The notes under the pieces were generated by a model that was given only the letters and a program-made list of their open reading frames with translations, did not search any database and had not been told where the DNA came from. DNA of 37,632 nt, from positions 1-37,632 of the forward strand of contig JAUPKJ010000035.1 in the NCBI GenBank assembly GCA_030837505.1, in the 5' to 3' direction. A program made the position numbers and the translations under genes. The stretch is from Actinomycetota bacterium. Lineage in GTDB: Bacteria > Actinomycetota > Actinomycetes > Actinomycetales > Kineosporiaceae. This document shows, one piece after another, positions 1 to 37,632 of this stretch; position 1 is the stretch's first letter, and every line of letters starts with the position of its first letter.

Positions 1-393
1 GGAGCCGGCGCGGTCCGCCGTCCACAGTTCGGCGGCCCCGCGCGCCAGCACCCAGCCGAGGGCCCGCCGCACGGGTGGACCGCAGGCGTCGGCCCGGTGG
101 CACCAGCCGTGCAGGGAGATCTCGTCGCCCCGGTCCTGGCGGGAGCGCAGCCAGGTCATGAGGTCCCGTCCGTCGTCGCCCGGATCTTCCCAGCTGCGCC
201 CGCGCCATGGGCCGGGGATGACCAGCCAGGTCACGGGGGGTCCGCTCGCCCCGGGCAGGTCCGACAGGGCGCTGGCCCACCGCCGGACAGCCGTTGCCGT
301 GGCGGGGGAGACGTCATGCACTGACACCACGAGGAAGGGAGCCGAGGGGCGCGGTGTCTGCCGGCGGCGCTCGGATGCCGCGTGGGACGTCAT
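1..393 (-). CDS. DUF2334 / polysaccharide-deacetylase-like protein, N-terminal part
   Basis: The gene runs off the left edge, so only the first 131 codons are present. It reads from an ATG at 393 preceded by a GGGGGAG ribosome binding site. Near the N terminus is an SVHDVSP motif (about residues 25-31), and later a GDEISLHGWCHR stretch. These are the two conserved blocks that open DUF2334 proteins, which are distant relatives of polysaccharide deacetylases; the Asp and His residues in these blocks are the presumed metal ligands. No signal peptide is visible, so a cytoplasmic or lipid-sugar role is as likely as cell-wall work. The catalytic C-terminal half is outside the window, and substrate and activity are unknown. 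The family call is by motif recognition only. Confidence 0.72.
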   Translation of the reverse strand, partial: MTSHAASERRRQTPRPSAPFLVVSVHDVSPATATAVRRWASALSDLPGASGPPVTWLVIPGPWRGRSWEDPGDDGRDLMTWLRSRQDRGDEISLHGWCHRADACGPPVRRALGWVLARGAAELWTADRAGS

Positions 394-597
394 GTCGTTC
401 TCCCCCACGGCTGTCGGGCGGTGGTGGCTTCACCGTAGGGGGGCGAGGAAGACCGGTGTCCGTCCATGATGTGACGGTCGGCCGAACACCAGGCGAAGGT
501 TGGTCTCGGTCAGTTGTCCGCCCCGGTCAGGGGCAGGGTCGGGGACGGCGCGAGCGGGACGATTCTGATCACGGCGCTGCCCGAGGATCCTTAACGA

Positions 598-846
598 TCA
601 TGCTTGACCGGCACCGCGGCCCCGGCCCCAGCCGAATCCGCGGCCTCTCCCTCGTCCGACGCCGTCAGCGGCGCCCTGTCCGTTGCCCCGCCCCCAGCCC
701 CGACCGCGGCCGGCGAAGCCGCGGCCCTGGCCCTGGCCGGCGGTTGCGGACGAGTTTCCGTCCGAGGTGCGGGGGCGACACAGCCCGCGGACGCGACCGG
801 TGCGGGGGCCTTCCCCTGTGGGGCCTGTTCTGTCCTGGTCAGGCAT
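598..846 (-). CDS. DUF5320-type Gly/Arg-rich small protein
   Basis: This 82-residue protein opens with MPDQDRTGPTGEGPRTGR, the characteristic start of DUF5320 proteins. The rest is almost entirely Gly-Arg with a few aromatic residues (GRGRGWGRG type repeats). The family has no established function; small DUF5320 proteins are often found in anaerobes and archaea. The ATG at 846 lies 8 bases inside the end of the upstream PadR gene, with GAAGGA just upstream, so the two are probably translationally coupled. An in-frame upstream extension to 975 would lose the family start and is not used. A Gly/Arg-rich tail could bind nucleic acid or an anionic polymer, but that is inference. Confidence 0.7.
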   Translation of the reverse strand: MPDQDRTGPTGEGPRTGRVRGLCRPRTSDGNSSATAGQGQGRGFAGRGRGWGRGNGQGAADGVGRGRGRGFGWGRGRGAGQA

Positions 847-1444
847 TGTCGGTTCCTTCTCTCCGGTAGTCATCATTTTGTTCGGCTGGTTCTGTTTCGT
901 TCGGATCGCTCTCATCTGTTTCATGCGGATCGCTCTCATCGTCGATCCGTCGGGGGGAGTGGGAACCGAGGGCACCGTCGATGGTCTCGACGATGGAATC
1001 CAGTACGGTGGCCCGCTCCCTCAGGTGTTCGCGCCACAGGTGCAGTACCTCGACCCCTTCCGGGGTCACCTGGTACTGACGCTGTTGGGGGCCGTGGGCC
1101 CCCTCCGACCAGATCGAGGTCACGAGTCCCTCCTCCTCCAGCCGGCGCAAGTGCCGGTAGAGGCCGCCGGGGTCGGCGGGAACCAGGGCGCTGGTCATCT
1201 CCTCGACGACGGATCGCAGGTCGTACCCGTGCCGGGGCCTGGCGACCAGGGCCGCCAACAGGGCGGGCTCCAGGGGTGATCCCCAACCGCCCCGTCCCCG
1301 CCCGGCGCCCCGACCTCGGCCAGGGCCGGGACCCCAGCCTCCGCGCCCCTGCCCTCCGGGACTCTGTCCTCCGAGACCAAGGCTTCCGCGACCGTGGCCT
1401 CGTCCGCCTCCGCATCCGTTCTGCGACTCACTCTCTGTTTCCAC
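839..1444 (-). CDS. PadR-family transcriptional regulator with Gly/Arg-rich N terminus
   Basis: This is a 201-residue regulator. Residues about 56-135 form the PadR winged helix: LEPALLAALVARPRHGYDL, then GGLYRHLRRLEEEGLV, then the wing with RQYQVTPEG. PadR proteins are dimeric repressors that usually control their own operon and often respond to small phenolics, drugs or stress. The first 55 residues are an unusual Gly/Arg-rich extension resembling the tail of the DUF5320 protein encoded just downstream. The C-terminal end is acidic (repeated DE/SDP). The start chosen is GTG 1444. No Shine-Dalgarno is visible, and a TAACAT box at 1456-1451 suggests a leaderless message. A perfect palindrome overlaps the start, which fits autoregulation. 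Confidence 0.85.
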   Translation of the reverse strand: METESESQNGCGGGRGHGRGSLGLGGQSPGGQGRGGWGPGPGRGRGAGRGRGGWGSPLEPALLAALVARPRHGYDLRSVVEEMTSALVPADPGGLYRHLRRLEEEGLVTSIWSEGAHGPQQRQYQVTPEGVEVLHLWREHLRERATVLDSIVETIDGALGSHSPRRIDDESDPHETDESDPNETEPAEQNDDYRREGTDNA

Positions 1445-1471
1445 ATCTAGATGTTACACACACCTAGATGG
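1443..1471. promoter_or_regulatory. Probable PadR autoregulatory operator
   Basis: ACATCTAGATGT at 1443-1454 is a perfect 12-bp palindrome overlapping the padR start codon. A near copy, ACACCTAGATGG, lies at 1460-1471. The minus-strand TAACAT box sits between and inside them. Placement over the putative promoter and start of a PadR gene fits negative autoregulation. The site is seen directly; binding is inferred. Confidence 0.55.
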
Positions 1472-1552
1472 ATTCCGACAGTGCTCTCGTCCGCAAACCT
1501 TCCCCCGACCGGGACGGAGCGGCCGGGGAGCGGGTGACGCAGACTGTCTGAG

Positions 1553-2392
1553 GTGAGCGACAACTCTGCTGTGGATTGTTCGGAACCGTCCTACGACGAA
1601 TACGTACGAAACCGCTGGGTGGGAAGGGCCAAGGACTTCGAACGCACGTCAGCTCTGCTGTGTGGGTACTGCACTCCCCGGTTGCTCGAGGCTGTGGGGG
1701 TCGAGGCCGGAAAACGGGTACTGGATGTCGGGTGCGGCACCGGCACCGCCACGGTCCTCGCGGTCGAACGCGGGGCCCTCGTCACTGCTGTCGACCCGGA
1801 GCCCAGCATGCTGGAACTCACCGCGTCCAAGGCGCCCGGCGCGGCTCTGCGGCAGGGCATGCTCCCAGAACTCCCGTTCGAGGACGGTTCCTTCGACGCC
1901 GCGCTGGGCAGTTTCGTACTCAACCAGGTCGGCGACCCGACCGCGGCCCTCGGCGAGTTCTACCGGGTGCTGGCCTCTGGGGGACGGATCGGCGTCACCC
2001 TGTGGCCGCTTCCCCCCACGGCAATGGACGACCTGTGGCAGGGCGTTCTCAAGGACTCTTGCGCAGTGGTCCCGCGGGACACGCCGGCTCCCCCGCAGGC
2101 CCTGCGCGCGATGCAAACAGGCCCCGGACTGTCCGCTGCTCTGAGCACTGCCGGTTTCGGACAGATCCGCCACGAGGTGATCGAATGGGTCCACCGCGTG
2201 GACGCCGGACAGCTGTGGAGCGGGACCGCCGGCGGGGTCACGAAGGTGGGCGCCGTTCTCGTCCAGCAGACCCCCGAGGTGTTCCGAGCGGCAAAGGAGG
2301 CGTTCAGCCGCTTGTCCGCCGAGCTCCTCGATGACAACGGCCTGGTCGCCCTGCCGGTCTCGGCCCTGATCGCCACAGGCACCCGTCCCTGA
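1553..2392 (+). CDS. Class I SAM-dependent methyltransferase
   Basis: This is a 279-residue soluble protein. The SAM-binding motif I is VLDVGCGTG at residues 56-64, followed by an acidic residue at the end of strand beta-2 (VDPEPSML, Asp81). A post-I block with FEDGSFDAALGSFVLNQ and the FYRVLASGGRIGVTLW segment are typical of Methyltransf_11 / UbiE-like enzymes. The substrate cannot be told from sequence; small-molecule O-, N- or C-methylation is possible. GTG 1553 is the start, with only a weak ribosome binding site. It stands alone, with the divergent padR operon on one side and the secreted chitinase-like gene about 245 bases downstream. Confidence 0.82.
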   Translation: MSDNSAVDCSEPSYDEYVRNRWVGRAKDFERTSALLCGYCTPRLLEAVGVEAGKRVLDVGCGTGTATVLAVERGALVTAVDPEPSMLELTASKAPGAALRQGMLPELPFEDGSFDAALGSFVLNQVGDPTAALGEFYRVLASGGRIGVTLWPLPPTAMDDLWQGVLKDSCAVVPRDTPAPPQALRAMQTGPGLSAALSTAGFGQIRHEVIEWVHRVDAGQLWSGTAGGVTKVGAVLVQQTPEVFRAAKEAFSRLSAELLDDNGLVALPVSALIATGTRP

Positions 2393-2637
2393 ACCCTGTC
2401 TGCTTGCTCCCTGTCCGTTCAGGCTGCTGCCGGTTCGAGGCTGGCAGACCTCGGATCCGTCACGCCGCGCTCAGACCCGGTTGCGCAGCGAAATCGTGAC
2501 CTTCGGGCAGCCTGAACAGATCCCTAAAGGCGTTGTCCTGAGGGCGGGTCCACGGTGCCATCGGAACAGGCGCGGGGCCCGGGCCCTCGGCAGGGGCCAC
2601 TCCGGCGCCGACGTTTCCGGCGTTCGAGGAGATCAGC

Positions 2638-4230
2638 ATGCGCAAAGAGTTCAAGGCGCTGTCGTGGGGTGTCACGGCGGTCGTTGTGGTCGCGGTGGCG
2701 GCTGTTGCGATGCGGCCGGCGGCGGCCGACACGGCATCACTGAAGAATCCCGGTTTCGAGGAGGGCCTGTCCGGATGGTCCTGTTCCGCCGTGGCCCATT
2801 CGGTGACCGGGAATGAGCACAGCGGTTCGAAGGCTCTCGGCGCCGAGGTGAGCGCCTCGGACCATGGATTGTGCCGGCAGACCCTTTCGATCGCCGCCAA
2901 CACCCCGTACACGCTCAGCGCCCAGGTGGAGGGAAACTACGTGTTCCTCGGGGCGTCCGGGGAGGACGTCCCCTCGGTGACCACCTGGGAGGCGAGCACC
3001 GGGGGGAGCTACCGCGAGCTGTCCCTGGACTTCACCACGGGACCGCGGGCGAAGGAGGTCACGGTGTCGCTGCACGGGTGGTACGGCCAGGGCACTTACC
3101 ACGCCGACGACGTCATGCTGAGCGGAGGGGAGGGGGCGAGCGAAACGCCCCGGCCGACGATCTCCCCCACCGACGGGCCGGAGCCCTCCGCCTCTCCTTC
3201 CCCCACGGTTTCCGGGAAGCCGACGGCAACAGCGCCCGCGGTTTCCCCGACTCCCACCGCCCCCACAGCATCCCCGAACCCGACGGGTTCCGGGGTCCCC
3301 GGACCCACGGCCACTTCCCGGCCCTCGGGTGCTCTCGCGGAACACGCCCTCATCGGGTACTGGCAGAACTTCGACAACGGTGCGAAGGCCCTGCGCCTGA
3401 AGGACGTGCCCGCGGCCTACGACCTGGTGGACGTCGCCTTCGCCGACGCGGTCCCGGGCCGGGCGGGGGCGGTCACCTTCCGGGTGGATTCGGGACTGGC
3501 CTCGGCCCTGGGCGGGTACACCGAGGCCGATCTCAAGGCCGACGTGAGGGCCCTGCACTCGCGGGGCACCGAAGTGGTGTTGTCCGTGGGCGGCCAGAAC
3601 GGTGCTGTGTCCGTGGGTGACGACGCCGCAGCGAAGAACTTCGCCGACAGCGTGTACGACGTCATGCAGGAGTTCGGGTTCGACGGCATCGACATCGACC
3701 TGGAGAACGGCCTGACCCCCGCCGCCATGAGCCAGGCCCTGCACTCGCTGAGCCAGAAGGCCGGGCCGGATCTGATCATCACGATGGCGCCGGAGACCCT
3801 GTTCATGCAGTCGAAGTCGTCCACCTATCTCGATCTGGCCTTGCGGATCAAGGACATTCTCACGGTCGTCCACACCCAGTACTACAACTCCGGTTCGATG
3901 GCCGGCTGCGACGGAAAGGTCTACTCGCAGGGGAGCGTGGACTTCATCACGTCCCAGGCGTGCCTCGCCCTGGAGGCCGGGCTGCGCCCCGACCAGGTCG
4001 CGATCGGCCTTCCGGCCTCCCCGAGCGCCGCGGGCAGCGGATATGTGTCCCCCGACGTCGTGAGCAAGGCCCTCACCTGCTTGGCCCAGGGCAAGGGCTG
4101 CGGCTCCTTCATCCCGTCGAAGACCTGGCCCGGTCTGCGCGGCGCCATGACCTGGTCGATCAACTGGGACGTCGCAGCGGGCAAGGGTTTCTCGGACCCG
4201 GTCTCGGCCACCCTGAAATCCCTGTCCTGA
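2638..4230 (+). CDS. Secreted GH18 chitinase-like enzyme with N-terminal carbohydrate-binding domain
   Basis: This 530-residue precursor is a modular exported enzyme. Residues 1-31 are a signal peptide with a long hydrophobic core ending in AAAD. Residues about 33-162 form a beta-sandwich, CBM-like module (NPGFEEGLSGWSC). About 168-232 is a Pro/Thr/Ser-rich linker, and about 235-530 is a GH18 barrel starting LIGYWQNF. The catalytic DGIDIDLE motif lies at 349-356, with Glu356 as the proton donor. QYYNSG and MTWSINWD further on are typical of bacterial GH18 chitinases. The expected reaction is hydrolysis of beta-1,4-GlcNAc polymers by substrate-assisted catalysis. The start ATG follows GAGGAGATCAGC. 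The gene ends just before a strong shared terminator. Confidence 0.9.
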   Translation: MRKEFKALSWGVTAVVVVAVAAVAMRPAAADTASLKNPGFEEGLSGWSCSAVAHSVTGNEHSGSKALGAEVSASDHGLCRQTLSIAANTPYTLSAQVEGNYVFLGASGEDVPSVTTWEASTGGSYRELSLDFTTGPRAKEVTVSLHGWYGQGTYHADDVMLSGGEGASETPRPTISPTDGPEPSASPSPTVSGKPTATAPAVSPTPTAPTASPNPTGSGVPGPTATSRPSGALAEHALIGYWQNFDNGAKALRLKDVPAAYDLVDVAFADAVPGRAGAVTFRVDSGLASALGGYTEADLKADVRALHSRGTEVVLSVGGQNGAVSVGDDAAAKNFADSVYDVMQEFGFDGIDIDLENGLTPAAMSQALHSLSQKAGPDLIITMAPETLFMQSKSSTYLDLALRIKDILTVVHTQYYNSGSMAGCDGKVYSQGSVDFITSQACLALEAGLRPDQVAIGLPASPSAAGSGYVSPDVVSKALTCLAQGKGCGSFIPSKTWPGLRGAMTWSINWDVAAGKGFSDPVSATLKSLS

Positions 4231-4248
4231 CCCGGTGGCGACGCCCCT

Positions 4249-4292
4249 ACGGTGCGTGCTTGCGGACACGCTCATCCGCAAGCACGCACCGT
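4249..4292. terminator. Bidirectional terminator with perfect 18-bp stem
   Basis: ACGGTGCGTGCTTGCGGA (4249-4266) and its exact reverse complement (4275-4292) flank an 8-base loop. The element lies between the convergent chitinase-like gene and the Ig-like repeat gene, with only 18 and 16 bases to their stop codons, so it can end transcription from both sides. No long T-run follows, which is usual in high-GC actinobacteria. Confidence 0.85.
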
Positions 4293-4308
4293 GGCGGCTT
4301 CCGGTCCG

Positions 4309-6288
4309 CTACGAGGTGTAGCGGAAGTACGTCCAAGCACTGCTGTTGGCCAGGTGGTCCTTGTCCCCTTGCCAGGTGGTCCTCACCCGGTACTTGATCC
4401 CCGTGGCGTGGCCGGCCCTCAGGTTGACGGCTGCGTTCCCGGAAGCATTCATGACCGGGTAGAACATCTTCACGGTCTTCCAGGTGCCCTTGGCGTTCTG
4501 TTGGAGGGTGGCCACGACGAGTTTCTTCGCGTGGGCCGGGCGGACCGAGGCGGTCAGGCGGGGTGTCGTCCTCGTACGGAACAGGTGCTCACCGTTCTTG
4601 AGGGAGTACCGACCGGACAGTCCCTGCCGGACACGGGCCCGGATCGAGAACCTGGCGACGATCGTCTGAGCATAGTTTCCCTCGTCCCCGGAGTAAACGG
4701 CCGTGTAGGTCACGGGTGAGTACGTCAGGACGGTCCTGGACAGCGACCCGATCCAATTCAAACGTGTGCTCTCCAGCAATTCCCGCTTCTTCCCCTGACG
4801 CTGTTCGTACAGCTTCAGGGTGCCATCGGGACCGTTCATGACGAAAGGTGCATCGACCCGGACATCCAGGTGCGAGTACTCGCCGAAAGTGACGGCGCGG
4901 TTTCCGGTGGCCGGTGCGGATCCGATCAGGAAGGTGATCGGACGAGGGTTCTTCTTGACCTGCGGTGCTTTCCAACTGCTGTCGGCTGCCGTGTAGTACC
5001 ACCTGCTCTCGGACGGCACGTCGACGGTGTGGTTCGCCAGGAAGAGCGTCACGGTGGTGTCACCCGGGCAAGCTGGAAAGATCTGTGCGGTGAACTTGCC
5101 CGAGGCGTCGGTCGTGAACACCTCGCCCCAGGTGCGGGCACACGTCCGCCCCGTGGCCCGCATCTGCAACCGTAGGGGTTTACCCACCAGAGGACCCTCT
5201 GTCAGGGTCGCACGGCCGGTGAAGGTGGACAGCTGGTTCCAGGTCATCGGCCCACTGAAGGCAGGCTTGAAGGACAGGTGCATCGCCAGCGGCGAAGGTT
5301 TCACCCGCAGGACGCTGGGGTCGGCCTCGTGATCCGAGGAATTCTCTTGGATCTGATACTGCCAGAAGCCGATCTTCACGGTGTCCGTGAACGAGAAGGT
5401 GCCGTCGGAAGACGTGACAGCCACTGGGATGATCTTCAGCGGAAGGGTCGTGTTGAGGGATTCCCGGTACACCTTCAGCGTAAGAGGTCCGGGAGCGGAA
5501 GCGCCGGGATCACCGGTCACCTTCCCCCGGATCGTGAAGGGGATCCCGGCCCTGACCCCTTCCTGCGGAGCGGACGCCTCGATCAGGAGCTGTTGTGGCA
5601 GGACGAGGAGGCTCCGGGAGCTTGCCCCCTTCGGGAGATCCTTCGTCGCGTCCCAGGACAGGAAGTAGTCGGTGTACCCGGCGCGGGAAGGCGTGTCCGG
5701 AAAGGTGAAGGTCCCGTCCTGGGCCGTGGCTACGTCCGGCAACTGCACGAGGACTCTGTCGCTGTCACGGCGCCGGACGTGGACGGTGAGGGAGCCGGCC
5801 TGCCAGGGGGCACCGAGGTTGTCGTACATCCGGGCGTGAACCACGGACGGCGTGTTCACCCGAGGCCTCTCCTGGTCACTACCGATCCAGGCATAGGCGT
5901 CGTTCCCCGAGACGGTGACCTGGAGGTCACCGATCACCATGTCGTTGAAGACCACGAACGACCATTTGCCGGACTTCGTGGGTTTCACCTGGACGCTGAA
6001 CGTGCCGTCCGCGGCCGTGGTCACGGTCAGCGGAGTCAAGCGGGATATCTCCGAACGCGGTCCCGCGTAGTGGAGGTTCTGCTGGACGGTCAGGGACTGA
6101 GGGCCACCGTGGGGGACGGTCCCACCGAGAGTGATCTCTTGGCCCATTTGTACCGTCTCCGGGCCGTTCACGGTGAATCTGACCCGTTCCGCAGCGGGGT
6201 CGGCCCTGGCCTCCGGGGCTGTGACACCGGTCCCGCACACGAGTGCCGCTGCCGCAGAGAAGAAAGCAAGGCGCTGTCTGATGCGCAT
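4309..6288 (-). CDS. Secreted Ig-like repeat protein
   Basis: This is a 659-residue exported protein of unknown function. Residues 1-29 are a signal peptide (positively charged start, hydrophobic core, ARA/D cleavage site). The mature part is built from about six beta-sandwich modules of roughly 100 residues. Each carries a recognisable strand such as TTAADGTFSV, TAQDGTFTF, TSSDGTFSF or TDASGKFTAQ, typical of bacterial Ig-like/carboxypeptidase-regulatory-like domains in surface proteins. No LPXTG sorting signal, C-terminal membrane helix or catalytic motif is visible, so release or non-covalent wall binding is likely. The ATG at 6288 is chosen because GGGAGG precedes it and it begins the signal peptide; an in-frame upstream ATG at 6453 would bury the signal. 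It could act in adhesion or as a scaffold. Confidence 0.75.
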   Translation of the reverse strand: MRIRQRLAFFSAAAALVCGTGVTAPEARADPAAERVRFTVNGPETVQMGQEITLGGTVPHGGPQSLTVQQNLHYAGPRSEISRLTPLTVTTAADGTFSVQVKPTKSGKWSFVVFNDMVIGDLQVTVSGNDAYAWIGSDQERPRVNTPSVVHARMYDNLGAPWQAGSLTVHVRRRDSDRVLVQLPDVATAQDGTFTFPDTPSRAGYTDYFLSWDATKDLPKGASSRSLLVLPQQLLIEASAPQEGVRAGIPFTIRGKVTGDPGASAPGPLTLKVYRESLNTTLPLKIIPVAVTSSDGTFSFTDTVKIGFWQYQIQENSSDHEADPSVLRVKPSPLAMHLSFKPAFSGPMTWNQLSTFTGRATLTEGPLVGKPLRLQMRATGRTCARTWGEVFTTDASGKFTAQIFPACPGDTTVTLFLANHTVDVPSESRWYYTAADSSWKAPQVKKNPRPITFLIGSAPATGNRAVTFGEYSHLDVRVDAPFVMNGPDGTLKLYEQRQGKKRELLESTRLNWIGSLSRTVLTYSPVTYTAVYSGDEGNYAQTIVARFSIRARVRQGLSGRYSLKNGEHLFRTRTTPRLTASVRPAHAKKLVVATLQQNAKGTWKTVKMFYPVMNASGNAAVNLRAGHATGIKYRVRTTWQGDKDHLANSSAWTYFRYTS

Positions 6289-6446
6289 GTGTACCTCCCA
6301 TCGATCGCCGGATCCTGCTGGAGGAGAACAGCGCTGCTCGACAAGGCGACAGGTCCGGCGCCCCCACGAGTGCACGATTGGTTTCCGGGTCGAAGGGTGA
6401 CCCGATGCTCGACAGTCCGAGCAAGATCCGGATCGAGTGTAGATCA

Positions 6447-8272
6447 TTACCACCTTCGGAGCACCCTTCGGCTTCCCGGCGAATGGTCCCCTCGCAGCCG
6501 GGCCACGGCGAGAGGGAGGCTTGCGCGGAAACCGAAGAGTCCGCCGTCGTCGTAGGCGTCGGTGAGGCGGGGCTCGAGGACGAGGCCGTCGGTCGCCGTG
6601 CCGTACCGGACGGCCTTGTCGAGGTCGTCGGAGTTCATCGTGACGATGTACTGCAGGTCCTCTTCATCGCAGACCTGTTCTGCGAGCTTCAGGGCCTCGG
6701 CCATCTGGCGTTCGTCGACCCCGTCGAAGAGGTGGCTGTCGTGGACGAGGAAGTCGGGGCCGCGCGCCCCTCTCCGGGCGATCACTGCGGTGGCGAGATC
6801 GAAACAAAAGATCACCATCTTGCGGATGCCCTGGCTGTCTTTCCCGCCGATGTGCGGTGCGATGCGCAGGCTCGTGTCCAAGGCGGAGATGTCGACGTAC
6901 GCCTCGCGTTCCGACCCGTACAGTGCGGTAGCGAACCGTTGGAACAAAATATTGGTCTCCGTGATCAGATGCTCCCTCTCGGCGAGATCACGGCTGATGT
7001 TCTGTTGGAGACGGCTGCGCTCGACCTTGATCTCGGCCTGGGTCGCCTCGAGCTTCTTGGCGGTTTCGCAGCGTGCTGTGAGCCCTGCGAGATCAGCACG
7101 AGCGATCGACAACTGCTCCTGCAGCCCCGCGAGGGCTTCGAGGGCTCCCCCGTCGTGAAGAGTCTTCAGCAGCCGAGCGTGCTCTTCCCCCAGACCGTCC
7201 CGTTCGTGCTGCCGGTCCTGCAACCGGGACCGAGTGGAGGCGATCTCCTCTTCCAGATAGGCGCGACGATTCGCAATGACCGAGTCGTGGAAGGCCCTGA
7301 CCTCCTCGTACCGTTGCAGGACGGTGTCGGGCAGTTCAATTCCGAGTTCCCGTCAATTCCGAGTTCCCGATAGGCCCTCCTCAGGTATTCCGTGTCGGGT
7401 TCGTGCTCCTCCCGGACCGCGGCCTCGAGGTCCTGCAGATTCCGCCGATCCACCGCGTCGTGGTCACGGGTTCCGCGAAGACGCGCATCGATCTGGTCGG
7501 CTCGTTCCTGCAACCGTTCGTACTCGGGTACTACTCGAAATCCGTGGACCTGATTCTCCAGTGCTCGTACCCTCTGAGTCGCTGCTGTCAGGGGACCGCG
7601 CAATTCCGACACGGTGCCGACCATGAAATTGAGAACCGGATCCCTCGTGGTCTGTTTCAGTTTCCGTCGCAGCGACTCGCGATCAGCGAGTTCTTGGTAA
7701 CCCCTTGCGAGCCGCCAGTCGAGGCCGAGGAGATAGGCGACGTTCGTCGTCGCCTCGGTGATCAACTGCTTGGGATGGGTCCTCACCGGGTCATCGAGTC
7801 CGTGTTGGCTCACCCGACGGATGTACAGCGACAGCAGAGCACGAGAACTGATTCCCCGGTGTTCTTCGGGAAACCCGAAGAGGTCTCGTCCGAGGGCCTC
7901 GACCCAGTCTGCCGAGGAAAGATTATTGGGAGAACCCGGCAAGGTCCTGGGCCCGACGGCTTCTGTGAACAGGCGTACCCGAGACTTCTTCGCCACAGAG
8001 CGTGTGATGGTCACGGACCCTCGAGCATCAGGCCGTTCCATACTGAGAGTGAAGGTCTCGGACTGTAGTGCTGGATTTCCGAAAACAGATCCTGTCAGCT
8101 TTTTCATACCGAAAAGGAAGTGCAGAATCTCGATCATCGACGACTTGCCGGCACCATGACGACTGTCATTGTCGTTGAATCTTGTCATCTTGTCGGCGAG
8201 CAGGATGTTCACTCCTGGACGGAAGATCAGGGATTTGAATTGTTCCTCGTTCGACCCGAGACGGCACAGCAT
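6447..8272 (-). pseudogene. ABC-3C system ATPase (DUF2326 family), interrupted by a 17-bp duplication
   Basis: The gene starts at ATG 8272 after AGGAAGAGCTG, reading MLCRLGSNEEQFKSLIF. A Walker A motif, HGAGKSSMIEIL, follows about 40 residues in, and then a long coiled-coil region. The C-terminal half has FLVHDSHLFDGVDERQM and VTMNSDDL, the ABC-type Walker B/D-loop region of DUF2326 proteins, which are SMC/RecN-like ATPases of three-component systems. The reading frame breaks at 7336-7369, where a perfect 17-bp tandem repeat shifts translation. Removing one copy restores a single 602-codon frame (YRELGIELPDTVLQRY across the join). The two halves otherwise look undamaged, with no other stop. 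As the sequence stands, a product would lose the Walker B half. Phase-variable switching, recent decay or assembly error are all possible. Confidence 0.8.
7336..7369. repeat. Exact 17-bp tandem duplication inside the ABC-3C ATPase
   Basis: TCAATTCCGAGTTCCCG occurs twice back to back (7336-7352 and 7353-7369) with no mismatch. Flanking bases do not extend the repeat. Seventeen is not a multiple of three, so the second copy shifts the ATPase frame. Deleting one copy restores the family sequence. Confidence 0.97.
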
Positions 8273-8521
8273 CAGCTCTTCCTCACCCTGCACAGGATGC
8301 CCTCGTCGAACCGCACTGCACCGAGCGCATACAGTGTGTCGAGGGCGAGCGCGAACCAGGAGAACGGGAGAGCGGCATCGTTGTCGTGTTGGCTGCGCCA
8401 AGTTTTCAAGGTCCTCCAGGTCTGGCTCACTGTCATCGGCTCGGTGAGAATGAGGGAAATCTGGGCTCCGACGGTCAGCAGAGCCTTCTGAGGTGCGATA
8501 GCCCTTGTTCGGCATGATCAT
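8272..8521 (-). pseudogene. ABC-3C middle component, one-base frameshift near the start
   Basis: ATG 8521 overlaps the stop of the preceding gene (ATGA). It encodes MIMPNKG and then leaves the correct frame. One base later the other frame reads IAPQKALLTVGAQISLILTE, PMTVSQTWRTLKTW and PFSWFALALDTLYALGAVRF, ending at a TGA (8274-8272) that overlaps the ATPase start. This is the small winged-helix-like middle component (about 82 residues) that sits between effector and ATPase in ABC-3C systems. Total length is 250 bases, one more than a multiple of three. The simplest reading is one extra base, the A at 8500 on the plus strand. There is no alternative ATG in the second frame. The call rests on the sequence pattern and gene order. 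Confidence 0.7.
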
Positions 8522-9233
8522 GTGAGACTCCCGACCATGGCGGGTTCCCAGTCCGACGGCGGGTTCTCAAAAATGTCGCAGGTCTCGAAGAAATATGCGA
8601 GTACAGCGGTCTGGGCACGATAGAGCGGTGCCTTCCGCTGCCGCGAACCGGCCAGGAATTCGCGAAGCCTCAGCAACACGTCCTCGGGCTCCAGCCCGAC
8701 CCTGACAGCTTCAAGATACTCCCTGTGGAACCATGCGGCCACTTCATTGCGTTCGTTGATGTCGCTCCGCCGTTGGTAGTGTTCAGCAATGGTCGACAAA
8801 TTCCGCATACCGTCCAGCAGCTCGGCTTGACTGTCTTCGGTGAGATCGCTGTATCCGAGTGCGACGATCGAGCTTCAGCTAAAGCTGCTGAGATCTCGGG
8901 ATGGACACCACGGACGTTATTGTTAACGAAGACGAACGTCGTGAACTGCCCCGATCGCTTCTCGATCGCCTTCTTGAGATCACTTTTGAATTTCCGAACA
9001 GTCACTTTTGCGTCGGGAACCTCGGGCGCATAACATGCGTACAACTTCTTGTTATGAAGATCCAAACCGTCGCTTGCCAGATCGCCTTTATTGCCATGCG
9101 TGCAAACATCAACGAACCCCGGAACGCACATCACCATCAGGTCATGGAAAAAATCTTGAAAGGCGTTTCCGGTGAGATCGTGCAGTCGTGCCCAAAGAAG
9201 TCCCCTCATCGACAATCGCTCATAGAATTCCAT
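8518..9233 (-). pseudogene. ABC-3C effector: REase-like domain plus C-terminal domain, frameshifted
   Basis: The first about 120 residues, from ATG 9233, contain LTGNAFQDFFHDLM, then GNKGDLASDGL, YACYAPE and a helix with conserved Lys (VRKFKSDLKKAIEKR), followed by FVFVNNNVRGVHPEI. This layout is that of restriction-endonuclease-fold proteins linked to three-component ABC systems, with the Asp of GDLASDG as likely metal ligand. After ALAEAR the frame is lost. The continuation is in another frame from about 8872 on (SSIVALGYSDLTEDSQAELLDG, to the end at 8518), giving a helical C-terminal domain. The total of 716 bases needs one more base (or two fewer) to be in frame, about 238 residues. The break lies near 8865-8880. 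Confidence 0.7.
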
Positions 9234-9453
9234 CAGGCCCCCCGAGGCTGGTCGTGTCGACCTCCCCCACGCTAGAGCACATCCGCCTGGAAGTCACCAG
9301 GGCACCGCTGGACGGTGAAATCTTTCATCGCACAGAAATGAGCAGAGACTTGCAGACTCGAACAGGGCGGGGAACGAACACCTGTTTGAGACATCCCGCA
9401 GAGGGAAGTCACTGAAAGAAGCCCACCGCCGGCGTGAGGGGAACAATTCACTC

Positions 9454-10092
9454 TCACTCGCAGGCGGTGCCGTCGTTGTCGCGGTCCAGGTCGTAGATGT
9501 CCGAGCCGGTGACGTCCACGGGACCCGAGACGTAGGCCGGGCCGTTCCCGCTGCCGCCGGCGCAGTCGACGTCGCTGGCGATCGGAACGCACCCGCTGTA
9601 GTTCTGGTCGCAGGAGTTCGAGCGGGCCTGCGGCTCCGGGGCCGCCGGTTCCTGTTTGGTCCCTCGGAGCACGACCCTGGTCACGGGGGCCGTGGTCACC
9701 TTCTGGGACACCAGTGTCCTTTTGGTGACCTTGCCATGGACGAGGGTGACCTGCCAGGTCAGGGCTTTGACGCCGTGGGACCCCGCGGTCCGGACCCTCG
9801 TACTGCCCTGCGCCAGGGTCGAGTCCTCGACCGTCCGGGTCGCAGCGGGAACGCGTTGCCAGCTGACGACCGTCTTGGTCCGCGGAGCAGGAAGCGGGGT
9901 GGAACTACGGGCGACTGAGGGGCTGCCCGTCGGGCTCTTGCCCGTCGCTGCGGGGGAGGCCGCGCTCCGGCCGTCCTGGGCCTTGCCCACGCTCGCCGGG
10001 TCCGTCCGCAGGGTGCTCTCCCCCGCTCCGCAACCGGCCAGCACCGTGACCGCGACCGTTCCCACCAGTGTTCCGCGCACGCTCGTTCGCAC
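9454..10092 (-). CDS. G5 / Excalibur domain lipoprotein
   Basis: This is a 212-residue exported lipoprotein. Residues 1-21 are a signal with lipobox LAGC (Cys21), followed by a Ser/Pro/Ala-rich spacer. Residues about 72-145 match a G5 domain (SWQRVPAATRTVEDSTLAQG, then VTKRTLVSQKVT). The last about 40 residues are an Excalibur-type calcium-binding motif ending DLDRDNDGTACE. G5 domains bind peptidoglycan or GlcNAc polymers, and Excalibur is an extracellular EF-hand-like Ca2+ motif, so a cell-envelope role is likely. The start is GTG 10092, preceded by GGGAGG. It faces away from the hox operon across a 335-base divergent gap. Confidence 0.85.
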   Translation of the reverse strand: MRTSVRGTLVGTVAVTVLAGCGAGESTLRTDPASVGKAQDGRSAASPAATGKSPTGSPSVARSSTPLPAPRTKTVVSWQRVPAATRTVEDSTLAQGSTRVRTAGSHGVKALTWQVTLVHGKVTKRTLVSQKVTTAPVTRVVLRGTKQEPAAPEPQARSNSCDQNYSGCVPIASDVDCAGGSGNGPAYVSGPVDVTGSDIYDLDRDNDGTACE

Positions 10093-10427
10093 CAGAGCCT
10101 CCCAGGTCTCGCTTCACCAATACTTGATCTTGCTTTGGCAGGAGATCATCTTTTGCGGCGCAGGTTTCGGATCTTCCATGGTTCATCGGACGAAGGGATG
10201 AGGGGCTGCAGGGCTGTTCGGCCCAGTCGGACACCTGTGCTCACCTGCCGGAACGGCGGACGGTGAAAAATCTGCGGGCCTGCGGCTCCGTCGCTGGATG
10301 CTGTCCGACCGCACACCACCGTTGTTCCGTCCCGAGTTCGCGCCAGTATTCGACTATCGTTCTTCGAACGACAGGATCGATCAGGTCGACAGGAATGATC
10401 GGAACGCCACCGGGAAGGGGGCGATCC
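10093..10427. other. Divergent intergenic region upstream of hoxE
   Basis: This 335-base gap separates the G5/Excalibur lipoprotein from the hydrogenase operon and must hold both promoters. I see no convincing -35/-10 pair. Two imperfect direct repeats precede hoxE: CGACAGGATCGATC (10369-10382) and CGACAGGAATGATC (10387-10400), offset by 18 bases. Just upstream is TCGTTC-TTC-GAACGA, an inverted repeat at 10357-10371. These are candidate regulator sites. No gene is supported here. Confidence 0.5.
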
Positions 10428-10991
10428 ATGAACAATCGCAGAGCCGACGTCCGTGGGCACGCCGAGGGCGACGAGCGGTTCGCAGCCGTGGACACCCACA
10501 TCCGCAAGACCCGGCACTCCCAGGACCAACTCATCCAGACCTTGCACGTCGCACAGGACATCTTCGGTCACCTGTCCCATGACCTCATGGCCCACGTGGC
10601 CACAGAACTCCGCCTGCCACCGAGCACCGTCTACTCGGTCGCGACCTTCTACCACTTGTTCCGGCTCGACCCTCCCGGCGAACACCAGTGCACGGTGTGC
10701 ACGGGCACCGCCTGTTTCGTCAAAGGATCCGAGTCGATCGTCGGGAAGCTCTCGGCCGAGTACGGCCTGGCACCGGGGCAGACGACCGACGACGGCCGGC
10801 TCACCCTGCGCACCGCACGCTGCCTGGGCTCGTGTGGTCTGGCCCCTGTCACGGTCCTCGACGGACGCATCCAGGCGCATCAGACCCCCGAAGGAACCCT
10901 CGAACAGGTCGGTCGGATGCTCGATCCGCACGCTCTGCTGCCAGAACCGGCGGACGAGATCGCACCGGACGACGGTCGGAGGGCTGTGTGA
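10428..10991 (+). CDS. hoxE: HoxE, [2Fe-2S] diaphorase subunit of bidirectional [NiFe] hydrogenase
   Basis: This is a 187-residue NuoE-like protein. A thioredoxin-like [2Fe-2S] fold is shown by the ligands in [13 protein letters not shown] and [11 protein letters not shown], preceded by the helical [17 protein letters not shown] and [15 protein letters not shown] region typical of the 24-kDa subunit. In HoxEFUYH hydrogenases HoxE joins HoxF and HoxU to form the NAD(P)H-oxidising diaphorase half. ATG 10428 follows AAGGGGG; an in-frame upstream ATG at 10263 would add a Cys-rich, non-family leader and is rejected. It is the first gene of a five-subunit operon, and its stop is followed one base later by the hoxF start. 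Confidence 0.92.
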
Positions 10992-10992
10992 G

Positions 10993-12624
10993 ATGGCCGG
11001 TCCGATCGATCTGAACGAAGCAGCCGAACGGGAGTTGCAGGCCCGCAGCAGCCGCTCCTGCCGGATCAAGGTCTGTTGTTCCACGGCTTGTTTGAGTGCC
11101 GGGTCCGGCGCCACCCGCAAGGCCGTGGAAGACGCCCTGCGAGCCCGTGGCCGGGACAGGGACTGCACCGTGGTCCCCACCGGGTGCATGGGCCCGTGCA
11201 GTCTGGGCCCCCTGGTCCGGGTCGAGCCCCGTGAGGGGCCCTCGGAGCTCTACCGCTCGGTGGGCGAGGCGGACGCAGAACGGATCGTCGCGGCGCATCT
11301 GGACGACGGCCCGGCGGCCGGCGACCTCGCCCTCGACGAGCGCCTGCCCTTCTTCACCAGCCAACGCCGGGTCGTCCTTGCCAACGCGGGCAGGATCGAC
11401 CCGGACCGTATCGAGGACTACATCGCCGAGGGCGGCTACCGGGCCCTGGAACACGTGTTGCACCGCATGTCTCCCTCCGAGGTGATCGACGTCGTCAAGG
11501 CCTCGGGACTGCGCGGGCGCGGAGGGGCCGGTTTCCCCACCGGCTCCAAGTGGGCGCTGCTCGCAGCGGCGGACAGCCCCCAGAAATTCGTGATCGCGAA
11601 CGGCGACGAGGGCGACCCCGGCGCCTACATGGACCGCACCGTCATGGAGGACGATCCCCACCGGGTCCTGGAAGGTCTGGCCATCGCCGCCTACGCGACG
11701 GGAGCCCGGCAGGGGTACATCTACGTGCGGGCCGAGTACCCACGAGCCGTGGAGCGTTTGGAACGGGCCATCCGCGCCGCACGCCGGTACCGGTTGCTGG
11801 GCCGGGGGATCCTCGGTGCGGACTTCACCTTCCCCGTGGAGATCCGTATCGGGGCCGGGGCCTTCGTCTGCGGCGAGGAGACCGCCCTCATCGCCTCGGT
11901 CGAGGGCAGGCGTGGCAACCCCAGCCTGCGTCCGCCCTATCCGACCGAACGCGGCCTCTTCGGACAACCCTCGATGATCAACAATGTCGAGACCCTGGCA
12001 AATCTCCCGACGGTGATCCTGGAGGGTCCCGAGAGCTTCCGTTCGGTCGGTACCCAGACCAGCCCCGGTACCAAGGTCTTCGCCCTCGCGGGGGATCTGC
12101 GGACCACGGGCCTCATCGAGGTCCCCATGGGGATCACACTGCGCAGGATCGTCGAGGAGATCGGCGGGGGGGTCCCGGAGGGCCGGTCCTTCAAAGCCGC
12201 GCAGACGGGCGGCCCCTCGGGCGGGTGCATCCCCGCCCGGCACCTGGACACTCCGGTGGACTACGAGAGCCTGCGGAGCCTGGGGTCGATCATGGGCTCC
12301 GGCGGGCTCATCGTCATGGACGACACCGCCCGCATGCCACAGGTGGCCCGCTTCTTCATGGAGTTCTGCCGTGAGGAGTCCTGCGGTAAGTGTGTTCCCT
12401 GCCGAGTGGGGACCGTCCAGCTGTATGGGCTGCTCGATCGGATCTGCCAGGGACGGGGCCGGCCCGAGGACCTTGAACTGCTGTCGGAGCTGTGCACGGT
12501 AGTGCGGGACACGAGTCTGTGCGGCTTGGGCCAGAGCTCACCCAACCCGGTGACGAGCACCCTGCGCTACTTCCCTCAGGAGTACCTGGACCTGGTGCGT
12601 ACCCGGGAGGTGGACCGTGCCTGA
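10993..12624 (+). CDS. hoxF: HoxF, flavin/NAD-binding diaphorase subunit
   Basis: This is a 543-residue NuoF-like subunit with an N-terminal thioredoxin-like [2Fe-2S] extension (Cys residues at about 23-33 and 65-69). The NADH-binding loop is [16 protein letters not shown] (172-187), the FMN site includes [16 protein letters not shown] (204-219), and [19 protein letters not shown] follows at 287-305. The [4Fe-4S] ligands are in [10 protein letters not shown] (Cys464, 467, 470) plus Cys510. It transfers electrons between NAD(P)H and the iron-sulphur chain. Length matches cyanobacterial-type HoxF. ATG 10993 is one base after the hoxE stop; the longer in-frame extension overlaps hoxE and is not real. 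Its 3' end overlaps hoxU by 8 bases. Confidence 0.94.
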
Positions 12625-13360
12625 CCGCAGGGGGGTCCTGGAGCTGTCCCTCGACGGCCGGCGTTTGAACGCCAGGGAGGGCCAGACGGTCCTGCAGGTC
12701 GCCAGGGAACACGGGGTGCCGATCCCCACGCTGTGTTTCCTGGAGGGGCTGTCCACCTGGGGGTCCTGCCGGATCTGCATGGTCGAGGTGGGGCCGCAAC
12801 GCGTGCTGCGACCGGCCTGCGCCACCCCGGTCGTGGAGGACATGGAGATCCGGACCGAATCGCCACGGCTGCGCGCTCACCGCCGGATGATCCTGGAGAT
12901 GCTCTTCGCAGAGGGCAACCACGTGTGCGCGGTCTGCGTTGCGAACGAGCATTGCGAACTGCAGTCGGCCGCCGCGCAGGCCGGGATGGACCATGTCCGG
13001 TTGGAATACGCAGCGCCCCAGCGGACAGTGGACGCCACCCACGACCGGTACGTGTTCGATCCGAACCGATGCATCCTGTGCACCCGTTGCGTCCGGGTCT
13101 GCGACGAGGTCGAGGGGGCCCATGTCTGGGACATCGCTGGCCGGGGCGAGTCGGCCCATCTCATCGCCGACATGAACGTTTCATGGGGTCAGGCCGGCTC
13201 GTGCACTGACTGCGGCAAGTGTGTCACCGTCTGCCCGACGGGGGCCCTGTTCGTCCGGGGGACCTCCACCGGTGAGGTCCGCCGGGCCCCCGACGTCGTC
13301 GTGAGACTGACGACCGCGCGCCGGGAACACCAGTGGCTACCGGCCGGGGAGGGACAATGA
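12617..13360 (+). CDS. hoxU: HoxU, iron-sulphur electron-transfer subunit
   Basis: This 247-residue protein corresponds to the N-terminal part of NuoG. It holds a plant-type [2Fe-2S] site (Cys40, 51, 54, 68), a His/Cys-ligated [4Fe-4S] site (NHVCAVC and HCEL, residues 101-114), and two ferredoxin-like [4Fe-4S] clusters (Cys152, 155, 158, 162 and Cys196, 199, 202, 206). It carries electrons from HoxEF to the hydrogenase dimer HoxYH. GTG 12617 starts 8 bases inside hoxF. The TGA overlaps the hoxY start as ATGA. Confidence 0.93.
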
Positions 13361-13902
13361 ACGGATCACGGGGCAGGGTGAGATTGGCGACGGTCTGGCT
13401 GGGCGGCTGCTCGGGCTGTCACATGTCTTTCCTGGATCTGGACGAATTGCTGTTCGACCTGGTGCCCCGTGTGGAGGTCGTGTACAGCCCGTTGGCGGAC
13501 GTCAAGGTCTACCCCGAACACGTGGACATCGCTCTCGTCGAGGGGGCTGTGGCCAACGAGGACAACCTCCGCCTGGCCCGGACGCTGCGGGATCGCACCC
13601 GGACGGTCGTCTCCTTCGGGGACTGCGCCGTCACCGGGAACGTCACGGCGATGCGCAACCCCCTGGGGGATCCACAGGCCATTCTTCACGCGGTCTACGT
13701 CGAGGCCGTCGACCGGGACCCGGGGGTGCCGGACCGTGTCGTCCCGACGCTCCTGCCCAAGGTGCTCCCCCTGCACCAGGTCGTGTCGGTGGATCATTTC
13801 CTCCCCGGATGCCCGCCCCGTGCGGAACGGATCCACCAGGTGCTGGTGGCTCTGTTGGACGGCCGTCCGCTGCCCGATGACCGCGACATCCGCTTCGGCT
13901 GA
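13357..13902 (+). CDS. hoxY: HoxY, small subunit of [NiFe] hydrogenase
   Basis: This is a 181-residue cytoplasmic small subunit without a Tat signal, as in group 3 enzymes. Ligands for the proximal [4Fe-4S] cluster are Cys18 and Cys21 ([12 protein letters not shown]), Cys90 (SFGDCAVTG) and Cys152 ([12 protein letters not shown]). It passes electrons from the NiFe site in HoxH to HoxU. ATG 13357 is chosen over an in-frame ATG at 13333 because it has GGGGAGGGACA directly upstream and forms an ATGA overlap with the hoxU stop. Confidence 0.93.
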
Positions 13903-13917
13903 GGAGGGACAGGGACG

Positions 13918-15357
13918 ATGGGCCGTGTGGTGACGATCGACCCGGTGACCCGGATCGAGGGACATGCCCGGATCACGATCCGGCTCTCCGAGGACGGCAC
14001 GGTGCAGTCCGCACGATTCCACGTGACGGAGTTCCGCGGTTTCGAGGAGTTCTGCCGCGGGCGCACGGTGTGGGAGATGCCGAGCCTCACGGCACGCACG
14101 TGCGGAATCTGCCCGGTGAGCCATTTGTTGGCCTCTTCGAAGGCCGGCGACCAGATCATGGGAGTTGCCCCGCCCCCGACAGCTCTGGCCCTGCGGACCC
14201 TGGTGAATCTCGCACAGATCGTGCAGAGCCACGCCCTGAGTTTCTTCCACCTGTCGGCCCCTGATCTGCTGCTGGGCCTGGACAGCGACCCGACCGTTCG
14301 CAACGTCTTCGGGCTCATGGCCAGGGAGCCGGAACTCGCCCGCCAGGGGATCCGTCTACGGGCCTTCGGACAGAACACGATCGAAATGATCGCCGGCAGG
14401 AAGGTCCATTCCCCGGGGATCGTCCCCGGCGGAGTCGCCCGGGCTCTGACCGTCGAGGAGATCGAACGAATCCGGGCCGGGCTGCCCGAAGCGCTCGAGA
14501 CCGCAACTGTGGTCCTGGAGCTGTACCGGCAGGTCACCGAGAGGTTCGACCGCGAGATCCGATCCTTCGGGGATTTCCCCTCGTTGTTCCTCGGTATGGC
14601 CAACGACGAGGGCACTTGGGAGCACCACAGCGGCCATCTGAAGATCATGGACGCCGTGGGCAACACGGTGGCGGACGGCCTGGACCCCGCCGATTACCGG
14701 GAGTGGATCGGCGAGGCGTCGAACCCGGACTCGTACCTGAAATCCCCCTACCTCAAGGCGTTCGTACCCCCGGGGGCACCGGTCGAACGGGGCCTGTACC
14801 GAGTGGGCCCTCTCGCCCGGGTCAACTTGTGCGAACGAATGGGGACCCCGGTGGCCGACGAGGCTCTCGGGGACTTCCGTCAGTCGCTGGGGCGGGTACC
14901 GAGTTCGTCCTTCCACTACCACCACGCCCGGCTCATCGAGGTGATCGCCGCCCTGGAGCGGATGGAGGCCCTCCTGGCCGATCCGGTGCTGACCGGGCCC
15001 TCGGTGCGGGCCGAGGCCGGGATCAACAACCTCCGGGGGGTCGGGGTCTCCGAGGCCCCCCGCGGAACCCTGTTCCACGAGTACGAGGTGGACGGGGACG
15101 GCCTCCTGACCCGCATCAACATGATCATCGCCACGGGGCAGAACAACCTGGCCATGAACGCAACGGTCACCCAGATCGCCCGGGAGTTCGTTGCGAACGC
15201 GGCACCGCCCGAGGGCGCCCTCAACCGGGTGGAGGCCGGGATCCGCTGTTACGACCCCTGTCTCAGCTGTTCGACCCATGCCGTGGGACGGATGCCCCTG
15301 GTGGTGGACGTACTGGACTCCCAGGGACGACGGGTCCGCCGGATCGCGCGCGACTGA
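13918..15357 (+). CDS. hoxH: HoxH, NiFe-binding large subunit of hydrogenase
   Basis: This 479-residue catalytic subunit has both nickel motifs: RTCGICPVSH (Cys62, Cys65) and DPCLSCSTH (Cys448, Cys451, His454). It catalyses reversible H2 = 2H+ + 2e-. The 25 residues after His454 are the C-terminal extension that the maturation protease removes once nickel is inserted. Cytoplasmic location and partners place it in the NAD(P)-linked bidirectional group 3d. The start ATG follows GAGGAGGGACAGGG. The protease gene begins only three bases after its stop. Confidence 0.95.
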   Translation: MGRVVTIDPVTRIEGHARITIRLSEDGTVQSARFHVTEFRGFEEFCRGRTVWEMPSLTARTCGICPVSHLLASSKAGDQIMGVAPPPTALALRTLVNLAQIVQSHALSFFHLSAPDLLLGLDSDPTVRNVFGLMAREPELARQGIRLRAFGQNTIEMIAGRKVHSPGIVPGGVARALTVEEIERIRAGLPEALETATVVLELYRQVTERFDREIRSFGDFPSLFLGMANDEGTWEHHSGHLKIMDAVGNTVADGLDPADYREWIGEASNPDSYLKSPYLKAFVPPGAPVERGLYRVGPLARVNLCERMGTPVADEALGDFRQSLGRVPSSSFHYHHARLIEVIAALERMEALLADPVLTGPSVRAEAGINNLRGVGVSEAPRGTLFHEYEVDGDGLLTRINMIIATGQNNLAMNATVTQIAREFVANAAPPEGALNRVEAGIRCYDPCLSCSTHAVGRMPLVVDVLDSQGRRVRRIARD

Positions 15358-15360
15358 CCG

Positions 15361-15927
15361 GTGAGCACGCCGGGCTCGGCCGTCCCCCCCGTGCTCGTGG
15401 TGGGGGTCGGGAACGATCTGCGCCGCGACGACGGTGTGGGGCGGGAGGTGGCCGAGGCCGTCGCGCGGGCCTTCCCGAGGACGGTCGACGTCCTCACGAC
15501 GCACCAACTGCTGCCGGAGCTCCTGGAACAGTTCACGGATCGACGCATGGTGATCGTCGTGGATGCCTCCGTACAGCAGCGCTCCGGCGGTCCCGTCCGG
15601 GTGCATCGTGTCCACCGGGGGGGCGTGTGCTCCGAGGGCGGGCTCGTCCCGAGAAGCGTCCCCGTGACAGGCGATTGTCCCGGGGTACCTGTTGCACGGC
15701 AGGGTTCGGGGCGGGGTTCTGCCCACGCGATGGGTCTGCGGGGGGTGCTCGCGCTGGCCGGGGTGGCCGGGATCCCGTGTCCGGAATGTTGGTCGGTGAC
15801 GGTGACGGCGTACGACCTCGGTCTGGGGGAAGGGCTCTCCCCGGGGACGCGGGTCCTGGTCGAGAGGGCGGTCCGGCTGGTCGTCGCGCTGGCCGGCAGG
15901 GGCTGGAGCGACCCCCAGGAGGCGTGA
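15361..15927 (+). CDS. hoxW: HoxW, hydrogenase maturation endopeptidase
   Basis: This is a 188-residue HyaD/HycI-type protease. The N-terminal VGVGNDLRRDDGVG (residues 14-27) supplies the conserved Asp that senses nickel in the HoxH precursor, and the VVDAS segment near residue 67 is the second conserved acidic block. The enzyme cleaves HoxH after His454 of its C-terminal motif to finish maturation. It starts with GTG 15361, three bases behind hoxH, so it is in the same operon. No hypABCDEF genes for Ni/Fe-cofactor synthesis are in this window; they must lie elsewhere. Confidence 0.9.
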   Translation: MSTPGSAVPPVLVVGVGNDLRRDDGVGREVAEAVARAFPRTVDVLTTHQLLPELLEQFTDRRMVIVVDASVQQRSGGPVRVHRVHRGGVCSEGGLVPRSVPVTGDCPGVPVARQGSGRGSAHAMGLRGVLALAGVAGIPCPECWSVTVTAYDLGLGEGLSPGTRVLVERAVRLVVALAGRGWSDPQEA

Positions 15928-15970
15928 GGTGACCGACGCCGTGTCGGGATCCGCTTGCGCCGTCGGGAAT

Positions 15971-15982
15971 CGAAAACTTTCG
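15971..15982. promoter_or_regulatory. Distal CGAAA-NN-TTTCG palindrome upstream of GH115
   Basis: CGAAAACTTTCG has perfect 5-bp arms around AC. It shares the CGAAA-NN-TTTCG pattern with the site at 16122-16133, 151 bases away centre to centre. It is a candidate second operator for DNA looping. Similar CGAAA/TTTCG palindromes have been described upstream of actinomycete xylan-degrading genes as I recall them; that link is not verified here. Confidence 0.45.
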
Positions 15983-16070
15983 TTGACAGCGATCGTACGA
16001 AATCGTCCCTCGACACCTCAGCAGCCACGGATTGTGGTCGTTCATGCACCTCAAACCGGAATCCCGGGTA

Positions 16071-16099
16071 TTGACCGCCTATGGCCCAGTAACTAGCGT
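16071..16099 (+). promoter_or_regulatory. Probable sigma-70-type promoter of the GH115 gene
   Basis: TTGACC (16071-16076) and TAGCGT (16094-16099) are separated by 17 bases. The predicted start of transcription, near 16106, lies about 70 bases before the GH115 ATG and just upstream of a palindromic operator. Confidence 0.55.
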
Positions 16100-16119
16100 G
16101 CCGGTACTTGCCACGGATG

Positions 16120-16135
16120 TTCGAAATGTTTCGAA
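16120..16135. promoter_or_regulatory. Proximal operator palindrome for GH115
   Basis: TTCGAAATGTTTCGAA has perfect 7-bp arms around TG and lies just downstream of the predicted transcription start. This is a classic roadblock position for a LacI- or GntR-type repressor. The core matches the upstream site at 15971-15982. Confidence 0.55.
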
Positions 16136-16175
16136 TCCGTGCCTTCAAACACCTCCTTCAGCAAGGAGACATGCG

Positions 16176-19100
16176 ATGAATAGGCCGGTTGCCACCGCAG
16201 CCAACTCGCCTGGTGCACCCCGCAGACCCCGTGGGCCAGGACTTCTCCTCCGGTGGGCCCTCCCCCTGGCGATCGTGGCGGCCGGGGCACCCGCCGCGGC
16301 AGCCCCGTCCTCCGCGGACAGCCCGACGAAGGCCCGCTCGTCCTCGACGAGCCGCCAGTTGTGGGGTGAGGCCCTCGGCTCGGCCGCTGACAGCCCCTAC
16401 CTGAGCGCGCGACCGGGCCCAGGTCGGTTTCCCCTGGTCGAACGGGGGAAGGCGGTTCCGATCGCCGTGAGTACCGACGACCATCCCGGCGTCGTCCGAG
16501 TGGTCGGCGACCTCAAGGACGACATCCACCGGGTCACGGGCACGACGCCGACCGTGCACAAGGACACCGTTCCCCAGGCTGCGAACGTGGTCCTGATCGG
16601 AACGATCGGCAAGAGCCCGCTGATCGACGGACTGATCAAAACGGGGAAGATCAACGTCTCGGGCCTCGCCGGCAAGTGGGAGACCTCCCTCGAACAGGTG
16701 GTCGAGAACCCGCTGCCCGGCGTGCGCAGGGCCTTCGTCATCGCGGGCAGCGACCAACGCGGCACGATCTACGGGGCGTACGACGTCTCCGAGCAGATGG
16801 GGGTCTCCCCCTGGTACTGGTGGGACGACGTCGTCCCCGCACACCAGGACGCCCTGTACGTCCTGCCGGGTCGGCACACCCAGGGCACCCCCGCCGTGAA
16901 GTACCGCGGGTTCTTCGTCAACGACGAGAACCCGTCCCTGGGCACCTGGGCCCCGAAGTTCTTCGGCAAGGGCCACGCCCCCGGGTTCGAGGCCGGATTC
17001 AACAAGGAGTTCTACTCCAAGATCTTCGAAGTCATGCTCCGGCTCAAGGCCAACTACCTGTGGCCGGCCGTCTGGGGACGGGCCTTCGCAGAGGACGACC
17101 CGCAGAACCACGAGACGGCGACCGCCTACGGCGTGGTCATGGGCACGTCCCACGAGGCCCCCATGATGCGCGGGATCGAGGAGTGGAACCGCCACGCGAC
17201 ACCGGCCAAGCGCGATGCGAACGGCGCCGTCGTCACCCCCGGTTCCGATCCTTACGGAGGCACGGGTGAGTGGAGCTTCCGCCGCAACGGGCAGGCCCTC
17301 CAGAAGTACTGGAAGGCCGGGATCGAACGGATGGAGTCCGAGGACATCGAGGGTGTCGTGACCCTCGGTATGCGTGGGAACGGCGATGTCAGTCTGCCCG
17401 ACGGCGACGGCATCGACCTGATGGAGAGCATCATCGACAAGCAGCGCGAGATCCTCGCAGAGACCAGCAGCCGGGACATCACGACGATCCCGCAGGTCCA
17501 GACCCTGTACAAGGAGGTCCAGCGCTACTGGGACTCCGGGTACCGGCCCCCGGACGACGTCACGGTCGTCTTCTGCGACGACAACTGGGGGAACATGCGC
17601 AAGCTGCCCGACCAGAAACTCGCGCAGCGCAGCGGTGGGTACGGCATGTACTACCACTTCGACTACGTCGGGGACGGCCGGAACTACAAGTGGGCCGATA
17701 CGACCAACCTGGCCAGCACCTGGGAACAGCTGAACCTCACCTACACCTACGGGGTCGACCGCCTGTGGGTCGTCAACGTCGGTGACATGAAGAACGAGGA
17801 GCTGCCGCTGCAGCTGTACCTCGACTACGCGTGGGACCCGTCCTCGATCACTCCGGACACCCTCGACGACTGGGAGCGGCGGTACGTGGCGCTCAACTTC
17901 GGCGGGACGGACTCCGCCGAGATCGCCGATGTGCTGTCGACCTACGGCGAGCTGCAGGCCCGGCGCAAGCCGGAACTGCTCAACCGCAAGATCACGGTCG
18001 ATCCGGCCAAGGACCTGTCCACGGATTCCTCCGCCGTCGTGTACGACGACCGGGCCGGCCCGTTCAGCCTGACGAACTACCAGGAGATCGAACGGGTCAC
18101 CGCCGAATGGCAGCAGCTGGCGGCGAGGGCACAGGCCGTGCGCGCACGGATACCGGCCGACCAGCAGGACGCTTATTACCAGCTCGTGTACTACCAGGTG
18201 AAGGCAACGGCCAACCTGTACGAGCTGCGGCTGGCCCAGTTCCGCAACATCCAGTACGCCCAGCAGGGGCGGGCGGCCACGAACGCCCTGGCCGACGAGA
18301 CCGAGGCCAGGTTCGCCGAGGACCAGGCCCTGTCGGACTACTACAACACGCAACTGGCCGACGGGAAGTGGAACGGGTTCCAGACCCAGCCCAAGATCGG
18401 TTACGGGGACTTCGAACGGTACAACAACGCCAGTTGGCAACAGCCCCAGACCGACGACCACGTCGCCCTGCCCGACGCCCTCTACCCGCACCTGCGCAGG
18501 ATCGACCTGCCCGCGAAGGCCGAGATGGCAGTGGCGATCGACGGCTCGGACCAGTGGTGGCCGAACTCCGGTACGGCAGCTGTCCTGCCGGAGTTCAGCC
18601 CATACCAGACCGCCCCGACCCAGTTCGTGGAGGTCTTCAACCGAGGGAGCAAGCCCTTCACCTACCGGATCGTCCCCGGCAAGCCGTGGGTGAAGGTCTC
18701 CCGACCCTCGGGCCGGGTCACCGACCAGGTCAGGGTGAACGTCACGGTCGACTTCGCGAAGGCTCCGAAGGGCACGACGAAGGTTCCGCTGACGGTCCTC
18801 GGCCCGGACGGGACCAGGACCGTCGTGACGGCCGTTGTCGACAATCCGACCCCGACGTCGGGCAAGGTCGAGGGCTTCGTCGAGGCCGATGGCCATGTTT
18901 CGATCGACGCCGCGCACACCCAGCGCAGGGTCGGCACCGGGCAGGTCTCCTGGAAGACCCTGCCCGGCGCCGGACGCACCCAGGACGCCGTGACCCCGTG
19001 GCCCGTGACCGCGCAGCGGCAGGTCCCCGGCGGTTCCTCACCGCATCTGGAGTACACGGTGACCCTGACCTCCGCCGGTCCGGTGACGGTGTGGGCCAAC

Positions 19101-19427
19101 CTGTCCCCGCGCAGCAACGTGCTGCCGACCGACGGCCTGAAGTACGCCGTGTCCATCGATGACGGCGCGCCGCAGGTGGTCGACGTCATCAAGGCGACGG
19201 GGGCCAACGACACCACGATGAACCGGCAGTGGGCCCGCAACACGTCAGACAACATCAACCGGACGGCGACCACCCACGTGGTGGGCAGGCCGGGTCAGCA
19301 CACGGTGAAGTTCTGGATGGTCGACCCCACGGTCGTCCTCCAGCAGCTCGTGATCGACACCGGCGGGCTGCGGCCCAGCTACCTCGGACCGCCCGAGAGC
19401 CGGTTCGTCGGTCACGGGCAGCGGTAG
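16176..19427 (+). CDS. Secreted GH115 alpha-glucuronidase
   Basis: This is a 1083-residue exported glycosidase. Residues 1-45 form a long signal peptide (Arg-rich start, LLRWALPLAIVAAG core, AAAAP end). The GH115 core shows KYRGFFVNDENPSLGTW (Asn249-Asp250-Glu251), WPAVWGRAFAEDDP, GTSHEAPMMRG, VTLGMRGNGD, VFCDDNWGN (466-473) and YYHFDYVGDGRNYKW, the conserved blocks of the family. C-terminal domains from about residue 780 are beta-rich (Ig-like, then a carbohydrate-binding-like module). GH115 enzymes remove (4-O-methyl)glucuronic acid from internal or terminal xylose of glucuronoxylan, which fits the uronate catabolic genes next door. ATG 16176 follows AAGGAG. Its 3' end overlaps convergent uxaC by 16 bases. 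Substrate class is well supported; exact linkage is not. Confidence 0.93.
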   Translation: MNRPVATAANSPGAPRRPRGPGLLLRWALPLAIVAAGAPAAAAPSSADSPTKARSSSTSRQLWGEALGSAADSPYLSARPGPGRFPLVERGKAVPIAVSTDDHPGVVRVVGDLKDDIHRVTGTTPTVHKDTVPQAANVVLIGTIGKSPLIDGLIKTGKINVSGLAGKWETSLEQVVENPLPGVRRAFVIAGSDQRGTIYGAYDVSEQMGVSPWYWWDDVVPAHQDALYVLPGRHTQGTPAVKYRGFFVNDENPSLGTWAPKFFGKGHAPGFEAGFNKEFYSKIFEVMLRLKANYLWPAVWGRAFAEDDPQNHETATAYGVVMGTSHEAPMMRGIEEWNRHATPAKRDANGAVVTPGSDPYGGTGEWSFRRNGQALQKYWKAGIERMESEDIEGVVTLGMRGNGDVSLPDGDGIDLMESIIDKQREILAETSSRDITTIPQVQTLYKEVQRYWDSGYRPPDDVTVVFCDDNWGNMRKLPDQKLAQRSGGYGMYYHFDYVGDGRNYKWADTTNLASTWEQLNLTYTYGVDRLWVVNVGDMKNEELPLQLYLDYAWDPSSITPDTLDDWERRYVALNFGGTDSAEIADVLSTYGELQARRKPELLNRKITVDPAKDLSTDSSAVVYDDRAGPFSLTNYQEIERVTAEWQQLAARAQAVRARIPADQQDAYYQLVYYQVKATANLYELRLAQFRNIQYAQQGRAATNALADETEARFAEDQALSDYYNTQLADGKWNGFQTQPKIGYGDFERYNNASWQQPQTDDHVALPDALYPHLRRIDLPAKAEMAVAIDGSDQWWPNSGTAAVLPEFSPYQTAPTQFVEVFNRGSKPFTYRIVPGKPWVKVSRPSGRVTDQVRVNVTVDFAKAPKGTTKVPLTVLGPDGTRTVVTAVVDNPTPTSGKVEGFVEADGHVSIDAAHTQRRVGTGQVSWKTLPGAGRTQDAVTPWPVTAQRQVPGGSSPHLEYTVTLTSAGPVTVWANLSPRSNVLPTDGLKYAVSIDDGAPQVVDVIKATGANDTTMNRQWARNTSDNINRTATTHVVGRPGQHTVKFWMVDPTVVLQQLVIDTGGLRPSYLGPPESRFVGHGQR

Positions 19428-20827
19428 ACCGAACGCGGGATGTTGTACGCCAGGTCGATCGCGGTCCGCACGGCCTCGTCCTCGCCGAGCCGATGCTCGG
19501 TGACCAGACGGGCCAGGTGGGCCGCGTCGACCCGGCGGGCCAGATCGTGGCGGGCCGGGATGGACAGCAGTGCCCTCGTGTCGTCCACGAAACCGCTCGT
19601 GTTGTAGAACCCGGCGGTCTCCGTGGCGCTCCGGCGGAACCGGAGCATCTGCTCCGGTGAGTCCAGGAACCACCAGGGAGCACCCAGCCGGACCGCCGGG
19701 TACGCCCCTGCCAGGGGTGCCAGCTCCCGGGAGTAGACCGTCTCGTCCACGGTGAACAGCACGAGACGGAAGGCCGGGTCGTGGCCGAAGGCCTCCAGCA
19801 GCGGCCGCAGGGAACGCGTGAACTCCCCGGCCACGGGGATGTCGAAACCTGTGTCCGGTCCGAAGCGCCGGTACCAGTCCGAGTCGTGGTTGCGCAGGAC
19901 CCCGGTGTGCAGCTGCATGACGAGCCCGTCCTCCCGTGCCATGGCAGCCTGCTCGAACAGCAGATGCGACTCCAGGGCCGCTGCCGCCCCGGGGCCGGGG
20001 GAACCCACCAGTGCCTGGTCGAACAGGCGTTGAGCCTCCTCGGGGTCCAGCCGTTCGATACGGGGACTGAGATGCCCGTGGTCGCAGGCCAAGGCTCCGG
20101 CTCGAACAAACGCCCGACGACGGTCCTGGACTGCTCGCAAAAATCCTCGCAGGTCGCCCGTGTCGATTCCGGTGACCTCACCGAGCAAATTCACGTGCCA
20201 GGACCAATCGGGTCCTGCCGGGTGCATGAGGACGTCTGGCCGGAAAGTCGGAACGATCCTCACGGAATCGGAGATCCCCGAAAGAGCGCCGTGTTCGGAA
20301 AGGGAGTCGGTGGCGGCGTCGGTGGTCGCCAGCAGTTCGATCCGGAACTTCTTGAGCAACTCCAGCGGACGGAAATCGGCCTCACCGATCCGATGGACAA
20401 TGTGCTCGTAGATCTCGTCCGCAGTACCAGCCGACGGTTGCACCCCGACGCCGAGCACCTCGGCGAACTCGTGCTCGAGCCAAAAACGGCTGGGGGTCCC
20501 GCGGAAAAGGTGCCAGTTCTCGCAGAAAACCCGCCAGATCCTGCGGGGATCCCGTTCGTACTCCCCGCCGTCCCTGGGGGCGAGGCCGAGGTCCTCGGGA
20601 CGGACTCCCTGGGAGACGAGCATACGGGTCACGTAATGGTCAGGCACGACGATGAGCCGGGCGGGGTCCTCGAAGGGCAGGTTGCGCGAGAAGGTCTCCA
20701 CGGGGACGTGCCCGTGCAGGCAGAGCAGTGGCAGTTCGGCCGTCTGTCGGTAGATGGTCCGGGCGACTGCCCGGGTGCCCGGCTCTGCCGGAAGTGCTCG
20801 ATCGGGGTGGAGGCGCAAGGCGGTCAT
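19412..20827 (-). CDS. uxaC: Uronate isomerase (glucuronate isomerase) UxaC
   Basis: This 471-residue protein has the usual length for UxaC. It is an amidohydrolase-superfamily barrel that converts D-glucuronate to D-fructuronate and D-galacturonate to D-tagaturonate. Seen are the HGH metal-binding motif (residues 38-40, LLCLHGHVPVETF), GTPSRFWLEHEF, LATTDAATD, VPTFRPDVLMHP, MQLHTGVLRNHD and the late WWFLDSPEQM and YNTSGFVDDTR segments typical of the family. ATG 20827 follows GGGAGATCGACG; an in-frame upstream extension reaches back over the divergent regulator and is rejected. It is transcribed divergently from the LacI-type gene, which probably represses it through the palindrome at 20927-20936. 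Confidence 0.92.
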   Translation of the reverse strand: MTALRLHPDRALPAEPGTRAVARTIYRQTAELPLLCLHGHVPVETFSRNLPFEDPARLIVVPDHYVTRMLVSQGVRPEDLGLAPRDGGEYERDPRRIWRVFCENWHLFRGTPSRFWLEHEFAEVLGVGVQPSAGTADEIYEHIVHRIGEADFRPLELLKKFRIELLATTDAATDSLSEHGALSGISDSVRIVPTFRPDVLMHPAGPDWSWHVNLLGEVTGIDTGDLRGFLRAVQDRRRAFVRAGALACDHGHLSPRIERLDPEEAQRLFDQALVGSPGPGAAAALESHLLFEQAAMAREDGLVMQLHTGVLRNHDSDWYRRFGPDTGFDIPVAGEFTRSLRPLLEAFGHDPAFRLVLFTVDETVYSRELAPLAGAYPAVRLGAPWWFLDSPEQMLRFRRSATETAGFYNTSGFVDDTRALLSIPARHDLARRVDAAHLARLVTEHRLGEDEAVRTAIDLAYNIPRSVYRCP

Positions 20828-20926
20828 CGTCGATCTCCCATCCTGCGTTCGCGTCGGGACCGGGACGGTCCCGAACGGAGGCTTCGTGCTGCCCCGAACA
20901 GGATCCCCCGGGACGAAACAACTCTG

Positions 20927-20936
20927 CAAACGTTTG
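20927..20936. promoter_or_regulatory. LacI-type operator in the uxaC / regulator divergent region
   Basis: CAAACGTTTG is a perfect 10-bp palindrome with the central CG typical of LacI-family operators, in the longer context TGCAAACGTTTGGC. It lies about 100 bases upstream of uxaC and about 175 upstream of the divergent regulator. A weaker CG-centred match (TGAAACGATTGCA) occurs at 21014-21026. No clear -10/-35 pair for uxaC was found. Confidence 0.6.
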
Positions 20937-21110
20937 GCCTGGACGCGCATCGCACTGATCAGTAACTTTCTTCGCCCCGTCCCTCTTTGCCAAGAAATAC
21001 TTGACGCATCGTCTGAAACGATTGCACACTCATTCGGCGGAACACCCGTCCGGGATCTCCCGGTAACGGCACGACGACGTGACGCTGGAGAACGGGTCCG
21101 GGAGGTCAGT

Positions 21111-22226
21111 GTGGCGACAACCATTCGGGACGTGGCCCGTGCTGCCGGTGTGTCGGCGTCCACGGTTTCCAGAGCGCTGTCGAACCCGGAGATGGTCAGC
21201 GATTCCACGCGAGAACTGGTTCAGCGAACAGCTCAACGGCTCGGGTACAGACCGAATCCCGCAGCTCGCAGACTCATCACCGGGCGCACGCAGAACATCG
21301 GCATCGTCCTACCGGACCTCGGGAACCCGGTCTTCCCCAGCATCGTCAAGGGGATCCAGTCCCGGGCCCGCGAGAACGGGTACTGCGTACTGCTGTCCGA
21401 CTCCGACGAGGACCCCTCGGGTGAGCCGGCCCTCGTGAGAACCCTGGCCTCGCAGGTCGACGGGGTCGTGCTCTGTTCCCCCCGCATGAGCACCGAGGAC
21501 CTGCGTTCCATGGCGGGGCTCCTGCCCCTGGTCGTCGTCCAACGCACCGTGGACCACATCCCCGCCGTCGTCTTCGACAACGCCGACGGGATCCAGCAGG
21601 CCGTCTCCCACCTGCACGCCCTCGGCCACCGCAGGATCGCCTGGGGCGGCGGCCCGGAGCGGTCCTACTCCCAGGAACGGCGGACCCGGGCCCTCCGGGA
21701 GGCCACCGCCCAGCTGGGAATGGAGCTGCTGGAGGTGGGGCATTTCGCCCCCCGTTTCTCCAGCGGACTCATGGTGGCGGACCTCGTGCTGAGCGGAGAG
21801 GCCACGGGCGTCATCGCCTACAACGACCTCATGGCGCTGGGGGTCCTTCACCGCCTCCACGCCAGGGGGGTCGCCGTCCCCGGGGAGATCAGCGTGATCG
21901 GGCACGACGACATCCCCTTCGCCGGCATGGTCCACCCGGCCCTGACCACGGTCGCCCTGTCGACGGAGCGGGCGGGCAGAGCAGCTGTCGACCTGCTCGT
22001 CAGCTTGCTGGAATCACCGGACCAGACGCCGGGGCTCCACCGCACCCTGCCCTGCGAACTGCAGATCAGAGCCTCGACGGGGCTGTGCCGGTGCGGCCCG
22101 GGCCCGCTCCACGAGACCGGTGCCCCCCACGAGACCACCGGCGCCATCCGCCGGACCACCGGTGCCATCCGCCGGACCACGGAAGCCATCCACCGGACCA
22201 CGGACGCGGACCCGGCCCCGGCCTGA
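21111..22226 (+). CDS. LacI-family transcriptional regulator (probable uronate repressor)
   Basis: This is a 371-residue regulator. The N-terminal helix-turn-helix reads TTIRDVARAAGVSASTVSRALS, directly followed by the hinge with GYRPNPAARRL. The periplasmic-binding-like effector domain starts at NIGIVLPDLGNPVFPSIVKG. GTG 21111 is preceded by GGGAGG and begins exactly at the usual LacI start; longer in-frame versions are rejected. After the usual domain end (LPCELQIRAST) there is an extra tail of about 45 residues with repeated RTTGAIR-like heptads, encoded by a 21-bp minisatellite. Position between uxaC and the transporter/catabolic operon suggests it controls both, with a uronate or pathway intermediate as inducer; this is inference. 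Confidence 0.9.
   Translation: MATTIRDVARAAGVSASTVSRALSNPEMVSDSTRELVQRTAQRLGYRPNPAARRLITGRTQNIGIVLPDLGNPVFPSIVKGIQSRARENGYCVLLSDSDEDPSGEPALVRTLASQVDGVVLCSPRMSTEDLRSMAGLLPLVVVQRTVDHIPAVVFDNADGIQQAVSHLHALGHRRIAWGGGPERSYSQERRTRALREATAQLGMELLEVGHFAPRFSSGLMVADLVLSGEATGVIAYNDLMALGVLHRLHARGVAVPGEISVIGHDDIPFAGMVHPALTTVALSTERAGRAAVDLLVSLLESPDQTPGLHRTLPCELQIRASTGLCRCGPGPLHETGAPHETTGAIRRTTGAIRRTTEAIHRTTDADPAPA
22113..22214 (+). repeat. 21-bp minisatellite encoding the LacI C-terminal tail
   Basis: Four 21-bp units (22131-22151, 22152-22172, 22173-22193 and a degenerate 22194-22214) follow a shorter 18-base relative at 22113. The consensus is CGGACCACCGGTGCCATCCGC. The unit length keeps frame, so copy-number change would only lengthen or shorten the tail. 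Confidence 0.8.
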
Positions 22227-22389
22227 TCTGCGTCATCCGTACGACACAGCCTGCCCGACGATTCCGTACCCGCTGCCGAGCCCATCGCCCCCACCCGGAT
22301 TCCCCACCTCCGGTTCTCACGGTGCAGGCCGTCGAGGCCGGTCGCCGTCCGACTCCCGATCAACCCATCCGATGCCCTCCGGGGCACCG

Positions 22390-22411
22390 CCGGGGCCGTC
22401 AGTTGCCCCGG
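22390..22411 (+). other. Possible leader hairpin upstream of the binding-protein gene
   Basis: CCGGGGC (22390-22396) and GCCCCGG (22405-22411) flank an 8-base loop 31 bases before the start codon at 22443. In GC-rich DNA such a 7-bp stem can arise by chance. It could be an attenuator or an mRNA-stabilising leader. No promoter or palindromic operator was recognised in the 216-base gap. Confidence 0.25.
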
Positions 22412-22442
22412 TGGTGTCAGGCGGGGGATGAAGGGATGCCCC

Positions 22443-23684
22443 ATGCCAGCCCATCCGTTCCCCCTGTCCCGTCGTTCGGTGCTGCTCGGCGCCGCGTCGG
22501 GGGCCGTGGCAGGGACCGCTGCGGCCCTCACGGGCTGCGGCGCCCCGTCCAGCAACTCCACGATCGCGGAAGGTACGGCCCCGGCGCCTGCGCGCCCGAG
22601 CAAACCGGTCTCGCTGAGCATCCTGGACGTCGCGGGCAACCGGCAGCTGACCCAACCGATGATCGACGAATACGCGAGGGCCAACCCCCAGGTGATCTCC
22701 AAGGTCACCTACTCCGACAGTCCTTCCCCGGACCTCATCGGGAAGATCAAAGCCCAGCAGGGTGCGAACCGGATCAACATCCACATGGTGCTGACCGGCG
22801 TGGACGGACTGTCCGCAGGGATCGAACAGGGGCTGTGGACCCCGTTGCTGCCCCTGTACGCGGACCGGTTGACCGGAATGCGCAACTACCTGGAGCCGGC
22901 GGCCAAGATGCAGGGCCTCGCGGGCGACCACGGCATCGTCGTCACCTACTACCCCTCCGGGCCGCTTCTGGAGTACCTGCCGGACAAGGTTGCGCAGCCC
23001 CCGGACTCCGCCCGGAGCCTGCTGGCCTATGCCAAGGCCCACAAGGGCCGGGTCCAGTACGCGCGGCCGTCGAACTCCGGCCCCGGACGCACCTTCCTCA
23101 TGGGCCTGCCGTACGTCCTCGGTGACACGAACCCCGCCGACCCGGAGAACGGCTGGCCCAAGACCTGGGAGTTCCTCAAGGAACTCGGCCGATACATCGA
23201 CTACTACCCGTCCAGCACGAGCGAGACCATGAAGAACCTCGCGAGCGGCACGGCAGAGATCATCGTCACGACGACGGGATGGGACATCAACCCCCGTGTG
23301 CTGGGGACGGTGCCGGCCAATGCCAAAATCACCACCCTCCAGGGTTTCGTGTGGGTGACCGACGCCCACTACGTCGTGGTTCCCAAGGGGGTCGCCGCCG
23401 ACCATCTGTCGGCCGTGCTGAACCTGCTCGCCTCGATGCTGACCCCGGAACAACAGGCCAAGGCCTACGACGACGGCTACTTCTACCCCGGTCCGGCCAT
23501 CAAGGGAGTCGACCTCTCGATGGCCCCGGAAGAGAGTCGCAAAGCCCTGGAGAAGTTCGGCCGCCCCGAGTACGACCAGCTCATCACCTCGACGAGGACG
23601 CAGACCCCCCTGGAAGCCAAGGCCCTCGTGAGGGCCTTCGACATCTGGGACCGTGAGATCGGAAGCGGAAAGGTCGTGTCATGA
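22443..23684 (+). CDS. ABC transporter substrate-binding lipoprotein (PotD/AfuA-like)
   Basis: This is a 413-residue extracellular solute-binding protein. The signal has a twin-arginine-like SRRSVLL (residues 9-15) and a lipobox ending LTGC (Cys32). The mature part starts with VSLSILDVAGNRQLTQPMID and resembles the family-1 binding proteins of spermidine/putrescine, iron or aminoethylphosphonate importers, matching its partner genes. In this operon the natural ligand is more likely a uronate or an acidic oligosaccharide; this is inference from position. ATG 22443 is preferred (AAGGGA seven bases upstream) over the in-frame ATG 22428, which would add five residues ahead of the signal. Its stop overlaps the ATPase start as ATGA. 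Confidence 0.85.
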   Translation: MPAHPFPLSRRSVLLGAASGAVAGTAAALTGCGAPSSNSTIAEGTAPAPARPSKPVSLSILDVAGNRQLTQPMIDEYARANPQVISKVTYSDSPSPDLIGKIKAQQGANRINIHMVLTGVDGLSAGIEQGLWTPLLPLYADRLTGMRNYLEPAAKMQGLAGDHGIVVTYYPSGPLLEYLPDKVAQPPDSARSLLAYAKAHKGRVQYARPSNSGPGRTFLMGLPYVLGDTNPADPENGWPKTWEFLKELGRYIDYYPSSTSETMKNLASGTAEIIVTTTGWDINPRVLGTVPANAKITTLQGFVWVTDAHYVVVPKGVAADHLSAVLNLLASMLTPEQQAKAYDDGYFYPGPAIKGVDLSMAPEESRKALEKFGRPEYDQLITSTRTQTPLEAKALVRAFDIWDREIGSGKVVS

Positions 23685-25003
23685 GGGCCCAGGGCTTCCA
23701 GACCCTCGAACTGCGCGGGGTCGGACGCCGTTTCGGCCGCCACAGCGCGCTGCGGGGACTGAACCTGAGCATCCAACAGGGGGAATTCATCGCCCTGCTG
23801 GGCCCCTCGGGGTGCGGCAAGTCCACGGCCCTCAACTGTCTGGCAGGGCTCGTCCCCCTCACCTGGGGCAGCATCTGGATGGACGGCGAGCGCTTCGACC
23901 AGGTGCCCTGTGAGAAGCGTGGTTTCGGGATGGTGTTCCAGAACTACGCTCTCTTCCCCCATCTGACGGTGCGGGGCAACGTCGCCTTCGGACTGAGGAT
24001 GCGCAAGCTGCCCAAGGCGGAGATCCGGGCGCGGACGCAGGAGGCGATCCGAACGGTTCGGTTGCTCGACCAGGCGGACAAGTTGCCCGGTCAGTTGTCC
24101 GGTGGGCAACAGCAGCGGGTGGCCATCGCGCGTTCCATCGTCCTGGAGCCCGCGGTGATGCTCATGGACGAGCCGCTGAGCAATTTGGACGCCAAGCTGC
24201 GCCTGGAGATGCGTACGGAGATCCGTCAGATGCACCAGGCCCTGGGCCTGACGACGGTCTATGTCACGCACGACCAGGAGGAGGCGTTGAGCCTCGCCGA
24301 TCGGTTGGTCGTCCTGCGCGACGGCCTGGTCCAGCAGATCGGTACCCCGGAGGATCTGCATCACCGTCCGGCGACCTGGCACGTGGCCGACTTCATGGGG
24401 TTCCGCAATCTGTTCCGTCTGAAGGTGGACCGCCGGGCCGAACACGGGAACACGGTCACGTTGCGGGGCAACGGTCTGGAGCTCGACGCGACGGCGGTGG
24501 GCTCGTTGAGTGCCGGGGACACCGTCGTCGTGGGGATCCGCCCCGAGGACGTCGTGGTGGAACCGCCGGGGAATCTGTCGGAGCCGGTGGGCGAACCGGG
24601 GTCCTGGGCTCGCACGGGCCGGGCCCCCACGGGCACGGTTCTGGACGCGAGGGTTCAGGTGGTGGAGTTCACCGGGCGGGAGTTCGCCGTCCAGGTCCGG
24701 ATCGGCGACGAGGTGGCGCTGCATTTGCGCACGCCGCAGCGGCTTGTCGCCGGGGATCCGACGCGCGTTCAGCTGCCGGTTCATCGTATGCTCGCCTTCC
24801 CCGAGGAGGTGGAGTCCGGTTCCAGCCCATGGGTCGGTGCGCCGACGTCCCACGGGAGGGGTACCGGTTCACCGAAGGAATCCGAGGTCGGCCCCGGGCC
24901 GGGGACCGGCAGCGGGGCGGGGACCGGTTCCGGGGCGCGGCCCGGTTCCGGAGAACAGCCCGGTTCCGGAGCGCGACCCGGTTCCGAAGCGGTGTCGCAG
25001 TGA
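23681..25003 (+). CDS. ABC transporter ATP-binding protein (PotA-like) with repetitive tail
   Basis: This is a 440-residue importer ATPase. It shows Walker A GPSGCGKST (41-49), Q-loop VFQNYALFP, signature LSGGQQQR (139-146), Walker B VMLMDEP (159-165) and switch His in YVTHDQEEA. Residues about 240-370 are a TOBE regulatory domain. The last about 60 residues are low-complexity Gly/Ser/Pro encoded by 18-bp repeats, absent from typical PotA/UgpC proteins. It powers uptake with the two permeases that follow. ATG 23681 overlaps the binding-protein stop (ATGA), and its own stop overlaps the next GTG (GTGA). Confidence 0.92.
   Translation: MRAQGFQTLELRGVGRRFGRHSALRGLNLSIQQGEFIALLGPSGCGKSTALNCLAGLVPLTWGSIWMDGERFDQVPCEKRGFGMVFQNYALFPHLTVRGNVAFGLRMRKLPKAEIRARTQEAIRTVRLLDQADKLPGQLSGGQQQRVAIARSIVLEPAVMLMDEPLSNLDAKLRLEMRTEIRQMHQALGLTTVYVTHDQEEALSLADRLVVLRDGLVQQIGTPEDLHHRPATWHVADFMGFRNLFRLKVDRRAEHGNTVTLRGNGLELDATAVGSLSAGDTVVVGIRPEDVVVEPPGNLSEPVGEPGSWARTGRAPTGTVLDARVQVVEFTGREFAVQVRIGDEVALHLRTPQRLVAGDPTRVQLPVHRMLAFPEEVESGSSPWVGAPTSHGRGTGSPKESEVGPGPGTGSGAGTGSGARPGSGEQPGSGARPGSEAVSQ
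24896..24985 (+). repeat. 18-bp tandem repeats encoding the ATPase tail
   Basis: Four units (24914-24931, 24932-24949, 24950-24967, 24968-24985) share the pattern GG-purine-GCGCG-purine-CCCGGTTCC with a few changes. One degenerate unit precedes at 24896-24913. They encode Gly-Ser-Gly-Ala/Arg-Pro-type hexapeptides and end 14 bases before the downstream permease start. Confidence 0.75.
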
Positions 25004-25920
25004 GTGTGTCGACGCCGGTGGGCTCGGCCGTCCCCGAGCACGAAGGTGCCGGCGGGTGGCGGCACCGGTTGGCAGAGCGCGGGATCGACCGGCAGCTGTG
25101 GTTGCTCGCCCCGGCCGTCGTCTTCGTCGTGCTCCTGTTTCTGTACCCCTTCTTCTATGGTCTGCAGCTGTCCTTCCAACCGAACGAGGGCGGCCCGTTC
25201 TCCGACTACGACCGCTTCTTCAGTGATGCCTACCAGCGGGACACGATCGGCACGACTTTGAAGTTGTCGCTGCCGGCGGCACTGTTCAACGTGCTGGCCG
25301 CCGTGCCCCTGGCCTACCGGATGCGGGGGCGCTTCCGCGGCAAGCGGCTCGTGACGACTGTGCTCGTGGTCCCGATCACTCTGGGCACGGTGCTCACGGC
25401 CGAGGGACTGTTGAACTACCTGGGCCCGGCGGGCTGGTTCAACCGGATCCTGATGGATCTGCATCTGGTCCACGAGCCCGTGACGCTCATCCACAACTAC
25501 TGGGGTGTCTTCTTCTCCCTCGTCATCACCGGGTTCCCGTTCGCCTTCCTGCTCATCCTCAGCTATCTGTCGGGGATCGACCCCTCGCTGGAGCGGGCTG
25601 CTGCCACCATGGGGGCCGGTTGGTGGCAGAGGTTCCGGCGGATCACGCTGCCGTTGCTGACGCCGGGCCTGGCCACGACCTTCTGCCTGACGTTCGTACT
25701 GGCGTTCAGCGTGTTCCCCTCGGCGATCCTCGTCGGCAACCCTGCCGGATCGACCCGGGTGATCTCGATCGCGGCCTACCAGGCGGCCTATGAGCAGTAC
25801 GACTATCCCTACGCCTCGGCCATCGCAATGGTCATGGGGCTGGTGGAGCTCGCTGTGATCGCACTGGTGCTGCTGTGGCGCACGACTCTGTTCAAGGGTT
25901 CGACGGGAGGCAAGGGCTGA
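25000..25920 (+). CDS. ABC transporter permease (PotB-like)
   Basis: This is a 306-residue membrane protein with about six helices, the first being LWLLAPAVVFVVLLFLYPFFYG. The EAA loop that docks on the ATPase reads LERAAATMGAGWWQRFRRITLPLL, close to the consensus EAA---G---------I-LP. It belongs to the binding-protein-dependent permeases of the spermidine/iron group. GTG 25000 overlaps the ATPase stop (GTGA) and is chosen for coupling; GTG 25006 is equally possible and would remove two residues. No strong ribosome binding site is seen. Confidence 0.87.
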   Translation: MSVSTPVGSAVPEHEGAGGWRHRLAERGIDRQLWLLAPAVVFVVLLFLYPFFYGLQLSFQPNEGGPFSDYDRFFSDAYQRDTIGTTLKLSLPAALFNVLAAVPLAYRMRGRFRGKRLVTTVLVVPITLGTVLTAEGLLNYLGPAGWFNRILMDLHLVHEPVTLIHNYWGVFFSLVITGFPFAFLLILSYLSGIDPSLERAAATMGAGWWQRFRRITLPLLTPGLATTFCLTFVLAFSVFPSAILVGNPAGSTRVISIAAYQAAYEQYDYPYASAIAMVMGLVELAVIALVLLWRTTLFKGSTGGKG

Positions 25921-26819
25921 TGGCCGTCACGGACACTCTCGCCGGATCCGACGTCGCGGGGACCGCGGACGAGCCGACGGCCCCGCGGGGGAAGCGCCGG
26001 TTCGTCGCCTCCCCGGCGGCCTGGTTGGTCTGGGGCGTCGTCGTCTTCTTCTTCGTGAATCTGGCGGCCCTCGTCGGTTCGGTGCTGGTCAATTCCTTCG
26101 CCCGCCAATGGTTCGGCACCTGGCTGCCGAACGGTTGGACCACCAAGTGGTACAGCCAGGCCTGGGACTCCTTCGGCCTGCTGCACGTGATCGTGGTGAC
26201 TTTGCAGGTCTCCGGGCTGGTGGTCGGGATCTCTCTGCTCATCGGGGTGCCGGCGTCGTTCGTGCTGGCGCGGAGGTCCTTCCCCGGCAAGTCGCTGGTG
26301 TTCTTCGCCTTCCTGTTGCCGATCATGATGCCGCCCATCACCTATGGGATCCCGCTGGCGACGGTGCTCTACAAGTACGAGTTGGCGGGAACCATGACCG
26401 GGGTCGTGCTGGCGAACCTGGTGCCGTCGGTGCCGTTCGTGATCCTCACGATGACGCCGTTCGTCGAACAGGTCGATCGCAGGATCGAGGACGCCGCGCG
26501 TATGTGCGGGGCGGGGCTGACCGCGACGTTCACGCGAATCCTTGCCCCGCTGCTGCTCCCGGGCATCCTCGCGGCCGGGATCCTCGTACTGGTGCGGACC
26601 GTCGCCATGTTCGAACTGACCTTCCTGACGGCGGGACCGGATTCACAGACCCTTGTCGTGGCTCTGTACTACTCGATGTCCGCCGCAGGGATCCGGGCCC
26701 AGCAGTCCGTGGACGCGATGGCCGTCATCTACACGTCGATGATGCTGGTCCTGCTCGTGATCGCTCTGAGGTTCGTCAACCCCACCCAGCTGGTGGCCCG
26801 GGTCAAGGAGGAGCAGTAG
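25920..26819 (+). CDS. ABC transporter permease (PotC-like)
   Basis: This 299-residue inner-membrane permease is the second half of the transport channel. It has about six hydrophobic helices (WLVWGVVVFFFVNLAALVG first) and the EAA loop IEDAARMCGAGLTATFTRILAPLLLPG. It pairs with the preceding permease and ATPase. ATG 25920 shares one base with the stop of the upstream gene (TGATG) and has GGGAGGCAAGGG ahead of it. The catabolic genes follow with a two-base gap, so import and catabolism are one transcript. Confidence 0.88.
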   Translation: MAVTDTLAGSDVAGTADEPTAPRGKRRFVASPAAWLVWGVVVFFFVNLAALVGSVLVNSFARQWFGTWLPNGWTTKWYSQAWDSFGLLHVIVVTLQVSGLVVGISLLIGVPASFVLARRSFPGKSLVFFAFLLPIMMPPITYGIPLATVLYKYELAGTMTGVVLANLVPSVPFVILTMTPFVEQVDRRIEDAARMCGAGLTATFTRILAPLLLPGILAAGILVLVRTVAMFELTFLTAGPDSQTLVVALYYSMSAAGIRAQQSVDAMAVIYTSMMLVLLVIALRFVNPTQLVARVKEEQ

Positions 26820-26821
26820 CC

Positions 26822-27415
26822 ATGGACTCCGTCGAGGTGCTGCGGGCGATCTGCGATCAGCGGGTGTTGCCGGTGCTCCGCCTGGATTCGCAGGTCCGGG
26901 CCGTCGAGGCCGCACGCCGGGTCCTGGACGGCGGGCTGCGGGTCGTGGAGCTGACCTGCACGACCCCCGGGTGGGACCTGGCGGTGTCGCACGTGTCGGA
27001 GAGGGGACGGTCCGGCGCCGTGATCGGGGTCGGGACGGTCACCGGGGCCGACGATGCGCGGCGCGCGCTGGACGCCGGGGCGTCCTTCCTGGTCAGCCCC
27101 TATCCGGTGCCTGAGGTCCGCGAGGTGGCGCAGGCCGGGGGGGTCACCTTCCTGGAGGGGTGCTTCTCCGTGGGCGAGCTGGCCGCTGCGACGGCCCGGG
27201 GGCCGGCCAAACTCTTCCCCGCCTCGACCCTGGGGCCCGCCCACCTGCGCAGTGTCCTGCAGGTCCTGCCCGGCGCGACGATCGTGCCCACGGGAGGGAT
27301 CCGTCTGACACAGCTGCGCCCATGGTTCGAGGCCGGTGCGGCCGCCGTCGGGGTCGGCACCGACCTGCTCGTCGGGAACAACCTGGAACGGATCGAGGAG
27401 CTGGTGTCCGCATGA
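26822..27415 (+). CDS. eda: 2-keto-3-deoxy-6-phosphogluconate (KDPG) aldolase
   Basis: This 197-residue class I aldolase cleaves KDPG to pyruvate and glyceraldehyde-3-phosphate. The Schiff-base lysine is Lys130 in PAKLFPAS, and the general-acid Glu43 is in [13 protein letters not shown] and PTGGI, which bind the phosphate end, are also present. Length is normal for the family. ATG 26822 follows AGGAGGAGCAGTAGCC. The stop overlaps the manD start (ATGA). This is the last step of the uronate pathway encoded by the operon; the same enzyme would serve an Entner-Doudoroff route. Confidence 0.92.
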
Positions 27416-28620
27416 GGATCGCGCAGGCCGAGGTCGTCGTCACCTGTCCCGGTCGCAACTTCGTCACTTTGAAAATCACTACCGAGGACGGCGTGACCGG
27501 GCTGGGGGACGCCACCCTCAACGGCCGGGAGCTCGCGGTCGCCGCCTACCTGTCCGAACACGTCGCACCCGTTCTCGTGGGCCGGGACGCCTCCCGGATC
27601 GAGGACACCTGGCAGTACTTGTTCCAAGGGGCCTACTGGCGCCGCGGCCCCGTGACCATGACGGCGATCGCGGCCGTGGACACGGCCCTGTGGGACATCA
27701 AGGGGAAGGTCGCAGGACTGCCCGTGTACCAGTTGCTCGGTGGGGCCTGCCGGGACGGGGTCACCGTCTACGGCCACGCCAACGGCGACGACGTCGACGA
27801 GCTCCTGGAGCAGGTGGCACGTTTCCGGGACCTGGGCTACCGCGCTGTGCGGGTGCAGGTCGCCGTCCCCGGGATCGAACACTCTTACGGGGTCAGCCGG
27901 GACAAGCTCTTCTACGAACCGGCCGACGCGGCTTCTCCCACGCAGGCGACGTGGAGCACCCAGCGGTATCTGTCCTTCGTACCGAACGCGATCGGCCGGG
28001 TCCGCGAGGAGTTCGGGCCCGAGCTGCGTCTGTTGCACGACGTGCATCACCGGCTCACGCCGATCGAAGCGGCCCGGTTGGGCAAGGCCCTGGAGCCGTA
28101 CGGCCTGACCTGGTTGGAGGACCCGGTGCCCGCCGACCTCCAGGAGGGCTTCCGGCTCCTCCGCCAGCACACCACCGTTCCGATCGCCGTCGGGGAGGTC
28201 TTCTCCAGCATCTGGGACTGCCACCAGCTGATCCGGGAACAGCTGATCGACTACATCCGGACGACGGTCGTGCACGCCGGGGGGATCAGCCACCTGCGCA
28301 GGATCTTCGACCTGGCGGCCCTGCACCACGTGCGCAGTGGTTCGCACGGGGCGACGGATCTGTCCCCCGTGGCCATGGCAGCGGCCCTGCACGTCGACCT
28401 GTCGATCCCGAACTTCGGTCTGCAGGAGTACATGCGGCACACCGACGAGACCGACGCGGTGTTCCCCCACACCTATCGGTTCGAGGAAGGCTGTCTCCAC
28501 CCGGGCGAAGCTCCCGGACTGGGGGTCGAACTGGATCTGGAGGCCGCGGCCCGGTACCCGTACCGGGCGGCCCAGTTGCCCACCAACCGTCTGGAGGACG
28601 GGACGGTCCACCCGTGGTGA
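27412..28620 (+). CDS. manD: D-mannonate dehydratase ManD (enolase superfamily)
   Basis: This 402-residue protein dehydrates D-mannonate to 2-keto-3-deoxygluconate. The Mg2+ ligands fall at Asp210 (LLHDVH), Glu236 (WLEDPVP) and Glu262 (VGEVFSS). The catalytic set Arg147, Tyr159 and His212 is present at the same positions as I recall for the characterised Novosphingobium ManD. The N-terminal capping domain has [21 protein letters not shown]. Some ManD-family members have very low activity, but here the pathway context supports true function. It substitutes for the unrelated UxuA. ATG 27412 overlaps the aldolase stop; its own stop overlaps the kinase start (GTGA). Confidence 0.93.
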
Positions 28621-29600
28621 ACGGTCCGGGGGATCGTGAGCAGTACGACGTCCTCGTACTCGGGGAGGTCCTGGTCGAACTGTCGTCGGACGGTCCGTGG
28701 GAGGACGGCGCCACCGTTCGGCTGGGGTTCTCGGGCGACGCCCTCAACGCGGCGGCCGCCGCAGCCGCGGCCGGGGCTCGTACGGGGCTGCTGGCACGGG
28801 TCCCCGACGACGAATTGGGTGATCGGATCGTCGCGAAGATCTCCGACCTCGGGGTGTGCACGGACCTGATTCGTCGATTTCCCGGCCAGCACGGGATCTA
28901 CCTGCAGCGGGCGGATCCGAGCGGGACCCTCAGCTTCTTCTATGCCCGCTCGGGCAGCGTGGGCTCGCAACTGTGTCCCGGAGACCTGCCGCGGCCTGTC
29001 CTCGAACGGGCCGGGGTGGTGCTGGCCAGTGGTATCGCCTGTGCGATCTCCGACTCGGCTGCCGCGGCCGTCCTGGAGGCGTCCCGGCTGGCCCGCCGCT
29101 TCGTCTACGACCCCAACTGGCGCCCTGCCCTGATCTCCGCAGGGCGCGCTGCCGAGGGGCTCAGGCTCCTGGCCCCCCGGGCCGCCCTGGTGACGCCCTC
29201 CTGGCCGGGAGAGATCTCGGCTCTCCTGGCGCCCGTGCCGGCGACCGGAGCGCTGCGGACCCCGGCGGAAGCTGCGGCGGCCGTGCTCGGCCTGGGGGCC
29301 GGAGCTGTCGCGGTGACCTGTGGATCGGAGGGCGTCGTACTGGACACGGGTCCTGGGCCTGTACGAATTCCCGCCTGTACACCGCCCGCAGTGGTTGACC
29401 AGACCGGAGCGGGGGACGTTCTGGCCGGCGCGGTCTCGGCCCGTTGGGCCCTGGGGGACGATCTGCCGGAGGCCGTCCGTCTCGGCAGTGCTGCGGCAGC
29501 ACTGTCCTTGGCGGGAGCGGGGGGCACGGGACACCTCCCCTCCCTGGAGGAGACCCGGCTGCTGGCTCGGGGTGGGCCTGCGGGGAAGGCCCCTCGATGA
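28617..29600 (+). CDS. kdgK: 2-keto-3-deoxygluconate kinase (PfkB family)
   Basis: This 327-residue sugar kinase phosphorylates KDG to KDPG, linking ManD/UxaA to the aldolase. Sequence features are the opening [31 protein letters not shown] (sugar-binding region), and the PfkB signature [14 protein letters not shown] with catalytic Asp267. A Gln replaces the more usual residue before TGAGD, which is not unusual in the family. GTG 28617 overlaps the manD stop; GTG 28614 is an alternative. The stop overlaps uxaA (ATGA). The specific substrate is assigned from context. Confidence 0.88.
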
Positions 29601-31108
29601 CGGCCCGTGGGCCGACGAATCTCGTCCGTCTGCATCCCGGTGACGATGTGGCCGTCGCCGTTCGGGACCTGCCCGACGGGAGCGGGGGGAAAGTCCCGGC
29701 CGGTCACAAGGTCGCGGTCAGGAACCTGGCGGCCGGAGACCTCGTACGCAAGTACGGACAGGTGATCGGGCAGGCCACCCGACCGATCCGCACCGGGGAA
29801 CACGTCCACAGTCACAATCTGGCGTCACCCGGTGAGGGGCGGGCCCGGCGTCCGGCCGCGCCCGGGCCCTGGGTCCCGCCGCCGCCTCTGCCACGGCCCG
29901 CGGCGGACCTGCCTCGGACCTTCCTGGGGATTCCCCGGGCCGACGGCCGGTTCGCGACCCGGAACGTCATCGCGGTGATGGGCAGCGTCAGCTGCGCGAC
30001 GTCCGTTGTGCGCGCCGTGGCGGCCCGTTGCGCGTCGAGGCTGCCCGAGGGCGTGGACGCCGTCGTCCCCCTCACCCATCCGGGGGGCTGCGGCACGGCC
30101 TCCCACGGCCGGGGGTGGGAGGTCCTGCGCAGAACTCTCCTGGGGTACGCGCGCAACCCCAATGTGGGCGGCCTGCTGCTGGTCGGGCTCGGCTGTGAGG
30201 TGAACGCCGTCCACGGCCTGCTGGCGGAGCTGGACCGGTCGCAGGGCCCCCCGGCCGCCGGCCTGACGATCCAGGACTCCGGCGGTTCGTCGGCCTCGGT
30301 CGAGGCCGGCGAAAGGCTGGTCCACGAACTGGCCCGCTCGATCGGCGACGTCGTGAGGGTCCCGGCCGGGGTCGAACATCTGGTCGTCGGACTGCAGTGC
30401 GGGGGTTCGGACGCCTGGTCCGGGGTGAGTGCGAATCCGGTCCTCGGCTCTGCCGTGGATCTGCTGGTGGCGGCCGGGGGAACGGCTGTGCTGGCCGAGA
30501 CCCCCGAGATCTTCGGTGCCGAACATCTCCTGGCCGCAAGGTCCCTGACCCCCCACGTCGCGGCCGCCCTGCTGGAACGCGTGGAGTGGTGGCGGCAGTA
30601 CACCGCGGACAACGGCGTAGCCCTGGAGGCCAACCCCTCCCCGGGGAACCACGCCGGTGGGATCACCACGATCCGGGAGAAGTCCCTCGGCGCGGTCTCC
30701 AAGGCGGGCCGGGCACCTCTGACGGCAGTGCTCGACTACGCGGAGCAGATCCCCCGCACAGGGCTGGTCTTCATGGACACGCCCGGCTACGACCCGGTGT
30801 CCCTCACCGGGCTCGTCGCCGGTGGCGCCACCCTGATCTGTTTCACGACAGGGAGAGGCACCGTGCTCAGCAGCCGGATGGTCCCCACCGTGAAAATCGT
30901 CTCGAACAAGGCGACGGCCCGACGGTTGGCACACGACATCGACCTGGACTGTTCCGGGATCGTCACGGACGGCGACGGGGTACTCCCCTGGGGCAGACGC
31001 TTGTACGACCTGATGCTCCGGACCGCCACCGGCCGACGCTCCAGCGGGGAGAACATCGGTCTCGACGGAGAGGAACTGGTCCCGTGGCAGCTCGGAGCGG
31101 TGTTGTGA
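29597..31108 (+). CDS. uxaA: Altronate dehydratase-type enzyme (UxaA family)
   Basis: This is a 503-residue UxaA/GarD-type dehydratase. The N-terminal SAF domain (about 1-75: VRLHPGDDVAVAVRDL, VPAGHKVAVRNLAAGD) is joined by a Pro-rich linker to the catalytic part. That part starts FLGIPRADGRFATRNVIAVM and continues with THPGGCGTASHG, VGLGCEVNAV, LQCGGSDAWSGVSANP, ETPEIFGAEHLL and NPSPGNHAGGITTIREKSLG. It turns D-altronate into 2-keto-3-deoxygluconate, the galacturonate branch parallel to ManD, or acts on a related aldarate. ATG 29597 overlaps the kinase stop. The linker is longer and more Pro-rich than usual as far as I can judge. Confidence 0.88.
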   Translation: MTARGPTNLVRLHPGDDVAVAVRDLPDGSGGKVPAGHKVAVRNLAAGDLVRKYGQVIGQATRPIRTGEHVHSHNLASPGEGRARRPAAPGPWVPPPPLPRPAADLPRTFLGIPRADGRFATRNVIAVMGSVSCATSVVRAVAARCASRLPEGVDAVVPLTHPGGCGTASHGRGWEVLRRTLLGYARNPNVGGLLLVGLGCEVNAVHGLLAELDRSQGPPAAGLTIQDSGGSSASVEAGERLVHELARSIGDVVRVPAGVEHLVVGLQCGGSDAWSGVSANPVLGSAVDLLVAAGGTAVLAETPEIFGAEHLLAARSLTPHVAAALLERVEWWRQYTADNGVALEANPSPGNHAGGITTIREKSLGAVSKAGRAPLTAVLDYAEQIPRTGLVFMDTPGYDPVSLTGLVAGGATLICFTTGRGTVLSSRMVPTVKIVSNKATARRLAHDIDLDCSGIVTDGDGVLPWGRRLYDLMLRTATGRRSSGENIGLDGEELVPWQLGAVL

Positions 31109-32607
31109 ACGGTCGTCCCGGCCCTCGTCTGACCTCGGCCCGTCTCGCCGAAGTGATCGCGGGCCCGGACGTGGCCCTGCCGGCCCGGCGTCCGGACCGC
31201 ACGGGAATCGTGCATCTGGGGATCGGGGCCTTCCACCGCGCCCACCAGGCAGTGTTCACCGAGGACGCCGCGGCGCTCACGGGGGAGGGCTGCTGGGGAA
31301 TCTGCGGGGTCACCCTGCGGTCGGCCTCCGTCGTGGAGCAACTGGAGCCCCAGGACTGCCTGTACACCGTGTTGCAGCAGGGGGCGGGGGCCCGCACGGC
31401 CCGGGTCGTCGGCTCGGTGAGGGAGGTTCTGTTCGCGAAGGCCGACCCGAACGCCGTCCCCGAACGGATCGCCGACCCGGCGGTGCACGTCGTGACCCTG
31501 ACGGTCACGGAGAAGGGATACCGGCGGGGCGCCGACGGTGGACTGGATCTTGACGATCCGGTGGTGCACGCCGATCTGGGGCGGGATCCGGCGGGGCCGC
31601 GCAGCGTCGTCGGTTTGCTGGTGGCCGGGCTCGAACAGCGGCTGAGGGCGGGGGGAGAGCCCCTGAGCGTCGTCTGCTGCGACAACCTCACGGCCAACGG
31701 CCGGATCCTGCGCCGACTGGTATTGGACTTCTGTTCGGCTTCGGGTCCGGGCGGGACGGCGGCGAGGGAAGATCTCGCACGGTGGGTGGACGACCGGGTG
31801 AGCTTTCCCTCCACCGTGGTCGACCGGATCGTGCCCGCCACGACCGAGCAGGACCGCCGGACGGTCTGCGAGTTGCTCGGGGTCCAGGACGAAGGGGTCG
31901 TCGTTGCCGAGCCCTTCCGGCAATGGGTGATCGAGGACTCCTTCGCCGGGGCCCGCCCCTCCTGGGAACTCGCGGGTGCCCTCCTGGTCGGCGACGTGGC
32001 GCCGTGGGAGGCCGTGAAACTGCGTCTGTTGAACGCGACCCACTCGACGCTGGCCTACCTGGGTGCCCTCAGGGGGTACGAGACCGTGGCCCGGGCCGTG
32101 GCAGACCCCGAGCTGGAGAGGGTCGCCCGCGAACTGATGTCCCAGGACGCAGCTGCGACGCTGCGGGTGCCCGAGGGCCTGGACGTGGCCGACTACTGCG
32201 AACAGGTGATGGAACGTTTCGCCGATCCCGCTCTGAGGCACAGGACGACCCAGATCGCCATGGACGGCTCGCAGAAGCTGCCCCTACGGCTGCTGGGGAT
32301 CATTTCAGAACGCTTGGCGGCGGGAGAGAAACCACTGCGGGCGGCACTCGGGGTGTCGGCCTGGATGGTCTACGTGGCGAGGGCTGCTGCCGGGCAGAGT
32401 GCCCCGGGCGGTTTGTCCCTGCCCCTGCAGGACCCTCTCCGGGACCGGCTGTGTTCGGTGGCGACGGCCGGATCCACCCCCCGCCGTCTGGTCGAGGGGC
32501 TGCTGGGGATCCCGGAGATCTTCGGGGCGGAGCTTCCGGAGGACACCGCGTTCCGGAGCCTGCTCACGGAGCAGGTGACGGCTCTCGGAGCCGGCCGCCT
32601 GCCCTGA
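31105..32607 (+). CDS. uxuB: D-mannonate oxidoreductase / fructuronate reductase (mannitol dehydrogenase family)
   Basis: This 500-residue polyol/uronate dehydrogenase has the NAD-binding GIGAFHRAHQAVF (residues 39-51), VCCDNLTANG, and the family catalytic triad Lys305-Asn310-His313 in KLRLLNATHST. It reduces D-fructuronate to D-mannonate with NAD(P)H. Because only one such reductase is in the operon alongside both ManD and UxaA, it may also take tagaturonate, or a UxaB lies elsewhere. GTG 31105 overlaps the uxaA stop (GTGA). It is the last gene of the transporter-catabolic operon, and no clear terminator follows before the CsoR-type operator. Confidence 0.9.
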   Translation: MNGRPGPRLTSARLAEVIAGPDVALPARRPDRTGIVHLGIGAFHRAHQAVFTEDAAALTGEGCWGICGVTLRSASVVEQLEPQDCLYTVLQQGAGARTARVVGSVREVLFAKADPNAVPERIADPAVHVVTLTVTEKGYRRGADGGLDLDDPVVHADLGRDPAGPRSVVGLLVAGLEQRLRAGGEPLSVVCCDNLTANGRILRRLVLDFCSASGPGGTAAREDLARWVDDRVSFPSTVVDRIVPATTEQDRRTVCELLGVQDEGVVVAEPFRQWVIEDSFAGARPSWELAGALLVGDVAPWEAVKLRLLNATHSTLAYLGALRGYETVARAVADPELERVARELMSQDAAATLRVPEGLDVADYCEQVMERFADPALRHRTTQIAMDGSQKLPLRLLGIISERLAAGEKPLRAALGVSAWMVYVARAAAGQSAPGGLSLPLQDPLRDRLCSVATAGSTPRRLVEGLLGIPEIFGAELPEDTAFRSLLTEQVTALGAGRLP

Positions 32608-32626
32608 CCGGCCACACTGCCCACGC

Positions 32627-32673
32627 ATACCCCCTGGGGTATACTCACCAGTGAGATCCCCCCTTCGGGGATC
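32627..32673 (+). promoter_or_regulatory. CsoR-family-type operator, -10 box and leader hairpin
   Basis: ATACCCC-CT-GGGGTAT (32627-32642) is a perfect 7-bp inverted repeat of the type bound by CsoR/RicR/CstR repressors (Cu(I) or persulfide sensors). It overlaps a good -10 box, TATACT (32640-32645); the -35 is weak (CTGCCC, 32617-32622). A leader hairpin, GATCCCC (32655-32661) with GGGGATC (32667-32673), follows before the small Cys-rich gene. No csoR gene is in the window. Confidence 0.7.
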
Positions 32674-32701
32674 CTTTCCGACACTGTGAGGAGAGTCCGA
32701 C

Positions 32702-32818
32702 ATGTGCAGCACGGTCGCGTGCCCCACCTGCAAGAAGATCACCTGGACCGGCTGCGGCAGGCATGTCGAGGAGGCCTTGGCTCCGGTCCCCCCGGAGAAT
32801 CGCTGCACCTGCCGCTGA
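32702..32818 (+). CDS. 38-residue Cys-rich mini protein (zinc-ribbon-like)
   Basis: The ORF encodes a 38-residue protein with six cysteines: MCSTVACPTCKK, a central TWTGCGRHVEE and a final NRCTCR. The CPTC and CTC pairs look like a small zinc ribbon or a thiolate metal site. It resembles short, widely conserved actinobacterial proteins of unknown function (pattern recognition, not a search). A GGAG ribosome binding site precedes ATG 32702, with a CsoR-type operator and -10 box upstream, so copper or sulfide stress induction is plausible. A function in binding or buffering Cu(I) or Zn, or as a redox peptide, is inference. Confidence 0.7.
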   Translation: MCSTVACPTCKKITWTGCGRHVEEALAPVPPENRCTCR

Positions 32819-33652
32819 GCGTCCGGACCCACGCCCGCCCGTCCCTCCCGTCGGGAAACCACGTCGGACGAGAAACTTCCCCACGGATCCGAGAAGCCAC
32901 AGGCCGAGCCCGGCGCTCGTCCCGGCACTCGTCCCGGAGCCCGTTCAGCTCGCCGGGCACACCGAATCCGGACATTCGAACGGGTCCGTTCCGGATTCTC
33001 CAAATGCATTTTGCCCCATTCTGCACCTTTCCCTGCGTGCAATGTTTTTTTGCGCAACTTTTCCCCGGGGTAGGTCCTGAGCCCTCCCGGACTACCGGGC
33101 GGATCAGCCCTCCCACCGCTCGGCGGTGCCCTGGACGCGTAGCTTTCAACCCCGGGTTCCCCGCCGCGTACGGACAAACATGAAAAGGATCGCTCCCGGC
33201 AGGACACCGGAGCGAGTTCGAGCAACCGCGTTCCGTATCGGGGGGCATTCCCTCGGGCAGCTCCGATCGGCGAAACAGGAACAGGAATCGGGAAACAGCC
33301 GAATCAATACCGATCTGCCTGTCCGCCTCCGGGAGAGAGATCCTTCCCCGCAGCGCCCGGACCTTTCATGAAGATTCCCCGAGATCCCGGTTCCACGACA
33401 TCCGCGAGCCCTGCGCTCTACACTTTCCACGTCGTCCCACTGTTCGCAGGGACGTGATGGTATTTGCATGCCGACGACTCTTCCCGTCCTCATGCTTGCC
33501 GATCGATCAACCGTGCCGTGGTATGACGAGAAGGTCCTGGACCGAGCATTCGTCGAGTGTCCGCGCGACTGCGGACAGGAATCCCCGAGATCTGATCCAC
33601 CCGTTGACCCAGGTATCCGCGGGGTCCACGGAATCAGCCGGACATACCATCC
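32819..33652. other. Long intergenic region without supported genes
   Basis: About 830 bases between the mini Cys protein and the first DUF4360 promoter. Several short open frames exist, but none shows family features or a matching ribosome binding site. The stretch around 33000-33060 is locally T-rich (a run of seven T) in otherwise GC-rich DNA. A 12-bp triple repeat lies at 32909-32944. It could hold an untranslated RNA or decayed sequence; I see no direct sign of either. Confidence 0.5.
32909..32944. repeat. Three 12-bp tandem repeats
   Basis: CCCGGCGCTCGT, CCCGGCACTCGT and CCCGGAGCCCGT lie end to end just downstream of the mini Cys-rich gene. The role is unknown. Confidence 0.6.
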
Positions 33653-33682
33653 TTGACCAGGACAAAGAGATAACGTTAGCAT
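33653..33682 (+). promoter_or_regulatory. Promoter of the first DUF4360 gene
   Basis: TTGACC (33653-33658) and TAGCAT (33677-33682) are 18 bases apart. The element and the leader after it (CTCGTCGCG, then ATTCGGAGGGA and the ATG) are nearly identical to those of the second DUF4360 gene. This conservation against unrelated flanks supports a real promoter. Confidence 0.7.
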
Positions 33683-33725
33683 CTCGTCGCGGTCAGCCCA
33701 TTCATGATGATTCGGAGGGAACTTC

Positions 33726-34361
33726 ATGCTTAAAGTGATGGCCATTGGCAGTTTGGCTCTATCGATGTTCGTGCCTCTGCCGGACGCCACTCCGCCCACA
33801 GTCACGCCGCCTGGCGACAAAATTGTCATCGAACTCGTCACGGTGAACGGCTCCGGCTGCAAGGAAGGAACAGCCAAGGTCGCCGTGAACCTCGACAACA
33901 CGGCTTTCACCGTGACCTACAGCGATTTCCTCGCCCAGGCCGGTGGCGGGGTCAACTCGATCGAATCGCGCAAGAACTGCCAGCTGAACCTCCGCGTCCA
34001 CGTGCCCAACGGATTCACCTACGCGATCAGCCAGACCGACTACCGCGGCTACGCCTTCCTCGCGAAGGGCGCCTCCGCGATCCAGCGCGCCAACTACTAC
34101 TTCGGCGGACTGTCAACGACCGCTTACTCAGTGCACAACTTCAAGGGCCCGTTGGACGACGACTGGCAGACCACCGACATCGTCGATTACCCCGCCCTGA
34201 GCTACCTGCCCTGCGGTGAGCAGCGGAACCTCAACATCAACACCGAGCTGCGGGCCAGCGCCGGCACCTCGACCCCCAGCGTGACGAACTTCATCACGAT
34301 GGACTCCACCGACACCTCTCTGTCGACCACGTACCACTTTGCGTGGAAGGAATGTAAGTAG
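33726..34361 (+). CDS. Secreted DUF4360 protein, copy 1
   Basis: This 211-residue exported protein belongs to DUF4360, a family of small secreted proteins known from actinobacteria and fungi with no established role. It has a short signal (MLKVMAIGSLALSMFVP) and then VNGSGC, FTVTYSDFLAQAG, RKNCQL, FTYAISQTDYRGYAFL, YLPCGEQRNLNINTEL and a final FAWKECK. Four cysteines (in VNGSGC, RKNC, LPCG, KEC) are shared with the neighbouring copy and likely form two disulfides. ATG follows CGGAGGGAACTTC. It stands as its own transcription unit, with promoter before and an 11-bp stem terminator after. By eye it is about 60% identical to the second copy. Confidence 0.85.
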   Translation: MLKVMAIGSLALSMFVPLPDATPPTVTPPGDKIVIELVTVNGSGCKEGTAKVAVNLDNTAFTVTYSDFLAQAGGGVNSIESRKNCQLNLRVHVPNGFTYAISQTDYRGYAFLAKGASAIQRANYYFGGLSTTAYSVHNFKGPLDDDWQTTDIVDYPALSYLPCGEQRNLNINTELRASAGTSTPSVTNFITMDSTDTSLSTTYHFAWKECK

Positions 34362-34369
34362 AACCCCCC

Positions 34370-34395
34370 TGTGGCGGCCCTCCCGGGCCGCCACA
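34370..34395 (+). terminator. Terminator of the first DUF4360 gene
   Basis: TGTGGCGGCCC (34370-34380) and GGGCCGCCACA (34385-34395) form a perfect 11-bp stem with a 4-base loop. It starts nine bases after the stop codon, and a C-run rather than a T-run follows. Confidence 0.8.
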
Positions 34396-35503
34396 CCCCC
34401 CCTCAGAGCAGTAGGCCGGGGTGCTCCCTGTCGTCCGGCCGGCCGGGGTACCTCCCGGGACGAGGAGCACTCCGCGCCCCCTGGACAGGCAAGGGGCTTC
34501 CGTCGCTCTCCGAGAATTCCCGGACCCCGTGTCGGAACGTCCCCCCACCGGTCCCCTCAGCGGCGGGGAGGAAGACCTCCAGTGCCCCGGAGACGGGGAG
34601 AAATGCGGATACCCCACCCGTGGGGCACCGTGGACGACATCATCCGTCAAGATTCCGAAAAAGTGAGTGACATTTATTCGGTCGGGTCGTCACCGCTTCC
34701 ACGACCGAGACGCCGAACGGTCCTGATCCACAGGGAGGAGGGTCCTCGAAAATGTATCTTCCAGAATCGGAGGCCCATCGCGGATCAGCCTCGCCCCTCA
34801 CTGCCGGTCCCTTACGGGCGCCAGCATCTCCTGCCCCACGAATCGGGTGCTTCAAGCCCTCAGGGAGGGGGACAGATCGTAACTTCCAGGCCCAGTCGGT
34901 CATCCTGATGTCCGTACTTATGACGATACCTCAGCTCCGGCGGTCTCGGCCCGTGCTCTGTTTCACGGACAGAGCCCGCCCCCGCCTCCCGGGCGCCGGA
35001 GGACGGCAGCCACGCCTCCGGAGCGCCCCCGGGCCGGGACAACACATCTTCCGAGAACACCCGCATTCCTTATCCCCGCACAGGACCGGGGAACACCCCG
35101 GCTCGCACGACGTTCTCCCGAGGACCCGAGCATGTCCGTGGACCGCAGATGTGACCGAACGTCAGGAAGGAACTGCGTTCCGCACCGCCTTTCGACAGAT
35201 CCACCTCGAAGAGATTGATCCGGTCTCCGATCCGTTTTGCGCGGATTCCCGGAAGAGATAGCACGGAGCGCCGGCCACGGGTACGGTTCCCATACACGGT
35301 ACGGCTCGCGGAGGCTCGGGACCGAAGGCGTCAAGAAGTGAAGAACCACACGCGACGGCGGTAACGATCGTCGGCGTCACAGAGCGAGAGACACGACCGT
35401 GAGAGAGACATGACCGTGAGTATGCGAAAACGAATCCCGGTCGTGTCGATCCACCACGGCCGAATTGCTTCCGAAGGAGATGCCCCCGGCGGACGAATCG
35501 GCC
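34396..35503. other. Long intergenic region between the two DUF4360 genes
   Basis: About 1.1 kb without a supported gene. An open frame at 34752-35261 has a purine-rich stretch ahead of its ATG, but its translation is low in structure and matches nothing I recognise. The region is not recognisably similar to the 32819-33652 gap. A 17-bp tandem repeat sits at 35386-35419 upstream of the second promoter. No insertion sequence or inverted-repeat end was found to explain the spacing. Confidence 0.5.
35386..35419. repeat. 17-bp direct repeat upstream of the second DUF4360 gene
   Basis: GAGAGACACGACCGTGA (35386-35402) is followed at once by GAGAGACATGACCGTGA (35403-35419), one mismatch in 17. It lies about 85 bases before the -35 box, so it may be a regulator site or a simple duplication. 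Confidence 0.7.
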
Positions 35504-35533
35504 TTGACTGTGGCAAAGCGACGCCGTTAGCAT
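35504..35533 (+). promoter_or_regulatory. Promoter of the second DUF4360 gene
   Basis: TTGACT (35504-35509) and TAGCAT (35528-35533) have the same 18-base spacing as copy 1. GGCAAAG within the spacer and CGTTAGCATCTCGTCGCG across the -10 are also shared. Confidence 0.72.
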
Positions 35534-35576
35534 CTCGTCGCGATCAAACAAATTCGAACCCATTCGGAGGGACCTC

Positions 35577-36215
35577 ATGTTTAACGCGATGGCAATCGGA
35601 GCACTTGCGGCTTCCCTGGTGATGCCGATGACGGCAGCCGATGCAACCACAAGCACTCCCCCGAAAGACAAGATCACAATCGGCCTGAACACTGTCAACG
35701 GCTCCGGCTGCCCCAGCGGGACGACAGCGGTCGCGATGAACGCCGACAACACCGCCTTCACCGTCACCTACAGCGACTACTTGGCGCAGACCGGCGTCGG
35801 ATCATCCGCGATCGATTTCAGGAAGAACTGCCAGCTCAGTCTCCGGATCAATGTCCCGCAGGGATTCACGTACGCGATCGCCAAGGCCGACTACCGTGGC
35901 TTCGCCATGTTGGAGAAGGGCGCGACCGCGATGCAGCGCGCCAACTACTACTTCATGGGTGAATCGGCCACCACCTACGCGACCCACAGCTTCAAGGGCC
36001 CCTTCGTCGACGACTGGATGACGACGGACCAGACCGAGTACCCCGACATCGCCTATGCCCCGTGCGGCGAGCAGCGGAACCTCAACATCAACACCGAGCT
36101 GCGCGTCTACGGCGGTTCCTCGGACACCACCAAGACGACCAGCTTCATCACGATGGACTCCACCGACGCCAGCGCGTCGACCACCTACCACTTCTCGTGG
36201 AAGCAGTGCAGCTGA
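35577..36215 (+). CDS. Secreted DUF4360 protein, copy 2
   Basis: This 212-residue paralogue of the gene at 33726 shares VNGSGC, DNTAFTVTYSD, RKNCQLSLR, GFTYAIAKADYRGF, IQ/MQRANYYF, CGEQRNLNINTEL, FITMDSTD and STTYHFSWKQC. The signal peptide (MFNAMAIGALAASLVMPMTAADA) lacks the usual basic residue near the start, so either export uses an atypical signal or the true N terminus differs; the ATG is well supported by CGGAGGGACCTC. The four cysteines are kept. An expressed pair with one shared regulatory element suggests co-regulated secretion. Function is unknown; adhesion, inhibition or nutrient binding are open. Confidence 0.85.
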   Translation: MFNAMAIGALAASLVMPMTAADATTSTPPKDKITIGLNTVNGSGCPSGTTAVAMNADNTAFTVTYSDYLAQTGVGSSAIDFRKNCQLSLRINVPQGFTYAIAKADYRGFAMLEKGATAMQRANYYFMGESATTYATHSFKGPFVDDWMTTDQTEYPDIAYAPCGEQRNLNINTELRVYGGSSDTTKTTSFITMDSTDASASTTYHFSWKQCS

Positions 36216-36253
36216 CCCGACCGTCGCCGGACGGCCGGCAATGATCTGACATG

Positions 36254-36308
36254 GAAAGCGCCTTCTGGTTCTCGCCACCTGTGGCCAGGACGATCGGAAG
36301 GCGCTTTC
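36254..36308. terminator. Bidirectional terminator between DUF4360 copy 2 and the DHH gene
   Basis: GAAAGCGCCTTC (36254-36265) and GAAGGCGCTTTC (36297-36308) form a perfect 12-bp stem. The 31-base loop holds a small inner hairpin (GCCACCTGTGGC). It lies between convergent genes, 38 bases after one stop and 34 before the other. Confidence 0.75.
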
Positions 36309-36342
36309 TCCCGCCCGCGCCCGCCTGGGGGGGACGAAGGGG

Positions 36343-37338
36343 TCACCAGCGGGGGAAGGTGTGAGGCCCCTTGGCGTGCGTGGTGGGCGCGGCGCGCGAC
36401 ATCTCGGCCTCTTCGTTCACCGTGTCGATGATCTTTGCCAGCACCTTCTCGCTGTCCTCGTGGGCGATCTGACACGTTCCGGCGTTCTTGTGCCCCCCGC
36501 CCCCGTACCGGAGCATGAGGGCCCCGATGTCGACCGGCGAGGTCCGGTCCAGGATCGACTTCCCCACTGCGATCACGGTGTTCTGCTTCTGCTTACCCCA
36601 GATGACGTGCGCGGAGACCCGGCACTCCGGGTAGAGCGCATAGACCATGAACCGGTTCCCCGCGTAGATCACCTCCTCGCCCCGCAGGTCCACGACCACG
36701 ATGTCGCCATGGACAGTGGTGATCCGCCGCAACTGTTCCACGAACAGCTCCTGCTGCTCCTGATACAGCTCGATCCTCTCCACGACGTCCGGGTCCTGCA
36801 GGATCTGGTCCACGCCCTCGTGCCGGAGCACCTCGTCGATCAGTTGCATCATGAGTTGGTAGTTGGAGATCCGGAAGTGCCGGAACCGTCCCAATCCCGT
36901 CCTGCTGTCCATGACGAAGTTCAGCAGCGCCCAGCGTCGAGGACGCAGGATGTCCTCCAGCTGGTAGTTCGCGGAGTCCGCCTGGTCGACAGCCTCCATG
37001 GCCTCTGTGGGGATCTGATCGAAGGTCAGCTTCCCCCCGTAGTACTCGTAGACGACACGCGCTGCCGAGGGCGCGTTCGGGATGATCACGTGGTTCATGG
37101 CGTTGCTGCTCGTGCGCAGTGTCTCGCTGTGGTGATGGTCGAACACCAGTTTTGCGTACGGCGAATGAGGGAGGTTCGTCAGGATGTCCTGGTTCGTGAT
37201 CTCGACTTTGCCATCCTGAACGTCCTTGGGGTGGACGAAGGTGATCCCCTCGATGAGGTCCAGGGATCGGAGCAGGACAGCGCACATCAGCCCGTCGAAG
37301 TCGCTGCGGGTCACCAGGCGGTACTTCTCGGAACCCAC
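36343..37338 (-). CDS. DHH/DHHA1-family phosphoesterase
   Basis: This 331-residue cytoplasmic protein has the DHH-family metal-binding motifs. These are TRSDFDG (Asp13, Asp15), FDHHHSE (Asp67-His68-His69) and, near the C terminus, RYGGGGHKNAGTCQI of the DHHA1 substrate-binding domain. Family members are Mn2+-dependent exopolyphosphatases, oligoribonuclease/pAp phosphatases (NrnA) or cyclic-dinucleotide phosphodiesterases; which one cannot be told here. The start is GTG 37338, preceded by a purine-rich GGAAGGGGACAG. It is a single gene convergent with DUF4360 copy 2. Confidence 0.85.
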   Translation of the reverse strand: MGSEKYRLVTRSDFDGLMCAVLLRSLDLIEGITFVHPKDVQDGKVEITNQDILTNLPHSPYAKLVFDHHHSETLRTSSNAMNHVIIPNAPSAARVVYEYYGGKLTFDQIPTEAMEAVDQADSANYQLEDILRPRRWALLNFVMDSRTGLGRFRHFRISNYQLMMQLIDEVLRHEGVDQILQDPDVVERIELYQEQQELFVEQLRRITTVHGDIVVVDLRGEEVIYAGNRFMVYALYPECRVSAHVIWGKQKQNTVIAVGKSILDRTSPVDIGALMLRYGGGGHKNAGTCQIAHEDSEKVLAKIIDTVNEEAEMSRAAPTTHAKGPHTFPRW

Positions 37339-37489
37339 TGAGCTGTCCCCTTCCGCGGCCGAGCTGAGGCAGAACCCTCCTGTCTGTCACTCGGCAGTCG
37401 GCCCGGGGTTGCCAGATCGCCCGAACAGGTGAACCGGCGGATTCCCGGCGCCAATCACCCGTCCGCCGCACGCGTGTCCTTGCGGACGC

Positions 37490-37529
37490 ACCAGGGCCGG
37501 CGCTCCGTCCGTGGAGCGCCGACCCTGGT
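37490..37529 (-). terminator. Terminator hairpin near the right edge
   Basis: A 17-bp stem, 37490-37506 with 37513-37529, has one mismatch and a 6-base loop. The mismatch is C-A on plus-strand RNA but a G-U wobble on minus-strand RNA. It is therefore stronger as a terminator of a minus-strand gene entering from the right. Confidence 0.6.
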
Positions 37530-37564
37530 CACCTCGATCGTTCACCGTGTTCGGAACGGCTCGG

Positions 37565-37632
37565 TCAGCGGAAGTTGAAATCTCCTCCGTTGCACCATGA
37601 TCCTCTTCCGGGCTCTGCGTGGCCCGAGCACC
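37565..37632 (-). CDS. Possible 3' end of a minus-strand gene cut by the window edge
   Basis: The last 22 codons read, C-terminally, CSGHAEPGRGSWCNGGDFNFR and then TGA at 37567-37565. A terminator stronger on this strand follows 36 bases later. The segment is Gly-rich with two Cys and includes an AGA codon, uncommon in this GC-rich DNA. It is too short to assign: a small secreted or peptide-type product is possible, and so is chance. Confidence 0.3.
   Translation of the reverse strand, partial: CSGHAEPGRGSWCNGGDFNFR

Follow-up and report, generated by a model that had tools for sequence, protein, structure and literature searches.

We have found, in a 37,632-nucleotide stretch of actinobacterial DNA (the window), a gene for a six-cysteine protein of 38 amino acids preceded by an operator of the CstR/CsoR type. 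Because the same pairing of operator and mini-gene recurs in many relatives, the protein is probably an overlooked part of actinobacterial sulfur-stress defence. The reading that we favour, with a probability of about 0.55, is that the gene is a member of a CstR (persulfide) regulon and that it encodes a metal/thiol protein that accepts or buffers sulfane sulfur. The regulation of the gene is well supported by sequence; an activity of this kind is what we infer for its product.

The gene occupies positions 32702-32818 of the forward strand, stop codon included, and its translation is MCSTVACPTCKKITWTGCGRHVEEALAPVPPENRCTCR. The six cysteines (C2, C7, C10, C18, C35 and C37) include one CPTC and one CTC pair, and the reading frame is thus as the first-pass annotation had described it. 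A good ribosome-binding site, GAGGAGAG, is located at 32688-32695 on the same strand. Since the reading frame is conserved in relatives, we regard it as a real gene. Searches of Pfam, including its metallothionein models, and of NCBIfam and PHROGs gave no match to the window protein. When 18 family members were scanned against the family libraries, the only matches were at chance level and to single members; in Pfam there were just two of these, to unrelated models, and none to TusA. A profile search of the PDB produced a single chance match (E 0.12). The gene stands alone among sugar-acid genes. Upstream, at 29444-32607, are genes for an altronate/galactarate dehydratase and for a mannitol-dehydrogenase-family protein nearest to fructuronate reductase, and downstream, at 33726-34361, is a gene for a secreted-looking DUF4360 protein; no tie to the mini-gene was seen for any of them.

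The mini-protein belongs to a widespread actinobacterial family that has no Pfam or NCBIfam model. In genome searches centred on this one phylum, relatives were present in 34 of 58 related genomes and, across the phylum, in 15 of 149 genomes by profile search and 16 of 149 by protein search, the match in one of the latter (G037) being partial and without a start. A pattern scan of contigs gave at least 593 stretches, of which 587 were confirmed, and the best 80 of these were taken as the locus set; 79 of the 80 are Actinomycetota by title and one is an Acidobacteria MAG. Relatives were also found in 84 of 72,556 plasmid records and in 1 of 50,697 phage records, and they may occur in eukaryotes as well. 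Two viral contigs carry one 37-aa relative each (L181:4001-4111 and L182:4001-4111); no CsoR-type site was found in these loci. It is plausible, as remarked earlier, that gene callers readily overlook a gene of this kind: among the 40 plasmid matches listed (of 84), 33 have no annotated feature, 5 are annotated as "hypothetical protein" and 2 come without any annotation, according to a gene table that is stated to be incomplete. Searches of an open-access library turned up no paper whose title or abstract describes this family, and a text search there with six family heptapeptides matched one paper, on malaria.

The operator in the window, ATACCCCCTGGGGTAT, is a 16-bp palindrome at 32627-32642 of the form TAC-N8-GTA, and corresponds to the ATACCCC-CT-GGGGTAT noted at first pass. 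With up to 3 mismatches allowed, the window contains three matches (one weak site, and the palindrome counted once on each strand), compared with 0.14 expected, and this number was reached in 1 of 100 shuffles. The exact sequence occurs only once in the source genome, a draft of 434 contigs and 4.52 Mb. The palindrome had also been said to overlap a TATACT box; the overlap consists of three bases shared with the downstream arm (TATACT at 32640-32645, forward strand). Comparison with homologs supports this box as a putative -10 element: of 72 homologous operators, 28 have TATAnT after the downstream arm, compared with 4 when the sequence is read outward from the upstream arm. There is no good candidate for a -35 box 15-19 bp upstream of TATACT, and a sigma-70 consensus scan of 32560-33000 found no promoter, so that the -10 assignment rests on the homolog comparison. 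A short hairpin in the presumed leader (32655-32673, forward strand) was rejected as an element, its stability being within chance (z -0.94; 34 of 200 shuffles folded equally well or better).

Operator and gene are conserved together, a property that the first-pass annotation had put forward as a check on its proposal. The count was made on 138 family genes, distinct over -60 to +60 and related by descent rather than independent, with any gene closer than 150 bp to the end of its locus left out. TACC-N6-GGTA (that is, N8 spacing) lies within 150 bp upstream of 72 of them, and all 72 sites have the longer form TACCC-N4-GGGTA; shuffles average 0.15 sites, and 3 of the 138 genes have one in the 150 bp past the stop. 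Other spacings are rare, with N9 before one gene and N7 before two. An N8 site is absent within 150 bp upstream of 66 genes, and many of the site-less genes in the 80-locus set adjoin a CstR or sulfur gene. Around 80 family genes there are 99 operator sites in 750 kb, compared with 0 in 200 kb of controls; the controls are 20 stretches of 10 kb at coordinates of our own choosing, taken from relatives of the window's genome and not from the 80 genomes. The exact operator is present in 44 of the best 80 named-contig loci (of at least 587 confirmed), which by hand count represent 20 named genera. Several variants of the upstream region were seen. In four loci (L024, L027, L034 and L036) the operator touches the start codon, in the arrangement GATACCC....GGGTATG, which would suit a leaderless message; four genes are at distance 13. 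Another palindrome, ATGTCCGGACAT, precedes the gene in L030 and L032, from two genomes without a DUF156 gene, and elements resembling TGTCCGTACAA precede it in L033, L129, L130 and L132.

The neighbourhoods of the family genes point to the same type of control. A CstR-type (DUF156) regulator is encoded within 5 kb in 45 of the best 80 loci, and in 22 of these the distance is no more than 500 bp, whereas none of the 20 control stretches has one; the flanks are partial, extending at least 4.5 kb on both sides in 64 of the 80. Genes for MBL-type, CoADR-like or rhodanese enzymes were found in 55 of these loci, compared with 1 of 20 controls. An operator (N7-N9) or a CstR/sulfur neighbour is present in 78 of the best 80 loci, L104 and L109 having neither, and 19 of the 47 loci that bear such an operator have no CstR or sulfur gene within 5 kb. 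In two loci from the window's own bacterial family (L155 and L159) the order is operator, mini-gene, CoADR-like gene. Two others from that family (L158 and L163) each contain a pair of mini-gene paralogs, of 38 and 57 aa, which are separated by a few kb within a single sulfur-gene cluster and have an operator each. Clustering of the neighbouring ORFs returned mostly shadow ORFs; the remainder includes a cluster from 14 loci that we take to be thioredoxin-like from its WCGPC motif. In all 57 linked DUF156 regulators the position of the copper-binding His is taken by Ala, Gly or Ser; 55 of them were read by script, whereas L041, which the script had placed in the wrong register, and L170, which it had not matched, were read by eye. 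Control by a CsoR-family repressor, as originally proposed, is therefore strongly supported by sequence, the operator being kept with the gene and CstR-type regulators being often adjacent.

The window's own genome has five other sites with one or two mismatches to the operator. Three of them precede sulfur genes, namely an MBL-rhodanese fusion (L002), a rhodanese with a YgaP-like membrane part (L005) and a CoADR-like enzyme whose score is under the NCBIfam cut-offs (L006). The other two do not: by inspection, one is within an acetolactate-synthase-like ORF (L003) and one is beside an apparent tRNA (L004). The genome also encodes a CstR-type DUF156 protein with two cysteines and without the copper His. 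Its gene is cut by the ends of contigs C419 and C58, which overlap, and was read through the overlap; the part on C419 scores 77.9 bits against PF02583. A one-mismatch operator site was seen by eye about 200 bp upstream of this gene.

The distribution of the mini-protein is nevertheless wider than its control by CstR. In the phylum sample, family members are present in 11 of 113 genomes with a DUF156 gene, a count that takes in copper and other regulator types, and in 4 of 36 genomes without one; the other 102 genomes with a DUF156 gene have no family member. Presence of the family thus does not track DUF156 across this sample, and the tie of the protein to CstR is not universal. Judged by eye, 10 of the 11 family-bearing genomes with DUF156 show an operator or a sulfur/CstR neighbour (the exception is G097), compared with none of the 4 without it (G024, G063, G069 and G123, the last assigned from its absence among the matches listed). 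This difference gives a Fisher p of 0.0037, with kinship among the genomes ignored.

C2, C7, C10, C18, H21 and C35 are invariant in all 18 rows of an alignment of the family, which leaves out the partial match from G037 (L038) because its start is not at Met. A larger set of 135 proteins was collected with a script pattern that demands C7, C10, C18 and C35, so the invariance of these residues in that set is circular and the 18 rows were used instead. The pattern fixed nothing at the last ligand-like position, and this position is Cys or His in all 135 proteins (CxC in 48, CxxH in 81 and CxxxH in 6). C2 is absent in one of the 135 (L100). The exchange of Cys and His at the last position suggests a zinc-like site, and it suggests that some of the six thiols bind metal and are not free. 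AlphaFold predicted a beta-beta-alpha unit for the mini-protein with moderate confidence (pLDDT 81, pTM 0.42), and the values for a 57-residue homolog were similar (pLDDT 77, pTM 0.44). Foldseek gave no significant fold match (E 4.8 or worse) and VIA-align returned nothing with a Z of 2 or more. Among the five Foldseek hits, none of them significant, four are to zinc-binding domains, the CW domain being counted as one of these.

These observations can be accommodated in the following scheme. In unstressed cells a CstR-type repressor, with two cysteines and no copper His, would occupy the operator and mask the -10 element. Persulfides or polysulfides would modify the thiols of the repressor and cause it to leave the DNA, and the mini-gene would then be expressed along with the MBL-rhodanese fusion, the CoA-disulfide-reductase-like enzyme and the rhodanese, which share the operator. 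The product probably begins at Cys2, Met being removed, and may fold as a small beta-beta-alpha unit around a metal, most likely zinc, held by C7, C10, C35 and C37, with His38 in place of C37 in many homologs. C2, C18 and H21, which are conserved as well, could accept or pass on sulfane sulfur, and the mini-protein would in this way provide the regulon's sulfur enzymes with a small soluble acceptor or buffer.

The main rival to this reading is a role in zinc supply. Sulfide ties up zinc, and a zinc-thiolate protein of the regulon might act as a buffer or chaperone that keeps zinc available, the carriage of sulfur being incidental. A metal site would allow either Cys or His at the last position, zinc-binding domains predominate among the Foldseek hits, and a zinc-limitation response to sulfide is described for S. 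aureus in the available text of PMC5480029. However, those hits have E-values of 4.8 or worse, VIA-align has nothing to add to them, and C2 and C18 are in excess of a single four-ligand site; we consider a role confined to zinc rather improbable. It is also unlikely, in our estimation, that the protein carries no sulfur at all and instead binds and adjusts a CoADR-like, rhodanese or MBL enzyme as an inhibitor, adaptor or stabiliser. In L155 and L159 the mini-gene directly adjoins a CoADR-like gene, and certain other loci have a CoADR, MBL or rhodanese gene next to it, as would be expected of such a partner protein, but no single partner stands out (CoADR in 26, MBL in 28 and rhodanese in 15 of the best 80 loci), the copy in the window stands alone, and the invariant Cys and His residues are better suited to chemistry or metal binding than to surface contact.

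The first-pass annotation had offered either Cu(I) or persulfide as the signal. A copper buffer resembling a metallothionein and controlled by a copper CsoR, in the manner of MymT under RicR, would account for six cysteines in 38 residues, and a copper-type csoR is indeed present in the genome, next to a gene that is named CopA-like from its sequence. The site upstream of this csoR, ATACCGGTGGGGGGTAT, has N9 spacing; as the N9 pattern is little enriched in the genome (11 places, compared with 7 in a backward control), the assignment of the csoR-copA site rests on its position. N9 is also the spacing of streptomycete copper CsoR sites, given as TAC-N9-GTA in the available text of PMC3902906. 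The window site, with N8, does not fit this spacing, and the family sites are N8 in 72 cases and N9 in one. Moreover, none of the 57 linked regulators has the copper His, CopA-like matches occur in 5 of the best 80 loci compared with 1 of 20 controls, and a Pfam metallothionein match is absent. In S. coelicolor, the site ATACCn6GGTAT, from which polysulfide releases the repressor, has N8 spacing (available text of PMC7533328). Persulfide is thus favoured and copper disfavoured as the signal by the N8 spacing, by the regulators without the copper His and by the operator shared with sulfur genes. Copper control was rejected on operator spacing, regulator type and neighbour genes, and a copper buffer is a very improbable identity for the protein. 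Short ORFs are common in the GC-rich DNA of the window, but a chance ORF beside a chance palindrome is excluded by conservation, protein and operator being kept together in 20 named genera.

The system that we propose resembles several known ones in part. MymT-like metallothioneins are, like the mini-protein, tiny, cysteine-rich and under a CsoR-family repressor; they differ in being controlled by copper and in their Cys/His pattern, and the mini-protein has no match to a metallothionein family in Pfam. CstA has a TusA-like part. TusA-type carriers (available text of PMC9774590) have the role of small persulfide carrier that we can only propose for the mini-protein, which differs from TusA in having no Pfam TusA match, in being much smaller and in having several conserved cysteines and one His. 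In S. coelicolor, ScCsoR (SCO0620) is a CsoR-family protein with two cysteines and the operator ATACCn6GGTAT, and it controls a persulfide dioxygenase and a rhodanese among other targets; none of the four genes of its circuit, as given in the available text of PMC7533328, encodes a mini-protein. In S. aureus, CstR is a persulfide-sensing CsoR-family repressor over persulfide-oxidising and sulfurtransferase genes, and the cst genes tauE, cstA, cstB and sqr include no such mini-protein in the available texts of PMC5480029 and PMC9774590. The streptomycete copper CsoR regulon shares with our system a related repressor family and a G-tract palindrome, but its sites are N9 rather than N8 and it governs the csoR and copZA operons (available text of PMC3902906).

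Persulfide regulons have so far been described as consisting of a sensor and enzymes. The organisms considered here have mycothiol in place of glutathione. More tentatively than for the gene in the window, the family as a whole (37-75 residues, with a Cys beside the start Met) might be a regular component of the persulfide response of actinobacteria that annotation has missed and that has not yet been described: a zinc-stapled sulfane-sulfur relay for lineage-specific persulfide enzymes, which would be controlled in other ways in organisms that lack CstR and which certain phages carry as well. A short gene with an operator that obeys a sharp spacing rule makes these proposals cheap to test. 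If they are true, a conserved mini-protein that has no Pfam or NCBIfam model and lacks annotation in most of the plasmid matches listed would add to the persulfide regulon a missing carrier, buffer or zinc-handling step.
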